Of a DNA stretch of 64,000 bases, positions 1 through 64,000 are shown piece by piece (position 1 is the stretch's first letter; every line of letters starts with the position of its first letter). Location of the stretch: assembly GCA_023488455.1 (NCBI GenBank), contig JAMDDV010000034.1, positions 1 to 64,000 of the forward strand. The letters run 5' to 3'. This stretch comes from Actinomycetota bacterium. Its GTDB lineage: Bacteria > Actinomycetota > Humimicrobiia > Hakubellales > JAMDDV01. A program made the translations under genes and the position numbers. A model generated the notes under the pieces. That model was not told the origin of the DNA. It searched no databases and saw only the letters and a list, made by a program, of their open reading frames with translations.

Positions 1-39
1 TACTATACTTAGATCGAAGGATAGCTTAATCTCCTTCAT

Positions 40-93
40 GGCTCACCCCCTACTGTATTGTTTGTATCTAATTAACACAGTATCAGGTGAGCC
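40..93. repeat. Long imperfect inverted repeat (stem-loop)
   Basis: An 8-bp arm GGCTCACC (40-47) pairs with GGTGAGCC (86-93), and inside it TACTGT (51-56) pairs with ACAGTA (77-82). The two helices are separated by a symmetric 3x3 internal loop and close on a 20-nt AT-rich loop. No U-tract follows on either strand, so it is not a typical terminator. It could be the end hairpin of a small mobile element or a REP-like sequence; no transposase gene is visible beside it. Confidence 0.55.
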
Positions 94-479
94 TTTACCA
101 ATCAATCACGGAATTGGAGATGCTTCCATAGGTCACTAATTGCTTAATCCAGCCAAATCATATATCAACACCGATCATTTTTTCATTATTCTCTTCCTCC
201 ACAGTGATTTAATAAAAATTAAGAACGGTAATAATAATTGTCACTGATCTATTACAAAATAAACTTTCCATGGAAATTATTTGCTTAAAAAATGGCTCCC
301 CCGGTGGGACGATTTTCGAACCTTTCATTGGATAGATAATATTGAATATCCTGAACAATTGATTGATAAAACACAGAAATTATTAGGGATAAAGTCTTAG
401 TGTTATGACAAGTATACAGAAAATTTTTATTTATACAAAAACGCCCAATGGGGTTTATAATTAATAAAAGTAGATAATT
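94..479. other. AT-rich intergenic region with a tRNA-3'-end-like fragment
   Basis: No convincing gene is visible here; the only longer open frame (minus strand, 285-503) has low-complexity composition and overlaps the start of the next gene. Bases 293-322 resemble the 3' end of the tRNA-Asn gene near 1931 in the same orientation: both start TGGCTCCC, share a GGGAC/AGGAC block and end TCGAACCT, with about five extra bases in this copy. A TATAAT-like -10 box lies at 456-461 ahead of the CDGSH gene. Confidence 0.4.
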
Positions 480-1229
480 GTGAAAAAAATAAAACATTCT
501 CAAAAGAAAGTTTACAAAATTTCAGTTACAAAAAATGGACCGTACATCGTTTCTGGCAATTTACCTATGGTTAAGGAAATCATATTGTCAGACAACGAGG
601 GATACTCAGTTGAGTGGGGCAAAGAGAGTTGTTACCCTATTGATGAGGAATATCATCTTTGTCGTTGTGGCCAATCAAAAAATAAACCTTATTGCGATGA
701 AACTCATGCTAAAATTGGTTTTATTGGTGCCGAAACTGCTAAGCGAACAAAATATATTAAGAATGCTAAAAGAATACCTGGGCCAGAACTTGTTTTAACT
801 GATGATAAAGAGCTTTGTGCCCATGCCCGCTTTTGTGATAGAGCAAAGGGAATTTGGCAACTTACCGAGGACTCAGATGATAATCAGTCAAAAGAAATTG
901 CAACCCAAGAAGCATGCAATTGTCCTTCGGGCAGGCTAGTAATTTGGGACAAAAAGACCGGTGAACCAATTGAGCCTGAGCTCAATCCGTCGATAAGTAT
1001 AGTAGAGGATCCAGAAAAAAAAGTCAGTGGACCAATATGGCTAAAAGGTGGAGTCCCTGTAAAGTCATCTAACGGTAAACAATATGAAATTAGAAATCGT
1101 GTTACCTTATGTCGTTGTGGCCAATCAAAAAATAAACCTTTTTGCGATGGTAGTCATATCTCAGCTGGGTTTACAGACAGTGATGAATCACTTAAACCTA
1201 CTGCGAAGAACATAAGGAAAGTAAATTAA
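480..1229 (+). CDS. CDGSH iron-sulfur protein with two CDGSH motifs and a central 4Fe-4S-type domain
   Basis: A 249-residue cytoplasmic iron-sulfur protein. Two CDGSH-type motifs (C-x-C-x8-C-x3-H) bind 2Fe-2S clusters: ligands C61, C63, C72, H76 and C211, C213, C222, H226. The first has CDETH in place of CDGSH. Between them, C113, C119, C146 and C148 fit the divergent single 4Fe-4S domain (Fer4_19 type). The start is GTG with only a weak Shine-Dalgarno; a TATAAT box lies 18 nt upstream. The gene is AT-rich and one of only two on the plus strand, which suggests acquisition. The two CDGSH motifs share an exact 30-nt DNA repeat (661-690 and 1111-1140). The family role is redox or cluster handling; the substrate is unknown. 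Confidence 0.85.
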   Translation: MKKIKHSQKKVYKISVTKNGPYIVSGNLPMVKEIILSDNEGYSVEWGKESCYPIDEEYHLCRCGQSKNKPYCDETHAKIGFIGAETAKRTKYIKNAKRIPGPELVLTDDKELCAHARFCDRAKGIWQLTEDSDDNQSKEIATQEACNCPSGRLVIWDKKTGEPIEPELNPSISIVEDPEKKVSGPIWLKGGVPVKSSNGKQYEIRNRVTLCRCGQSKNKPFCDGSHISAGFTDSDESLKPTAKNIRKVN

Positions 1230-1451
1230 AATTTTTTAATTGCTAATATTCCAGAGAAATAATGTTACTGGTTCCCCCTAGTTGACGTATTCCGCAACTC
1301 CAGGATTAAATTAAATTTAAATATTTATGGTTTTAATAATTTACTAATTAGTTCAAGATAGTTTATAGTTATTTAAAGCTGTTTGGATTAAGAAATTGAA
1401 ATATACTCAATCACTCAACCCAAACGACTTTGTTTAAAATGATACCCTTAT
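1230..1451. other. AT-rich intergenic region, nothing recognisable
   Basis: The interval separates the CDGSH gene from the convergent small gene. It holds a short AT-rich palindrome just after the CDGSH stop and a GTTTGG/CCAAAC inverted repeat (1381-1386 and 1419-1424), but no ORF or clear terminator. Confidence 0.4.
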
Positions 1452-1766
1452 CTATATCTCAAGCGGTGTATAGAATTCAAAATTGTGACTCTGGGTAATA
1501 TTTTGCCACTTATCTATAAATTCTTTCTTAACTTTTGCATCTTTTACTGCTCTATCAAAAAACAATTCCCAGTCTGCAAAACTATCCCATTCTCGTTCCA
1601 AAACAATAGTATTACCCCAGTTTCCCTGGCCACTCATACTTCGATAAACCTTAAAAGGTGGTGACCCCAGACGTGTTGCATTCTCAATACGCTTTTTATG
1701 CAACTCGATTGCTTCATCCCATTTTCCTGGTAAGACCTTAATTATTTCTCTCCACACTACTTTCAT
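1452..1766 (-). CDS. Small conserved-type protein, possibly NIPSNAP/ABM-like dimeric alpha-beta barrel
   Basis: A 104-residue soluble protein starting with ATG behind a strong Shine-Dalgarno (AAAGGAG, about 6 nt upstream). The pattern of an N-terminal strand, a helix rich in E/K (WDEAIELHKK), a GNWGN turn and a WDSFADWELFFDRA helix resembles the ferredoxin-like fold of NIPSNAP and antibiotic biosynthesis monooxygenase (ABM) proteins. That assignment is by eye and weak. No catalytic residue can be named. It sits between the CDGSH gene and tRNA-Asn in an AT-rich islet, convergent with the former. Confidence 0.6.
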   Translation of the reverse strand: MKVVWREIIKVLPGKWDEAIELHKKRIENATRLGSPPFKVYRSMSGQGNWGNTIVLEREWDSFADWELFFDRAVKDAKVKKEFIDKWQNITQSHNFEFYTPLEI

Positions 1767-1829
1767 TTTACTCCTTTCATAAATTACGTGAAATGGTACC
1801 TTTTTCTTTATTAGAATATATTTTGTTGT

Positions 1830-1856
1830 AAAAATAAATATCAGCAGATTACTGAT
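1830..1856 (-). terminator. Possible weak terminator downstream of tRNA-Asn
   Basis: On the minus strand ATCAG and CTGAT (5 bp, 7-nt loop, 1840-1856) are followed by a T-rich run. The stem is short, so the call is tentative. Confidence 0.3.
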
Positions 1857-1930
1857 TTTAATGTAAGATTTTTAATATCAGCACTGTCAGATTTTTTCTT
1901 ACTGTTATTAATATTCAGAGGTAATTTTAG

Positions 1931-2251
1931 TGGCTCCCCGGGTAGGACTCGAACCTACGACCCTTCGGTTACGTTTACCCCAAAATTTCTTTTGGGAACG
2001 GACTATCTCATCATCCGCTTCGGATGTCGGGCGCTAACAGGACGTTATCGGTTGGGTATCCTCAGTCCATAGTCTCTGCACGTTCCTGCTTACCTATTAT
2101 CCCATTTAGCAGGCTTCGCTCAGGATTACCATAACCTCTTGTTTCATTAGAGGCCTAAGGCTTCCCTGAATTCACCCGATTTTCCATCCCGATTCTCACC
2201 GGGACGCTGCATTGTTACAGCCGAATGCTCTACCGATTGAGCTACCGGGGA
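1931..2251 (-). tRNA. tRNA-Asn(GTT), interrupted by a group I intron
   Basis: The joined exons (2251-2217 and 1971-1931) fold into a canonical 76-nt tRNA: acceptor TCCCCGG/CCGGGGA, D arm GCTC/GAGC, anticodon stem TTCGG/CCGAA with loop CTGTTAA (anticodon GTT), T arm GTAGG/CCTAC, discriminator G and encoded CCA. Read without splicing the anticodon arm is broken by 245 nt. The 5' exon ends at T35 of the anticodon loop. A promoter with -35 TTGCTC and -10 TATAAT lies just upstream, so the tRNA can be transcribed independently of rpoD. Confidence 0.93.
1972..2216 (-). other. Group I intron in the tRNA-Asn anticodon loop
   Basis: A 245-nt intron. The 5' splice site follows a T, and exon GCTGT pairs with intron GCAGC (2206-2210) to form P1 with the expected U-G wobble. 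The intron ends in G (position 1972). Core elements are visible: P (AATTCAGGGAA, 2162-2172), Q (AATCCTGAGC, 2118-2127), R (GTGCAGAGACTA, 2070-2081) and S (GATAGTCC, 2000-2007). R and S pair as P7 through GACTA/TAGTC. There is no homing-endonuclease gene. Size and location resemble the small IC3-type tRNA introns of cyanobacteria and proteobacteria; the subgroup is inferred. Confidence 0.92.
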
Positions 2252-2271
2252 GTATCAATATTCACTGCGGG

Positions 2272-2300
2272 ATTATACTATAATGCTCAGCCTTGAGCAA
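2272..2300 (-). promoter_or_regulatory. Promoter of tRNA-Asn
   Basis: On the minus strand TTGCTC (2300-2295) and TATAAT (2277-2272) are separated by 17 nt, in the short gap after rpoD. The -35 box overlaps a small TGCTCA/TGAGCA hairpin that may slow transcription at the end of rpoD. Confidence 0.6.
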
Positions 2301-2303
2301 AAT

Positions 2304-3494
2304 TTACTCCAGGAAGTCCTTCAGCTTCTGGCTGCGGCTGGGGTGTCTGAGCTTGGAGAGGGTTTTTGATTCTATCTGGCGGATGCGCTCGCGTGTTACT
2401 CCGAACTCCTTGCCCACTTCTTCAAGGGTCCTTGGGTGGCCGTCAAGAAGGCCGAAGCGGAGCTGGATGACCTTTCGCTCGCGGATGGAGAGCGTTTCAA
2501 GCACAGTCTGCAGCTGTTCCTGCAGAAGCGCGAAGGAAGCTGCATCAACGGGGACCACAGCCTCCTCATCTTCTATGAAATCGCCGAGGTGGCTGTCCTC
2601 TTCCTCGCCGATCGGCGTCTCAAGAGATACCGGCTCCTGGGAGATCTTCAGGATCTCCCTCACCTTCTCAGGGGTGAAATCCATCAGTTCTGCTATCTCC
2701 TCAGGGGTTGGCTCACGGCCGTACTCCTGCAAGAGCTGCCGCTGTACCCTGATGAGCTTGTTGATGGTCTCAACCATGTGTACGGGTATCCTGATCGTCC
2801 TTGCCTGATCAGCGATAGCACGGGTTATTGCCTGTCTTATCCACCAGGTGGCGTAAGTGCTGAACTTGTAACCCTTGCGGTAATCGAACTTCTCCACCGC
2901 CCTGATAAGGCCGAGATTGCCCTCCTGTATGAGATCAAGGAACTGCATTCCGCGGCCAATGTACTTCTTGGCGATGCTCACCACTAACCTTAGGTTTGAT
3001 TCGACGAGCCGCTGCTTTGCCGCAAGATCGCCCGCTTCTATGCGCTTGGCGAGAATTACCTCCTCCTGCGCCGTCAGCAGAGGCACCTTGCCGATCTCCT
3101 TCAGGTACATTCTCACCGGGTCGTTTGTGGGGATCTTTATCGTCAAATCCAATTTCTTCTTGCTCTTATCCTCAATCTTTTCATCAAACTCCAGCGGTAA
3201 ATCCGCCCCTACGTCCTGAATCACATCGATCTTCATCGATGAGAGCAGCGTATATATGTTCTCTATCTGTTCTGGCGACAGGTCTACCTCCTGAAGCGAG
3301 TCTATTATATCCTCGTTGGTGAGCACTCCGAGCTCCTTGCCCCTGACAACGAGATCGTTAACCTCTTTTATCATGAGCTCAGGAAAGTCGGTCTTTTTCT
3401 TGGCGACCTCTTTCTGCGCCAGCTCTTTCTTGGTATTTTCTTTTTTAACAGGAGTTGCCTTGAGCTCTTCCTCTTTCTTTAACTCTTTTCCCAT
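2304..3494 (-). CDS. rpoD: RNA polymerase primary sigma factor (sigma-70/SigA)
   Basis: The vegetative sigma factor, 396 residues. Region 1.2 begins near residue 125 ([16 protein letters not shown]), region 2 spans about 165-240 with the -10 recognition helix ([17 protein letters not shown]) and the C-terminal region 4 carries the -35 reading helix ([20 protein letters not shown]). The first 35 residues are a lysine/glutamate-rich extension before a short region 1.1, as is usual in Gram-positive SigA. The ATG start overlaps the end of dnaG by 16 nt, giving the classical dnaG-rpoD pair; translation is probably coupled. Confidence 0.97.
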
Positions 3495-5329
3495 TGGTAT
3501 ATTCTCTCTATATCTTCTCTAATTTTAATCCGTGTCTTCTCTAACTCAATGAGACGCAAAAATACCCCATCTAGTTCTTCGATTTTTCCTTGCTGCTTAC
3601 ACTCGATCATGCGCTCATTCATATAATTTATTTGACGTTTGACGTCCAACTCCTTGATTAATATTTCAACCTCTCGACATATGAGCCTGTTGTCGTACAT
3701 CTTCTCGTCAAATAGCAAACCATTTAATAACTTTTTTTGCGATTCGTCAACAATTCTCGTAAAAGCCTGGTTTAAATCTTTTTCCCTATCATCGCTGAAA
3801 TACTCTTTGAAAAAGATGAATAACCTTCTGTAGGGCTCGCACGTGAACATCTTGTGATCCAGCTTCAGCAGAATCTCCCTTGCCTCCTCAAAATTTATGG
3901 CGATCAGATGCAAGACCTGTTTTTCCAGCTTCTGCTCTGAGGTTTCAGCAAATTCTCCAGCTGGTGTACCGTCGCGCTGATCAGCTGCTCCGACCGCACC
4001 CTGCTTTACCCTACTCATCACATCGAAAGCGAGCACGTCCTCCTTGATCTTTAACCTTGAGGATAGTATCTTCACCATCTCCTCCTGCGTAAGGCGGGAA
4101 TTGATGCTGGAGATGAACATGGATACCGCCTTTGACGCTTTAATCCTTTCTGCGGAATTGCCCAGATCGTAACCGGCCAGTAAAATGTCAATCGAATACT
4201 CCATTATTGGAGAAGGACTGCCAAAAACATCAAGAACTGCTTCACGGCCATCTTCAATCGCAATATCTGCCGGGTCTTTCCCTGGCGGCAGCGTTATTGC
4301 AAAGATGTTTATATTGTTCTCAGCATAGACATCGATGCTCTGGTTGTATTCTTTCAACATATCAAGGCCGCGTTTAGTCGCCTCACCACCTGCAACATCA
4401 GCATCGAACACAAGCGAGATGTTCGGTGTGAATCGCGCGAGAAGCCTGACCTGCTCTATGGTGAGCGCCGTGCCAAGGCTAGCCACGCAATTGGCAATCC
4501 CGACCTGAGCAAGTGCGATTACATCCGTATATCCCTCCACGACGTATGCCATATCGTTCTTTATTATATGCTCCTTAGCCCTGAACAGATTGTAGAGGAC
4601 ATTTCCCTTTTTATATATGACGGTCTCCGGGGAATTTATGTATTTGGGCATCTGGTCATCTATTGCTCTGCCGCCAAAGCCCACTACATTGCCCATCAGG
4701 TCTGTTATCGGGAAGGTAATGCGGTTTCTGAACCTGTCGTAAAACCCCCGTCTTGACCTCTCACTCTGAACAACCAGCCCAGTGGATAGCAGTTCCCTGT
4801 TCCTGTAACCGCTATTTATCATCTTTGAGGATATGAAGTCCCAGCCCTCCGGCGCAAAACCAACGTCAAATGAACGGAGCGTCTCCTCGCTAAAGCCCCT
4901 CTTCTTCAAGTACTCAAGCGCCTTCTCGCCAAGGGAACTACTTAGAGTTTTTTTGTATTCTACCATGGCCAGCCGATTGATCTCGTACAGTTTCCTTTTC
5001 GAGTCATCTGCTGCTCCGGGCTGCCAGGATTCAGCATATCGAAGTTTATAGCCCGCTCTTTCGGCCAACCTGACCACTGCTTCATTAAAATCGAGGTTGT
5101 CTATCTTCTGGATGAACGAAAACACGTCTCCACCTTCACCGCAACCGAAACAGTGAAAGAGCTGACGAGCAGGATCCACCGAAAAAGATGGCGTCTTCTC
5201 CTTATGAAATGGACATAATCCAGTGTAGTTCCTGCCTGTTTTTTTCAGTCTGATGTACTCGGAAACTATCGATATTATGTCGCTTCGGCTTCTGACTTCC
5301 TCTAATTCTCCATCCAAAAGCCTTGCCAT
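3479..5329 (-). CDS. dnaG: DNA primase
   Basis: Makes RNA primers for replication. 616 residues. The N-terminal CHC2 zinc-binding domain shows C39, H42, C60 and C63. The catalytic core and TOPRIM fold follow, with the acidic motif [11 protein letters not shown] and the [13 protein letters not shown] metal-binding segment around residues 255-320. The C-terminal third is helical and would bind DnaB helicase. ATG start with a GGGGGAT Shine-Dalgarno. It lies between dgt and rpoD, overlapping rpoD. Confidence 0.97.
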
Positions 5330-5353
5330 AACAAAATCCCCCTGTAGTGAATT

Positions 5354-6367
5354 TTACTTTATATGCCAGGTTTTTGGTATGAAAAGTTCGTTGTAAACTG
5401 AGAGTGCATATCTATCTGTCATCCCGGCCAGGTAGTCGCACACGCACACCGGAATATCGACCTTGCCTTTTGGGATGAACTCCGGCGGCATACTATCACA
5501 ATTATCATAAAAATACCAGAAAAGGTCGCTCAGCATCTTTCTGGTCTTGCCTTCCTCGACCTTAGCTTCGCTGTCTATATATATGTTCTTAAATAGAAAA
5601 TTCCTCAAGTCAAGCATGGCCTTTTCGATTTTGGGACTCGATGATATGCACGGTTTATCCGTGCTCGAATCAATGATATCCCTGACAAGCGTATTAATCC
5701 GATCTCTATGCTGCCTGCCAAGTATCTCAACATCATCCTCGGGCAGGTCCTCCTCACGAAGTATCCCCGCCCTTATAGCGTCGTCGATATCATGATTTAT
5801 ATATGCTACGCGATCGGATAGATGAACAATCTTACCTTCGAGGGTTGAGGGCTGGACATCACCTGAATGATTCAGTATGCCGTCCCTTACCTCCCAGGTC
5901 AGGTTCAATCCCTGACCCTCCCGCTCAATGCAATCGACAACCCGCAGGCTCTGCTTGTTGTGGGTAAACTCACTGTTGAACTTCTTCTTCATGATATCGT
6001 TTAAAACCTCCTCGCCAGCATGTCCAAAAGGGGTATGCCCCAGATCATGACCAAGAGCTATCGCCTCAGTCAGGTCTTCGTTCAAGAACAGAGCACGGGA
6101 TATCGTCCTTGCTATCTGTGAGACTTCAAGTGTGTGAGTCAGTCTTGTTCGATAATGATCTCCTTCTGGAGAGAAGAAGACCTGGGTTTTGTGGATGAGC
6201 CTCCTGAAAGCCTTACAGTGTATTATCCTGTCACGATCGCGCTGAAAGTCAGTGCGAACAGCGCAGGGTTCCTCGTAATTCTGCCTTCCCCTGCTGTTAA
6301 TGCTTAAACTTGCATATGGTGAGAGGGTCTTTACCTCCCTCTCCTCCAGTATCTGGCGAATGTTCAT
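5354..6367 (-). CDS. dgt: Deoxyguanosinetriphosphate triphosphohydrolase-like protein (HD family)
   Basis: A 337-residue HD-domain phosphohydrolase that cleaves dNTPs to deoxynucleoside and triphosphate. The metal-binding residues are visible: H78 (RLTHTLEVSQIA) and the H107-D108 pair (ALGHDLGHTPFGH), with a downstream Asp in the NHDIDDAIRAG segment. The length matches the short dGTPase-like group rather than E. coli Dgt (about 500 residues), so its preferred dNTP is uncertain. It sits directly upstream of dnaG, a common arrangement linking dNTP pool control with replication. Confidence 0.9.
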   Translation of the reverse strand: MNIRQILEEREVKTLSPYASLSINSRGRQNYEEPCAVRTDFQRDRDRIIHCKAFRRLIHKTQVFFSPEGDHYRTRLTHTLEVSQIARTISRALFLNEDLTEAIALGHDLGHTPFGHAGEEVLNDIMKKKFNSEFTHNKQSLRVVDCIEREGQGLNLTWEVRDGILNHSGDVQPSTLEGKIVHLSDRVAYINHDIDDAIRAGILREEDLPEDDVEILGRQHRDRINTLVRDIIDSSTDKPCISSSPKIEKAMLDLRNFLFKNIYIDSEAKVEEGKTRKMLSDLFWYFYDNCDSMPPEFIPKGKVDIPVCVCDYLAGMTDRYALSVYNELFIPKTWHIK

Positions 6368-6385
6368 TCACCTTAACTAAATTAT

Positions 6386-9049
6386 TTATTTGTCGATGAA
6401 TACTGCTCTTTCTTCCTCCACGACTGCCTGCGCTGCCGCAAGTCGGGCAAGCGGTATCCTGAACGGCGAACAGGACACATAGGTCAGCCCCACCCTGTGG
6501 CTGAACTTGACCGAACTTGGTTCACCACCGTGTTCACCACAAACCCCAAGTTTTATGTCAGGTCTTACAGTTCTGGAAAGCTTTACCGCCATATCGATGA
6601 GCTTTCCGACGCCCTTCGTGTCCAGGACCTCGAACGGATTTTTATCAATTATACCCTTTTCCACATATTGTGGAATGAATTTCCCCTCAGCATCATCGCG
6701 CGAGAATCCAAAAGTAGTCTGCGTGAGGTCATTAGTCCCGAAGGAGAAGAACTCAGCATGCTTCGCTATCTCATCAGCGGTCAGTGCTGCACGGGGCAGC
6801 TCGATCATGGTACCGATCTTGTAGTCGAACTCAATGCTTTTATCCTTCTGTACCTGAGCCACCACGCGCTGGGTCATCTCACGGGTCAACTTAAGCTCAG
6901 CTTCGATCCCAACAAGTGGGATCATTATCTCAACTATCGGGTCAAACCCTTCTTTCTTAAGATCACATGCTGCCTCTGCAATCGCATTGACCTGCATCTC
7001 ATAAATATCTGGCCTCGTAATGCCGAGACGGCATCCTCGCAGGCCAAGCATCGGATTTGCCTCGGACATCCCCCTTACGACGGTGATCAACTCCTCCTGT
7101 TTTGCGATCTCTTCAGCAGATGCATCCATGTGCTTCATCTCGATCAGTTCCTCGCGCAGGTCTCCAAGGTGCGGCAGAAACTCATGCAGCGGCGGGTCAA
7201 GCAGCCTTATGGTGACGGTGCGACCGTCCATTATCTTGAGGATATCGTAAAAATCCTGCCTCTGCATCTTCTCAAGTTCAATTAAAGGAGCAATCCTCTC
7301 CTCTTCTGTCTTCCCAAGTATAGTTTGCTGAACAAAAGGCAGCCGCTCCTCCGCCATGAACATGTGCTCGGTACGGCATAATCCTATGCCCTCAGCACCA
7401 AAATCAAGTGCATTGGTGGCATCCGTAGGAGTATCAGCATTTGCCCTGACGCCAAGCCTTCTTATCTCATCAGCCCATGTGAGTAGATTTCTAAAGTCCT
7501 CGTTGATCTCAGCAGCTATCAGCCTAACCTCACCGAGCATAACCTCGCCAGTGGTCCCATTAATTGTTATGATATCGCCCTCTTTGACCACCACATCACC
7601 GACTTTAAACTGGGCATTTTCATAATCGATCTTGATCTCCTCGGCGCCGCAAACGCACGGCTTCCCCATCCCACGCGCGACCACCGCTGCATGGCTGGTC
7701 ATCCCACCATGGCTCGTCAGTATCCCCTGGGACTCGTAAACACCGTGAATATCGTCCGGCGTCGTCTCCCACCTGGTGATAATCACCTTTTCACCAGCCT
7801 TGCCCATCTTCTCAGCCTTATCGGCATCAAAGACGACCTTCCCTGTTGCCGCACCAGGTGAGGCGTTAAGGCCTCTGGTCAGTATCTTCTTCTCCGCCTT
7901 CGGATCGATCCTTGGGTGCAGCAACTGATCGAGCTGTGCAGGGTCGATCCTCAATATGGCCGTCTTCCTGTCGATGAGCTCTTCGGCGACCATGTCAACG
8001 GCTATCTTGAGTGCAGCCGCAGCAGTCCTCTTGCCTGCACGCGTCTGCAACATGTAGAGCTTGCCCTGTTCTATCGTAAACTCTAAATCCTGCATGTCCC
8101 TGTAATGGCGCTCCAACTTGCCCATGATCTCGATTAACTGCGTATAAGCTTCGGGCAGGTCATCTTTTAATTTTGCAAGAGGCTGCGGCGTCCTTATTCC
8201 TGCAACGACATCCTCTCCCTGTGCATTCATCAGGTACTCTCCGTATAGAACCCTCTCTCCGTTCGACGGATCACGGGTGAACGCAACACCGGTTGCGGAT
8301 TTATCACCCATGTTCCCAAAGACCATCGTCTGGATATTCACCGCAGTCCCCAGGTTCTCAGGAATATCGTTTATCTTCCTGTAAGTGATCGCCCTTGGGT
8401 TAAACCAGGACTCAAAGACCGCTTTGATGGCCATCTTTAGCTGTTCAATTGGATTTGCCGGGAAATCTATGCCCGCGCTTCCTCTGATGATCTGTTTGTA
8501 TTCTTCAATTATCTCCTTAAGGTCATCAACGGTTAACTCGGTATCGTACTTGTAACCGCGCGCCTGCTTCTTCTCCGACAAAACATGTTCGAAGTTATCG
8601 CCGTTTATGCCCATAACCACGTCGCCAAACATCTGAATGAACCTTCTATATGAGTCATAAGCAAAACGCTCATTGCCGGTAGCCTCTGACAGGGTCATTA
8701 TGGAGTCCACATTTGAGCCAAGGTTCAGCACTGTATCCATCATTCCAGGCATAGAGACCTTAGCACCTGATCTAACCGAGACGAAAAGCGGGTACGACTT
8801 ATCGCCAAGTTTCTTGCCGGTCTCCTTTTCGAGCTTAGCAAGGTTTTCCAAAACCTGATCCATCATTCCTTCAGGGAACTCCCTTCCATTTGCAATATAC
8901 TCATTGCAGGTTTCTGTTGTGATGATGAACCCCGGTGGAACAGGTAATCCTATCCTGGTCATCTCTGCCAGGTTTGCTCCCTTACCCCCCAGCAGGTCGC
9001 GCATCTCAGCGCTTCCTTCGTTGAAATAATATACGTACTTTTTAGACAT
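6386..9049 (-). CDS. ppdK: Pyruvate, phosphate dikinase
   Basis: Interconverts pyruvate, ATP and phosphate with PEP, AMP and pyrophosphate; in anaerobes it serves glycolysis or gluconeogenesis. 887 residues. The N-terminal ATP-grasp domain (GGKGANLAEM) is followed by the swivelling phosphohistidine domain (GGMTSHAAVVARG, His near residue 450, with the regulatory Thr two residues before it) and a C-terminal PEP/pyruvate TIM barrel ending in GVCGEHGGEP. I chose the ATG at 9049 over a TTG one codon earlier because it sits 7-8 nt after AAGGGGG. An extended -10 lies upstream at 9106-9111. Confidence 0.97.
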   Translation of the reverse strand: MSKKYVYYFNEGSAEMRDLLGGKGANLAEMTRIGLPVPPGFIITTETCNEYIANGREFPEGMMDQVLENLAKLEKETGKKLGDKSYPLFVSVRSGAKVSMPGMMDTVLNLGSNVDSIMTLSEATGNERFAYDSYRRFIQMFGDVVMGINGDNFEHVLSEKKQARGYKYDTELTVDDLKEIIEEYKQIIRGSAGIDFPANPIEQLKMAIKAVFESWFNPRAITYRKINDIPENLGTAVNIQTMVFGNMGDKSATGVAFTRDPSNGERVLYGEYLMNAQGEDVVAGIRTPQPLAKLKDDLPEAYTQLIEIMGKLERHYRDMQDLEFTIEQGKLYMLQTRAGKRTAAAALKIAVDMVAEELIDRKTAILRIDPAQLDQLLHPRIDPKAEKKILTRGLNASPGAATGKVVFDADKAEKMGKAGEKVIITRWETTPDDIHGVYESQGILTSHGGMTSHAAVVARGMGKPCVCGAEEIKIDYENAQFKVGDVVVKEGDIITINGTTGEVMLGEVRLIAAEINEDFRNLLTWADEIRRLGVRANADTPTDATNALDFGAEGIGLCRTEHMFMAEERLPFVQQTILGKTEEERIAPLIELEKMQRQDFYDILKIMDGRTVTIRLLDPPLHEFLPHLGDLREELIEMKHMDASAEEIAKQEELITVVRGMSEANPMLGLRGCRLGITRPDIYEMQVNAIAEAACDLKKEGFDPIVEIMIPLVGIEAELKLTREMTQRVVAQVQKDKSIEFDYKIGTMIELPRAALTADEIAKHAEFFSFGTNDLTQTTFGFSRDDAEGKFIPQYVEKGIIDKNPFEVLDTKGVGKLIDMAVKLSRTVRPDIKLGVCGEHGGEPSSVKFSHRVGLTYVSCSPFRIPLARLAAAQAVVEEERAVFIDK

Positions 9050-9105
9050 CAAACCCCCTTAAGGTTATCAGGTTATTAAATTATTTTCCCAAAAAACAAA
9101 GGAAG

Positions 9106-9111
9106 ATTATA
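9106..9111 (-). promoter_or_regulatory. Putative -10 element of the ppdK promoter
   Basis: The minus strand shows TGTTATAAT, an extended -10, in the gap after glyS. No good -35 is visible 17 nt upstream. Confidence 0.4.
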
Positions 9112-9121
9112 ACACTATATT

Positions 9122-11209
9122 TCATAAATACAGCGAGGGATTTATCTTTTCGAAGTCAGCAAATCTCCTGTAAATGCTGACGCATCTCTTTAATATTGAA
9201 AGACGCTGCGCTCTTACTTCTTCCTCATCAGTCATCACAAGCACGCCGTCAAAAAAAGCATCTATCGGATTCTTTAGCTTCACAAGCTCCTTCAACACCT
9301 GGACGTGATTTCCGTTCTCAATCATGGCCGCAACCGACCTCTCGACGCTCTCGCAGGTGGAGAGCAAAACAAGCTCAACCTGCTCATTTAACCTTTCTTT
9401 ATCTACTTCAACACCCGTCCAGTTCCTTGAAAGATTATTACATCGCTCAAAAGGCCTTACTATCAGTTCGACGAATTCTTTCAGCTCAAATGCCTCAGCA
9501 GCCTTCAACCTTTCAAACAGGTCAACAAGGTCATCGTGACCGCTATATATTATCGCGTCAACAAGCTCATAGTTCCTGCCCTCTTCCTTCAAAGACCTTT
9601 CAAGACGCTGCAGTACGAACTCAAGCGCGCTGTGTGCAACCTCCTTAAAATCTTTTAAATTTTTGTCCTGAGCAAGGTAGGCGTCGTAAGCAAACTGAAA
9701 AGCTTGAAGAAGTGAAATGGACAAACGGAACTTCTTGATTATATTGACAATACCGTTTGCCTTCCGCCTGAGCGCATAAGGGTCCTGCGATCCTGTTGGG
9801 ACCAGACCTATGCCAATTAAGCCCACGATGGAATCAAATTTATCAGCAAGCGCCAGAATAGCACCCTCATTAGTCTCAGGAAGACCATCAGAACTCCCCC
9901 TTGGAAGGTAATGCTCAAATATTGTCCTGGCAGCCTTTGTTTCAGACTTCTGCTCCCTGAGATAATAATCGCCCATTATGCCTTCAAGATCTGGAAACTC
10001 CCTGACCATGGAGGTTAAAAGATCGTTCTTGCAATTTTGCGCAGCCATGGTCAGTGCCCCAATGTCCAGATCATTGTTGAAAATCGTAGTTAATTTGTCG
10101 GAAATTTCAACGAGTCTGTCCGCCTTGTCCCTCATGCTTCCGAGTTTTTCATGAAACATCAGACCTGAGAGTTGAGAATAAAGCGAATAAAAGTCCACCC
10201 TCATATCCTCCTCAAGAAAGAAATCAGCATCATCTAACCTTGCCAGCAGAACTTTCTCGTTTCCACTTCTGATCTCGTCAACCTCGTCCGGCGAACCGTT
10301 GCTCACGAACACAAACTTTGGCAGTAGATTCCCTTTCAGGTCAAAGATGGGAAAATAGCGCTGGTGAGACATCATTGCTGATTTCAAGACCGGCTCAGGA
10401 AGCCTGAGGTAGTTAGCATCAAAACTGCCCAGAACAGCTGTTGGATACTCAACCAGATCAACAACCTCATCAAAGACATCCTCATCAAGCAGCACTTTTA
10501 GTCCATGGCTGCACTCGATTTCAGACACCTGCTTCCTGATAATTTCAGCCCGCTCACCCCTGTCCACGACTACAAAATTTTTTCCGAGCAGACCTGCATA
10601 ATCACTTGCAGTTTCAACCTCATGTGGACCAGGTGAAAGAAATCTATGTCCAAATGTACGCCTCCCTGATCTCACACCACCGACCTCAACCCCAAGAAGT
10701 TCATCACCATAAAGAACCAGAACCCACCTTATAGGACGCGAAAATTTGAAGTCACCGTTCCCCCATCTCATCGTTTTTGTAAATGGTATTGACATGACAA
10801 GAGATGATAGAGCTTGCGGAACGATTTCGCTTACAGGTCTCCCTTCTTCCACCTTCTTCAGAAAAACATACTTACCTTTCTCCGTATCAATTATGATGAC
10901 CTCGCTCTCATCTGCAGCATTCGCCCTCAGGAACCCCATCAAGGCCCTGGTGGGCTTGCCTTCTGGATCGTATGAAACACCAAATGAGGGACCCTTGACC
11001 TGTTTTTCAATGCTCCTGCCGCACTCCGCAAGAGTTGTGATATAAATAGCGATTCGCCGCGGCCCACAATACAGCTCAAAGCTATCGAATTCAATATTGA
11101 GGTCGCTCAACACAACGGGCAGATTGACCTTCAGGTATTCAATGGCCTCAATGATGCTGGAGTGTGGAAGCTCCTCGGTGCCCAATTCAAATATCAAGTC
11201 TTTTGGCAT
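9122..11209 (-). CDS. glyS: Glycyl-tRNA synthetase beta subunit
   Basis: The beta subunit of the heterotetrameric bacterial glycyl-tRNA synthetase, 695 residues, the usual size. The N-terminus ([14 protein letters not shown]) is the family hallmark, and the C-terminal part contains the anticodon-binding DALR-type helical region. It supplies tRNA binding while GlyQ activates glycine. The ATG start overlaps the end of glyQ by 16 nt, as expected for subunits needed in equal amounts. Confidence 0.97.
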
Positions 11210-12066
11210 AGTGGAAAACCCAGCTCTTCTCTCTGTTTTATATACATTAATGCAACTTTTTTTGAAAGACTGCGTACCCTGTTTATATAAAATGTCCTCT
11301 CGGTAACGCTGAAAGCCCTTCTTGCTTCAAGCAGATTAAAAATGTGTGAACATTTAAGCACCTGGTCGTATGCGGGTAGAACCAGCATAAAAGATATCAT
11401 TCGCTTGCACTCACCCTCGCACATCTCAAACATCTTTTTCAAAACCTCGACATCTGCTTTTTCAAAGTTAAACTGCGACCACTCCTGCTCACTGATTTTG
11501 TGTATATCTCCGTAAGAAATATTACCAACCCAGCTTAGATCAAACACATTGCTGACCTTTTGAAGATACATCGATATGCGCTCAAGACCGTATGTTATCT
11601 CCACCGTAATCGGCTTGAGGTCCGTTCCTCCGGCCTGCTGAAAGTACGTAAATTGCGTTATCTCCATCCCATCGATCCAGACTTCCCATCCGAGACCTGA
11701 GGCCCCAAGCGATGGTGACTGCCAGTCATCCTCAATAAACCGAACATCATGCTTTAGCAGGTCGACGCCAAGCAGCTCCAGGCTCTTAAGATACCTGTCC
11801 TGGATATCATCCGGCGAAGGTTTGATGACCACTTGAAGTTGGTAATAATGCTGAAGTCGAAATGGATTCTCGCCATACCTGCCGTCCGTTGGCCTTCTCG
11901 AAGGCTCCACATAAACTGCACTCCACGGCTCAGGCCCAAGCGCTCGCAGGAAAGTGGCGGGATTGGAAGTACCTGCGCCAACTTCCAGATCATAGGGCTG
12001 ATGCATGATGCAACCCAGATCGGCCCAGTATTTAAGCAGTGTTAAAATTATGCTCTGAAAATCCAA
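11194..12066 (-). CDS. glyQ: Glycyl-tRNA synthetase alpha subunit
   Basis: Catalytic class II subunit that activates glycine; 290 residues. Strong family signatures are [20 protein letters not shown] near the N-terminus and [15 protein letters not shown]. The start is TTG, two bases after the recO stop codon, and no ATG lies upstream in frame. Having split glyQ/glyS rather than the single-chain enzyme fits Firmicutes-like or deep actinobacterial lineages. Confidence 0.96.
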
Positions 12067-12068
12067 GA

Positions 12069-12842
12069 CTATTTACCCCATTCTCCAGAAATCTGATCCA
12101 TCACCTTCAGAAACCTGTAGCTCGACAGACTTTTTTCAAGATGATAGGAGATAAAGGCTTTTACCAGCGAATCCACCTCTTCAAGTGATCTGTTGCTTGC
12201 GATATCGGTTTTTTGCCAATCCTCCATCGGATTAAAAAACAGATCGTGTAAAAGTTTGATGGACTCCATGCTCAGGCGCCTTGTATAAGCCATCTCCACA
12301 GCACAGTCTGCACAGACGACTCCACCACTGCCGACGCTAAATAAAAATCCCTGGTTTAATATCATATCGCGGCCGCATATGCAACAGTTTTCAATCAAGG
12401 GTTCAAATCCCAACATGGTTAAGTATTTTGCCTGAAACGACATCAGCAAAAGCTTCAACCTGGAATCTGCTTTATCAAGTTGTTGAAAGAAATAATAAAC
12501 CAGCTCATACGGTTCCCTGCGAGGCTCCTCAAGCTGACATCGCAGCGCCATATCCGCAATGACCGAGGCGCACGCAACCTTGCGCAGGTCAGATTTAATG
12601 CCTTTAAATGAGCCAACAGTCTCAGACTGCAGAACTATATCCAGGCCCTTACCGGTATATAAAAAAAGATCCGCACACGTAAAGGGTTCCAGCTTGCCAC
12701 CAAACTTGCTTTTTGTCTTTCTTACACCCTTTGCCACTGCGCTGAGCAAGCCTCTTTCCCTGGACAGCAGCCGCAGTATCCTGTCTGACTCACCCAGTTT
12801 TAGCGTTGAAAGCACTATTGCGCGCATCTTGTAGTTTGGCAT
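12069..12842 (-). CDS. recO: DNA repair protein RecO
   Basis: Loads RecA onto SSB-coated DNA in the RecFOR pathway. From the ATG at 12842 it has 257 residues, starting [11 protein letters not shown], which matches the family's N-terminal OB fold. An upstream in-frame ATG at 12878 would add 12 residues inside cdd and is less likely. A zinc finger is visible (CCICGRD followed by CADC). The start lies one base after the cdd stop (TAA T ATG), so translation is probably coupled. Confidence 0.92.
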
Positions 12843-12843
12843 A

Positions 12844-13257
12844 TTAGATTTTTTTGAAAGCGTGAGGTAGAAGCTCATCCAGGCTGTATTTCTTATAATT
12901 ACAGTTGATATCAGACACTATTACTTCCATATCATCAGAAAATTCCGATAAAACCTGTCTGCATGCGCCACATGGCGCCGCGATATCCTTGCTTGCCGCG
13001 GACTTTGCCCCCTTCCTCTCTCCGACAACAGCGATCTTCTTTATCTTAAGGGTAGGACCAACTTCTCTGACTGCCATGAAAACAGCAGCACGCTCTGCGC
13101 AGATGGTAAGCCCATACGAGACGTTCTCCACGTTGCAGCCTGTAAAAGCCTTTCCATCGTTTGTCATCAGAGCCGCTCCCACCAGAAATCTCGAATATGG
13201 AGCGTATGCTCGTTCTCTCGCCTCCAGTGCCATCTTAACAAGCTCAATATCCTTCAT
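12844..13257 (-). CDS. cdd: Cytidine deaminase
   Basis: Deaminates cytidine and deoxycytidine in pyrimidine salvage. 137 residues, typical of the tetrameric form. The zinc site is complete: C53-A-E55 (TICAERAAV) with the proton-shuttling Glu, and C96 and C99 in PCGACR. The ATG start follows GGAAGATAA. It sits between dgkA and recO, as in many Gram-positives, although era, often found next, is missing here. Confidence 0.96.
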   Translation of the reverse strand: MKDIELVKMALEARERAYAPYSRFLVGAALMTNDGKAFTGCNVENVSYGLTICAERAAVFMAVREVGPTLKIKKIAVVGERKGAKSAASKDIAAPCGACRQVLSEFSDDMEVIVSDINCNYKKYSLDELLPHAFKKI

Positions 13258-13276
13258 TTATCTTCCTTTTAAAGCT

Positions 13277-13987
13277 TCACATATAAATTTTCGCAAGCTG
13301 AAAAATCAATACAGTGGCTAATATCCCTATTATAGATCCAGCGACAACCTCGACGAAGTTATGTATCTTCTTCTCAAGTCTGCTCTGGATGACCAGAAGC
13401 GCCATGAATAATGATATCGAAGATATCAGGTAGTTCTGCGTGATAAGTGTTATCGCAGTAAAACCTGAGAACGCAAGTGCACTGTGTCCGCTCGGAAACC
13501 CGCCTGAAATCGGCGTGCCGGTTCTGGAGAATGCTTTTAACATTATGACGAGGATTGAAACCAGGAGCAGGCAGACCACCGTAATGGCGGGGGCGGACTG
13601 CGCAACTCGGTTAATGATCGACAGCGCAAAAGGGCTCATGCGGTCAAAAAACAGAAGATATCCGATCAAAATAGCAGTCATGCTCGTTATCAGGACAGCT
13701 GCTGCCGAGACATCTTTCGCAACTTTTGCCATCGGATGTCTGGAAGATATGTAGATGTCAATAATCGCCTCGACTGCAGTATTAAAGAGCTCGGCAGTTA
13801 TCACAATTGCGATTATTAGGAGCAGACCAATGAATTCAATACGGGTTAAATTCAAAAACAGGCTCGCTATAAGCACGGCGATCGCTATGGCGAAATGAAT
13901 CTGCATGCTTCTCTGGGTTCTCAATACATGGATCAGACCTGATATGGCATAATTGAAGCTCTGGATGATGTTTCTCTTCCTATCCAA
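13277..13987 (-). CDS. Fused diacylglycerol/undecaprenol kinase and PAP2 phosphatase
   Basis: A 236-residue membrane protein with two enzymes in one chain. Residues 1-115 form a DgkA-type kinase with three membrane helices and the motif AELFNTAVEA (66-73). Residues 115-236 form a PAP2 phosphatase with PSGHS (165-169) and SR-x5-H (202-209); the first PAP2 motif is degenerate. I chose the TTG at 13987 because the upstream part of the open frame is antisense-like ybeY sequence and GGAG lies about 10 nt before it; it overlaps the ybeY stop by 8 nt. In Gram-positives such domains act on undecaprenol and undecaprenyl (pyro)phosphate. Confidence 0.87.
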   Translation of the reverse strand: MDRKRNIIQSFNYAISGLIHVLRTQRSMQIHFAIAIAVLIASLFLNLTRIEFIGLLLIIAIVITAELFNTAVEAIIDIYISSRHPMAKVAKDVSAAAVLITSMTAILIGYLLFFDRMSPFALSIINRVAQSAPAITVVCLLLVSILVIMLKAFSRTGTPISGGFPSGHSALAFSGFTAITLITQNYLISSISLFMALLVIQSRLEKKIHNFVEVVAGSIIGILATVLIFQLAKIYM

Positions 13988-14456
13988 TCCCGTTAAGCTC
14001 CGCAACAAAAGAATCGAATGCCGGCAATCCCCTGACCCTCTTGACAATCTGTTCCTGCAACTGGTACATCGGATTGTCATCATTATACGTCCCGTGCTCC
14101 ATGCCCAGCGAATGCAAACACCCGTGCACGACAAGGCGCACGAGCTCCTCCTTAAAAGGACAGCCTGCCTCCCTTGCGTTCTTGAGCGCTACATGTGGAC
14201 AGATGAATACCTCACCTGTAATGCTATCAGCGTGCTTTTCATCTTTTCCGTATTCAAGCGAGATAACATCAGTTGGCTCCTTCTTCTCAAAATACCTCTT
14301 ATTGACTGACCTCATTTCAACAGGATCCACAAATATGATCTCCAGCAGCCCTAGCGACCTCAGTCCGGCAACCTTTTTCAAAAGTGAGACCGTGCTGGTA
14401 ACCAGCCGTTTGCTTAACTTGAAATGCTCGATGCAGTTATTTATTTGAATTTCCAT
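13980..14456 (-). CDS. ybeY: Endoribonuclease YbeY (rRNA maturation factor)
   Basis: A zinc-dependent endoribonuclease for 16S rRNA 3' maturation and ribosome quality control, 158 residues. The metal site HGCLHSLGMEHG (H111, H115, H121) is the family signature, preceded by TDVISLEYG. The ATG start overlaps the end of the pgpH-like gene by 20 nt. The phoH-pgpH-ybeY-dgkA-cdd order is the standard neighbourhood. Confidence 0.96.
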   Translation of the reverse strand: MEIQINNCIEHFKLSKRLVTSTVSLLKKVAGLRSLGLLEIIFVDPVEMRSVNKRYFEKKEPTDVISLEYGKDEKHADSITGEVFICPHVALKNAREAGCPFKEELVRLVVHGCLHSLGMEHGTYNDDNPMYQLQEQIVKRVRGLPAFDSFVAELNGIG

Positions 14457-16554
14457 TTAATATCTTTAGCTCACCAGGTTTGATCACATGCTCTGGGTAT
14501 TTTACCCGCGAATGGTATATTCCAATCAAGATCTGATTAAAGGCAGTCATCATATTATTCAATTCCTTAAGAGTGAGGTCGCATTCATCCAGTTGGCCGT
14601 CAGCCAACTTGTCATAAACTATGTTCTTAATCATATGTTCAATGTGCGAAGGCGATTGCAGCGCGATCGAGCGCGCAGTAGCCTCAACAGCATCAGCCAA
14701 CATGAGTATCGCGGCCTCCTTGCTCTGCGGCTTTTTCGCAGGATAGCGAAACGTCTGTTCCGTTATCACGTTACGATAGTCCATCTTTTTCTGGCGATGA
14801 TAGAAATATGATATTATGCTTGACCCATGATGCTGGCTTATCAGGTCGATGATCTGTTTGGGCAATCTCGACTTCTGAGCCATCTCCACTCCGTCCTTCA
14901 GATGATTAGTTATTATGATCCTGCTCAAACCAGGGTTTATGTCATCATGAATATTTTCGCCGATCTGATTTTCGGAAAAGAAATATGGTCTCCTTATCTT
15001 GCCTATATCATGATAATATGAAGCTACCCTGACCAGCAAAGAGTTGGCGCCAACGACATCTGCAGCTGATTCAGCTATGTTGCCAACAACCAAACTGTGA
15101 TTGTAGGTGCCAGGAGCCTCCATCAGCAGCCTTTTGAGCAGAGGATTATTCGGACTTGACAACTCCAAGAGCCGCATGCTCGTCGTTACGCCGAAGATGT
15201 TCTCGAGAAACGGGAGAGCGCCTATGGTTATTATCGAACACGCTATACCATTAACAAGCGACATCGATGAATAGAAAACAACTGTGAAAAAGTTATTCCC
15301 GGAGACCGTAAGAGCTGCAGTTAACACAGCCAGTATTCCTGCGATGATGAATCCAGACTTTACAACATCAGACCTGACCGATGCTCTTGTCACAACAAAG
15401 GAAGAAAACATCCCGCCGAGCAATCCTGAGAGCAGGTACACATAATTAAAATTGGTTGCTATCGCAGTTACAACACTGGTAAACAGAACTGACATTATCG
15501 CAACCCGAGCACCGAAAAGTATTGTAAGTATCATTCCGACGGCAGCTATCGGTATGAGGAAACCGTAAAAAGGCGCCTGGATGTCGACCAGAAAGGATAT
15601 GAATTTGGTGAATAATGAGAACAGAAAAAGCAGCATTGCAATCAAAAGCAACCATACAGGACGATCATATACCTCTGGGCTGAACTTCCGTATGAACATG
15701 GCAAGCAAGATTATCGAACTAATCAGGATTACACTTGTGCTCGCACCACCTAACCAGTCGTATTCCCGGCTCAATAAACCAAGGTTATCCAGGATTAGCA
15801 TTGTTCGTTCATCCACGATGGCGCCGTCCATTATGATTGTCTGGTCTTTTTTTATCGAAATGGTCACAGGTTGAACGGCTGCTTTTGCTGCTTTTCTTGC
15901 AGTAGTCGTCTCCTCCTCATCATAGATAGCAGTTGACGTAATATATTTCTTTACGATCTCTGAAATATAGGGCAGGTAATTAATGTATTCGGGGGAGTCA
16001 TTGAGTTGCTCGATCAACTCGTTCTGCAGGCTTGTGACCTCATTATCCTTAACAAGCCCTCCCATGGCCAATCTTATCAGTTCCATTGACTTGGTCTCAA
16101 CGCGCTTGATGTTCTCCATCTCAGCAGATAGCAGATACAACAGGAAGTTATCTGAAAATGCATCCTCTATATTGCTCTTTGCCCTCACAAGCTTTTCATC
16201 AATCGTCAGATTCTCCATTGCCCTAACCTGATAGATCTTATAAAAAAGCTCAGATACCTTGGACATGGAACTATCAATCGCATTTGAGTCATATACGAAT
16301 ACAGGAGGAACCTCAAGTTCAGCCTTATTACGTTCCTGCTCAGTAGTTTTAACGTCCTCGAATTCAATGCTCCTGGGAGCTTTTATAGTCCTTGGGCTGG
16401 GTTGCCCCAATTGAACATCTATACTCGGAGAGAAGTCGCTTAGAAGAAGCGAACCCATTAGTGCCGTGAACACAATGATCAAAACTATCCTCTGGACGCT
16501 CTTATTGTTAAACGAGAAAAAGCGTCTGGATGAGCTAAATGAATTTTTTTTCAT
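14437..16554 (-). CDS. pgpH: 7TM-HD domain phosphodiesterase (PgpH-like, cyclic di-AMP)
   Basis: A 705-residue membrane protein. One N-terminal membrane helix is followed by an extracytoplasmic domain (about 50-270), seven membrane helices (about 275-470) and a cytoplasmic HD domain with HSLVVGNIAESAA and YYHDIGK. Characterised members hydrolyse cyclic di-AMP to pApA and so control potassium and cell wall balance. The start is ATG, 5 nt after the phoH stop, and it overlaps ybeY. Confidence 0.93.
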   Translation of the reverse strand: MKKNSFSSSRRFFSFNNKSVQRIVLIIVFTALMGSLLLSDFSPSIDVQLGQPSPRTIKAPRSIEFEDVKTTEQERNKAELEVPPVFVYDSNAIDSSMSKVSELFYKIYQVRAMENLTIDEKLVRAKSNIEDAFSDNFLLYLLSAEMENIKRVETKSMELIRLAMGGLVKDNEVTSLQNELIEQLNDSPEYINYLPYISEIVKKYITSTAIYDEEETTTARKAAKAAVQPVTISIKKDQTIIMDGAIVDERTMLILDNLGLLSREYDWLGGASTSVILISSIILLAMFIRKFSPEVYDRPVWLLLIAMLLFLFSLFTKFISFLVDIQAPFYGFLIPIAAVGMILTILFGARVAIMSVLFTSVVTAIATNFNYVYLLSGLLGGMFSSFVVTRASVRSDVVKSGFIIAGILAVLTAALTVSGNNFFTVVFYSSMSLVNGIACSIITIGALPFLENIFGVTTSMRLLELSSPNNPLLKRLLMEAPGTYNHSLVVGNIAESAADVVGANSLLVRVASYYHDIGKIRRPYFFSENQIGENIHDDINPGLSRIIITNHLKDGVEMAQKSRLPKQIIDLISQHHGSSIISYFYHRQKKMDYRNVITEQTFRYPAKKPQSKEAAILMLADAVEATARSIALQSPSHIEHMIKNIVYDKLADGQLDECDLTLKELNNMMTAFNQILIGIYHSRVKYPEHVIKPGELKILNGNSNK

Positions 16555-16559
16555 AATAG

Positions 16560-17567
16560 TTATTTAGCCAGATTTTCATTTTTCCTTTTTAACGCAGAAC
16601 TCTTGCCCTTCTCCTCATATAATTTGTAAGCATTTACGATCTTCTGCACAAGCCGATGCCTAACAACATCACGTGAATCCAAATAGCAGAACTCTATGTC
16701 ATCCAGGCCGTCAAGTATCTCGGCAACCGTTTTAAGGCCAGAAAATTTGCCCTCGGGCAGATCAATCTGGGTTATGTCCCCTGTTACCACTGCCTTTGAA
16801 CCAAACCCAAGCCTTGTTAAGAACATTTTCATCTGCTCCGGGGAGGTGTTCTGTGCTTCATCGAGGATTATGAATGAGTCGTTTAAGGTTCTACCTCGCA
16901 TATACGCAAGTGGAGCAACCTCTATTATCCCCCTGTCCATTAAATTGTGAAACTGCTCTGCACCCATCATCTCAAACAACGCATCATAGAGTGGCCTTAA
17001 ATAGGGATCCACCTTCTCGTAAAGATCTCCTGGCAGAAATCCAAGCTTCTCTCCCGCCTCCACAACTGGCCTGACCAGAATTACCCTTGAGACCTCCTTG
17101 TTAGATAGGGCACTTACTGCCATTGCCATAGCAAGGTAGGTCTTGCCAGTCCCGGCAGGTCCAATCGCAAAAACAAGCGTATTTTTTCTGATCGCATCAA
17201 CATATCCCTTCTGACCAGGTGTTTTGGGCCTGATTATCTTTCCCCTGTACGTAAGTATCGAGTCATTATAAAGTTGATGTGGTCTATACTCATCCTTTGC
17301 TTCTATCGCATCGATCGTCCTTAATACTGTATCAACATCGAGCTCCTGACCCTGGTTGGCCTGCTTTATGAGTTCGGAGATCACTTCTGACGCTATAATC
17401 GTGGCTTCCTCTTCGCCTTCAATCTCAATCTTATCTCCAAGCACAAAAATCTCCACGTTAAGATTATTTTCAACCAGTCTAAGGTTGGAGTCCTGGTTGC
17501 CAAGAAGCTCAAGCATGTCCCTGCCAGGTTCCAGATTAACATTAATAAGCAACCTATTTTTCACCAA
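16560..17567 (-). CDS. phoH: PhoH-family ATPase (PhoH/PhoL)
   Basis: A cytoplasmic P-loop ATPase of 335 residues with Walker A GPAGTGKT (136-143) and Walker B/sensor segments ILDEAQN and VVTGDITQIDLP. An N-terminal KH-like region precedes the ATPase. Its position with ybeY suggests a role in rRNA or RNA processing. The start is TTG at 17567 or GTG one codon later, with GAGG upstream; both are plausible. Confidence 0.95.
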   Translation of the reverse strand: MVKNRLLINVNLEPGRDMLELLGNQDSNLRLVENNLNVEIFVLGDKIEIEGEEEATIIASEVISELIKQANQGQELDVDTVLRTIDAIEAKDEYRPHQLYNDSILTYRGKIIRPKTPGQKGYVDAIRKNTLVFAIGPAGTGKTYLAMAMAVSALSNKEVSRVILVRPVVEAGEKLGFLPGDLYEKVDPYLRPLYDALFEMMGAEQFHNLMDRGIIEVAPLAYMRGRTLNDSFIILDEAQNTSPEQMKMFLTRLGFGSKAVVTGDITQIDLPEGKFSGLKTVAEILDGLDDIEFCYLDSRDVVRHRLVQKIVNAYKLYEEKGKSSALKRKNENLAK

Positions 17568-17585
17568 CTTAAATAAACCTCACTT

Positions 17586-18026
17586 TTAAGATAATATTTT
17601 CTCAACAATCTTGCGCACAGTACTTCCATCGGCTTTTCCCTTCACCTGTGCCATGACCCTGCCCATCACAGCGCCGACCTGTGCCGACCCGCTGGCATTA
17701 AGCTCAGCAATAACATTTTTGACCAGCTTCTCGACCTCATCTTCGGAAAGCTGTTCAGGCAGATAGTCCGAAAGTATATCTTTCTCGGCTTTCTCCTTCT
17801 CGAGAAGATCTACCCTTGAAGTTTTCTCATACTCAGCTATGGCCTGATCCCTTCTCTTTATCTCCCTCTTTACCACAGATATCAATTCATCCTCGGAAAG
17901 TTCTTTCTGTTTTGCTATCTCTGCATTTCGGATCTCAGAAACTAGAAGCCTTAAAGTGGATAGCCTTAATTTTTCCTGGTTTTTGAGCGACTGCTTAAAA
18001 TCAAGATCAATTCTTTCTTTTAACAT
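17586..18026 (-). CDS. yqeY: GatB/YqeY domain protein
   Basis: A 146-residue protein matching the free-standing YqeY family, related to the C-terminal tRNA-binding tail of GatB. Signatures are SALRLL-like N-terminal helix, EDELISVVKREIKRR and the glycine-rich C-terminal GSAQVGAVMGRVMAQVKGKADG. Its exact biochemical role is not established. ATG start behind AAGGAG. It stands between phoH and the HIT gene. Confidence 0.94.
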   Translation of the reverse strand: MLKERIDLDFKQSLKNQEKLRLSTLRLLVSEIRNAEIAKQKELSEDELISVVKREIKRRDQAIAEYEKTSRVDLLEKEKAEKDILSDYLPEQLSEDEVEKLVKNVIAELNASGSAQVGAVMGRVMAQVKGKADGSTVRKIVEKILS

Positions 18027-18035
18027 ATTGCTCCT

Positions 18036-18380
18036 TTATCCTGGCGGCCAGCTCATCGGCCTTCCCCCAAGGAGATGTGCATGCATGTGATCAACACTCT
18101 GGCCCGCCTTAAGTCCAGTATTAATAACAGTGCGATAGCCGTCCTTATCAATCCTGTTACTGGCAGCAAGATCGTGCAGCACTTCAAACATCCTCTTCAG
18201 CACCCCGGCATTCATCCTCGCTATCTCGTTTATGGAGGTAATATGCTTCCTGGGGATCACGAGTATATGCACCGGCGCCTGCGGGTTGATGTCATGAAAA
18301 GCTACGACATCGTCATCCTCGTAAGCCTTGTTCGCTGGAATGCTGCCGTCAGCTATTTTGCAAAAAAGACACTCCTCCAT
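18036..18380 (-). CDS. HIT family hydrolase (HINT-like)
   Basis: A 114-residue histidine-triad nucleotide phosphoramidase of the HINT type. The catalytic triad is H98-x-H100-x-H102 (DHMHAHLLGGRPM), and the N-terminus CLFCKIADG is standard. I chose the ATG at 18380 rather than one 7 codons upstream because GGGAGGT lies 5 nt before it. The true substrate is unknown; these enzymes act on AMP-lysine-like adenylates. It lies in a run with mtaB and yqeY. Confidence 0.94.
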   Translation of the reverse strand: MEECLFCKIADGSIPANKAYEDDDVVAFHDINPQAPVHILVIPRKHITSINEIARMNAGVLKRMFEVLHDLAASNRIDKDGYRTVINTGLKAGQSVDHMHAHLLGGRPMSWPPG

Positions 18381-18404
18381 CTTACCTCCCGTGCGTTCCA
18401 ATTT

Positions 18405-19661
18405 TTACTCATCGATAAAATCAGCAACAAACCTGTCTCCTTCTTCCTTCTTCACCAGACAGTTCAGCACCATTCCCTCTTTGATGTTATCAGCTCTGAT
18501 TAAAAGTTTAATATAATTTTGCGAAGTACCCAAATAAACTTCATCTTTTAACTTTTTTTCAACCGTGCACGAGAGTATATGGCCGAGAAATTTTCTTTTG
18601 CAATTTAAGGCAATCTCTTCGCCCATGTTAATCAGCTGTCTGCTTCTCCTTGTCTTTATATCCCCTGGGACCTGATCATCAAAATGCGCTGCCATGGTCC
18701 TGGCACGGGGTGAATATCTGAACACGTGGATCTTCAAAAATTCAAGTTCTGCCACTGCTCTACACGTCATCTCGAAGTCCTCATCGCTCTCACCGGGAAA
18801 GCCGACCATGACATCGGTGGTTATCCCGATTCCCGGGATCAATCTCTTCAGTTCCGTCACCCTGCGCCGATAGTCTTCATAACTGTAATTTCGCCCCATC
18901 CTCGCCAGCACAAAGTCGCTTGCGCTTTGAAGCGGAATATGGAGGTGATTTCTTACTCTATCATGCTCAAACAGCCTGAGGAGCTCGTCATCTATATCAT
19001 TTAGCTCAATGGAGCTCAGCCTGATGTAGACATGAGGGAACTCTTCGAGAATCCTGTGCATCAACTGTGCAAGGCCCAGATCTGAAACTACATCCCTGTA
19101 AAGACCGATGTTCGTACCGGTCAGCACGATTTCGCAGGGGAAATCAAAGATGCTTCGCTCTATCTCATTTTTGATATCGTCATATCCGATGCTGTACGGA
19201 GCACCTCTTAAATATGGCACCACGCAGTATGAACAAAAACACGAACACCCTTCCTGTATCTTTATAATCGGCCTTGAATGCAGACGGGTGGACTTCGCAT
19301 GATCTGGAGTGTTCGAGATTCTGAAACCGGCTATCTTTAATACCTCATCAATAAGAAGATCCTTCGCAGAGTTCGATAACAACTTAACTCTGTCGCTGTT
19401 CTCTGGTAATCCTGAAGTTCCGGCCTCTACGCAGCATCCGGTCAACATCAAAAACGAATTCCCGGCCTTCCAGACCCTTCTTATGATATCGAGCGATTTC
19501 TTTTCGCTTTCCCTCGTAACCGCACATGTGTTTATTATCGAAAAGTCAGCCTCACAAAAATCCTGACACTGTGTTAAGCCGATACCATCCAGTGATCTGG
19601 CAATCGAATCAAGTTCACTCTGATTTGTCCTGCAGCCAACCGATTTTATGTAGTACTTTAT
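18405..19661 (-). CDS. mtaB: tRNA-t6A37 methylthiotransferase MtaB, apparent AUA start
   Basis: A radical SAM enzyme converting t6A to ms2t6A at tRNA position 37. The full frame encodes 418 residues, the family's usual size. The UPF0004 domain supplies Cys10 (VGCRTNQSE), Cys46 (NTCAVT) and Cys76 (TGCC) for the auxiliary 4Fe-4S cluster; the radical SAM motif is C139-x3-C143-x2-C146; a TRAM-like domain ends the protein. No ATG, GTG or TTG precedes the first two cysteines: the first is at 19451. The only codon between the upstream in-frame TAA (rsmE stop) and the domain that could start it is ATA at 19661, 6 nt after AGGTGAT. Confidence 0.88.
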   Translation of the reverse strand: MKYYIKSVGCRTNQSELDSIARSLDGIGLTQCQDFCEADFSIINTCAVTRESEKKSLDIIRRVWKAGNSFLMLTGCCVEAGTSGLPENSDRVKLLSNSAKDLLIDEVLKIAGFRISNTPDHAKSTRLHSRPIIKIQEGCSCFCSYCVVPYLRGAPYSIGYDDIKNEIERSIFDFPCEIVLTGTNIGLYRDVVSDLGLAQLMHRILEEFPHVYIRLSSIELNDIDDELLRLFEHDRVRNHLHIPLQSASDFVLARMGRNYSYEDYRRRVTELKRLIPGIGITTDVMVGFPGESDEDFEMTCRAVAELEFLKIHVFRYSPRARTMAAHFDDQVPGDIKTRRSRQLINMGEEIALNCKRKFLGHILSCTVEKKLKDEVYLGTSQNYIKLLIRADNIKEGMVLNCLVKKEEGDRFVADFIDE

Positions 19662-20480
19662 TTATATATCACCTGCACAACTTTTAATCTGCTCTAATTC
19701 ATAATTCCTGACTATTGCAAGCGCCGCAACCGCCGCCGTCTCGCTACGAAGTATATTCTGATTAATGGTTACCGTGAATGCCCCTTTGCCGATAAGAAAA
19801 TTTCTCTCCCCTTCATCCATGCTCCCCTCTGGGCCGATCACAAGCACGATCTTTCTCTGCACTGTATCGGAACTAGAACTTTCCTGGGGTCCTCCACTGC
19901 TGAAGTTGACCGCTGACATGGCCTTACCAACGGTGAACTCCGCTCCGCTTTCAAGAAATGCAAGCAGCACATACGACCCTGACATAAGTGCAACAGCATC
20001 AACAAGAGAAGCGGCAAATTTAATCGTGGGGATAACATCATTAAAGCTCTGATTGACGGCTTCTCTGCTTATCTTCAAAAGCCTCCTCTGTCTGTTCACG
20101 ACGTTTGCCCTGCTTGCCTTATGCTCACATCTATTGAAAAAAGTGAGCACAATCTCATCCGTCCCTAATTCAGTCACCTTTTGAACCATATATTCCATCT
20201 TATCTGGCGCCATTACAGGCAAAATCAAGGATGTGTAAAACGGATTCCTTTTGATAATGCTGGTAGCGTTGACCCGAAGGGTTATGCTACTCTTTGAAAT
20301 ATCACTTATATCGGTTTCATAGCGAACGTTGCTGCTGCTGGCCACCACCCTGTCACCAATTTTCATCCGCAATACATTTGCAAGGTGATGGTAATCATCG
20401 CCATCAACAGTTATGATTCCACCGCTTTCATTAATTGGTCGGTCGGGAACTGAGGGCAATATTATATGGGCCTTCCTCAA
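19662..20480 (-). CDS. rsmE: 16S rRNA (uridine1498-N3)-methyltransferase
   Basis: A SPOUT-family methyltransferase that modifies U1498 of 16S rRNA in the assembled 30S subunit. 272 residues: N-terminal PUA-like domain (DDYHHLANVLRMKIGD), then the SAM-binding trefoil knot (VIGPEGSMDEGERNF and LRSETAAVAAL). It is somewhat longer than usual (about 245) owing to a serine-rich insert near residues 205-220. The start is TTG, 5 nt after AAGG; an upstream TGA in frame rules out longer forms. Its stop is directly followed by the apparent AUA start of mtaB, in the same frame. Confidence 0.93.
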   Translation of the reverse strand: MRKAHIILPSVPDRPINESGGIITVDGDDYHHLANVLRMKIGDRVVASSSNVRYETDISDISKSSITLRVNATSIIKRNPFYTSLILPVMAPDKMEYMVQKVTELGTDEIVLTFFNRCEHKASRANVVNRQRRLLKISREAVNQSFNDVIPTIKFAASLVDAVALMSGSYVLLAFLESGAEFTVGKAMSAVNFSSGGPQESSSSDTVQRKIVLVIGPEGSMDEGERNFLIGKGAFTVTINQNILRSETAAVAALAIVRNYELEQIKSCAGDI

Positions 20481-20517
20481 GAAAACCTTCTTTCATAAAA
20501 AGCCTTAAATCCTCTTG

Positions 20518-21657
20518 TTACTTGAACGCCCTTTTTATGCGCTTGAAGAAATCTGTTGTTCCATCTCCCACCTTTTCGCCGCGAATCTCTGCAAGCCTCT
20601 TGTATAGTTTAATCTCTTCTTCAGAAAGCTTACTTTGAGTCCTGACGATCACAGTTACGATGTGGTCTCCTCTTCCCTTACCGTTAAGATGTGGGATGCC
20701 CTTGTTCCTTAACAATATTGAGTTATTGGATTGGGAGCCAGGGTAAACTTCTACACTCTGTTCTCCATCAAGTGTCTGCACAACTATGCTGGAACCAAGA
20801 GCCGCCTGTGCGAAGGATATCTCGACCTGGGAGTGGACGTTATACCCATCTCGCGTGAACAGCTTATGCGGCTTTACGCTGACATCGATGTAAAGGTCGC
20901 CGGGAGGCCCTCCATTCCTTCCAGCATCACCGTTACCAGAAAGCTTTAACCTGGTGTTATCAGAAATCCCGGCAGGTACATCAACATTAAGAGAAACCCT
21001 TTTTATTATAAGCCCTGTCCCCTGGCAAGCGGAGCACGGATGTAGAATTACCCTCCCTGATCCCTCACACCTCTCACATATCCTGGAGGTCATAATATTT
21101 CCAAGTATGGTATTTCTATATGTGCTTATCTGACCGCTGCCACCGCAGTCCGGACATTTGGTCACAGATGTACCACTATGCGCACCGCTTCCTTTGCAAT
21201 CCTCGCAGACAAGCATGCGATCGTACTCAACGCTCTTCTTTACTCCAAAAGCAGCTTCCTCGAAGCTGATGGATAGATGAACCCTGCGATGATTTCCCTG
21301 TTTAGCCCGCGATCTCGCCTGCGTTCCGGTCGCCCTGCCAAAAAACGAATCGAAAATAGTTCCAAAATCACCAAAGATATCAAAAGCTGAAAAATCCTCG
21401 TTATAAGCCTGTCGCCTGCCGTTTACATAAATGTCGTGGCCTATCCTATCGTATTTATCACGCTCTATAGGATCAGATAGCACCTCATAAGCACGCGTGA
21501 CGAGCTTAAATTTTTCTTCAGCCTCTGGGTCATCCTTATTTATATCCGGGTGGCACTTTCGAGCCATCTGCCTGTAGGCTTTTTTCAGCTCTTCGTTGCC
21601 TGCTCCACGACCTACTCCCAATACCTGATAAAAATCACCATCAAGCAAACCGATCAC
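20518..21657 (-). CDS. dnaJ: Chaperone protein DnaJ
   Basis: Co-chaperone of DnaK, 379 residues from the first GTG. The J domain carries HPD at 36-38; a short phenylalanine-rich linker replaces a long G/F region; four CxxCxGxG repeats ([32 protein letters not shown]) form two zinc centres; the substrate-binding domain follows. The GTG at 21657 sits right against AAAAGG, so the TTG three codons later (21648) may be the real start. It follows hrcA, but dnaK and grpE are not in this window. Confidence 0.95.
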
Positions 21658-21665
21658 CTTTTCAC

Positions 21666-22694
21666 TTAATCAAAAGAACTCAAATAATCGCTTAAGCTCT
21701 TACCAACATATTTTATTGCGGAGATCACCTTGGGATAGTCCATCCTCTTAGGCCCAATAACACCGATCGCTCCGGTGGGGAAACCCCTGTATTTAAAATG
21801 CGTGGCCACAAAGCTTAAATTCTGCATCTCCATTATCTCATTTTCCTGCCCTATCTTTACGAGAACTTCACTTTCAGAAATCTTTCTGTCCACAAGATCC
21901 ATCAAATAATATTTCTGCTCGAGCATCTCCAGTAATGAACGAATCTTCTTCAAATCATCGAATTCAGGTTGCTTAAAAATTTCCGAGGCAACATGTGTAA
22001 AGATCCTTTTTTCTTCAAAATCCATTGCGCATTCAGTTACCTCCGACATTAACTGGTTGATAATCGACAACAGCCCATGGTCGCTTTCGGATATCCGCAA
22101 ATCTGCGGTTTTTATCTCACTTATCTCCAATCCATCTAAAGCTGCGTTCAGGATGTTTGTCACTCGTTGAAGATCAAGTGCATTAAAAATCCTGCTTCTA
22201 TTAAACTGTCTCTTCAACACATCTCCTGAAGTGGTAATAAGCACAAGTATCGTCCTCTCCTCATCCACAGATAGGATCTCAATATGTTTCAGCACGTAAC
22301 TCCTGATGGATGGAGCAACCACGATCGACATCGAATTCGTTGAGGAAGCGAGCAGCTCGACTATATCCTTAAGTATCCTCTCTATCTCCCTACCGCACTT
22401 TAAATAAATAGAAGAAATGACACGAAAATATCCTGATGCATCAAGGCTGTTGGTCTTTATGTTATTTACAAAATACCTGTACCCAATATCAGTTGGAACT
22501 CTACCCGACGATGTATGAGGGTGATAAAGTAGACCGAGCGCCTCCAGCTGGGCCATCTCATTTCGCATTGTGGCCGAGCTTAATTCAAAACCGTACTTCT
22601 CAACCAGAACCTGAGAGGACACCGGCTCCGCCGTCCTCACATAATGAGTGATGATCATATTTAATATTTTTACTTTTCGTTCATCCAATCTCAT
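21666..22694 (-). CDS. hrcA: Heat-inducible transcription repressor HrcA
   Basis: Repressor of class I heat-shock genes, binding the CIRCE operator. 342 residues with an N-terminal winged helix ([15 protein letters not shown], then the recognition segment [15 protein letters not shown] at about 36-50) and the HrcA dimerisation/GAF-like region. ATG start behind GGAG. A CIRCE-like operator lies 13 nt upstream, so the gene probably represses itself and the following dnaJ. Confidence 0.96.
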
Positions 22695-22706
22695 AAGCTC
22701 TCCATA

Positions 22707-22733
22707 TTAGCAATCAAACAACCAGAGTGCCAG
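22707..22733. promoter_or_regulatory. CIRCE operator upstream of hrcA
   Basis: TTAGCAATC - 9 nt - GAGTGCCAG matches the CIRCE consensus (TTAGCACTC-N9-GAGTGCTAA) in 15 of 18 arm positions, with exactly the right spacing. It overlaps the hrcA leader region and should be bound by HrcA. Confidence 0.85.
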
Positions 22734-22755
22734 CTATTCAAAAGATAAACTACCA

Positions 22756-23895
22756 TCAGGATTTTATGCTGTCAAGAATTTCAAGCGCCAGGCCATCGGT
22801 CAAAAGCCTGAATTTGTTGTTAACTGCGATCCTGCCACCACTTAAATTGATATAACCATTTTCAGAAAGATAACTGATCGTGCTATTTAACTCCTTGATA
22901 TCAATCATCGGTTCATTTCCAAGCAGACTGAGGTCTAATCCTTGAGCAGTACGAAGTGCAAGATAGACCTCCTCAAAAATTATCTCTCTCTCTGACAAAT
23001 CCTCTTCATGTTCTATGGGCAGTAATCCCTTGCTGATAGCGTCGTTGTAAACTTTCAGGTCTGCAAAATTTTTGCGACGCGTTCGGTCAGTAAATGAGCA
23101 CGCCGATGGTCCAAATCCGAAGTACGGCCTGCGCCTCCAGTAGTTCAAATTATGTCTGCACTCAAACCCGGCCCTGGCAAAGTTTGACACCTCGTAGCAC
23201 GCGTAACCGTGAGCATCAAGTATGCGGCTGGCTGAGTAATACTGTTCACAAACCAGTTTATCCGACGGCATCCTGATGAGATTGTTTGCTATCAATTTGC
23301 TAAGTCCCGTTCCGGATTTTGATGTCAGGTGATAAAGTGAGATGCTCCTGGGCTCAAGCGATACGGCGCCCTCGAGTGAGCGCAGAAAATCCTGAGTGCT
23401 TTCGCCTGGGATTCCATACATAAGATCTACTCCAATATTCTCAAAGCCAGCATCAGCAGCAGCCCTGAAGGAATTAATTGCCGTCCGAGCATCGTGTTCC
23501 CTACCAAGCAATGACAGTGTACTGTCATTTAATGACTGAAAGCCTATGCTTATCCGATCAAAACCCGTTCTTCTTAATTGAGATAATTTTTTCGGATCCG
23601 CGGTCTCGGGGTTACATTCAATCGTCATCTCCTCAAGGTAGCTGCAATCAAACGAATTAAAAACGGAGGACACGAGCATCTCGATCTGATATACGCTCAG
23701 AACGGTCGGTGTTCCACCACCGAAATACACCGTCTGGACTTTGAAATCACGATCTCTTGCATAGAGCCCGATCTCCTTATTCAAAGAATTAACCGCTTTG
23801 GATATCATATCCTCATCAGCCACAAGTGAGAAAAAATCACAATAAGGACATTTACTGCGACAGAACGGTATATGAACATAAACTCCTGTATTCAT
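22756..23895 (-). CDS. hemW: Heme chaperone HemW (radical SAM, HemN-like)
   Basis: A 379-residue radical SAM protein. C12-x3-C16-x2-C19 (FCRSKCPYCDF) binds the 4Fe-4S cluster, followed by YFGGGTPTVL and the C-terminal HemN-type domain. It lacks the N-terminal extension and extra residues of true coproporphyrinogen dehydrogenase HemN, so the heme-chaperone assignment fits best. ATG start four bases after the lepA stop region (TTAAGATG). The lepA-hemW-hrcA-dnaJ order is the classical Gram-positive arrangement. Confidence 0.93.
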   Translation of the reverse strand: MNTGVYVHIPFCRSKCPYCDFFSLVADEDMISKAVNSLNKEIGLYARDRDFKVQTVYFGGGTPTVLSVYQIEMLVSSVFNSFDCSYLEEMTIECNPETADPKKLSQLRRTGFDRISIGFQSLNDSTLSLLGREHDARTAINSFRAAADAGFENIGVDLMYGIPGESTQDFLRSLEGAVSLEPRSISLYHLTSKSGTGLSKLIANNLIRMPSDKLVCEQYYSASRILDAHGYACYEVSNFARAGFECRHNLNYWRRRPYFGFGPSACSFTDRTRRKNFADLKVYNDAISKGLLPIEHEEDLSEREIIFEEVYLALRTAQGLDLSLLGNEPMIDIKELNSTISYLSENGYINLSGGRIAVNNKFRLLTDGLALEILDSIKS

Positions 23896-23896
23896 C

Positions 23897-25714
23897 TTAA
23901 GTTTCTTTCTTTATGTTCAGCAGGGTCATGAACGCTTCAGCCGGCACCTCTACCCTGCCTATCTTCTTCAGCTTCTTCTTCCCCTCCTTCTGCTTCTCAA
24001 GAAGCTTTCGCTTTCTGGTTATATCGCCACCGTAACATTTGGCCAGTACGTCCTTCTTCTTTGCGCTTAATGTCTCACGGGCTATTATCTTTTTGCCAAT
24101 GGTTGCCTGTATGGCAACCTCAAAGAGCTGGCGCGGCAGGATCGATTTCAGCTTCTTTATCACTTCCCTGCCCTTTGCCTCAGCGTCATCCCTGTGCATG
24201 ATCATAGAAAGCGCATCAACCCGCTCACCCGCAAGAAGGATATCCACCCTGTCCAGCTCCGCTTTCCTGTAATCAAGCAGATCGTAATCCAGTGAGGCAT
24301 ACCCTCTGGTCTTCGACTTGAGCAGGTCAAAAAAATCTATTATCAGCTCTGATAGAGGCATATGATATACAAATCTCACCCTTTTATCAGAAACATAGCT
24401 CATCTCCTTAAAAATGGCACGTCTTGATTGGCACAACTCCATGATCCCGCCCACGAATTCAGATGGAGAAAAAATCTCCACGCTCACATAAGGCTCAGTT
24501 ACATACTCATAAAAACCCTCATCTAAAAAATCGATCGGGTTTCTGATCGTCACTGGCTCTTTCCCATATTGCTTCACTACCAGCTCAACATTTGGAGTGG
24601 TGGCGAGAAGACCCAGATTGAACTCCCTCTCAAGCCTTTCTATTACAATTTCCATATGCAGTAATCCAAGAAACCCGCAGCGAAAACCAAACCCAAGTGC
24701 AGCCGAGCTCTCCGGTTCAAAATAAAGGGCTGCATCGTTTAACTTAAATCGCAAAAGTGCCTCACGCAGCAGCTCAAAGTCGCTTCCATCCATCGGGAAA
24801 AGACCACAAAAAACCATCGGTTTTGGCGGCTTATACCCTGGCAGAGGGGAATCCGCCGTGGCAATAGCACTTGTGAGCGTATCACCCACTGTGATCTTTT
24901 CGACATCCTTGATGCCATAGATGATGTATCCAACCTCACCTGCCTGCAGATTATTGGCTGCAACCATCTTTGGCCTGAAATAGCCGACCTCCTCAACTAT
25001 CCCCCTTGCCTGCGTTGCCATCATCAACACCTCGTCTCCAGGCTTTACAACCCCATCTATTAATCTGACAAAGGCGATCACACCGCGATAGGTATCGTAT
25101 TTCGAATCGAACACAAGCGCCTTTAGAGTTTTGCCTGGATCACCCTCAGGCGAAGGTAAATCATCGACGATAGCCTCAAGAAGCTCGGGAACACCCTGAC
25201 CTGTCTTGGCACTTATGCGCAGTATCGAACTTGCATCAAATATGCTCAAAAGGTCAGCTATATCCCTTGCCGTCTCACCCACAGCAGCATTAGGAAGGTC
25301 GATCTTGTTGATCACTGGCACTATTTTCAGGCCGTTCTCCAGTGCTAGATAAACGTTTGCGATCGTCTGAGCCTGGATTCCCTGGGATGCGTCAACAACC
25401 AGTACCGCACCCTCACATGCTGCCAGCGACCTTGAAACCTCATATGTGAAATCAACATGACCAGGAGTATCGATGAGGTTAAAAGCATAATTCACCCCAT
25501 CCCTCGCCTTATACTCTATCCTGACCGGGTGCGCTTTTATCGTGATGCCCCTTTCCCTTTCCAGGTCCATCGAGTCAAGTACTTGCTTCTCCATCTGCCT
25601 GGGTTCAATTGTGCCGGTTAGCTCAAGTATCCTATCGGCAAGCGTCGATTTACCATGATCTATATGTGCGATGATTGAAAAATTCCTAACTTTCGCTTGA
25701 TCCAACCACAACAC
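23897..25714 (-). CDS. lepA: Elongation factor 4 (LepA)
   Basis: A ribosome-associated GTPase, 605 residues. G1 is AHIDHGKST, G2 region RGITIKAHPV, G3 DTPGHVDF and G4 NKIDLP; the C-terminal LepA-specific domain ends in a lysine-rich tail with YGGDITRKRKLLEKQKEGKK. The GTG at 25714 overlaps murJ by 29 nt; TTG codons at 25711 and 25705 are equally possible starts, all before RNFSIIAHIDHGKS. Confidence 0.97.
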   Translation of the reverse strand: MLWLDQAKVRNFSIIAHIDHGKSTLADRILELTGTIEPRQMEKQVLDSMDLERERGITIKAHPVRIEYKARDGVNYAFNLIDTPGHVDFTYEVSRSLAACEGAVLVVDASQGIQAQTIANVYLALENGLKIVPVINKIDLPNAAVGETARDIADLLSIFDASSILRISAKTGQGVPELLEAIVDDLPSPEGDPGKTLKALVFDSKYDTYRGVIAFVRLIDGVVKPGDEVLMMATQARGIVEEVGYFRPKMVAANNLQAGEVGYIIYGIKDVEKITVGDTLTSAIATADSPLPGYKPPKPMVFCGLFPMDGSDFELLREALLRFKLNDAALYFEPESSAALGFGFRCGFLGLLHMEIVIERLEREFNLGLLATTPNVELVVKQYGKEPVTIRNPIDFLDEGFYEYVTEPYVSVEIFSPSEFVGGIMELCQSRRAIFKEMSYVSDKRVRFVYHMPLSELIIDFFDLLKSKTRGYASLDYDLLDYRKAELDRVDILLAGERVDALSMIMHRDDAEAKGREVIKKLKSILPRQLFEVAIQATIGKKIIARETLSAKKKDVLAKCYGGDITRKRKLLEKQKEGKKKLKKIGRVEVPAEAFMTLLNIKKET

Positions 25715-27299
25715 CGCTAACTTTTGACTTTAAATACGCTGCCAGCTGCTTCAATTCATTTAACTTAAAGGCGTAACATAAGATTATATAAGCTCCTATG
25801 GCGATAACTATTGAAGAACCAAGCGACATGATCTGAAATAACGTACTCCTACCAAGCAAGCGATCGAGCAGATACCAGACGAAATACGCGATGGCTGACA
25901 TCAGGACGGTCGCAAGGGTCATTCGAATTACCGAATTAAATATCTCTCGCGCACCTAACCTGCCAATTCTTCTCCTCAAAAGAAACGATAGCGTCAGGAA
26001 ATTCGCTATGCCCACAAGCGATGTCGATAACGCTAATCCCGCATATGAAAGAAACCTGATCAATATTAAGTCAAAAACAAAGTTAAAAAATATCGAAATT
26101 GCTGAAACTATTAGAGGTGTTCGAGTATCCTTCATGGCATAAAACACCCTGTTAAGCAGGGTCAGCACGCTGTAAGGTATCAGCCCAATTGAGAAGTAAA
26201 AAAGGGTAAGCGCAACCATGTATGTATTAGAAGCAGTGAACTCCCCTCTTTCATAAATCAAGCGTGTTATCGGAATGCTCAAAACCATTATGCCTGCCGT
26301 TGCCGGCAGCATGAGAAAAAATATTTCGCGCATGCCGGTAGAAAAAGCTGATTTCATTCCAGATACATCACCTGTTGAGGCCATCCTTGAAATTGCTGGA
26401 AAGAGGACGGTGGAAACTGCCACTGCAAAGATACCGAGCGGTAAATACCATATTCGTATTGCATAGTTTAGGACCGATATGAAACCAGTGCCGATGGATA
26501 GCGCAAAAATCTTATCCACAGATTCGTTTATCTGGATGCACCCAAGGCTTATTGTAGCAGGCAGCATTAGGGCGAACATGGACCTGACACCCGGATGTCT
26601 GAAATGCAGTTCGGGCTTATATCGAAGCGGTAACCTCCTTGAAAACGACAACAAAAATATCAGCTGCAGCAAAGTTCCTGCGAGAACTCCGTAAGCAAGT
26701 GCATAGGCACCATATCGCGACTGAAGGAAGACCACCGCAGATATGATCGCACCGTTGAAGATGACCGGTGATACTGAAACACTTGCGAAGTTGTCAAAAG
26801 AGTTCAAAAGTGATGAAAGTATGCCGGAAAGGCTCATCAACACAAGCGTGGGCAGCATTATCCTGGTTAAATCAACCGACAACTTCATCAGCTCGGGGTT
26901 CGATTTCATCTGGGGCAGAATTGACATCAAGCCCGGGACAAACGGAAAAACAATTAATATTAACGCAGCCAAAAACACCAGGACGTAATTCACAACAGTG
27001 TTTACGACCCTGTTTGCGTTATCCAGGTCTCCCTTTGTACTGTAGGAGCTCATTATCGGTATGAATGCCGATATAAGCGCAGCATCCGCAATCAACATCC
27101 TGAAAAGGTTGGGCAGATAGTATGCGACATTGTAAGCATCCATCTCTAAACCAGCACCGTAGTAGCTTGCCATTACCTGTTCCCTGAACAGACCTGATAC
27201 CTTGGAGACCAGGGTCAGCAATATTACTGCTCCAATGGAGATCACGAGACTTTTACTTTTATTTATCTTTTTGATGCCTGAGAATGCACGGAAAATCAT
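25686..27299 (-). CDS. murJ: Lipid II flippase MurJ
   Basis: A polytopic membrane protein of the MVF family, 537 residues, predicted about 14 membrane helices, which flips lipid II across the membrane for peptidoglycan synthesis. The N-terminal GLFREQVMASYYGAG and the loop RVFYAMKDTRTPL are family signatures. The ATG has no Shine-Dalgarno; a TGTTAAAAT extended -10 lies only 7 nt upstream, suggesting a leaderless or near-leaderless message. It begins a divergent pair with rpsT. Confidence 0.95.
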   Translation of the reverse strand: MIFRAFSGIKKINKSKSLVISIGAVILLTLVSKVSGLFREQVMASYYGAGLEMDAYNVAYYLPNLFRMLIADAALISAFIPIMSSYSTKGDLDNANRVVNTVVNYVLVFLAALILIVFPFVPGLMSILPQMKSNPELMKLSVDLTRIMLPTLVLMSLSGILSSLLNSFDNFASVSVSPVIFNGAIISAVVFLQSRYGAYALAYGVLAGTLLQLIFLLSFSRRLPLRYKPELHFRHPGVRSMFALMLPATISLGCIQINESVDKIFALSIGTGFISVLNYAIRIWYLPLGIFAVAVSTVLFPAISRMASTGDVSGMKSAFSTGMREIFFLMLPATAGIMVLSIPITRLIYERGEFTASNTYMVALTLFYFSIGLIPYSVLTLLNRVFYAMKDTRTPLIVSAISIFFNFVFDLILIRFLSYAGLALSTSLVGIANFLTLSFLLRRRIGRLGAREIFNSVIRMTLATVLMSAIAYFVWYLLDRLLGRSTLFQIMSLGSSIVIAIGAYIILCYAFKLNELKQLAAYLKSKVSGVVVGSSES

Positions 27300-27306
27300 C
27301 CGATAG

Positions 27307-27312
27307 ATTTTA
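27307..27312 (-). promoter_or_regulatory. Putative -10 element of murJ
   Basis: The minus strand reads TGTTAAAAT, an extended -10, ending 7 nt before the murJ ATG. A TTTGCA-like -35 lies about 16 nt upstream. Confidence 0.4.
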
Positions 27313-27319
27313 ACATTTA

Positions 27320-27349
27320 TTGATATTTTGCAAATCGATATGTTAGAAT
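27320..27349 (+). promoter_or_regulatory. Promoter of rpsT
   Basis: TTGATA (27320-27325) and TAGAAT (27344-27349) are separated by 18 nt, with rpsT starting about 31 nt downstream. Confidence 0.6.
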
Positions 27350-27379
27350 AACCGCTCTTAATTCAATACAGGAGTAAGG

Positions 27380-27661
27380 TTGGCAAATATAAAATCTCAG
27401 ATAAAGAGAATAGGAACATCGGAGAAACAGAGGCTGGCAAACAAGGCCGTCAAAACAAGAATAAAGTCAGAAATCAAGAAGTTCTACTACAATATCGAAG
27501 CAGGCGAGCTTCAAAAAGCTTCGGAGGATTACAGCAAGATATCCTCTTTACTTGACAGAGCCGCATCAAAAAGGGTAATACATCCCAACAACGCGTCAAA
27601 TAAGAAGAGCAGCCTTTCAAAAAATTTGTCGGAAAAGATAGCCAGGGAAAAATCTGCTTAA
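27380..27661 (+). CDS. rpsT: 30S ribosomal protein S20
   Basis: A small basic primary 16S rRNA-binding protein, 93 residues. The N-terminus ANIKSQIKRIGTSEKQRLANKA and the C-terminal DRAASKRVIHPNNASNKKS segment are diagnostic of bS20. The start is TTG behind AGGAG (27370-27374); E. coli rpsT also starts with UUG and is autoregulated. It is the only housekeeping gene on the plus strand and converges on holA, with which its stop codon overlaps. Confidence 0.96.
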   Translation: MANIKSQIKRIGTSEKQRLANKAVKTRIKSEIKKFYYNIEAGELQKASEDYSKISSLLDRAASKRVIHPNNASNKKSSLSKNLSEKIAREKSA

Positions 27662-28707
27662 AGACTCGAACTTCTAATCCCCTTGCATCGGAACAATGCT
27701 ATCTCCTTAAGACAATCAGTAAGTGATATACTGAGGCTCCTATTTTTATACTGCCCAAAGATTAGCATCTCCAGTATTGTAACCAGCTCCTTCTCAGTGT
27801 AACCTTTTGATTCGCTGGCCAGGATCTTCGCCCTTATCAATCCTATCCCAAGCTCTTTTGCCATCTGTTCGATGTTCTTGCCAGCTTTTAATATCGATTT
27901 TACCTCGAGCATCTTCCTGTAGTTAGAATACAAGAGGAACACCAGCGAGATGAGTTCGCCTTCATGTTTACCCTCCATGTAGCTGCCAAGCCAAAAGAGA
28001 GCGCTACCCAGCTCCTTTTTATTGAGCATATCCTGAAAATCAAAAGCATTAAACTCTGCACTTTTTGAACCGATCAAGCGGATATCGCTCACATCGATGT
28101 TCTCACGGCTTCCAGTGTAAGCCGCCAGCTTAAGGATCTCATTTCTCAGCGTCAACGGATCAGTCTGCACGGATAGCAGTAACATGTGTGCAGCCTCCGT
28201 GGATATCTGTTTTCCAACCTGATCTGCAACCTTTTTTATAAACCCGATCACGGATCGCGTGATGTCCTCTACTTTATGTATTCTCGCAAGACCGCTTGCA
28301 CTGGCACTATCCAGAAGGTCCTGAACATCAGGAGGCAAAGGCCGTGTGGACGATAGCACAAGCAGGCTCTGCGGATAATATTCATTCTCGCCAGGGACAT
28401 TAGCACCATCTTTTGAGCCCCTTAACCTCTGGTTACTGCTCATCATGCCTTCAATGAAATTAATCAACCCTTTTCTACCCTGGGCTTTCAGTCTATCAAT
28501 GTTTAAAAGAAAGAGCGCTTTTTTGGAAAAAAGATCTAAAGAGTTCAGCCATGACAACAGGTCAGTCACGTCAAGATCAGGCTGTTCTGCTCCTGCCTGA
28601 ATAACCTCATAGCCGGGCTCATCTCTTACAGTCAACTGCAATTTCAGCAGCTTTACCTGAAAATCCAACCCCTTTTCATGCCCAAAATATACGTTAATAG
28701 GTCGCAT
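27658..28707 (-). CDS. holA: DNA polymerase III delta subunit
   Basis: The clamp-loader delta subunit, 349 residues, that opens the beta sliding clamp. The order of segments (N-terminal INVYFGHEKGLDFQ in place of the P-loop, YPQSLLVLSSTRPLPPD, and a C-terminal helical collar with GLIRAKILASESKGYTEKELV) fits the HolA family. It follows comEC, as is usual in Gram-positives. Its TAA overlaps the convergent rpsT TAA at TTAA. Confidence 0.9.
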   Translation of the reverse strand: MRPINVYFGHEKGLDFQVKLLKLQLTVRDEPGYEVIQAGAEQPDLDVTDLLSWLNSLDLFSKKALFLLNIDRLKAQGRKGLINFIEGMMSSNQRLRGSKDGANVPGENEYYPQSLLVLSSTRPLPPDVQDLLDSASASGLARIHKVEDITRSVIGFIKKVADQVGKQISTEAAHMLLLSVQTDPLTLRNEILKLAAYTGSRENIDVSDIRLIGSKSAEFNAFDFQDMLNKKELGSALFWLGSYMEGKHEGELISLVFLLYSNYRKMLEVKSILKAGKNIEQMAKELGIGLIRAKILASESKGYTEKELVTILEMLIFGQYKNRSLSISLTDCLKEIALFRCKGIRSSSL

Positions 28708-28724
28708 GCAATTATTAAACCATA

Positions 28725-30785
28725 CTAGTTCGCCAAAGAAAGAGTTCCCTTATCTATTTTAAAACGGATAGTGCCATCAAGATCGGTTCTGAAGTATTTA
28801 ATACCATCTTTTTCCAGAAATTCCAGTAGCTCCCTGCTTGGATGCCCAAACTTATTTTTTTCGCCAACTGAGATCACCGCGCCGCGCGGCTCTGTCATCA
28901 AAAATAACCGTCTGTTTAATGCCTTTATATCGCCGTGATGCGCTATCTTCACAATGTCCAGTTCATCGCCTGCCAGGTCGTCAATCAACTCATTTAAAGC
29001 CAGGTCAGTCGCATCCTCATCCGAATCCGACAGATACAGCACCTTACTTCCTTCAACATCTACCAGAAAGATCAACGAATACCTGTTTGCATCAAGAACG
29101 GCAGCTTTTATCAACTTACCTGGCCAATATATCTTTATCTTCGCACCTTCATCCAGCACTATTTCATCGCCACTTGCAATATAATTAAATCTTGTCTCGG
29201 CGACATTTAATTTATCCTTAAGGATGCCAAGCTCCGGGCTATTTGCGAGAAATTGTGGGATAACGATCTTTTCAACCTCGAACTTATCGCAAATCCTGAG
29301 CGCACCACCTGCATGGTCGTCGTGAAGGTGGGTAAGGATGAGCAGATCTATGCTCCTGATACAATGGGTTGCAAGAAAAGAGCACACACTGGCTCCATCT
29401 GGCCCGCAATCTATCAGTACCTTCCTGCCCTTTGAAGTGACGATGAGCGAGGAATCACCCTGACCCACATCGAAAAACACGACATATGGCACCCTGGTTT
29501 TTACAAGGATGAATGGAAAGATTGAGACGAAGATCAGATAAGAGGAAAGGATAAGTAAACATATCGTTCTAAATACTCCTTTGGCGCAAAATCTTTTGAA
29601 AAGCAGAAATACCAATGCTGCAAACGCAATATAGCAGGCCACCCAAATAGAATTTGGGCGAGTGACTGATATGCTTGAAATAGGATTTCTGTAAAAAATC
29701 CTTCCAATTGCAAAGAGCAAATTAAGGCTGCCATCAAGTACAAGAGCAAGCGCACGCAGTGGAACCATCGCAAAGATCAGTCCTGTTATTAGAATTAGAG
29801 GAACTATCGGAGTGGCCAGTAGATTTGCCAGCAGAAAAACCACTGATAGCGATTCAAATCGTAAAGCAAGAATCGGAACGATCCCGATCTGTGCTGCTAT
29901 AGACGCGCCTATCATCTCACCAAGCACAGCCGGCATGAAATCCAGCGCCTTCCGCAGAAATGGCGAAAAAAGAAGAATTGATGATGTGGAAAGATATGAA
30001 AGCTGGAAGCCGACATCATACAGTACCTGCGGATCGTAACCAGTTACCAGAAGAAATGAGATGCATAAAGCATTAAATGAACTGGCTTTCCTACCCACGA
30101 TCAGACCGCTATAAAGCAATATGGCCATGATCAACGACCGCAGTATTGAAGGGCCGAGATCAGTTAAAAACGAATAGGCCGTCACCAAAAATATGGCAAA
30201 AATCAGCTTATACACCTTTCTTGTAGGCAATATATTCATGGTCAGTGAAATTCCCCCAAATACGATGGCAAGATGCTGACCTGATATCGCGATTAGATGC
30301 AATAGACCGCAATCCTTAAATGAAAACTCGATTGCATCGCCGAGTTTTACTTCATCGCCTAAGAGCGTTGCCCGCATATAAGCATTCTTCTCAGACGATA
30401 ACGATCTCTCCAGGTTATTCCTTATATAACCTCTGATCTTCTCCAGAAAGGTGAAAGATAGGAGCTCGCCCGGTTCACCCTCCTTCTTCAATCTATCAAC
30501 AGAAGCCTGAATTTCAAAACGAGAATTGAAGCTGATCTGCCTTGCCATAATATGAGCCCTGAAAACACCAAGTAATGAAAATATTAGAATCACTGTAAGC
30601 ATCGACTTCAAACTGGTGTTTTTTGACAGGATAATCACCAATCCTGCCACAAGAGATGCTGCCAGACACGCAATCGGAACAAATGGGGAGCTATATGAAT
30701 TGCCGAAGAGAAGCCCGAATAAAAACGATAAAGCCGCCAGAGGTGCGAGGTTTGCTCTGCGCCACCGCTCATTTTCAGACGTCAA
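28725..30785 (-). CDS. comEC: ComEC/Rec2-type DNA uptake channel protein
   Basis: A membrane protein of 686 residues for uptake of transforming DNA. The N-terminal OB-like region is followed by the Competence domain with many helices (HLIAISGQHLAIVFGGISL) and a C-terminal metallo-beta-lactamase domain with GQGDSSLI and THLHDDHAGG, thought to be the nuclease. The start is TTG, overlapping the comEA stop by 11 nt. With comEA it suggests capacity for natural competence, although pilus genes are not in this window. Confidence 0.95.
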   Translation of the reverse strand: MTSENERWRRANLAPLAALSFLFGLLFGNSYSSPFVPIACLAASLVAGLVIILSKNTSLKSMLTVILIFSLLGVFRAHIMARQISFNSRFEIQASVDRLKKEGEPGELLSFTFLEKIRGYIRNNLERSLSSEKNAYMRATLLGDEVKLGDAIEFSFKDCGLLHLIAISGQHLAIVFGGISLTMNILPTRKVYKLIFAIFLVTAYSFLTDLGPSILRSLIMAILLYSGLIVGRKASSFNALCISFLLVTGYDPQVLYDVGFQLSYLSTSSILLFSPFLRKALDFMPAVLGEMIGASIAAQIGIVPILALRFESLSVVFLLANLLATPIVPLILITGLIFAMVPLRALALVLDGSLNLLFAIGRIFYRNPISSISVTRPNSIWVACYIAFAALVFLLFKRFCAKGVFRTICLLILSSYLIFVSIFPFILVKTRVPYVVFFDVGQGDSSLIVTSKGRKVLIDCGPDGASVCSFLATHCIRSIDLLILTHLHDDHAGGALRICDKFEVEKIVIPQFLANSPELGILKDKLNVAETRFNYIASGDEIVLDEGAKIKIYWPGKLIKAAVLDANRYSLIFLVDVEGSKVLYLSDSDEDATDLALNELIDDLAGDELDIVKIAHHGDIKALNRRLFLMTEPRGAVISVGEKNKFGHPSRELLEFLEKDGIKYFRTDLDGTIRFKIDKGTLSLAN

Positions 30786-31404
30786 TCAGCTCTCTTATCT
30801 CCTCTAACTTCTTCTCACCTATTCCGCTAACGTTGAGAAGTTCATCGACCGAATTAAATTTCCCTTTCTCCTGCCTGTACTTGATGATCCGCTCAGCCAG
30901 GCTGGGCCCGATTCCCGGCAGTTCCTGCAGTTGCTGGGCATTAGAGGTGTTGATGTTCAACTTCCTGTTCAACTGGATCACGGCCTGATCGCTAACAATA
31001 TCAGGAGCATTTTCATCCGGGACATTGATCATCATCCCATCGGACAGTTCCTGCGCGAGGTTTATCGCCTCCAGATTAGCTACTTCTGTAGTACCCCCAG
31101 CGGCTGTTATCGCATCCACCACCCTTGAGCCGTCCTCAATCATGTAGACGCCAGGGTTGGCAACCTCACCGCAGATGTAAACACAGATATTTGCGGTACT
31201 TTTAATCTCACTGGACCTGGACCTTATTATCTCCATAACCTGGCTATCTCTGGCAAAACCAGATCTGAAACGCGGATAAAAAAAAGAAGATAGTATGGCA
31301 AGTAGTATAAGAGATGTAATCGATATCAATTGTTTCTGTTTACCTGATAACGATCCGAGCCAGATCAAAAAACGGACTGACCTTGTTGAAGAACGGCTAA
31401 TCAC
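30775..31404 (-). CDS. comEA: ComEA-type DNA-binding competence protein
   Basis: A membrane-anchored DNA receptor of 209 residues: one N-terminal membrane helix (about 24-45), an SLBB domain (VYICGEVANPGVYMIEDGSR) and a C-terminal pair of helix-hairpin-helix motifs (LNINTSNAQQLQELPGIG and ELLNVSGIGEKKLEEI). It would bind incoming duplex DNA outside the membrane and pass it to ComEC. GTG start without a clear Shine-Dalgarno. Confidence 0.94.
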   Translation of the reverse strand: MISRSSTRSVRFLIWLGSLSGKQKQLISITSLILLAILSSFFYPRFRSGFARDSQVMEIIRSRSSEIKSTANICVYICGEVANPGVYMIEDGSRVVDAITAAGGTTEVANLEAINLAQELSDGMMINVPDENAPDIVSDQAVIQLNRKLNINTSNAQQLQELPGIGPSLAERIIKYRQEKGKFNSVDELLNVSGIGEKKLEEIRELIDV

Positions 31405-31452
31405 ATATTAATAATAGCATAAATATATATTTATGTTAATATATATTTAAGT

Positions 31453-33918
31453 TTATATCACAATGTTGACAAGTCTATCCTTAATGACGAAGACTTTCTT
31501 TGGAGCCGCATCACCGAGATGATGCCTTATTTTGGGCAGGGAGAAAGCCATCTCTTTGAGCTCTTCCTCGGATAAACCCTTCCTGACCTCAGCTCTATCC
31601 CTTAGCTTACCGTTAATCTGAATAATCAGCGTGATAAAACCGGTCTCAAGCTTATCCTGTTCATATTCTGGCCACGGACGCCGGTGGATGCTCATTCTTT
31701 CGCCAAAATGTGACCATAACTCATCGCAGATGTGCGGTGCAACAGGTGAAAGAAGGTTCACAAGGGTACTTGCCACAAATCCGACAAGCTCACCAGACAT
31801 TTCTTCACTATCTTTTTCTTCGATGTATCTCGAAATCTCGTTAGTCAGTTCCATTATGGAGGCAATTGCAGTGTTGAAACTGAACCGCTCACCCATGTCC
31901 TCAGAGACCTTTTTTATGGTCTGATTTGTCTTGATTTCAAGCGCCTTCTCAACTTCACCATCTCGTCGGCCATTATCTGATCTCGAGATCCGGATGCAAT
32001 CTTTTACTATCCGGTAGAACCTGTTCAGGAACCTGTATGCACCCTCAATCCCTCTGTCGCTCCATTCCATGTCTACATCCGGCGGCCCCGCGAAGAGTAT
32101 CATCAGCCGTGCCGTGTCGGCCCCGTATTTCTCGATTATGCAGGATGGATCAACAACATTGCCCTTAGATTTCGACATTTTGGCTCCATCCTTATAGATC
32201 ATCCCCTGGGTGAAAAGATTTTTAAACGGCTCCCTGATGGATATAAGACCCAAATCGTTAAAAACTTTCGTGAAAAAGCGCGAATACAATAGATGAAGCA
32301 CTGCATGTTCTACACCACCGATATACTGGTCAACCGGCAGCCAGTGATCAACAAGCTCACGTAAAAAAGCCCTGCCGTCGTCCTGCGGACTTGTGTACCG
32401 CAGATAATACCATGAAGAACATACAAACGTATCCATCGTATCCGTCTCGCGCCGTGCATCACCACCACATATGGGGCACGTTGTCTTCACGAACTGCTCG
32501 CTGGTCAGAAGAGGAGATTGACCCGTTGGCACGAAATCGACATCCATTGGAAGCAGAACCGGCAGATCGCTTTCTTTGACCGGAACAGTCCCGCATCTGT
32601 CACAATAAACGATGGGGATGGGCGCTCCCCAGTACCTCTGCCTTGAGATCAACCAGTCCTTTAACTTAAATGAGATATCAAACTTTCCAATGCCTTCCTC
32701 ATCGAGCATCTCGACGATCTTTTTAATCCCAACCTCATTTGGGAGCCCGCTAAATTCGCCCGAATTCACCATTATTCCATTTCCTATGTAGGGAAGACCT
32801 TCAGGCGAATTGACGTTCTTCTCCTCACCATCTGATATGACCCTTATGATTGGGAGCGAATATTTTTTTGCGAAATCGTAATCGCGTTCATCGTGCGCAG
32901 GAACTGCCATAATGGCACCTGTGCCATATTCCATCAGGACATAGTTTGCCACCCAGAGAGGGATCTTCTCGTCATTTACGGGATTGATGACGTACCTGCC
33001 AGTGAATATTCCCTTCTTATCCAGATCAATTGAAGATCGGTCAACAAGCGACTCGATTAAAACCTCGTTTTTAAAATTCAGCACTGCTGCCTCATATCTG
33101 GTTCCGGCAACGATCTCCGAGACAAGCGGATGATCAGGCGCCATCACGAAAAAGGTAGCTCCAAAAAGGGTGTCAGGTCTTGTGGTGAACACGGGGATAT
33201 CGGTCCTGCCATCATCAAGTTTAAAATTGATAAGAGCACCCTCACTTCTGCCGATCCAGTTCCTCTGCATTATCTTCACACGTTCTGGCCACCCGGCAAG
33301 CAGCTCTATATCATCAAGAAGGGCCTGCGCATAGTCCGTGATCTTGAAAAACCACTGGACAAGCTCTTTCTTCGTTACCTCGGTTGAACACCTCTCACAA
33401 CGTCTGTCCACAACCTGCTCATTGGCCAGCACCGTGCTGCACGATGGGCACCAGTTGACCGGTGCCTTCTTTCTAACAGCAAGGCCGGCTTTGTACAGCT
33501 GGAGAAATATCCACTGCGTCCATTTATAATAGTCTGGTTCACATGTGGTAACTTCCCTATTCCAGTCATACATGATTCCCATCTTCTTGAACGTCTTTTT
33601 CCACGATGCAATGTTATTCATCGTGAAAATCCTCGGGTGAACATTGCTCTTTATCGCTGCGTTCTCAGCAGGAAGGCCAAAGGCATCCCAGCCCATAGGC
33701 CGCATTGTATCGTAGCCCTGTCTTACCCTTATCCTGAAAAGCACGTCACCTATTACATAGTTCTTTACATGCCCCATATGTGGAACACCCGATGGATAAG
33801 GAAACATCTCCAGAAGGTAATATTTTCGTCCCTTTCCAGTGGCTTTAACGATGTCCTGTCCCCAGTAATCCTGCCACTTAGCCTCTATGTTTCTGTGATC
33901 GTACCTATCACTTTGCAT
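31453..33918 (-). CDS. leuS: Leucyl-tRNA synthetase
   Basis: A class I aminoacyl-tRNA synthetase of 821 residues. The HIGH motif is PHMGHVKN and the KMSKS motif is KMSKSKGNVVDP; the CP1 editing domain shows TTRPDTLFGAT and the catalytic Asp in AVPAHDERD; zinc ligands CPSCST and CERCST are present. ATG start behind GAGAAGG. A terminator-like hairpin lies 22-57 nt upstream with no room for an ordinary promoter, so expression may depend on read-through from rsfS and tRNA-Ala. Confidence 0.97.
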   Translation of the reverse strand: MQSDRYDHRNIEAKWQDYWGQDIVKATGKGRKYYLLEMFPYPSGVPHMGHVKNYVIGDVLFRIRVRQGYDTMRPMGWDAFGLPAENAAIKSNVHPRIFTMNNIASWKKTFKKMGIMYDWNREVTTCEPDYYKWTQWIFLQLYKAGLAVRKKAPVNWCPSCSTVLANEQVVDRRCERCSTEVTKKELVQWFFKITDYAQALLDDIELLAGWPERVKIMQRNWIGRSEGALINFKLDDGRTDIPVFTTRPDTLFGATFFVMAPDHPLVSEIVAGTRYEAAVLNFKNEVLIESLVDRSSIDLDKKGIFTGRYVINPVNDEKIPLWVANYVLMEYGTGAIMAVPAHDERDYDFAKKYSLPIIRVISDGEEKNVNSPEGLPYIGNGIMVNSGEFSGLPNEVGIKKIVEMLDEEGIGKFDISFKLKDWLISRQRYWGAPIPIVYCDRCGTVPVKESDLPVLLPMDVDFVPTGQSPLLTSEQFVKTTCPICGGDARRETDTMDTFVCSSWYYLRYTSPQDDGRAFLRELVDHWLPVDQYIGGVEHAVLHLLYSRFFTKVFNDLGLISIREPFKNLFTQGMIYKDGAKMSKSKGNVVDPSCIIEKYGADTARLMILFAGPPDVDMEWSDRGIEGAYRFLNRFYRIVKDCIRISRSDNGRRDGEVEKALEIKTNQTIKKVSEDMGERFSFNTAIASIMELTNEISRYIEEKDSEEMSGELVGFVASTLVNLLSPVAPHICDELWSHFGERMSIHRRPWPEYEQDKLETGFITLIIQINGKLRDRAEVRKGLSEEELKEMAFSLPKIRHHLGDAAPKKVFVIKDRLVNIVI

Positions 33919-33939
33919 GCCTTCTCACCGTTATTTATC

Positions 33940-33975
33940 AAATATAAAAATACTCATCCCTTAGGGACGAGTATT
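33940..33975 (-). terminator. Intrinsic terminator between tRNA-Ala and leuS
   Basis: AATACTCGTCCC pairs with GGGATGAGTATT (12 bp, one G-U, 3-nt loop, 33949-33975) and is followed on the minus strand by TTTTATATT. It begins two bases after the tRNA CCA end and ends about 22 nt before leuS. Confidence 0.8.
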
Positions 33976-33977
33976 AT

Positions 33978-34052
33978 TGGTGGAGCTGACGGGATTTGAA
34001 CCCGTGGCCTCTTCCCTGCCAGAGAAGCGCGCTTCCGCTGCGCTACAGCCCC
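33978..34052 (-). tRNA. tRNA-Ala(GGC)
   Basis: A 75-nt cloverleaf: acceptor GGGGCTG/CAGCTCC, anticodon stem CTTCT/GGAAG with loop CTGGCAG (anticodon GGC), T arm ACGGG/CCCGT, discriminator A and encoded CCA. Its 5' end is two bases after the rsfS stop codon. Confidence 0.95.
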
Positions 34053-34054
34053 AC

Positions 34055-34408
34055 TTAAGTTCTCCAGTCTAATTTCTCTGAATCCTTCCAGAGACGCTCG
34101 AGGCAATAAAATTCCCTGAGCTCCTTTGAAAAGATGTGAACTACTATATCAAAATAATCCATCAAAATCCAACCGATGGAGGATTCGATCCTGACAGGTC
34201 GCCTTCCTCTCTCCCTTAATTTTTCCTCTATATAATCGTATAGGCTGCTCACATGAATCCTGTTGATGCCACTTAAAATTACAAAATAACCTGTAATGGA
34301 TAATCTCTTACCGACATCCAGGATGACGACATCTTCTGCCTTCTTCTCATCTGCAAACTTCGCTGCCATTGTTGCCAATTCCCTTGAATCTAAGGTCTTA
34401 CCAATCAT
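34055..34408 (-). CDS. rsfS: Ribosomal silencing factor RsfS
   Basis: A 117-residue protein that binds uL14 and blocks subunit joining in starvation. The DUF143 signature is present: KKAEDVVILDVGKRLSITGYFVI and GWILMDYFDIVVHIFS. I chose the ATG at 34408 (MIGKTLDSRELATMAAKF), preceded by AAGGA; a longer frame would run back into nadD. It follows nadD, its usual partner, and stops two bases before tRNA-Ala, so the transcript must be cut by RNase P there. Confidence 0.94.
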   Translation of the reverse strand: MIGKTLDSRELATMAAKFADEKKAEDVVILDVGKRLSITGYFVILSGINRIHVSSLYDYIEEKLRERGRRPVRIESSIGWILMDYFDIVVHIFSKELREFYCLERLWKDSEKLDWRT

Positions 34409-34424
34409 ATTGTCCTTGAAAATC

Positions 34425-35081
34425 CTATCCCGACTCCTTTTTATGCTTATCTGGAAAATAGAAGCCCATCTTCTGTATGTAATTGGCCACACCCTCGGGC
34501 AACAGATACTTAATTGGCCTTCCCTCTTTCACCCTTTTCCTTATATCGGTTGAGGATATTGCAAGCGCGGGTATCTCCATCACGTAAATGACTTTATCAT
34601 CAGCATTCTGAAGTGGTCTGCCAAGCAAGGACTCTTCCAGCGATCTGATCCTGGAAATATCATAACCTGGCCTTGTTGCCGCTATGAACTTGCACTTTTG
34701 AATAACGATGTGCGGCTCCTTCCAGGTGAGGATCTCAAGTATGGCATCCGCACCGGTAATGAAAAAAAGTTGCGCGAAATCCTTATACCTGTCATACAGT
34801 TCGCTTATCGTATCTATGGATCGAGTTTCGCCTCCCCGGTCTATCTCCATTCTTGAAACCACGAACTTTGGATTTGAGGCCGTTGCTATGACCACCATCA
34901 GATACCTGTGCTCTGCTTCAACGATATCCCTGTTTCCTTTGTACATGGGATTGCTCGTCGGCATGAATATTACCTGGTCCAAGGCGAACTGATTTGCCGC
35001 CTCCTCTGCGGTTACAAGATGCCCATAATGGATCGGGTTAAACGTACCACCCATTATGCCTATCTTCAGCTTACCTCGCAA
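34425..35081 (-). CDS. nadD: Nicotinate-mononucleotide adenylyltransferase
   Basis: Makes deamido-NAD from nicotinate mononucleotide and ATP. 218 residues with the nucleotidyltransferase motif GGTFNPIHYGHL near residue 11 and the C-terminal ISSTDIRKRVKEGRPIKYLLP. The start is TTG, 5 nt after AGGGAG that overlaps the end of proA. Order proB-proA-nadD-rsfS is common in Gram-positives. Confidence 0.96.
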   Translation of the reverse strand: MRGKLKIGIMGGTFNPIHYGHLVTAEEAANQFALDQVIFMPTSNPMYKGNRDIVEAEHRYLMVVIATASNPKFVVSRMEIDRGGETRSIDTISELYDRYKDFAQLFFITGADAILEILTWKEPHIVIQKCKFIAATRPGYDISRIRSLEESLLGRPLQNADDKVIYVMEIPALAISSTDIRKRVKEGRPIKYLLPEGVANYIQKMGFYFPDKHKKESG

Positions 35082-35083
35082 GT

Positions 35084-36331
35084 CTACTCCCTTACCTGGC
35101 CGTCACCATAGAGCACAAACTTGGTCGTAGTCAACTCTCTCAGACCCATGGGTCCTCTGGCATGCAGACGCTGCGTGCTTATCCCGATTTCAGACCCCAG
35201 GCCGTATTCAAAGCCGTCGGTGAAGCGCGTCGATGCATTTACGTACACAGCAGCTGAATCAACTTTCGTGGTGAACTCACAAGCACTTCGATAATCATCA
35301 GTCACTATTGCATCGCTGTGATGTGAACTGTACTTATTAATATGTTCTATGGCCATCTCTATCGAATCAATGACCTTTACTGAAATCTTAAGTGCAAGGT
35401 ACTCGCGATAATAGTCGTCCTCACTTGCTGGCTTTACCCGTTCATCATAAGCGGCTGTCCTCGCACAGCCAAATATCTCGACTCCATTTTTTATTAAAGA
35501 GTCAATTGCAGAAGGCATGAACTCATCCGCAACCGTTTGATGTACCAGCAACGATTCTGCAGCGTTGCACACAGAACACCTCGAAATCTTGGCATTTATC
35601 AGTATTTTTAACGCCATTTCAAGATCTGCATATTCATCGACATAAACATGACAGTTACCTATTCCCGTCTCGATCACCGGAACGGTTGAATTATTGACCA
35701 CGTTTTGAATGAGATCGTTGCCCCCACGGGGGATGAGCAGGTCAAGGTATTCCCTGCATCGCATTAACTCATTTGCATGCGTCCTGTCTGGCGAATCTAG
35801 CAGAACTATCGTATCCGGGTTAAGACCGACACCCGCAATGGCATTGCGCATCACATTAACGATGACCCTGTTGGTATTAAGGATATTTGAGCTACCTCGC
35901 AGTATGATCGCATTGCCTGATTTCAGACAGAGCACCGATGCATCGATGGTCACGTTCGGCCTGGCTTCATAGATGATCCCGATGACACCAATGGGAACTC
36001 TTACTTTGTTGAGCATGAGCCCATTGTGAAGCCTCCTTCCTTCTACCACCTCTCCAATGGGATCGTCCAGGTCGATCACCTTTTTTATGCCCTCTATAGC
36101 CTGACCTATCCTCTTTTCGTTAAGCGCAAGCCTATCCAGGAGAGCATCTGAGATGCCCGCTTGCCTCGAGCTCTCAATATCAATCTGATTTGCTGCCATG
36201 ATTTCGGGCACACCTGCCAGCAGCTCTTTTGATATAGAGGCAAGCGCACCGTTCTTCATATGCGTCCCAAGGGAGGAGAGCTCAAAAGCTGCCTTCTTTG
36301 CCCTTCTGCCTATATCGGTTACAACTGACAA
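35084..36331 (-). CDS. proA: Gamma-glutamyl phosphate reductase
   Basis: Second step of proline synthesis, reducing gamma-glutamyl phosphate with NADPH. 415 residues. The catalytic cysteine lies in ISRCSVCNAAESLLV, and VPIGVIGIIYEARPNVT and the C-terminal RGPMGLRELTTTKFV are typical. Start TTG, 7 nt after AAGGAG. It follows proB by 19 nt. Confidence 0.96.
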   Translation of the reverse strand: MSVVTDIGRRAKKAAFELSSLGTHMKNGALASISKELLAGVPEIMAANQIDIESSRQAGISDALLDRLALNEKRIGQAIEGIKKVIDLDDPIGEVVEGRRLHNGLMLNKVRVPIGVIGIIYEARPNVTIDASVLCLKSGNAIILRGSSNILNTNRVIVNVMRNAIAGVGLNPDTIVLLDSPDRTHANELMRCREYLDLLIPRGGNDLIQNVVNNSTVPVIETGIGNCHVYVDEYADLEMALKILINAKISRCSVCNAAESLLVHQTVADEFMPSAIDSLIKNGVEIFGCARTAAYDERVKPASEDDYYREYLALKISVKVIDSIEMAIEHINKYSSHHSDAIVTDDYRSACEFTTKVDSAAVYVNASTRFTDGFEYGLGSEIGISTQRLHARGPMGLRELTTTKFVLYGDGQVRE

Positions 36332-36350
36332 AGCATTCTCCTTCGATATA

Positions 36351-37445
36351 CTAAAATACTACCATGAAATCGCGGTGGATTATCTCTTTGCAATAATTAA
36401 TATTCACATTAACCTCACCAGTAGATCTATCATCGAGATATTTCTTCAGCTCAAGGCTTGAGTAGTTGGTGATTCCCTTCCCTATTAACTCTCCAGCACC
36501 AGAGATTATGTCCACAGTCTCTCCCTGATTAAAATCTCCTCTTATGCTCACAAGCCCGACCAGAAGCAGGCTCTTCTTGTTGCTGGTAATTGCCTTTATC
36601 GCTCCTTCATCGATCTCAAGTTTGCCCAGGGATGGTTTTGCGAAAGCGATCCATCTCTTCTTCTGATTAATAACCCTTGGCGCAGGCATGAACCTGGTGC
36701 AAACAGCATTACTATACAGCAGATCTCTAAGGATTGACTCCTTTCTGCCGTTTGCAATGACCATTTCGATATTTGAAATCGTGGCTATCTTGGCAGCTTT
36801 TATCTTAGTGACCATTCCGCCTACCGTTAGCGCGGAGCCTGACCCCTTTGCCAGGTTTTCAATTTCCAAATCAATATTCTTCACGGTCTCAATGATTTTG
36901 TGCCCCCCATCCGGTTGCTGGCAATACAACCCATCAACATTTGACAGGATAACAAGCACATCCGCCTGAACCATGCCTGCCACGATTGCTGCAAGCGTAT
37001 CGTTATCGCCGAACCTGATCTCCTCCACCGCAACCGTGTCGTTCTCGTTGACTATGGGTATGATGCCCATTTCGATGAGCGTTATCAGGGTATTCCTTGC
37101 GTTCAGATACTGTTTTCTAAGCGCCATCTCCTGACCTGTAAGAAGCACCTGAGCTACTGTTAGATCGTACTTTGTGAATTCGCTATTGTAGGCATTCATC
37201 AGCATGTTCTGACCCACCGCAGCTGAAGCCTGAAGCATGGGCATCTCCTTCGGCCTGCTGGTGATATTAAGCTTCTGCATTCCAGCAGCAATTGCCCCGG
37301 AGGAGACCAGGACTATTTCAAGCCCTTCCTTTTTCAGGTGTGCGATATCACGTGCTATCCTGGCAAAATATTCCATGTCCAGCCTTCCTGAATCATCCGT
37401 CAGAATGCTGCTTCCAAGCTTTATGACCCAGCGATCTTTCCTCAT
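36351..37445 (-). CDS. proB: Glutamate 5-kinase
   Basis: First step of proline synthesis and the usual point of proline feedback. 364 residues: an amino acid kinase domain (VIKLGSSILTDD, VNENDTVAVEEIRFGDND, GSALTVGGMVTKIKAA) and a C-terminal PUA domain from about residue 275. Start ATG directly after the obgE stop region. Confidence 0.96.
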   Translation of the reverse strand: MRKDRWVIKLGSSILTDDSGRLDMEYFARIARDIAHLKKEGLEIVLVSSGAIAAGMQKLNITSRPKEMPMLQASAAVGQNMLMNAYNSEFTKYDLTVAQVLLTGQEMALRKQYLNARNTLITLIEMGIIPIVNENDTVAVEEIRFGDNDTLAAIVAGMVQADVLVILSNVDGLYCQQPDGGHKIIETVKNIDLEIENLAKGSGSALTVGGMVTKIKAAKIATISNIEMVIANGRKESILRDLLYSNAVCTRFMPAPRVINQKKRWIAFAKPSLGKLEIDEGAIKAITSNKKSLLLVGLVSIRGDFNQGETVDIISGAGELIGKGITNYSSLELKKYLDDRSTGEVNVNINYCKEIIHRDFMVVF

Positions 37446-38456
37446 CTATCCAACCTTCTCATCATGTTTAAGCACCCTGAAAACGTGTTCTAAGAATATA
37501 TCAACTCCATCTCCATTTAAAGCGCTGCAGGCAAAAACCGGCTCATCTGAATATTCAGTGAAAAATTCAATTGCCCTCTTGATCTCCTTTTTATCTTCAA
37601 CAAGATCGATCTTGTTCAAAAGTAAGGTCTTTCTCTTCGAGAAGACATCATGGTCGTAGAATCTCAACTCCTCCAACAACACATCAAGATCGTCTTTGGC
37701 ACTTGATACTCCCTTTGAAATATCAAGCAGAATGGTCAAAAGACACGTTCTTTTTATATGGCGCAAAAATTTATGCCCAAGCCCTTTGCCCTTCGATGCA
37801 CCTTCGATCAATCCGGGGATATCAGCGAAAATGATATGACGATCGTTCCCGGGACATCTGTAAGCCCCGAGCACCGGATCCAATGTGGTGAACGCGTAAT
37901 CTCCAACCCTTGAGTTAGCACTCGTTATTCTGTTCAAAAGCGTGGACTTCCCGCTGTTTGGCTTGCCTATTAAACCGACATCCGCCAGAAGCCTGAGCTC
38001 AAGGTTAAAAACTTTCTCTTCGCCATTACTACCAGGTAATGCGAACTTCGGATAACGATTTTTCTGGGTAACAAAACTTGCATTGCCCCTGCCACCCCTG
38101 CCACCAGAGGCAATTTTAATCTCCTGACCAGGAAGTGTAAGATCCCCAAGAGTCTCATTAGCCTGGACATCCTTAACGATCGTCCCCACAGGGACGAGTA
38201 AGACTAGGTCAGCACCATTTGCACCGTTTTTGTTGTTACTGCCGCCATTTTTGCCGTTTTCTGCCTTGTAGTGAGGTTTTGCCTTAAAATCGAGGAATGA
38301 AGACCTGTCAAGCGAGGCATGTAGAATTACACTCCCCCCATTACCACCGTTACCACCATCAGGAGTGCCATGCGGATTGAACTTCGTCCGGTGGAAGCTA
38401 ACGCAGCCCTTTCCACCATTTCCACCTTTAACAAATATTCTGACTTCGTCTATCAA
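37446..38456 (-). CDS. obgE: GTPase ObgE/CgtA
   Basis: A ribosome-assembly and stress GTPase of 336 residues. The glycine-rich Obg domain (about 1-158, GGNGGKGCVSFHRTKF) precedes the G domain with GKPNSGKSTLL, DIPGLIEGASKGKGLG and NKIDLV. The C-terminal OCT domain of Firmicutes and actinobacterial Obg is absent. The start is TTG at 38456 with no clear Shine-Dalgarno; translation may be coupled to rpmA 10 nt upstream. Confidence 0.95.
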   Translation of the reverse strand: MIDEVRIFVKGGNGGKGCVSFHRTKFNPHGTPDGGNGGNGGSVILHASLDRSSFLDFKAKPHYKAENGKNGGSNNKNGANGADLVLLVPVGTIVKDVQANETLGDLTLPGQEIKIASGGRGGRGNASFVTQKNRYPKFALPGSNGEEKVFNLELRLLADVGLIGKPNSGKSTLLNRITSANSRVGDYAFTTLDPVLGAYRCPGNDRHIIFADIPGLIEGASKGKGLGHKFLRHIKRTCLLTILLDISKGVSSAKDDLDVLLEELRFYDHDVFSKRKTLLLNKIDLVEDKKEIKRAIEFFTEYSDEPVFACSALNGDGVDIFLEHVFRVLKHDEKVG

Positions 38457-38466
38457 GTGCAGTTTT

Positions 38467-38718
38467 TCAGGATATCACATCGACGGTCCTGCTGCGCTGA
38501 CCGTTGTGATTGAACACAACCCTGCCGTCGACTTTAGCATAAAGGGTATCGTCCTTTCCTATGCCAACGTTAATACCTGGCTTAAACTTCGTTCCTCGCT
38601 GACGCAGTATTATCGTCCCTGCCTTGACTATTTCACCACCATATTTCTTGACGCCCAAAAACTTGGGATTGCTATCCCGTCCGTTTTTGGCGCTGCCCGT
38701 TCCTTTTTTATGAGCCAT
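38467..38718 (-). CDS. rpmA: 50S ribosomal protein L27
   Basis: An 83-residue bL27. The N-terminus [18 protein letters not shown] reaches toward the peptidyl transferase centre; there is no Firmicutes-type N-terminal extension that must be cleaved. ATG start. In the rplU-rpmA-obgE operon. Confidence 0.97.
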
Positions 38719-38744
38719 CTATCACACCTACCCGAATTCCTGAA

Positions 38745-39335
38745 TTATTTTTTCTTTCCAGCCTGCTTTTTAGCACCAGGCTTCTGGCTGGTGATCTTTA
38801 ACTTCTCAACTTTTTTCTTTACAGTTTTCCTTGGCGTTACCTCAGCAGAAGGCTTCACTTTAACTCTTGCTCTAGCGGTGGGTTTTCCTTTTGCTGTCTG
38901 GGCTCCTTTAGCTGCGGCTTTTCCCTGCTTAGCAGGGGCAGCTTTTGTCCTGTCAACTACCTCCACTGTCTCTTTCCTAACCGTTTCTTCAGCAACAGCC
39001 ATCTCGTCAAAATTAATCCCTGACGAGCTTATTTCGGTAACCTCAAGCTGTGTCTGCAACTTCCTGTGACCGGTCTTTACCCTGTACCTCTTCTTGGGCT
39101 TATACTTGAAAACAACCACCTTCTCGCCTTTAAAATTGTCAACCACAGTAAAGCGCGAGGTAACAGAATCCAGCAACGACCCGTCCAAAATCGTCTTGCC
39201 ACCAACAACAGCCATCTCGGCACCGTTTACGACAATCTCATCTCCTGAGGTCTTACCGAGATTGTCCACAACGATGCGTTCACCTTTGAATATCTTATAT
39301 TGTTTGCCTTGAATTGAAACTATAGCGTAATTAAT
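38745..39335 (-). CDS. rplU: 50S ribosomal protein L21 with long basic tail, apparent AUU start
   Basis: bL21 core (about residues 1-102) with YAIVSIQGKQYKIFKGERIVV at the N-terminus and KYKPKKRYRVKTGHRKLQT, followed by an unusual tail of about 95 residues rich in Lys, Ala and Thr; 196 residues in total against about 103 for a normal L21. No ATG, GTG or TTG precedes the conserved N-terminus: the first canonical codon is a GTG at 39269, which would delete 22 core residues. ATT at 39335 follows an in-frame TAG and stands 6 nt behind AAGGAG, so AUU initiation is the best reading. Confidence 0.9.
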   Translation of the reverse strand: MNYAIVSIQGKQYKIFKGERIVVDNLGKTSGDEIVVNGAEMAVVGGKTILDGSLLDSVTSRFTVVDNFKGEKVVVFKYKPKKRYRVKTGHRKLQTQLEVTEISSSGINFDEMAVAEETVRKETVEVVDRTKAAPAKQGKAAAKGAQTAKGKPTARARVKVKPSAEVTPRKTVKKKVEKLKITSQKPGAKKQAGKKK

Positions 39336-39367
39336 CTAAATCTCCTTTTGGCAAAAAAGCAAACTAC

Positions 39368-39395
39368 ATTTTAACACCTCACGTGCTTCCGTCAA
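39368..39395 (-). promoter_or_regulatory. Promoter of the rplU-rpmA-obgE operon
   Basis: On the minus strand TTGACG (39395-39390) and TAAAAT (39373-39368) are 16 nt apart, giving a leader of roughly 25-30 nt before the AAGGAG and AUU codon. Upstream, a weak GGCA/TGCC hairpin with a T-run may end the rng message. Confidence 0.6.
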
Positions 39396-39429
39396 GAAAA
39401 AAGGCAAAATTCAAACTCAAAAAACTGCC

Positions 39430-40932
39430 CTAACTCTTACGACCGGAAGCGAGCATCTTTGCCTGACCGAGCGGTCCTTTGAAGATTAACCGAAGCTCGT
39501 CGCCTTTTAGCGATGAATCTATTGACAGAAAAACATTAACCTTGAATCCCTTCTCGAGCAGTCTCATAAATCGACGCCTCTTGCTTGATAAAAAACTATA
39601 TGCTGACTCGCTCAACCCAAACACGAAAGCTTCCTCCCTTGTATTTTTTATCATTTCGCGCATTTTTTTCTGAATGTTAATAAAAGTTGTCTCATCTGAA
39701 ATAACGTACCCGGTACCACCACAATTCGGACATACATCACAAAGCGCACCAATGATCCCATCCGAGGTTCCCTTTCGCGTCATCTCTATCAGGCCAAGTT
39801 TTGATATCTCAACCACCTGAGACCTGGCCTGATCCTTCTTCAAGTTCTCAAGAAAGGTCTTAAGCACCTTTTCCCGAGATTCCTTTCTCTCCATATCAAT
39901 AAAATCAACAACGATCAGACCGCCCGTGTCCCTGAGGCGCAGTTGCCGTACTATCTCCTTGCATGCCTCCAGATTTGTTTTTAATATCGTTTCCTCAAGA
40001 TCTGACTTGCCGATGAACTTACCTGTGTTCACATCTATGCTCGTAAGCGCTTCGGTGTGGTCTATTATCAGATAACCTCCGGACTTTAGCTTTACCTTCC
40101 TCTGCAGCGCTTCATGTATAGCATCCTCAACGCCGTACTTTTCAAAAAGTGGGATCAAGCCAGAATATACGGTTATCCTCGAAGAATCATGTGCAGATAT
40201 ACGTTTTAAGAACGACGAAACCCTGTTAACAAGATGCTTGGAATCAACTATGATCTCATCAAATTCAAGCGAATAGATATCCCTTAATGCCTTTTCAACC
40301 AGATCAAGTTCCCTATAGATTAATTTCGGTCCCCACGCCAGTAGCATCTTTCTTTCTATCCCAGCCCAAACCTTCTGCAGATACCTCAGGTCACGGATCA
40401 GCAGCTGCTCATCAACAAGTCTTGCAGCAGTCCTGACAATGATTCCTATATCCTGTTTTCTTATCTTATTGGCAATCTCGCGCAGCCTATCGCGCTCTTT
40501 TGGCTCCAGCTTCTTGGATATACCGACTCCTGTACTGTAGGGCATCAAAACAAGAAACCTTCCGGGGATGGATATGAACGTCGTGAGCCTTGCACCCTTG
40601 GATCTGATCGGCTCCTTTGTCACCTGAACCACAATTCGCTGACCAGGCTTCAGCACATTCTGGATCTTCTTGGTTGTCTCAGGAGCAACATCCAGATCCT
40701 CCTTCTGGACGAACACCTCATCGATGTACAGGAAGGCGTTCCTGGACTCTCCGATATCGATGAACGCAGCGCCCAACCCTGGGACTATATTCTGCACCCT
40801 TCCTAAATAAATATTGCCCAGGATGGACTGCGATCCCTTGCGACTAAAATATAATTCCACTACCTCAGAGTCTTCGAGAACAGCGAGCCTTACCTCATGC
40901 TCGCTGGAGGTCAAAAGTATCTTTTTTGGCAT
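39430..40932 (-). CDS. rng: Ribonuclease E/G family protein
   Basis: An endoribonuclease of 500 residues for rRNA and mRNA processing. An S1 RNA-binding domain (GNIYLGRVQNIVPGLGAAFIDIG, about 37-125) precedes the catalytic domain with IDVNTGKFIGK and DTGGLIVVDFIDM, then the zinc-link CPNCGGTG and a small C-terminal domain. No long disordered tail as in E. coli RNase E, so RNase G-like. ATG start. It abuts the DUF2344 gene. Confidence 0.95.
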   Translation of the reverse strand: MPKKILLTSSEHEVRLAVLEDSEVVELYFSRKGSQSILGNIYLGRVQNIVPGLGAAFIDIGESRNAFLYIDEVFVQKEDLDVAPETTKKIQNVLKPGQRIVVQVTKEPIRSKGARLTTFISIPGRFLVLMPYSTGVGISKKLEPKERDRLREIANKIRKQDIGIIVRTAARLVDEQLLIRDLRYLQKVWAGIERKMLLAWGPKLIYRELDLVEKALRDIYSLEFDEIIVDSKHLVNRVSSFLKRISAHDSSRITVYSGLIPLFEKYGVEDAIHEALQRKVKLKSGGYLIIDHTEALTSIDVNTGKFIGKSDLEETILKTNLEACKEIVRQLRLRDTGGLIVVDFIDMERKESREKVLKTFLENLKKDQARSQVVEISKLGLIEMTRKGTSDGIIGALCDVCPNCGGTGYVISDETTFINIQKKMREMIKNTREEAFVFGLSESAYSFLSSKRRRFMRLLEKGFKVNVFLSIDSSLKGDELRLIFKGPLGQAKMLASGRKS

Positions 40933-40933
40933 T

Positions 40934-41575
40934 TCAACCCATCAAACTTTTTTGGTCTCTAACAAGACCGACGCGCGTAATATTTGCTATCCTGTACACA
41001 CGACCATCAAAAGTTACAAGACCAGACAAAAACTTTTGCAGTTTTAGTTTTGAATTAATATCGAGCTTAAATGATATTCTAACTATGCCGCCCATGAAAT
41101 ATTTTACATCAATATCATCAACATTATCACCACTTAAAATTTCGGAAATCAGATACGGCACAGCTTCTGGATTAAGATCACCATCATCCAGCTTCAATAA
41201 AGTCATGACAAACCTGACCTTCGTATTTTGCCTACCGATTATCGAGCTTTTTTTCTCAACCTGTCTGACTTCAATAATGCGAATACCGTTCATTAAATAG
41301 TTATTAATATTATGCACCATGTCCAAAGAAGATACCTTTTTGGTCAAAAACAGGTCAAAAATCTCATTTTGACCTGATACCCCAACGGGAAGCGGGTAAG
41401 AATAATTCATCTTCATAGTGGGGTTAAAGCCTCTGCTGTATTGAACAGGGATATCAGCACAACTGACAGCAGATTTCAGGATATCTAAAAGGTCGAGATG
41501 CGAAATGAACTTCGCCGCTCCCACCTTTTTCATCGTTATCCTGTAAATAAACTTTTCTGCCGATGCTTCACTCAT
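40934..41575 (-). CDS. DUF2344 protein (TIGR03936 family)
   Basis: A 213-residue protein of the radical-SAM-linked DUF2344 family. MKKVGAAKFISHLDLL near residue 15 and QYSRGFNPTMKMNYSYPLPVGV are the family signatures. Its biochemical function is unknown; it nearly always accompanies the large radical SAM gene found directly upstream here, and it overlaps that gene by 8 nt, so the pair likely forms one complex or acts on one substrate. It lies one base from rng. Confidence 0.9.
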   Translation of the reverse strand: MSEASAEKFIYRITMKKVGAAKFISHLDLLDILKSAVSCADIPVQYSRGFNPTMKMNYSYPLPVGVSGQNEIFDLFLTKKVSSLDMVHNINNYLMNGIRIIEVRQVEKKSSIIGRQNTKVRFVMTLLKLDDGDLNPEAVPYLISEILSGDNVDDIDVKYFMGGIVRISFKLDINSKLKLQKFLSGLVTFDGRVYRIANITRVGLVRDQKSLMG

Positions 41576-43439
41576 TTATAATGTTTCTGACGCCAAAATT
41601 ATGACATACATCACAAAGTACGCATCCTGACTTTCTGCAATCCTGCGTAAGCTCACCTGTTTCTGACCTCATCAGTTCATCCTTTAGAAAATCCTTATTT
41701 ATGCCGATGTCAATGTGATCCCACGGCAGTATCTCGTCAATTGGTATATCTCGCTGGGCAAATTTGTCAAGATCAAGCCCCTCTTCTTTAAATGCGCTGA
41801 CCCATTTATCTACATTAAAATGTTCTGACCAGGAATCAAACTTCGCCCCAGCCTTCCAGGCATTCAGTATTACCTTGCCTACGTTCCTGTTCCCACGCCC
41901 CAAGACCGATTCAACAGAAGTTGAACATGGATCATGCCATCTGACATCGTAAATACGCTTGCTCAACCTTCTGCATATCTCATCTTTCTTCTCCATGAAA
42001 TACTGCACAGGTCTTTGCCCAACCCACTGAAAAGGCGTATGCGGCTTTGGTGAGAATAGAGCCAGGTTTAATATCAATTTGAACTTAGAACGGAAGAGGT
42101 TCAGGGACAGGAGTTCGCCAGCCAGCTCTGTGATATCTTCACAAATCTTAACTATTCCAAGAATATCATCATCAGTCTCCTCCGGTAGCCCGATCATGAA
42201 GTAAAGTTTTATCCTTGTCCACCCCGATTTAAATGCAGCTCCGATACCCTCTATGATCTGCTCATCTGAAATGTCCTTGTTGATCACCTTTCGCAGCCGA
42301 TGGCTACCCGCTTCAGGGGCAAACGTTAGATTGGTCTTCCTGTTCTTAGCAAGCTCGCCAGCCAGGCTAACCGAAAAAGAATCAAGCCGCAGCGACGGTA
42401 GGGATATTGAGACACAGGAATCGTCAAATGCGTCAAACATTTTGCTCACCAACTCACTTATCGAGCTGAAATCAGCAGATGAAAGCGATGAAAGGGATAC
42501 CTCACTATAACCACACCTCTCTCTTGCCTTGATGGCGATCTGCAAGATGCCATCTATGCTTCTTTCGCGAAGCGGACGGTAAACAAAGCCGGCCTGACAG
42601 AACCTGCAACCCCTCAGACATCCGCGCATTATCTCAATGTTGAAGCGATTGTGGACAGGTTCCACTAACGGCACGATGGGCTTTTTTAATAATTGATTAT
42701 CGTTGAGATCGCTGATGATGCGTTTTCTAAATGTTCTCCTGGAGGATTTCAACTCAACATGATCTATTGTATACAAATCCTTATACTTAAAATCAATAAA
42801 ATCGGGGTTATATATTCCCTCGATCCCTGAGAGTGATTCAATGATCTCCTTCCTGTCCGCACCTCCTCTCTTCAGCTTCCTCATATGCTGCGCTATTTCT
42901 GTTATCAATTCCTCACCGTCTCCGAGCGCAAAAAGATCGATGAAGTCTGAAATCGGTTCAGGGTTGAGAGTTGTCATCCCACCAGCAAGCACAATGGGTA
43001 GGTGATCATTAATCTGGGTCCTATCCCTTCGCAAGAGAGGAATGCTGCAGAGATCGAGCAGCTCCAGCACATTGGTATAAAGCATCTCATGCGGAATGCT
43101 GATTCCAAGGATGTCAAATTCTTTCAGGGGAGCACGATTCTCAAGGGAGAACAGAGGTATCTTCCGTTCTCGTAAAATTTGAGCCATATCAACAGCTGGC
43201 AAAAACACCCTCTCGCACGCAGCAAAATTCAGATTATTTACGATCTCGTAAAGAACCTGAATGCCAAGATTGGACATTCCTATCTCATATACGTCAGGAA
43301 ATGCCATGGCAAGTGTAAAGTCAACTGCATTTAGATCTTTGCGAACCGAATTCAGCTCGCCGCCTATGTAACGAGCAGGCCGCGTGCATGAATAAAGTAG
43401 CTCCTCTAACTTCCTGTAACTTAATCTTTCATACCGCAT
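41568..43439 (-). CDS. B12-binding-type radical SAM protein (TIGR03960 family)
   Basis: A 623-residue radical SAM protein of unknown substrate. The N-terminal half resembles a cobalamin-binding domain (LAMAFPDVYEIGMSNLGIQ), and CLRGCRFCQAG supplies the C-x3-C-x2-C cluster ligands. The C-terminus has extra cysteines (CRKSGCVLCDVCHNF) that could bind another cluster. I prefer the ATG at 43439; a TTG at 43454 would add five residues overlapping rodA. A conserved but uncharacterised partner of the DUF2344 gene beside RNase G. Confidence 0.9.
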   Translation of the reverse strand: MRYERLSYRKLEELLYSCTRPARYIGGELNSVRKDLNAVDFTLAMAFPDVYEIGMSNLGIQVLYEIVNNLNFAACERVFLPAVDMAQILRERKIPLFSLENRAPLKEFDILGISIPHEMLYTNVLELLDLCSIPLLRRDRTQINDHLPIVLAGGMTTLNPEPISDFIDLFALGDGEELITEIAQHMRKLKRGGADRKEIIESLSGIEGIYNPDFIDFKYKDLYTIDHVELKSSRRTFRKRIISDLNDNQLLKKPIVPLVEPVHNRFNIEIMRGCLRGCRFCQAGFVYRPLRERSIDGILQIAIKARERCGYSEVSLSSLSSADFSSISELVSKMFDAFDDSCVSISLPSLRLDSFSVSLAGELAKNRKTNLTFAPEAGSHRLRKVINKDISDEQIIEGIGAAFKSGWTRIKLYFMIGLPEETDDDILGIVKICEDITELAGELLSLNLFRSKFKLILNLALFSPKPHTPFQWVGQRPVQYFMEKKDEICRRLSKRIYDVRWHDPCSTSVESVLGRGNRNVGKVILNAWKAGAKFDSWSEHFNVDKWVSAFKEEGLDLDKFAQRDIPIDEILPWDHIDIGINKDFLKDELMRSETGELTQDCRKSGCVLCDVCHNFGVRNIINE

Positions 43440-43450
43440 ATTCAATCGAT

Positions 43451-44608
43451 TCAATACAGGATGCTCTTCCTACTCCTGACATAAACGCTCTCAACCAGCC
43501 CAAATGCTATGAGAAAACTGAGAAGCGAACTACCTCCCGCACTGATGAAAGGAAGTGGAATTCCAGTGATCGGCATCAGGCCTATCGTCATGCCTATATT
43601 AACAAATGATTGGTTGATGAGCAGGCTTGCTACACCCACACAAATATATACCCCAAAAAGATCCCGTGATCTCCTGGCAACAAAAAAACATCGCCACACC
43701 AGAACTACATAAAGCGCAATTAAGATCATCGCACCTATCAACCCAAGCTCCTCACCAATCACTGAAAACGCAAAATCTGTGTGATGCTCCGGAATGTAGT
43801 TGAGGTTCGTCTGAGTTCCCAGAAACAGGCCTTTCCCAAATATCTGCCCTGATCCTATTGCGATCTTGGACTGTGTCAGATTATAACCTGCTCCAAATGG
43901 GTCGATGTTCGGATTTAAAAATACCATGAACCGTTTGACTATATAATCTTTTATGAGACCGAACCTTATCACTATAAAGATTGACAACCCTCCAAGCAGG
44001 GCAGCGAGGCCAATGAACAAAAATCGCACTCCAGCAATAAACATCATCCCAAGCAAAATACCGATGTAAATCGATGCAGTGCCCAGATCTGGCTGCAGAA
44101 TTATGAGAAAAATTGGAACCCCGAAATGCAGTATGGAGTAAAGGAAATCCTTGAAAGTGGATATCTGTCCCTTCCTCTCTGAGAGAAAAGCAGCATATGA
44201 CAGGATAATCAAGACCTTTGCAAACTCGGATGGCTGCAATTTAAAGATTCCCCAACCAAGCCAGCTGGTGGAAGAGTGCACTGATTCACCTAGAAATAGC
44301 ACAGCTATTAATATTACTATGTTAAATAAATATATAGGGATCCAGTATCTCTTTATCCTGGAATAATCAAAGAAAGACAATATGACGAAAATGACCATAC
44401 CCGTCAGAAAAAAAATCACCTGACGCCTTAAAAAATAAAACGGGTCAACTGCCAGAGCGACATTACTAAAGCCGGTCGCGCTGTAGACGATTAGACAACC
44501 ATACAGCGACAAAAGGATTATGGTCACCAGTACGTAAAAGTCATATGCAAATCTTCTTTTCGCAGGAATCGCCTGCGCACCAGTCTCTTCTACCATTATC
44601 ATGATCAA
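43451..44608 (-). CDS. rodA: Rod-shape peptidoglycan polymerase RodA (SEDS family)
   Basis: A membrane glycosyltransferase with about 10 helices that polymerises lipid II with PBP2 in the elongasome. The SEDS signatures GWGIFKLQPSEFAKV, LGTASIYIGIL and the C-terminal PFISAGGSSLLSFLIAFG are present. Start codons are TTG at 44608, ATG at 44602 or ATG at 44596; the first overlaps the mrdA stop. Confidence 0.96.
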   Translation of the reverse strand: MIMIMVEETGAQAIPAKRRFAYDFYVLVTIILLSLYGCLIVYSATGFSNVALAVDPFYFLRRQVIFFLTGMVIFVILSFFDYSRIKRYWIPIYLFNIVILIAVLFLGESVHSSTSWLGWGIFKLQPSEFAKVLIILSYAAFLSERKGQISTFKDFLYSILHFGVPIFLIILQPDLGTASIYIGILLGMMFIAGVRFLFIGLAALLGGLSIFIVIRFGLIKDYIVKRFMVFLNPNIDPFGAGYNLTQSKIAIGSGQIFGKGLFLGTQTNLNYIPEHHTDFAFSVIGEELGLIGAMILIALYVVLVWRCFFVARRSRDLFGVYICVGVASLLINQSFVNIGMTIGLMPITGIPLPFISAGGSSLLSFLIAFGLVESVYVRSRKSILY

Positions 44609-46479
44609 AGGTTAATTTTATAGACGTATTCGTATATCTGCCTGGCGATCTTCGCAGCCACTCCACTACCAGCTCCGCCCTCTTCCACCATCACTACAAC
44701 TACAAATTTGGGTTCCTGCACTGGAGAAAAACTCGCAAACCAGGAAAAGTTCTGTTTTCCAAGCACTTCTGAAGTACCTGTCTTGGCTGCAACAGGGTAC
44801 TGATCGAGGGGAAAGCCTGCAAATGCCTCCATTGCGGTACCTTTAACCGGTACCCTGGCAAGACCTTTCACCACTGTCTCGAATAAATTTGCATCTATGT
44901 CCAACGGCTTATCCATAACAGGCTCGTAATACTTGACAACCTTCCCATCGTACGACTCAATCCAGCTCAGGAAATGCGGTTGAAACTTCTCTCCGCGGTT
45001 GGCTATCTGAAGATAAAGCTCCGCCACCTGAAGTGGAGTAGCCAGAAGATCTCCTTGTCCTATTGCCATATTCACGGTATCACCAGCGTACCAGAGGGCA
45101 TTCTGTGAATTTTGTTTATTAAACTGTTTCTTCCACCTGATATCCGGAACCCTTCCGCTGCTCTCAAAAGGCAGGTCAACTCCGGTCGGACTTCCAAAGC
45201 CGAGCATGCGCGCAACCTTTTGAAGTATCTCGCCTTCTTCGCCCCTTTTTCTATATATCTCAAGACCCATCTGGTAATAAAAGATGTCACAGGACTGCTC
45301 AAGACTTCTCAGGACATCCACAACCCCATGCCCAACACGGTTCCAGCAAAATTTTTCATATCCCTCACCCAGGCCATACCATACACCGTTGCAGATCACA
45401 ACTCCCGTCTCATCGATTATCCCATAGATCAGCGATGTCAATAAGGTCACAACCTTGAAGGTCGAAGCAGGAGCGTAGGGCATTATGGCCCTGTTGTTCA
45501 GCGGGTAGTTATTCTCAGGATTGTTTAATATCTCCCAGTTCTTTTGTGAAACCCCCTCAACAAAAAGAGATGGATCGTAAGAGGGATAGCTTACCATCGC
45601 AAGTATCTCACCGTTGCTCGCATCAAGAACCACTGCTGCCCCACCTGTTGCTTTAAAGGGCTCCTTAGTCTTTTCGTCTATCTTCCCCCTGACCTCTTCT
45701 ATGCCTACGGCCAGCTTTCCCTCAACGTATTTCTGCAAATCCATATCCAGCGTGGTGTAGATGTTATTTCCAGGCATTGAATCAACCTTATCAATGTTCC
45801 TGATGGGGTACCCTGCCGGGTTGACTTCGATTGTATAGTACCCAGGCTGTCCACGCAGGTAACTTTCATAATACATTTCCAAACCTGATTTACCGATGAC
45901 ATCGCCCGAAACATATTTGCCACTCAGCTTCGGATCAGCAAGCTGTTCCTCGGATATCGGTCCTATATAACCGAGCACATGCGCAGCAAGGCTCCCATTT
46001 GGATAGAACCTTAAGATCTCCGGCTCTATCGTGACCCCAGGAAGGTTCGCCTTCTGATCAGCTATCTTCGCAGCTGTTTCGTCATCAATGGCACTCTTCA
46101 ATATGATTCCGTCAAGCGGGTGCACAAGACCTCTTTCTAACTTCCTCTTTATCTCATCAAATGGAATATAAAGCAGATCACTTAAGACTATCATTTCATT
46201 CTCGTTCTTAAGGACTATTGCAGGTACTGCCGCCACTGCAACACTGGGCCTGTTCATTACCAGGGTGTTTCCGTACCGGTCGTAAATATTTCCCCGCGTA
46301 GCCCTGATTGAAACGGTCTTAATCCGATTCTGTTCGGAAATACCGGCAAAATCATCGCCCATCATCACCTGTAAATACCACAACCTCAAGAAAACAACCA
46401 GCAAAAGGACGATGCCAAAATATGAAAATAGTCTTAGTCTGACTTCAGATTTTTCCCCTAAAGCTGCCAATTCTTTCAA
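44605..46479 (-). CDS. mrdA: Penicillin-binding protein 2 (transpeptidase)
   Basis: A class B PBP of 624 residues that cross-links peptidoglycan during elongation. One N-terminal membrane anchor, a dimerisation domain (about 55-220) and the transpeptidase domain with active-site STFK (PYAPASTFKVV), the second motif SCD (QSCDIFYY) and KTGT. The start is TTG, close behind GGAG, overlapping mreD by 35 nt. Confidence 0.95.
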   Translation of the reverse strand: MKELAALGEKSEVRLRLFSYFGIVLLLVVFLRLWYLQVMMGDDFAGISEQNRIKTVSIRATRGNIYDRYGNTLVMNRPSVAVAAVPAIVLKNENEMIVLSDLLYIPFDEIKRKLERGLVHPLDGIILKSAIDDETAAKIADQKANLPGVTIEPEILRFYPNGSLAAHVLGYIGPISEEQLADPKLSGKYVSGDVIGKSGLEMYYESYLRGQPGYYTIEVNPAGYPIRNIDKVDSMPGNNIYTTLDMDLQKYVEGKLAVGIEEVRGKIDEKTKEPFKATGGAAVVLDASNGEILAMVSYPSYDPSLFVEGVSQKNWEILNNPENNYPLNNRAIMPYAPASTFKVVTLLTSLIYGIIDETGVVICNGVWYGLGEGYEKFCWNRVGHGVVDVLRSLEQSCDIFYYQMGLEIYRKRGEEGEILQKVARMLGFGSPTGVDLPFESSGRVPDIRWKKQFNKQNSQNALWYAGDTVNMAIGQGDLLATPLQVAELYLQIANRGEKFQPHFLSWIESYDGKVVKYYEPVMDKPLDIDANLFETVVKGLARVPVKGTAMEAFAGFPLDQYPVAAKTGTSEVLGKQNFSWFASFSPVQEPKFVVVVMVEEGGAGSGVAAKIARQIYEYVYKINL

Positions 46480-46975
46480 GTTCTCCGTAACGATCCCCGT
46501 GTGACACCACAGCCCGGATCAAGCTCAATATAAAAATTGATATGAAAAGATTATAAATCGGTCCAACGCTTGCGACCCTTGGGAAGTAAGAATAATCACT
46601 TACTATTCCAAAAAGAAACAACATTACAAATATGATCGAGTAGTTCATAACCCCAGCAATATAAATGAGACCTGCAGACTTCCATCTGCTTAAGATCATT
46701 TTCTCAGTTGAAGAGATGCTGACTACGTAACATGATAGGGTATGTGTAAAAGCATTTAAGCCGACAACGCCTCCTGAAATTAAATCAACCAGGATACCAC
46801 CGCTAAATCCCACAATCATCGATGTAGTGGGCTGCTCAATCAAGGAGATACAAAGTGCTGCGGCCAAAATAAAATTAGGATAGATCCCAAATACAGCCAG
46901 ATATCCCGACAGGACAAACTGAAGCACAAAAGAAAACATCATCAACAGCGTGACGGTTATCTGTTTCCTCATCAT
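46445..46975 (-). CDS. mreD: Rod shape-determining protein MreD
   Basis: A 176-residue polytopic membrane protein, about five helices, of the elongasome. Sequence conservation is low in this family; membrane topology, the YLAVFGIYPNFILAAAL segment and position between mreC and mrdA support the call. ATG start overlapping the mreC stop region. Confidence 0.88.
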   Translation of the reverse strand: MMRKQITVTLLMMFSFVLQFVLSGYLAVFGIYPNFILAAALCISLIEQPTTSMIVGFSGGILVDLISGGVVGLNAFTHTLSCYVVSISSTEKMILSRWKSAGLIYIAGVMNYSIIFVMLFLFGIVSDYSYFPRVASVGPIYNLFISIFILSLIRAVVSHGDRYGELERIGSFRGKI

Positions 46976-47833
46976 TCATCCCTGGCTTTCTTCCACCTCA
47001 GGTTTTATCTCAGGTGCATTGGTTATCACGAGCACTTCCTCGATATTGCTGAAGTTAACAAAAGGCTTAATCGATACCTGTTTATAAAAAAGATACGGCT
47101 TATCCTGTACATCCTCAACCTCACCAATCAGTATACCCTTGGGAAAGACGCCACCAAATCCAGATGTAACAACGATATCTCCCTTTGCAATTGATTGATC
47201 TTTTGCTATCAAGTTGAAGTTTATCATCCTATTTATATTCCCCTCGATTAGACCCACAATCCTGGTTGATTGATCCCGGGCAGAAATAGAGGAATACTGA
47301 TCTATTATCAGTTGAACCTCGGCTGCTTTATTGGAAACCTCAATGACCTTGCCCACAAGACCCGCGGACGAGATAACAGGCATGCCAATCTGTATTCCAT
47401 CATTTGCCCCAACATCAATTATCACAATAGCACGCCAGTTTATGGGAGATCGACCAATGACATACGCAAGTTTCACCTCAAAATCGGTTTGCTCAACTGA
47501 CTTGAGCAATTTCCTCAATTGCTCGTTTTCGATCTCCTGTTCCCTTAACCTGGCATTTTCCGCCCTCAAGACCTCGATCTCCTTCTGAAGCAACAGATTT
47601 TCCTCTCGCAAACTAAAAAGTTCCGGTATCGAGCTCAAAAAATCCCCGACCGGAGTGGTGATCCTTGTAATGCCTATCTGTATGGGGGAAGAAATCAATA
47701 ATATGAAACGGTGAACGGAACTGAAGACTACGGTCCCACTTTCCCTGAATTGAAAAGTGGCTATGCCAATGCTGATTATGACGAGGAGAGCCAGTAATAT
47801 CTTATTTTTGTGGCTCCTTTTCCTGAAAGCCAT
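46976..47833 (-). CDS. mreC: Cell shape-determining protein MreC
   Basis: A 285-residue bitopic protein: N-terminal membrane helix (about 11-28), coiled coil (about 70-112) and the periplasmic-type beta domain with GRSPINWRAIVIIDVGANDG and GFGGVFPKGILIGEVEDV. It bridges MreB and PBP2. ATG start. Confidence 0.94.
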   Translation of the reverse strand: MAFRKRSHKNKILLALLVIISIGIATFQFRESGTVVFSSVHRFILLISSPIQIGITRITTPVGDFLSSIPELFSLREENLLLQKEIEVLRAENARLREQEIENEQLRKLLKSVEQTDFEVKLAYVIGRSPINWRAIVIIDVGANDGIQIGMPVISSAGLVGKVIEVSNKAAEVQLIIDQYSSISARDQSTRIVGLIEGNINRMINFNLIAKDQSIAKGDIVVTSGFGGVFPKGILIGEVEDVQDKPYLFYKQVSIKPFVNFSNIEEVLVITNAPEIKPEVEESQG

Positions 47834-47838
47834 CTATA

Positions 47839-48855
47839 TCAGCGTCCGTAAACGCTAATCAAATCCTTGTATTTATGTAATTCCTCAAGACACCTTCCTG
47901 ACCCCAACACCACTGCAGAAAGCGGCTGGTCCACAACATATGCCGGACAGTTGGTATCGTGGCTCACGCGATGAGAAAGTCCTAACAAGAGCGATCCTCC
48001 TCCAGTAAGTGCTATTCCCCTTTCCATGACATCAGCGGAAAGCTCCGGTGGTGTCGTTGAGAGTGTTTCCTGGATTGCGTGAATTATGCTTGAGACGGGG
48101 TCCTCAAGCGCCTTGCGCACCATTTGCGATGTTATCACAACCCTGCGCGGAAGGCCCGTGAGCAAGTCCCTCCCGTTTACCTCGACTTTCTCCTCTTTTT
48201 CTAATGGGAAGGCCGAACCTATCTCCATTTTTATCTCTTCAGCAGTGCCCTGGCCAAGGAGTATATTGTGCTCCTTCCTGAAGTAATTGATTATAGCCTC
48301 ATCCATCTCATCACCGGCTATTCTGATTGATTTGGAGACCACAATCCCACCCATTGAGATCACTGCAACCTCAGTCGTCCCACCACCAATATCCACAATA
48401 ATGTTCCCAACCGGAGACTCCACTGGCATATTTGCACCGATTGCTGCCGCTACAGGCTCCTCTACAAGGTAGGCTATCCTTGCTCCAGCCTGTTCAGCAG
48501 CCTCAACTACAGCCCTTCTCTCGACAGTTGTAACACCTGATGGCACGCACACAATGATCCTCGGCTTCGAAAAAAAACTGGGTCGATGTGCCTTGTTGAT
48601 GAAGTAGCGAAGCATTCTTTCAGTGGCATCGAAATCAGCGATCACCCCGTCCTTAAGTGGCCTGATCGTGGTATAGGATTCCGGTGTCTTGCCCAACAAT
48701 GCCTTGGCTTCAAGGCCAATGGCGTAGATCTCATTTGTATTTCTATGAATGGTGACGATCGAAGGCTCATTGACCACGATGCCTTCGCCCCTTACATATA
48801 CAAGCGTATTAGCGGTTCCCAGGTCAACTGCAATATCTTTTCCAAAAATACTCAT
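47839..48855 (-). CDS. mreB: Rod shape-determining protein MreB
   Basis: The bacterial actin homologue, 338 residues, that organises lateral wall synthesis. Phosphate loops DLGTANTLVYV and DIGGGTTEVAVISMGG and the adenosine motif ALTGGGSLLLG are clear. ATG start. With MreC, MreD, PBP2 and RodA it implies a rod-shaped cell. Confidence 0.97.
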   Translation of the reverse strand: MSIFGKDIAVDLGTANTLVYVRGEGIVVNEPSIVTIHRNTNEIYAIGLEAKALLGKTPESYTTIRPLKDGVIADFDATERMLRYFINKAHRPSFFSKPRIIVCVPSGVTTVERRAVVEAAEQAGARIAYLVEEPVAAAIGANMPVESPVGNIIVDIGGGTTEVAVISMGGIVVSKSIRIAGDEMDEAIINYFRKEHNILLGQGTAEEIKMEIGSAFPLEKEEKVEVNGRDLLTGLPRRVVITSQMVRKALEDPVSSIIHAIQETLSTTPPELSADVMERGIALTGGGSLLLGLSHRVSHDTNCPAYVVDQPLSAVVLGSGRCLEELHKYKDLISVYGR

Positions 48856-48875
48856 CCGGTAAACCTTCTCTCCAT

Positions 48876-49121
48876 TTACCTTCTTATATCCACCAGCAAG
48901 AAGGATGCGATTATTCCTATTATCGCCGCCAGAGTTATCTTAAAATGTAGACCAATTGTAAAGTCAAAAAGTTCAAAATTAAAAGTTACGGGGGAGAATC
49001 CAACTTTTACTCCCATATCAAGGACAGGCACAAGATCTCGCAGGACATAGCCAATTATGGATCCTAAGATCGCCCCGATGAGCACGACGAATATTACAAA
49101 CTTTCCCTTGATCTTTATCAT
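48876..49121 (-). CDS. DUF4321 small membrane protein
   Basis: An 81-residue protein with two membrane helices (about 7-28 and 58-78) and a short extracytoplasmic loop. It resembles the DUF4321 family, often found just upstream of mreB or near ndk and folC in Gram-positives. Function unknown; position suggests a link to the elongasome. ATG start. Confidence 0.8.
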   Translation of the reverse strand: MIKIKGKFVIFVVLIGAILGSIIGYVLRDLVPVLDMGVKVGFSPVTFNFELFDFTIGLHFKITLAAIIGIIASFLLVDIRR

Positions 49122-49130
49122 TTCACTCTC

Positions 49131-49532
49131 TTAACTTCCAAAGAAGAGCTCTATCTCACGGTACGCGCTCTCTGCTGAGCTCGATCCATGCACGACATTC
49201 TGGCCAATCTCAAGCGCAAAATCCCCCCTGATAGTCCCTGGTGAAGATTTTAGGGGATCGGTCGAACCCATAAGAGACCTGACTGCGGACACGGCTTCAT
49301 AACCGCCCACGACCATCACAACAACATCTCCAGAAGTTATAAAATCGACCAGCTCGCGAAAAAACGGCTTGCCCTCATGCTCGCCATAATGCCTTTTAGC
49401 AAGTTCCCTGCTCATCAGCATCATCTTCATCTTCTCAATCCTCAAACCCTTTGCTTCTATACGGGATATTATCTGACCAATAAGTCTCCTCCTGACAGCA
49501 TCAGGTTTTATTATCACCAGCGTCTTCTGCAA
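49131..49532 (-). CDS. ndk: Nucleoside diphosphate kinase
   Basis: Balances NTP and dNTP pools by transferring phosphate through His115 ([13 protein letters not shown]). 133 residues with [11 protein letters not shown] at the N-terminus and the usual [18 protein letters not shown]. Start TTG behind AGGAGGAATC. Confidence 0.97.
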
Positions 49533-49547
49533 GATTCCTCCTGTATT

Positions 49548-49988
49548 TTAAACTTCATTTCTGCAGTATGGACAGACAGTCCAGTTTAATGCCAGCGGTT
49601 TTCCGCACTGAACACACGGGGTCTTCAATTTTTTGCGGCAATATGGACATATCAAAAAATCGTTCTCGATCAACCTCCCACAACCCGGGCATGTGCTATC
49701 TTCATTACTTAACTGGATCTGTTTTGTCCTTATCTCGAGTTCTCGCTCAACCACATCCTGTTTGTACTCCGGTGGCCGGACTATCAAATATACGATAAGT
49801 GCCGGAAGATTAAACACAAAAACAATAAGCGCCCAGAATATTGCAATTGCACCGCGTTTCGCGGCATCTCTATATACCCAGTAGACGAAACTCAACCAGA
49901 TGAGTATATAAAAGAATAAAAACACGCCGATGATCGTAAGAAATATCGGAGAACTGAAAAAATCGATGATATTATTAAAAAATTCCAT
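49548..49988 (-). CDS. Membrane protein with C-terminal zinc ribbons
   Basis: A 146-residue protein with two N-terminal membrane helices (about 14-38 and 48-70), a charged linker, and two zinc-ribbon pairs (CPGCGRL with CPYCRKK; CVQCGKP with CPYCRNE). Such double zinc ribbons occur in DZANK-like and phospholipase-D-nuclease-N-type membrane proteins of unknown function. ATG start. It lies between folC and ndk. Confidence 0.8.
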   Translation of the reverse strand: MEFFNNIIDFFSSPIFLTIIGVFLFFYILIWLSFVYWVYRDAAKRGAIAIFWALIVFVFNLPALIVYLIVRPPEYKQDVVERELEIRTKQIQLSNEDSTCPGCGRLIENDFLICPYCRKKLKTPCVQCGKPLALNWTVCPYCRNEV

Positions 49989-50088
49989 AATCTCTCTTCT
50001 GCAGAAAAATAATCATGCTATTCTACTATAACGAATTAAAGAGTATCAAGCAGCACATCCCCGCATGTACTATATCAAAATTTAAGAT

Positions 50089-51429
50089 TCATCGTTGAGC
50101 GCTTCTTGCTGAGCACAAATACTCTTTTGCCGGCCCAATATTTGAGATCGAGCCAGTCACTATCACCGCATCTTCGGGACTGGTAAGCCTCAACACTTCC
50201 TGCATACTGGTGGCGATGTCATCGAATACCATGTAACCTATTTCTCTTTTAATCCTGTTTCTTGCAAGCAGCTCAAGATATACCCTCTCAAGCTCCCTGG
50301 GAGCAAAGCTCCGCTTGTTCCTGCTGCTCGTGAAGATGAAATGATCAGCATGTTTTGCCAGCAGAACCAGCATTGATGCCACATCCTTATCATTGAAAGC
50401 GGCGAAGATGACACACTTCTCACCTTCAATCTTCAAGTTATCCAACTCATTGACAAGAACGCTAACAGCCTGCGGGTTATGTCCTCCATCCAGAACTACG
50501 AGCGGATTGCTAGAGACGGTCTCAAACCTTCCCGGAATTTTTAATAGACCCACAACCCCTCTGATCGCATCATCAAAGCGTGATGGCAAAGTCTCCATGA
50601 AAAGAGCTGATGCCATGGTTGCTGCAAGCAAATTCTCCAGTTGAAAACCGGCATCACTCTCTTCTTTAAATGATATCTCTCTAAAGAGCGGGCTCCTGAA
50701 CTTTACAAAATAAGACCCGTCATACAGCTGCTTTTTCTCCAGGTTAAAATCGCTGTTAAAGGTGAAAAGTCTGGATGATGTCTCACTACATTTATTCTCT
50801 ACAACGTTTCGCACGGATGAGTCGGTTGACATCAACACAACGTCACTTCCGCTTTTTATAACCCCTGCCTTCTCACTTGCTATCTCCTCTACCGTGTTCC
50901 CGAGGATCTCGCAGTGTTCAAGGGCAACCGGCATGAATACAACAACCCTGGAATCCTTGGCATTTGTTGCATCCCACCTGCCCCCCATTCCAGCCTCCAG
51001 CACTGCTCCATCCACCCCTTCCTGTTCGAAATATTTAAAAGCCATAGCGGTGAGAAACTCAAATTGCGTGACCTGCATTGATGAGTCAGCTTCCGACAAC
51101 TTGCTTTTTACTTCATCAATAACCACAGCGATCCGGGCAAACTTTTCCTCCGTTATCTCTTTTTCGCAAATGAGAAACCGTTCGATATAACTCTGGATAT
51201 GAGGCGAGATGTAAGTACCAAAACTCCCCACTAGGGAACAGAGTATCATTGCAATAAATCTGGCTGTTGAAGTTTTGCCGTTCGTCCCAACAACTTGTAT
51301 GGAAGGAAACTTATCCTGCGGATCCTTAAGAACATTGCAGAGTTTTTTTATGTTATCAAGAGAGGGATTTATCCCAAACTTATCGAGCCCATCGATGAAG
51401 TTAACCGCGCGTTCAAATGTGAACTTCAA
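50089..51429 (-). CDS. folC: Folylpolyglutamate synthase / dihydrofolate synthase
   Basis: A Mur-ligase-like enzyme of 446 residues adding glutamate to folates. The P-loop is VVGTNGKTSTARF, followed by GTYISPHIQSYIERF, LEAGMGGRWDATNA and VLDGGHNPQAV. Start TTG, ten bases after valS ends and in the same frame. The valS-folC order is typical of Gram-positives. Confidence 0.95.
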   Translation of the reverse strand: MKFTFERAVNFIDGLDKFGINPSLDNIKKLCNVLKDPQDKFPSIQVVGTNGKTSTARFIAMILCSLVGSFGTYISPHIQSYIERFLICEKEITEEKFARIAVVIDEVKSKLSEADSSMQVTQFEFLTAMAFKYFEQEGVDGAVLEAGMGGRWDATNAKDSRVVVFMPVALEHCEILGNTVEEIASEKAGVIKSGSDVVLMSTDSSVRNVVENKCSETSSRLFTFNSDFNLEKKQLYDGSYFVKFRSPLFREISFKEESDAGFQLENLLAATMASALFMETLPSRFDDAIRGVVGLLKIPGRFETVSSNPLVVLDGGHNPQAVSVLVNELDNLKIEGEKCVIFAAFNDKDVASMLVLLAKHADHFIFTSSRNKRSFAPRELERVYLELLARNRIKREIGYMVFDDIATSMQEVLRLTSPEDAVIVTGSISNIGPAKEYLCSARSAQR

Positions 51430-51438
51430 CTTCGAGGC

Positions 51439-54081
51439 TTATGCTCCTGGTTTTAATGCATCGATCTGCGATTCTATCTTGCTCCTGATCTCATCAAGGG
51501 AGGCCATCTTCTCTCTCTGTTTGCGCACAATTTCAGGAGGAGCTTTTACCACAAAGTCCTTGTTATCAAGCTTATTTTTTATGAAATCCATCTGTTTTCG
51601 TACCTTTTCAAGGTCTTTATAGAGCCTGTTTAACTCACCAGCTACATCAAAACCGGGATGCCTGAAATAGACTTCTGCGTTCTGTGAAACAGCCTTGATG
51701 TAGCACGAAGAATCCTCGACTGCCTGCATGTAATTAATGCTCGAAACTCCAGCAAGCGACAGGATAAAATTCTCGAACTGCTTTAAGATTGACAGCACTT
51801 CATGATTTTCTACTACAAAATACGCCTCAATTCTTATTTTGGGAGATATCCTGTTCTCAGAGCGCGACTTTCTGATCGAGATTATCACATCCTGGACTAA
51901 CGAAATCCTTGACTCCGAATCATCATCCAAGAGTTTAATATCGGGCACCGGATATCTCTCCACCATTATAAAGTCTCCGTCAGGGTAGATTAGCTCCCAG
52001 ACCTTCTCCGTAATAAATGGCATAAACGGATGCAGGAGTTTCAAAAAGTTCGTCTGCACATAATAAAGAACTCTTGAGGTTAAGTCCTTTGCCTTAATAT
52101 CAGCGCCGTACAGATCACCCTTAGACATCTCAATGTACCAGTCACAGAACTGACCCCAGTAAAACTCGTAAAGACACCTTGCTGCCTGGCTGAAGTTGTA
52201 GTCCTTAAATGCATTATCAACCTCAATCGATGTCCTGGTGAGCTGGCTCAATATCCATCTGTCATGGGTCCTCAACACACTTACATCTTGCAGTTCGATA
52301 TTCTCAGGTCTGGGGGCAATTTGAAGGATGAATCGCGATGCATTCCATATCTTATTTGCAAAATTTCGCATGCCCTCGATCTTCTCATCCCCGATCGCGA
52401 TATCGCGTCCCGGCGTGGTCAGAAAGGACAGCGTAAACCTCAGGGCGTCCGCGCCGTACTTCTCTATCTGGTCAAGCGGATCAATCACGTTTCCCCTTGA
52501 TTTGCTCATCTTCTGCCCAAAACTGTCGTTCACTATAGGGTTAATAAAAACTTTCTCAAACGGCACATCACCTGTGAAATGTATTCCCGCCATTATCATC
52601 CGGGCAACCCAGAAAAAAATAATATCGTGTGCAGTCACCAGAAGATCCGTCGGGTAAAACACCTCCATATCCCTCGTTTTTTGCGGCCAACCAAGCGTGG
52701 AGAACGGCCATAACCACGAGGAGAACCATGTATCCAGCACATCCTCGTCCTGCCTTATGCTGCCACTGCAGCTCGGACATGATTTTTGGTCTTCCAGCTC
52801 CACAATTATCTCGCCGCACAAGTCACAATACCAGACCGGAATCCTGTGACCCCACCAGAGCTGTCGTGATATGCACCAGTCTCTTATATTATTCATCCAG
52901 TTGAAATAGACAACCTCCCAGTTTCTGGGTACAAAAGTTATGCTGCCATCCTGAACTGCCTTAATCGCTGGTATGGCCAGAGGTTTCATCTTCACAAACC
53001 ATTGAGTTGAGATATATGGTTCAACCACCTCATCACATCTATGGCATCTTCCTATCGAGTGGCTGTATTTCTCAACCTTCACAAGCAGGCCATCTTTCTC
53101 CAACCTCTTGATTATCGCAGAACGCGCTTCCTCCCGACTCATCCCGCAAAACTCACCGGCGGCCTCATTCATCCTGCCGTCAGGCTCCATTATATTTATA
53201 AACTCCAGCCTATGCTTTTTCCCCAGCTCATAATCTACCGGGTCATGTGCCGGGGTCACCTTTAATGCCCCGGTTCCAAACTCCATATCTGTCGCTTCAT
53301 CAGCAATTATGGGCAGCTCTCTACCAACTATCGGAAGTATTGCTACCTGCCCAATGAAGTTTTTATATCTTTCATCATCCGGGTTTACAGCGATGGCGCT
53401 ATCGCCGAGCATCGTCTCAGGCCTCGTCGTTGCAATCGTTAAATAGTCGTCCTTACCTTTTATCCTATATTTTATGTAGTAAAGTCGGCTATCATCCTCG
53501 ACCTCATGCTCCACCTCGAGATCGGATAACGCAGTAAGACAACGGGGGCACCAGTTGACCATATAGTTGCCCCTATATATGAGCCCTTCCTTGTAGAGTT
53601 TCACAAAGACATAGCGCACTGCATAGGACAATCCTTCGTCCATGGTGAAGCGAAGCCGCTTCCAGTCACACGAACAGCCAAGTGCCTTCAGTTGATCGAC
53701 TATCCTGTTGCCGTACTTTTCCTTCCATTGCCACGTGATCTCAAGGAACTTCTCCCTTCCGATCTCCGCTCTCGTCTTGCCCTGAGCCTGTAGCTCTCTC
53801 TCGATGACAACCTGTGTTCCAATCCCTGCATGATCGGTGCCCGGAATCCAGAGCGCATTGTAGTCACTCATCCTGCGGTGCCTGATTACCACATCCTGCA
53901 GCGTATTGTTCAGAGCATGTCCCATATGCAGAGACCCGGTCACATTTGGCGGTGGGATTACTATCACGAAAGGCTCACGCGGGTCACCAGCATCAGCATG
54001 AAATAAACTGCTCTCCTCCCACCTCCTGTATATCACTGCCTCCGCCTCTTTTGGGTTGTACCTTGCAGGTATCTCCTCCAT
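51439..54081 (-). CDS. valS: Valyl-tRNA synthetase
   Basis: A class I synthetase of 880 residues. HIGH motif HMGHALNNT, KMSKS motif KMSKSRGNVIDP, an editing domain with TTRPETMLGDSAI and a C-terminal coiled coil (LNRLYKDLEKVRKQMDFIKNK region). I chose the ATG at 54081 (MEEIPARYNPKEAE) because AAAGGA precedes it; 13 upstream codons run into the clpX terminator. No T-box leader can fit upstream. Confidence 0.97.
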   Translation of the reverse strand: MEEIPARYNPKEAEAVIYRRWEESSLFHADAGDPREPFVIVIPPPNVTGSLHMGHALNNTLQDVVIRHRRMSDYNALWIPGTDHAGIGTQVVIERELQAQGKTRAEIGREKFLEITWQWKEKYGNRIVDQLKALGCSCDWKRLRFTMDEGLSYAVRYVFVKLYKEGLIYRGNYMVNWCPRCLTALSDLEVEHEVEDDSRLYYIKYRIKGKDDYLTIATTRPETMLGDSAIAVNPDDERYKNFIGQVAILPIVGRELPIIADEATDMEFGTGALKVTPAHDPVDYELGKKHRLEFINIMEPDGRMNEAAGEFCGMSREEARSAIIKRLEKDGLLVKVEKYSHSIGRCHRCDEVVEPYISTQWFVKMKPLAIPAIKAVQDGSITFVPRNWEVVYFNWMNNIRDWCISRQLWWGHRIPVWYCDLCGEIIVELEDQKSCPSCSGSIRQDEDVLDTWFSSWLWPFSTLGWPQKTRDMEVFYPTDLLVTAHDIIFFWVARMIMAGIHFTGDVPFEKVFINPIVNDSFGQKMSKSRGNVIDPLDQIEKYGADALRFTLSFLTTPGRDIAIGDEKIEGMRNFANKIWNASRFILQIAPRPENIELQDVSVLRTHDRWILSQLTRTSIEVDNAFKDYNFSQAARCLYEFYWGQFCDWYIEMSKGDLYGADIKAKDLTSRVLYYVQTNFLKLLHPFMPFITEKVWELIYPDGDFIMVERYPVPDIKLLDDDSESRISLVQDVIISIRKSRSENRISPKIRIEAYFVVENHEVLSILKQFENFILSLAGVSSINYMQAVEDSSCYIKAVSQNAEVYFRHPGFDVAGELNRLYKDLEKVRKQMDFIKNKLDNKDFVVKAPPEIVRKQREKMASLDEIRSKIESQIDALKPGA

Positions 54082-54099
54082 TGCTTCCTTTCTGCTAAT

Positions 54100-54138
54100 A
54101 AAAACAAATCCCAATCTCATCAGTTGACGAAATTGGGA
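54100..54138 (-). terminator. Intrinsic terminator after clpX
   Basis: TCCCAATTTCGTC pairs with GATGAGATTGGGA (13 bp with two G-U pairs, 4-nt loop, 54109-54138) followed on the minus strand by TTTGTTTTT. It ends the tig-clpP-clpX unit and lies 19-57 nt before the valS ATG. Confidence 0.88.
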
Positions 54139-54163
54139 TGGTTAAATGTCTATCTTTTCCCGA

Positions 54164-55447
54164 TCAGGCCAGTGCCTCGTTACTTCCCATCTGCGTGCTT
54201 TTTTTAACGTTGCTCGTCATAAGCGTTGGATCAATGCTCTTTTCAACAACTTCCTTAGTTATAACGCACTTTTTGATATCGTTGCGCGAAGGTATCTCGT
54301 ACATTACACCTAACATTATATCTTCAAGTATTGCGCGCAGGCCTCTTGCCCCTGTTGTCCTGTTCATGGCCATCTTGGAAATCGCCCGCAACGCATCATC
54401 CGTGAAGATCAGCTCCACATTGTCAAAACTGAATATCCTCTTATACTGTTTGACCAGCGCATTCCTGGGCCTGGTTAAGATCTCCACAAGCGCATCGATG
54501 TCAAGCGGATGGACGACCGTTATAACGGGCACGCGCCCGACGAACTCGGGGATCATACCGAACTTTATCAGATCCTGAGGGAGCGTCTTTTCAAGCACAT
54601 CTCCGATATCTGAGCTCTTAGGATTTGCCTTTGTGTCGGCTAAAAATCCCACTCCGCTGTAGCCTATGCGCGATTCGACGATCTTCTCAAGCCCACCAAA
54701 GGCACCACCGCAAATAAACAGTATGTTCGTCGTATCTATCTGGATGAAATCCTGATGTGGATGCTTCCTGCCGCCCTGTGGCGGTACGCTCGCAACCGTG
54801 CCCTCCAGAATCTTGAGCAAAGCCTGCTGGACGCCTTCCCCGGAGACATCACGGGTTATGGACGGATTTTCCGACTTCCTGGCGATCTTATCTATCTCGT
54901 CGATGTAAACAATACCGTTCTCCGCCCTCTTGACATCATAATCAGCAGCCTGAATTAGCTTCAGCAGGATATTCTCAACATCCTCACCAACATAACCTGC
55001 TTCAGTCAAAGAAGTCGCATCAGCGATCGCAAACGGAACGTCGAGTATCTTTGCAAGCGTTTGCGCAAGCAAGGTCTTTCCACATCCAGTAGGGCCAACC
55101 AGAAGGATGTTGCTCTTCTGCAGCTCAACATCATCATCAGCCATGCTTGGCTGCATCCTTATACGCTTGTAATGGTTGTAAACTGCCACAGACAGTATCT
55201 TCTTGGCCCTGTCCTGTCCGACCACATAATCATTTAAGATCTGATATATCTCCTTGGGTTTGGGGAGCTCCTCGACGCTGAATTCAATATCTTCGGCAAG
55301 CTCTTCGTCAATTATCTCGTTACAAAGATCGATGCATTCGGTGCAAATATATACACCTGGACCTGCGATCAGCTTCTTAACCTGCTTCTGATTCTTGCCG
55401 CAGAAGGAACATTTAAGCAGTTCCAGCTCATCATCAAATTTAGGCAA
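54164..55447 (-). CDS. clpX: ATP-dependent Clp protease ATP-binding subunit ClpX
   Basis: Unfoldase of the ClpXP protease, 427 residues. N-terminal zinc domain ([16 protein letters not shown]), Walker [15 protein letters not shown], Walker [11 protein letters not shown], the ClpP-docking loop RIGYSGVGF and the sensor-2 region. The [20 protein letters not shown] segment looks actinobacterial. ClpXP degrades proteins carrying the tmRNA tag encoded at the right end of this window. Confidence 0.97.
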
Positions 55448-55463
55448 TTAGCTCACATCCTTT

Positions 55464-56051
55464 TTACTTTTTGCTAATAACTTCATCAATTATCCCATAT
55501 TCTTTCGAAGCCTGAGCAGTCAGGATGAAATCTCCTCGCTCGGTATCCCGCTCGATCCTGCTTATATCCTGATCGGTATGTTTTGCAACGATCTGGTTTA
55601 TCAGTTCCTTCATCCTGAGTATCTCTCTTGCCTGAATGTCTATATCAACTGCCCTGCCTGCTGTGGTTCCATGCGGCTGGTGCAAAAGAATCCTCGAGTT
55701 GGGAAGCGCAAAGCGCTTTCCCTTCGCACCTGCTGCCAGAAGCACGGCTGCACCGCTTGCAGCCTGACCTATGCAGATCGTCGAGACATCAGGCTTTATG
55801 AACTGTATGGTATCATAAATCGCCAGAGTGGAGGTAACTGAACCGCCCGGGCTATTGATATAGATCTCAATGTCCTTGCTTGGGTCCTCAGCCTCAAGGT
55901 GAAGCAACTGGGCCATGACGACATTAGCAAGATGATCATCGATCTCGTCACCAATAAAAACGATCCTGTCCTTTAATAACCTTGAATATATATCGAAGGA
56001 CCTCTCTCCACGACTGGTCTGTTCGATTACAACTGGAATCAGTCCGTTCAT
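55464..56051 (-). CDS. clpP: ATP-dependent Clp protease proteolytic subunit ClpP
   Basis: A serine protease of 195 residues. The triad is Ser99 ([14 protein letters not shown]), His124 (RILLHQPHG) and Asp174 ([10 protein letters not shown]); by eye the Asp region has one residue more than E. coli ClpP. No long propeptide is obvious. ATG start overlapping the tig stop by four bases (ATGA). Confidence 0.96.
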
Positions 56052-57385
56052 TTTTTATTTTTCACCTTCCTTTTAGTTCCATCTTCTTCCACTTTTTCCT
56101 TTAATTTTGCATTCTCTATTATAAAGTCTAAAGCTTTTTTTCGCAGCATGGATAACCTTATATTAGCAGCTCCGATCCCTTTAGAATAGTAATTATAAAT
56201 CTTTTCACTGTCCTTCTTGATCGAATCAGCTATCTCTCTTGCGCGATTTTGAACCTCCTCATCGCTGACTTCCAGGTTCTCGAGCTCAGCTATCTTCTCA
56301 AGACAGAGTTCTTGCTTTATCTCGATGACCGCAGCTTTTTTATATTCTTCACTCAGTTCCTCCTCGGTCTTGCCTATCGACTTCAGATAGGACTCCCTGT
56401 CCATTTTCCTCTTGCTTAAACTCTCATCAAGACCATCAAGCCAGCCGGTAACCCTGTCCTCTACCATAACCTCTGGAATATCGATCTGGCAATTTTCCAC
56501 CAGCTGGTCCAAAGCCTGGTCTCTCAGGAGCTCATCGCGCTTTGACTTTTTATAACCTTCAATCTGATTTTTAAAAAAGTCCTTCATGTCATTAAGACTT
56601 TCAAATCCGCCAACCGATTTAGCGAACTCGTCATTTATCTCCGGCAAAATTCTTTCTTTTATCTCCTTGATGCTGATTCTCAAAAGCACCTCTTTCCCCC
56701 TTAGCGCTTCAACGGGATAGCCCTCGGTAAGTATTATCCTGGCTTCCCTTTGCTCGCCCCTTTTTGCCTTCAGTACCGCATTTTCGATCTCTGGCAGTAT
56801 AGCTCCCTTGCCTACTTCAAATACGTAATCGCTCGCGCACAACTCATCCAACCTGTCGCTATCAAGCATGGCCTCAACATCAACAACAGGGAAACTGCCC
56901 TCCTCAACCGTCTCATTTCCCGAGACCTCAAGCCTGGAAAACCTGATTGCCATGTTCCTGGCCTGTTCATCAACCTCCTCATCACTGACATCAGTCTTCA
57001 TATCGACAAGCTCATAGTTCTTATATTTCCTCAAGGTAACCTCAGGCTCAACGGTCACGTTAAAATCAAATAAAAACGGCTTGCCGTCCTCAAGTTGTTT
57101 CACCTCAACCTGGGGTCTATCTACCGGCTTTATCTTTGTGTCATGAACTGCCTCCAAATAAAATCTTGGCATGTATTCATCGACGGCTTCCTTCAAGACG
57201 TATTCTCTGCCCAGAGTGCGGTCAATTATCTGAGGAGGGATCTTCCCCTTTCTGAAGCCTGATATCTTGACCTTATTCGACAACTGCTTGTACGCATAAA
57301 CTATAGCTTCATTCAGTTGTTCAACTTCTACCTCAACAGCGACTTTAACCCTGTTCTTTTCGACCTTGCTTACAGTTGTCTTCAA
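56048..57385 (-). CDS. tig: Trigger factor
   Basis: Ribosome-bound chaperone with peptidyl-prolyl isomerase domain, 445 residues. The ribosome-binding signature is [19 protein letters not shown] (about 40-58), the FKBP-like domain lies about 150-245 and the C-terminal helical arms carry a lysine-rich end. Start TTG behind GGAGTAAA. The gene begins 34 nt after tRNA-Leu, so it may be co-transcribed with the tRNA cluster. Confidence 0.96.
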
Positions 57386-57419
57386 AATAATTTACTCCTT
57401 CAACTTATTTTAGGGGTTC

Positions 57420-57504
57420 TGGTGCGAGAGGGGGGATTTGAACCCCCACGGTTATCCCACTGGATCCTAAGTCCAGCGCGTCTGCCAGATTCCGCCACTC
57501 TCGC
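57420..57504 (-). tRNA. tRNA-Leu(TAG)
   Basis: An 85-nt class II tRNA with a long variable arm; acceptor GCGAGAG/CTCTCGC, anticodon stem CTGGA/TCCAG with loop CTTAGGA (anticodon TAG), encoded CCA. Its 5' end is one base from the CCA of tRNA-Lys. Confidence 0.95.
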
Positions 57505-57505
57505 C

Positions 57506-57581
57506 TGGTGGGTCGTACAGGCTTCGAACCTGTGACCCCCTGATTAAGAGTCAGGTGCTCTGCCTACTGAGCTAACGACCC
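57506..57581 (-). tRNA. tRNA-Lys(CTT)
   Basis: A 76-nt cloverleaf: acceptor GGGTCGT/ACGACCC, anticodon stem CCTGA/TCAGG with loop CTCTTAA (anticodon CTT), encoded CCA. Confidence 0.95.
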
Positions 57582-57653
57582 CGAAAGAATTCCTAATTAG
57601 CAGCAGAATTTTAACAAATATCCCTGAAAATGCAAAATCGATGACCAATTTGT

Positions 57654-57730
57654 TGGTGCGCCCGGAGGGATTTGAACCCCCGACCTGCGGATTCGAAGTC
57701 CGTCGCTCTATCCAGCTGAGCTACGAGCGC
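57654..57730 (-). tRNA. tRNA-Arg(TCG)
   Basis: A 77-nt cloverleaf: acceptor GCGCTCG/CGGGCGC with one G-U pair, anticodon loop CTTCGAA (anticodon TCG), T arm GGGGG/CCCTC, encoded CCA. The base pair at the bottom of the anticodon stem (A27-C43) looks mismatched. An unmodified TCG anticodon rather than ICG would read CGA/CGG. Confidence 0.93.
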
Positions 57731-57737
57731 AAATAAA

Positions 57738-57815
57738 TGGGGTGAGCGAAGAGATTCGAACCCTCGACCTCAGGAGCCACAATCCTGCGCTCTAACCAAC
57801 TGAGCTACGCTCACC
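57738..57815 (-). tRNA. tRNA-His(GTG)
   Basis: Acceptor GTGAGCG/CGCTCAC plus an encoded G-1 (57815) opposite C73, the identity element of tRNA-His; anticodon stem CAGGA/TCCTG with loop TTGTGGC (anticodon GTG); encoded CCA. Confidence 0.95.
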
Positions 57816-57861
57816 ACGAAACTTACTATAGTGATACTAGATATTGTAATATAGTAATATA

Positions 57862-57938
57862 TGGCGCGCCCGGAGGGAATCGAACCCCCGACCCTCGGAT
57901 TAGAAGTCCGATGCTCTGTCCTACTGAGCTACGAGCGC
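57862..57938 (-). tRNA. tRNA-Arg(TCT)
   Basis: A 77-nt cloverleaf: acceptor GCGCTCG/CGGGCGC, anticodon stem TCGGA/TCCGA with loop CTTCTAA (anticodon TCT), discriminator G, encoded CCA. It shares the acceptor and much of the body with tRNA-Arg(TCG), suggesting duplication. Confidence 0.95.
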
Positions 57939-57964
57939 AATACCTTTAAAGTAAAGGTATTATA
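57939..57964 (-). promoter_or_regulatory. Extended -10 and leader hairpin before tRNA-Arg(TCT)
   Basis: On the minus strand TGCTATAAT (-10 hexamer 57964-57959) is followed by a 10-bp perfect hairpin AATACCTTTA/TAAAGGTATT directly ahead of the tRNA 5' end. No good -35 is visible, fitting an extended -10 promoter. Confidence 0.45.
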
Positions 57965-58006
57965 GCATACACAACTTAAGCCTTTGATGCAGGGTGATCG
58001 ATAAAA

Positions 58007-58082
58007 TGGAGCGGGAAACGGGATTCGAACCCGCGACCCTCAACTTGGAAGGCTGATGCTCTACCAACTGAGCTATTCCCGC
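58007..58082 (-). tRNA. tRNA-Gly(TCC)
   Basis: A 76-nt cloverleaf: acceptor GCGGGAA/TTCCCGC, anticodon stem TCAGC/GTTGA with loop CTTCCAA (anticodon TCC), encoded CCA. Confidence 0.95.
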
Positions 58083-58094
58083 TCGCAGGCAAAT

Positions 58095-58100
58095 ATTATA
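58095..58100 (-). promoter_or_regulatory. Extended -10 of the tRNA-Gly promoter
   Basis: The minus strand has TGTTATAAT, 12 nt before the tRNA-Gly 5' end; no consensus -35 at 17 nt. Confidence 0.45.
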
Positions 58101-58127
58101 ACACTGCTAGTACGACAACACTTTTCA

Positions 58128-58781
58128 CTATTGACCATCGTTGAATTTATCATTTAGATATTTTTTGAACCAATCAGTAGCAAGCCGTGCCACCTCTTCA
58201 AGAGCTCCTTTTTCTTCAAAAAGATGAGTTGCACCTTTAACAATCTCTAGCTTCTTTATACAGTTTAATTTCATAAATGCTTGTTCGTTCAATTCTATTA
58301 CCCCAAGATCATTCCCTCCGACTATCAAGAGTGTTGGTGAAATTACTTTAACAAGAATATTATCTGCTACTAAATCAGGTCGTCCTCCGCGGGAGACAAC
58401 AGCTTTAATTTTTGATCCCAGCATTACTGAGGCCCTTAACGCAGCTGCTGTACCTGTGCTTGCTCCAAAAAAACCAATGGTTAAATCTTTCGTTTGTGGT
58501 TCTTGTTCCAACCATTGCACGATAGAAACAAGCCGATCAGTAAGTAAGTCAATATCAAAACGAATCTGATATACGGCATCTTCCTGTGCGGTTAATAAAT
58601 CAACAAGTAGGGTAGCAATTTCTGCATCTTGTAAAACTTTTGCAACGAAATTATTTCGCGGAGAAAATCTGCTGCTTCCACTACCATGAGCAAAAAGCAC
58701 AATACCCTTTGCTTTGCTTGGAATTGTAATCTTGCCCTCAAGTGTTATTTCACCAATCTGTATACGTAGAACATTTTCCAT
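58128..58781 (-). CDS. Alpha/beta hydrolase family protein
   Basis: A cytoplasmic hydrolase of 217 residues. The nucleophile elbow is GASTG (FFGASTGTAAALRAS, about residue 107), the acid is Asp in GGNDLG and the base His in GATHLFEE; the N-terminal FAHGSGSSRFSPRN supplies the oxyanion hole. It resembles dienelactone-hydrolase-like proteins often fused or linked to phosphoribosyltransferases; the substrate is unknown. ATG start without a Shine-Dalgarno; two TATAAT-like boxes lie just upstream, so the mRNA may be almost leaderless. AT-rich relative to neighbouring operons. Confidence 0.88.
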   Translation of the reverse strand: MENVLRIQIGEITLEGKITIPSKAKGIVLFAHGSGSSRFSPRNNFVAKVLQDAEIATLLVDLLTAQEDAVYQIRFDIDLLTDRLVSIVQWLEQEPQTKDLTIGFFGASTGTAAALRASVMLGSKIKAVVSRGGRPDLVADNILVKVISPTLLIVGGNDLGVIELNEQAFMKLNCIKKLEIVKGATHLFEEKGALEEVARLATDWFKKYLNDKFNDGQ

Positions 58782-58860
58782 AATTATAAAAAATATTATA
58801 TCAATTAAATAACAATTGGTATAAAGGGTGAAAATTTATGATAATCATTGGGGTTGTTCT

Positions 58861-60264
58861 TCATATACAGCAACTTATTTTTGAGATATCTTTCGTAAAT
58901 GAGAGTGCGACAATCTTTATAGCCTCTGAAAACGTTGGGAACATCGGAAGCGAATTCGTCACATCGTCAATGGTGTTTTTATTTTTGATAAGTATCATTG
59001 CCTCTGCAATAAGTTCCCCTGAATGGGGCGCAAGAATATGAACACCTGTGATCTGTTTCGTTTGCGGATGAATCGCCATTTTGATAAGCCCATCCGTTTG
59101 GCGCATGATGATAGCTCTTGGCATATCAGTAAATGAAACAGTGCGACAGGCGCAAACGCCCATTTTCTTCATTTGCTCCTCTTCGGTAAGCCCAACACCA
59201 GCAAGTTGCGGGTCGGTGAAAATCGTATATGGAACGGAATTGTAATCTATGCTCTTTTTAGAGCCATTTAAAGCGTTCTCCGCAGCAAGTGTTCCTTCAT
59301 GCCCAGCCGTCGGCTCAAGACGGAGCGGGAGACTGACTATGTCTCCAATCGCGAAAATATGTGACTGTGATGTTTGATAAAATTGATTAACTTTGATCGC
59401 TTGTTTTTCATTTATCTCAACATATGCCCTATCAAGCCCCAACCCCTGGGTGTTTGGTGTCTTTCCTGTTGCCAGAAGTATCTCGTCTCCAGCAACTTCT
59501 TCTTGTTTGTTATTGATAATGTAGGATAGAATTTTTTTATCGTCTTCTTTGCGGGCGCTTTTTACCTCAACATTAGTTCTTATAGTAATGCCTTCTCTTG
59601 TTAGTATCTCACCGAGCCTATCGGTTAATTCTTTTTCCGCTGAGGGGAAAATAGAGGATCCTCCTTCTAAAATTGTCACTTTTGTTCCAAAGCGTGCGTA
59701 CATTTGAGAAAACTCTAATCCTAAAGGCCCTGCACCCACGACAATAAGCTCCTTCGGTTGTTCCTTAAGTTTTAATGCTTCAATATGAGTAATAAATCCA
59801 ACCTCTGCAATATTCTTTATTGGAGGAATGGTAGCAGTAGAACCGGCAGCAATAATAAATTTCTCAGCTGAAAATTTCTGATCATTGACTTCTATCTCAT
59901 TTGGCGAGAGAAAATGTACATTGCCCTCAATAAAAGTTACATATTTCAAGTGATCCAAAACTTTTTCGTACTTTTCCTGACGGAGGCGTTCCACAAGCGC
60001 AAGCTCATCTTGAATAACCTTTTGGAAATCGAAATCTTTTATTTCAAGATCAATACCAGGAATGCCGTGATTTTTTGATCTATACAAAACCTCGCCAGCA
60101 TAAATGAGGGCCTTAGAAGGAACGCAACCAACATTTACGCAAGTGCCGCCAAGCGGGAGCCCGGAACCTACCATTGCAGTCCTTGCTTTTAGTTCATTGG
60201 CGCGAATTGCAGCTGCAAAAGCACCTGCGCCGTTACCGATTATAACAAGATCAAATTTCTCCAT
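58861..60264 (-). CDS. merA: Mercuric reductase-like flavoprotein (core MerA, no HMA domain)
   Basis: A pyridine-nucleotide disulfide oxidoreductase of 467 residues. FAD-binding GNGAGAFAAAIRA at the N-terminus, redox pair C42 and C47 (GGTCVNVGCVPSKA), NADPH-binding GAGPLGLEFSQMY and a C-terminal dimerisation domain. The tail ends ISCCI: the adjacent C465-C466 match the Hg(II)-binding cysteine pair that marks MerA and is absent from lipoamide dehydrogenase. There is no N-terminal heavy-metal-associated domain and no merR, merT or merP nearby. It lies in an AT-rich islet between tRNA genes. Function as Hg(II) reductase is likely but inferred. Confidence 0.87.
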   Translation of the reverse strand: MEKFDLVIIGNGAGAFAAAIRANELKARTAMVGSGLPLGGTCVNVGCVPSKALIYAGEVLYRSKNHGIPGIDLEIKDFDFQKVIQDELALVERLRQEKYEKVLDHLKYVTFIEGNVHFLSPNEIEVNDQKFSAEKFIIAAGSTATIPPIKNIAEVGFITHIEALKLKEQPKELIVVGAGPLGLEFSQMYARFGTKVTILEGGSSIFPSAEKELTDRLGEILTREGITIRTNVEVKSARKEDDKKILSYIINNKQEEVAGDEILLATGKTPNTQGLGLDRAYVEINEKQAIKVNQFYQTSQSHIFAIGDIVSLPLRLEPTAGHEGTLAAENALNGSKKSIDYNSVPYTIFTDPQLAGVGLTEEEQMKKMGVCACRTVSFTDMPRAIIMRQTDGLIKMAIHPQTKQITGVHILAPHSGELIAEAMILIKNKNTIDDVTNSLPMFPTFSEAIKIVALSFTKDISKISCCI

Positions 60265-60290
60265 AGTATTAGATATGATAACAAATTACT

Positions 60291-60848
60291 TCATTTTTTA
60301 GTTCTTATCCTCAACCCGGGAATAAACATAGGGGTTCTCTTTTTATACTCAAGATATTCTTTGCCAAGACGCTTTTCGAGTTCCGGTTCTTCAACTGCTT
60401 TTAGCTCCATTACAGTAAATAGAATAAAAAGCGGTGTAAATATAAAAACAAAAGAAAATAAATTAAATAAAATGCCGAGTTCAAACATTAGAATAAATAC
60501 ACCGGTAAGCATGGGATTTCTAACATATGCATAAGGACCAGTGGTAACTATCTTAGGTGGCGGGTTAAAAGGTACTGGTGTTCCCTTTGCTTTGAAAAAA
60601 GTCAAAACTGACCACAGTATTAAAAATATTCCCATAACAATAATTAGCCAGGCCAGAACGATACTCCATATTCCGGAAAAAAGATTGGGGAATCTTAAGA
60701 ATTTATCCAGCATAATAGAAATAATGACAAACACCGTTATAACAGCAATAAAAAAGACGAAGCCTAAGGGAGTGAGTAAATTTCGTACTTTACGAGTACC
60801 TGTTGCTGCTCTATAGAAAATATCAATTATTCTTTTACGTAAGCTCAT
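60291..60848 (-). CDS. Isoprenylcysteine carboxyl methyltransferase (ICMT/PEMT)-like membrane protein
   Basis: A 185-residue membrane protein with about four or five helices. The SAM-binding signature of the ICMT/PEMT superfamily is present: VTTGPYAYVRNPMLTGVF (about 108-125) and EEPELEKRLGKEYLEYKKRTPMFIP near the end. The methyl acceptor is unknown. ATG start; it begins the AT-rich three-gene islet 30 nt after tRNA-Pro and lies 26 nt upstream of the MerA-like gene, so the two are probably one operon. Confidence 0.87.
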   Translation of the reverse strand: MSLRKRIIDIFYRAATGTRKVRNLLTPLGFVFFIAVITVFVIISIMLDKFLRFPNLFSGIWSIVLAWLIIVMGIFLILWSVLTFFKAKGTPVPFNPPPKIVTTGPYAYVRNPMLTGVFILMFELGILFNLFSFVFIFTPLFILFTVMELKAVEEPELEKRLGKEYLEYKKRTPMFIPGLRIRTKK

Positions 60849-60876
60849 GATTTTTATAACCAGGCAATATGTCTGA

Positions 60877-60957
<81 letters not shown>

Positions 60958-60975
60958 AAATCGCAATATAGAATA

Positions 60976-61563
60976 TTACAGTCTGGAGATCTTGTAAACC
61001 AGCCGCACAGATTTCGCGCGATGGCTGATCTCGTTCTTCTGTGCAAGTGATAACTCTGCCATTGAGCGATCAAAACCCAAAGGTATGAATATCGGGTCGT
61101 ACCCGAAACCGTCCTCCCCTGAAGGGTTATAAGATATCCTCCCACTACAGATGCCCGTCGCAATGCAGATCTTATTACCAGGAAAGGCCAGACATGCCAC
61201 CGCTTTAAACTTCGCAGTCCTCCTATCTTCCGGACAGTTTTTCATCTCCAGCAGCAACTTTTCGATATTCTGCTGACTGTTTGCATTCTCCCCAGCATAA
61301 CGGGATGAAATCGGCCCAGGTCTCCCTTCAAGAAAATCAACCTCAAGGCCAGAATCATCAGCGAGCGCAGGTAAATTGAAGTAGTTACTGATGGTTTTCG
61401 CCTTCATCAGTGCATTTTCAGCATAGGAACTGTCAACCTCAGGAAGCTGGGGCCAATCCGAAAATTTTTTATAAGTTACGACCTTGATCCCAAAGGGTTT
61501 AAGGATTGCAGTTATTTCACGAATCTTACCGTCGTTCTTGCTGGCTATTATCAGTCTGCTCAC
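60976..61563 (-). CDS. rdgB: dITP/XTP pyrophosphatase (non-canonical purine NTPase)
   Basis: Removes ITP, dITP and XTP from nucleotide pools. 195 residues with IIASKNDGKIREI at the N-terminus, ALADDSGLEVDFLEGRPGPISSRYAG and GFGYDPIFIPLGF. GTG start overlapping the rph stop. Confidence 0.96.
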   Translation of the reverse strand: MSRLIIASKNDGKIREITAILKPFGIKVVTYKKFSDWPQLPEVDSSYAENALMKAKTISNYFNLPALADDSGLEVDFLEGRPGPISSRYAGENANSQQNIEKLLLEMKNCPEDRRTAKFKAVACLAFPGNKICIATGICSGRISYNPSGEDGFGYDPIFIPLGFDRSMAELSLAQKNEISHRAKSVRLVYKISRL

Positions 61564-62306
61564 TATTTCTTAACTAAGTCTTCTCCAATGGTCTTCATCT
61601 GTAATTCAATTAGCTTCTTTATGCCGCTCTGCCCCAGAGAAACCATCGCATCCATCTCTTCCTTGCTGAAAAGTCCTGCTTCACCCGTACCCTGGATTTC
61701 TATGAGTTTTGAGCTGCCCGTCATAACTATGTTCATATCGACCTGGGCGATCTTATCTTCTTCAAAACATAAATCAAGCAAAAGCTCATCGTCAACCTTG
61801 CCCACACTTACCGCCGCAACGTAGTCATTTATGGGAAAAGCTGCGATTTTCCTTCCAGTCAGGAGCTTCGAAAGACAATCGTGCAGTGCTATAAAAGCGC
61901 CAGTGATCGAAGCAGTACGCGTGCCACCATCAGCTTGAATGACATCACAGTCTATCCATATCGTAAAACCATCAAGTGCCTCCAGATCGACTACTGCTCG
62001 AAGAGACCTACCCACCAACCGTTGGATCTCCTGCGACCTCCCGTTAATCTGTCCCTTTACCGAATCCCTTATGATCCTGGTCTGCGTCGCACGGGGTATC
62101 AAAGAATACTCAGCGGTGATCCATCCTCCATGTCCCTGCTCCTTTATGAACGGCGGCACCTTATTCTCCATACTTGCTGTGCAAATGACGCGCGTATTCC
62201 CTGCTTCAAATAGCACCGAGCCCTCAGCGTAGGTAATGAAATTTCGCGTTATTTTCACGCTCCGCAGCTCATCATATTTGCGTCCGTCAGGTCTCTTAAA
62301 CACCAA
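61563..62306 (-). CDS. rph: Ribonuclease PH
   Basis: Phosphorolytic 3'-5' exoribonuclease that trims tRNA precursors. 247 residues with [32 protein letters not shown] and [18 protein letters not shown]. Start TTG (or GTG one codon later) behind GGGGGAG, overlapping the end of murI by 11 nt. All tRNAs in this window encode CCA, so trimming must stop at that point. Confidence 0.97.
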
Positions 62307-63117
62307 TGCTCCCCCTGCTGCTAAGGTTGACTATTTCAATATCCGTTATCTGTTTCCCCAGAAATATGCTTCCTACCTTCTGAAAGCTTTTCATCCCACC
62401 GGTGGAAAGAAATCTAATATTAGATGACAGGATACCATCTTGCAGCATATCCTTCGAGATTAAATATTCCTTCACAGCCCTTGCTGTCTCCCTTGCAGAA
62501 CTTATCACAGTGATATCACCGTTGATTATCTTCTTTATCTCCTCTTCTATCAACGGATAATGAGTACAGCCAAGTATCAGCGTATCGATGTCTTGTGCAA
62601 TAAGCGACTCAAGATATTCCATAAGCTGCGAGTCCAGTACTTTTCCATTTAATACTCCGTCCTCGATCAGCTCAACCAGCTTTGGACAGGCCTGCGTGAA
62701 AACCCTACAGTTATGATTCAGGTTCTTTATCGCATGTTCATACATACCACTCTGCGCAGTAGCTATAGTTGAGATAACCCCTATCCTGCCCCTTCGACTC
62801 CTGCTGCACGCCGCCTGTGCACCCGGCGATATCACACCGAGTATCGGGACATCGTATTTACCCTTGATGCTCTCAAGCCCAGCAGCCGTGGCGGTATTAC
62901 ATGCGATTACGATCAACTTGACATTCAGGTGGTAAAGAAAGTCAACTATCTCATGCACAAAGCCCCTAACATCGCGCAAGCTCTTTGGACCATATGGAAA
63001 CCTTGCCACATCACCTAAATAGATGAGATCTTCATGGGGAAGTATTTTATTAATCTCTTTTAATACGGAAAGACCGCCCACTCCTGAGTCAAAAATTCCA
63101 ACAGCTCTATTATCCAT
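62296..63117 (-). CDS. murI: Glutamate racemase
   Basis: Makes D-glutamate for peptidoglycan. 273 residues; the two catalytic cysteines are C73 ([11 protein letters not shown]) and C184 (LGCTHYPLI), and [11 protein letters not shown] opens the protein. ATG start behind AAGGAA. It begins only 21 nt after the ssrA terminator T-run. Confidence 0.97.
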
Positions 63118-63133
63118 TGACGATTCCTTCCAT

Positions 63134-63169
63134 AATTAAAAAAGCTCTGAAACTGGCAAGTTTCAGAAC
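63134..63169 (-). terminator. Intrinsic terminator of ssrA
   Basis: GTTCTGAAACT pairs with AGTTTCAGAGC (11 bp, one G-U, 4-nt loop, 63144-63169), followed on the minus strand by TTTTTTAATT. It sits 20 nt after the tmRNA CCA end. Confidence 0.88.
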
Positions 63170-63189
63170 TTGTACCCGCTCAAAAAATA

Positions 63190-63534
63190 TGGTGGAGGCG
63201 GCGGGAATCGAACCCGCGTCCGAAAACGTCCATTTAGAAACCTGCTACAAGCTTTTCTCACATTTAAATTCGCCCCAGGGTTGCCTGTGAGAGGGCTCTC
63301 AGAGCTATCCTGTTTTAATCTTCCCTTATGTCCAAACAGGCCAGAACTTTCGGTAATCCGCTAAACGGCGCCTAAGTGGAGCCGCGGAACTCTCCAATTA
63401 GACGTAGTCGCTTAAATTAAGCGGCTAGTGCGAGCTTTTCGTTCGCGTTTATCTTTTTCCAATTTTTTACGAGGAATTGGGCCTCGGCTTGCAGTCTCTA
63501 ACCAAACCGATTCCGTCGAAACCTCATCGCCCCC
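63190..63534 (-). ncRNA. ssrA: Transfer-messenger RNA (tmRNA)
   Basis: A 345-nt one-piece tmRNA. The tRNA-like domain pairs GGGGGCG with CGCCTCC, has the T arm GCGGG/CCCGC with TTCGATT and ends in encoded CCA; the Ala-identity G3-U pair is present. The conserved 5' GATGAGGTTTCGAC block is followed by the reading frame at 63446-63417, resuming at GCG and encoding ANEKLALAA then TAA, the ClpXP degradation signal. The first 11 nt of the tmRNA overlap the last codons and stop of smpB. Confidence 0.97.
63417..63446 (-). other. tmRNA tag-peptide reading frame
   Basis: Codons GCG AAC GAA AAG CTC GCA CTA GCC GCT TAA encode ANEKLALAA, to be preceded by the Ala charged on tmRNA. The LALAA end is the standard ClpX recognition signal. 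The upstream GATAAAC fits the usual -TAAAC- context before the resume codon. Confidence 0.93.
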
Positions 63535-63997
63535 GAGTCTCTCTGGCTCGAAAAGCTTTCTCAATTTCGCGCTGGGCGGTTTCTCTGGCTAAAGTGTCCC
63601 TCTTATCGTATTCTTTCTTACCTTTTGCGAGGGCAATTTCAATCTTTGCTTTGCCACCTATAAAGTATATAGAGAGGGGCACAAGTGTCAAGCCCTTCTC
63701 CTTCACTTTTCCAATCAGCCTTGAAATCTCCTTTTTATGCAGAAGCAGCTTTCTGTCCCTTAAAGGTTCATGATTATTAATATTACCTGCAGGGTACGGG
63801 CTTATATGTGCACCAACTAGAAATAACTCCCCCCTCCTGAACTCAGCATAGCTATCCTTCAGGTTTGCCCTGTGATCGCGAAGTGATTTCACCTCAGTAC
63901 CCAGCAGAGCAATACCTGCCTCCATGCTCTCGAGTATGAAGTAGTCATGCAGCGCCTTTTTATTTCTTGTTACGAATATCTTTTCTCTCGAACTCAT
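63524..63997 (-). CDS. smpB: SsrA-binding protein SmpB
   Basis: Partner of tmRNA in trans-translation, 157 residues. Oligonucleotide-binding fold with VTRNKKALHDYFI, ALLGTEVKSLRDHRANLKDSYAEF and NNHEPLRDRKLLLHKKEI; the C-terminal tail KKEYDKRDTLARETAQRE inserts in the mRNA channel. ATG start three bases from the window edge. Its TGA lies inside the 5' end of ssrA. Confidence 0.97.
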   Translation of the reverse strand: MSSREKIFVTRNKKALHDYFILESMEAGIALLGTEVKSLRDHRANLKDSYAEFRRGELFLVGAHISPYPAGNINNHEPLRDRKLLLHKKEISRLIGKVKEKGLTLVPLSIYFIGGKAKIEIALAKGKKEYDKRDTLARETAQREIEKAFRARETRGR

Positions 63998-64000
63998 TAG

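Follow-up and report, generated by a model that had tools for sequence, protein, structure and literature searches.

The window, as we call the whole 64-kb stretch of DNA analysed, contains on its minus strand a tRNA-Asn(GUU) gene whose anticodon is split by a group I intron, directly downstream of rpoD. The features of the locus are as follows.

1931..2251, minus strand: split tRNA-Asn(GUU) gene, exons and intron (ARAGORN with introns allowed)
2217..2251, minus strand: 5' exon, tRNA positions 1-35, ending ...CUGU with U35 (sequence, ARAGORN)
1972..2216, minus strand: 245-nt group I intron, ending with omega-G at 1972 (RF00028, 94.1 bits; ARAGORN)
1931..1971, minus strand: 3' exon, tRNA positions 36-76, starting UAACC (sequence, ARAGORN)
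2272..2300, minus strand: possible tRNA promoter, TTGCTC, 17 nt, TATAAT (read from the sequence)
2304..3494, minus strand: rpoD (NF006666, 591 bits)

In intron mode, ARAGORN reads the whole split gene, 321 nt, as tRNA-Asn(gtt) with the intron between anticodon bases 35 and 36, and removal of the intron is predicted to leave a complete 76-nt tRNA whose CCA is encoded and whose discriminator base is G73, the predicted exon junction in the ligated tRNA being CUGUUAACC. The joined exons form a cloverleaf without mismatches (ARAGORN; 16 of 16 by our own cloverleaf parser). The initial annotation had claimed that excision of 1972-2216 leaves a perfect tRNA-Asn, and both the claim and the bounds are correct, the latter to the base; the strand, which it left unstated, is minus. 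With introns disallowed, ARAGORN called no tRNA at 1931-2251, and in standard mode it found no second tRNA-Asn within the window. Annotation without intron mode thus overlooks this gene, and a genome so annotated would seem to be without tRNA-Asn. A pattern for the 3' end (intron end plus tRNA) matched once in the window and in none of 100 shuffles.

A gap of 52 nt separates the tRNA-Asn gene from rpoD, which lies upstream in the same orientation, with dnaG and dgt following beyond rpoD, and the ORF tested on the other side of the tRNA gene (480-1229) matches no NCBIfam family. While similar introns are present in phage contigs, these neighbours argue against a phage or contaminant fragment having been joined into the contig, and an artefact of this kind is very unlikely. 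A scan for consensus promoter and terminator sites listed none for the tRNA-Asn gene, the possible promoter going unlisted because the scan needs four of six matches per hexamer and TTGCTC has three. As to the host, RecO is 84% identical to that of a MAG labelled Omnitrophica WOR_2 RBG_13_44_8, a label at odds with DnaG, whose named relatives among the 120 matches listed are actinomycetes, the best being Candidatus Hakubella at 46%, with more labelled Actinomycetota; the closer protein relatives reach 81-84% identity for DnaG and 84-90% for RecO; Hakubella, Hydromicrobium and Humimicrobiaceae we take to be actinomycetes. The gene order valS-folC-ndk-mreBCD-rodA-rng-obgE, with names assigned from the sequences, is presumably actinomycete-like. 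Judged by RecO and DnaG, the host looks like a deep-branching actinomycete, which agrees with the Gram-positive-like genome suggested initially. Elsewhere the window encodes a MerA (mercury(II) reductase) protein at 58861-60264 on the minus strand (498 bits, cut-off 454), near a cluster of six tRNAs at 57420-58082.

The Rfam group I intron model, with which the initial annotation had proposed to check the region, matched in full length (RF00028, model positions 1 to 253; window 2227-1979, minus strand) and scored 94.1 bits, well over the gathering score of 50, with an E-value of 6.2e-23. The helices assigned, all on the minus strand, are listed below.

2206..2221: P1, exon GCUGU (2221-2217) with GCAGC (2210-2206), 6-nt loop (sequence, fold)
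2187..2204: P2 hairpin, 7 pairs, GAGA tetraloop (fold, alignment)
2027..2179: P3, 2179-2173 with 2033-2027 (5 of 7 pairs changed on both sides)
2120..2169: P4, 2169-2164 with 2125-2120 (5 of 6 pairs changed on both sides)
inside P4: P5, 2160-2156 with 2133-2129
inside P4: P5b, 2153-2149 with 2139-2135
2080..2119: P6, 2119-2118 with 2081-2080 (fold, alignment)
within 2080..2119: P6a, 2113-2109 with 2089-2085 (fold, alignment)
2001..2074: P7, the guanosine-binding helix, 2074-2069 (R element) with 2006-2001 (S element)
2040..2068: P7.1, 2068-2065 with 2043-2040, between the P7 5' strand and the P3 3' strand
within 2040..2068: P7.2, 2061-2060 with 2051-2050, between the same two strands
2012..2026: P8, 2026-2021 with 2017-2012 (fold, alignment)
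1973..1999: P9.0, GUU 1999-1997 with AAC 1975-1973, directly before the terminal G
within 1973..1999: P9, 1996-1990 with 1985-1979, GAAA loop (fold, alignment)

P3, P4, P6, P6a, P7 and P8 are complete in the window, and every pair of the P3, P4, P6, P7 and P8 core, including the P3/P7 pseudoknot, forms; the only failure in a core helix is a U-U mismatch in P5. The P7 strands read GACTAT/ATAGTC, and GNRA loops cap both P2 and P9. A U-G pair at the splice site in P1, a terminal G, and core elements including R and S had all been noticed initially, and all were found: U2217 pairs with G2210 at the 5' splice site, a U·G kept in 42 of 42 aligned rows, and G1972 closes the intron at the 3' splice site. 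The 35 nt separating the P7 5' strand from the P3 3' strand form P7.1 and P7.2 in the window, an insertion that is typical of subgroup IA and whose absence is, to our knowledge, a criterion of subgroup IC3, to which tRNA-Leu, tRNA-Ile and tRNA-Arg introns belong; across the relatives, however, P7.1 pairs in only 59.7% of cells. From this anatomy we infer with high confidence that the intron is self-splicing.

Covariation was assessed in an alignment of 42 introns with 12 exon bases per side, taken from 63 tRNA-Asn introns of at most 300 nt; 21 were excluded by hand before counting, without a written rule and keeping rows that looked alignable, and the exclusions took away 11 of the 14 rows from phages and 10 of the 48 from genomes. 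Two members of the set (L051 and L160) are possibly mis-parsed, and the structure tested was drawn from the window's sequence, which somewhat favours the window's structure. Pairing reached 87.6% of 2718 cells against 67.7% in shuffles and fell to 35-42% when the 3' partners were slid, and two-sided changes occurred in 605 cells against 194 in shuffles; none of 500 shuffles reached the observed value on any of five measures, the shuffle control ignoring relatedness and the sliding control keeping it. The gain from two-sided changes came from P2, P3, P4, P6a, P8, P9 and the first two P9.0 pairs. P1 and the first five P7 pairs are nearly invariant and hence neutral as covariation, so that covariation says little about P7, whose sixth pair forms in 21 of the 40 rows with letters. 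The first two P9.0 pairs are mostly AC/GU in the relatives and GU/AC in the window, and this swap, next to the 3' splice site, is compensatory as read from the alignment; the third P9.0 pair is made by 15 of the 42 rows. The weak helices were P5 and P5b (together 67.2% paired) and P7.1 (59.7%), the P7.1 stretch being absent from several relatives. An enzyme-spliced intervening sequence of the bulge-helix-bulge type, or another insert merely resembling group I, would suit the location, the anticodon loop also housing enzyme-spliced introns according to passages of PMC4033280, but the full-length Rfam match, the splice-site U·G, P7, the omega-G and the covariation of P2, P3, P4, P6a, P8 and P9 make such an origin extremely improbable. 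The group I intron in tRNA-Asn proposed initially is thus borne out by RF00028, ARAGORN, structure and covariation.

Relatives of this group I intron occupy the same site in many other genomes. A scan of genome contigs with a pattern combining the S element, a G preceding U36-A-A and the 3' half of the tRNA gave at least 116 stretches with the intron pattern at tRNA 35/36, the site and the terminal G of the relatives being built into the scan pattern. The cloverleaf parser read 102 of them and left 14 unread, and among the matches listed the parsed loci comprised at least 95 tRNA-Asn, five tRNA-Lys(UUU), one CAU and one CUU. Judged by record title, the tRNA-Asn intron hosts among these matches are mainly Patescibacteria and Omnitrophota, together with the cyanobacteria Microcoleus, Tychonema and Hormoscilla, a deltaproteobacterial MAG (L180) and a Pacearchaeota contig (L125). 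Of 18 intron loci whose genomes were searched with RF00028, 17 matched; 16 of the 18 parse as tRNA-Asn, and for each of these the model hits where the parser had placed the intron, 15 times above the cut-off and once (L140) below it at 42.3 bits. The pattern was present in 14 of 193 genomes from the phylum of G001 (the genome of L162, labelled Omnitrophota) and in 6 of 96 from the phylum of G006 (the genome of L147, Saccharibacteria, hence Patescibacteria). When 48 genomes from the phylum of G001 were searched for other forms of the intron, four gave a match, two of them already known, which does not account for most genomes there matching neither the intron pattern nor that for an intact tRNA-Asn.

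The introns of Hormoscilla (L122), Oscillatoriaceae (L143), L201 and Peregrinibacteria (L137) share tRNA, 35/36 position and fold with the window intron and are alignable to it (blastn E 6e-23 to 1e-18), but differ in host phylum. Within the collected set the best blastn matches were cyanobacterial at 6e-23, Peregrinibacteria at 1e-18 and phage at 1e-15. In an intron tree the window's grouping was supported at 0.73 and the branching order was poorly supported; naming a donor from this tree was rejected, the support being too weak.

Several further introns were observed. In the Pacearchaeota contig (L125:929-1351, plus strand), a group I intron of 423 nt interrupts tRNA-Asn and comes with a shortened HNH-like ORF; the contig also encodes a protein resembling archaeal KH family arCOG04150 (105.6 bits, cut-off 114.2) and a Taw3-like protein, below cut-off. 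Five tRNA-Lys(UUU) genes parsed as split at 35/36 by introns of 199-242 nt (L139, L179, L221, L159, L235) come from Gluconobacter, Acetobacter and Brytella, which are acetic acid bacteria, and from two proteobacterial MAGs. A second group I intron of Microcoleus genome G002, beside its tRNA-Asn intron, lies in tRNA-Arg(CCT) (L237:126-443) and shares with the window intron only matches of 22-24 bases (E 0.12 or worse); tRNA-Arg is among the known bacterial hosts of anticodon-loop group I introns. At L238 (G013:C4:19425-20917), three group I intron matches fall within 1.5 kb, where ARAGORN called no tRNA.

The at least 95 tRNA-Asn introns vary widely in length, 59 being at most 350 nt, 5 of 351-500 nt and 31 longer than 500 nt. 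Among the matches listed, 28 of the 31 genome introns above 500 nt contain an HNH-like ORF with the motifs CxxC[GK]Y, HH and CxxCH, which starts in an enlarged P1 loop. Two such ORFs tested against Pfam HNH scored 20.0 and 20.5 bits (E 5e-4 to 8e-4) against a cut-off of 21.4; the L192 intron carries a LAGLIDADG_2 ORF (E 1.6e-25), and the ORF of L161 had 3612 relatives at E of at most 1e-10 out of 3719 candidates, the database searched being clustered at 90% identity. Unlike these many tRNA-Asn 35/36 introns with an enlarged, ORF-bearing P1 region, the window intron has no endonuclease ORF in the three sense frames of exons plus intron, since the longest stop-free stretch there is 34 codons. 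The likeliest reading of the window copy is therefore a small intron, lacking an endonuclease, from a family that is probably mobile.

The same site is also occupied in phages. A first pattern used on viral contigs was loose, giving at least 120 stretches of which 34 were parsed, with 17 tRNA-Asn and 9 tRNA-Lys among the matches listed; the other stretches resembled intact tRNAs with odd loops. Rfam searches of 12 viral loci placed RF00028 above the cut-off in five and not in seven. Phage contigs with tRNA-Asn split at 35/36 include L007, L009, L015, L016, L022, L033, L038, L045, L052, L069, L094, L096 and L104, and those with tRNA-Lys split there L003, L017, L044, L065, L079, L087 and L109, the introns being parsed at about 180-250 nt. 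These IMG/VR phage introns in tRNA-Asn and tRNA-Lys (L009, L015, L052 and others) thus share the 35/36 position with the window, and the L009 intron matches the window intron at blastn E 1e-15. Unlike the window gene, several phage loci sit among other phage tRNA genes, and some phage introns encode proteins absent from the window intron, namely PD-(D/E)XK in L050 and, as judged by eye, HNH-like in L060 and LAGLIDADG-looking in L067. Among phage and plasmid records, the best 20 of 27 and the best 20 of 45 matches reach no further than parts of the tRNA exons and span no more than 20% of the query. The phage contig L038, which bears a parsed tRNA-Asn intron, also has a permuted tmRNA match at 1897-2363 on the minus strand (47.9 bits, gathering score 47).

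Intact tRNA-Asn genes were sought in intron-bearing genomes, 50 of the 95 tRNA-Asn loci being submitted and 49 genomes searched. A strict intact pattern matched one of the 49 and was dropped as insensitive, its control reaching 38 of 193 genomes in the phylum of G001, a sample in which intron and strict intact pattern occurred together in none of the 193 and neither occurred in 141. A broad pattern matched 10 of the 49 and missed 39; it matched 64 of 96 control genomes in the phylum of G006 and 9 of 48 in that of G001, so that a missing match carries weight in the phylum of G006 but says little in that of G001. Some broad matches had wrong tRNA spacing (one of two places in G002; G080; G299), and two of the six intron-bearing genomes in the G006-phylum sample also match the broad pattern (G028 and, with odd spacing, G299). 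The ten genomes with a broad match would accord with the window holding a dead copy, an intron that no longer splices while an intact tRNA-Asn elsewhere serves translation. The 39 genomes lacking such a match count against this, weakly for part of the set given the controls, and an inactive insert in a tRNA that the cell can spare would be expected to drift, so that a mismatch-free cloverleaf (parser 16 of 16) and a core in which a single P5 pair fails also count against it; we consider a dead copy unlikely. If, on the contrary, the split gene is the only copy, every asparagine-containing protein of the host would depend on a ribozyme.

Taken together, the locus very probably encodes a tRNA-Asn precursor with a compact self-splicing group I intron from a family that shares this site and includes HNH-bearing members. 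By analogy with known group I intron chemistry, the chromosomal tRNA-Asn(GUU) would be transcribed as a precursor containing the intron, which would fold into its P1-P9 core and bind exogenous guanosine in P7; after cleavage following U35 at the P1 U·G pair, the freed 3'-OH of U35 would attack just behind the terminal G, so that U35 and U36 become linked and the anticodon reads GUU again, and ordinary tRNA processing would ensue. The family occupies tRNA-Asn 35/36 in many bacteria and some phages; its long members bear an ORF for an HNH-type endonuclease in the P1 region and, on the same analogy, probably spread by homing, whereas the window copy has lost, or never had, that ORF. We lean towards a wider reading, in which tRNA-Asn 35/36 may be a major undescribed homing site, with an HNH-intron family spread over Patescibacteria, Omnitrophota, Cyanobacteria, deep Actinomycetota, phages and at least one archaeon, often in what would be the only tRNA-Asn, so that growth would need self-splicing, and in which the endonuclease-free window copy is probably fixed. 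The intron family is a more interesting object than the window's single intron, and its occurrence across phyla, in phages and on an archaeal contig may offer a testable system for the spread and fixation of tRNA introns and for host-phage exchange.

In the published record, passages of PMC3984707 place the group I introns of bacteria chiefly in genes for rRNA and tRNA and phage introns to that date in protein genes only, with Asn unmentioned in those passages, while excerpts of PMC8450103 attribute the lack of fMet or Ile2 genes from 36 genomes to group I introns. Parts of PMC4033280 describe cyanobacterial tRNA-Leu and fMet intron families, and those of PMC5733544 report tRNA-Arg, Gly and Lys introns in cyanobacteria, the tRNA-Asn passages there concerning conserved bases. 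Excerpts of PMC11270868 treat rRNA introns of CPR bacteria with tRNA unmentioned, those of PMC6125680 count 39 archaeal group I introns, all in rRNA (compare the tRNA-Asn intron of L125), and those of PMC3888941 describe a phage tRNA-Ser with a 58-bp intron at 34-35; a tRNA-Asn intron is absent from excerpts of PMC6145125, PMC11395459, PMC8813620 and PMC6293099. A search of the open-licence literature (titles and beginnings of abstracts), which includes few subscription journals, found among the papers listed no description of bacterial or phage tRNA-Asn group I introns, which is weak evidence of novelty. The initial remark that an Asn host is unusual therefore stands for the literature searched and fails for genomes, where at least 95 other tRNA-Asn loci have an intron at this site. 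The window intron is a group I intron of a tRNA gene, a known kind, in a host tRNA that we found undescribed. Like the known bacterial tRNA introns in passages of PMC3984707, PMC8450103 and PMC4033280, it lies in the anticodon loop and would use the same chemistry, whereas those introns interrupt other tRNAs, mostly at 37/38 according to PMC4033280, and the window intron interrupts tRNA-Asn at 35/36.
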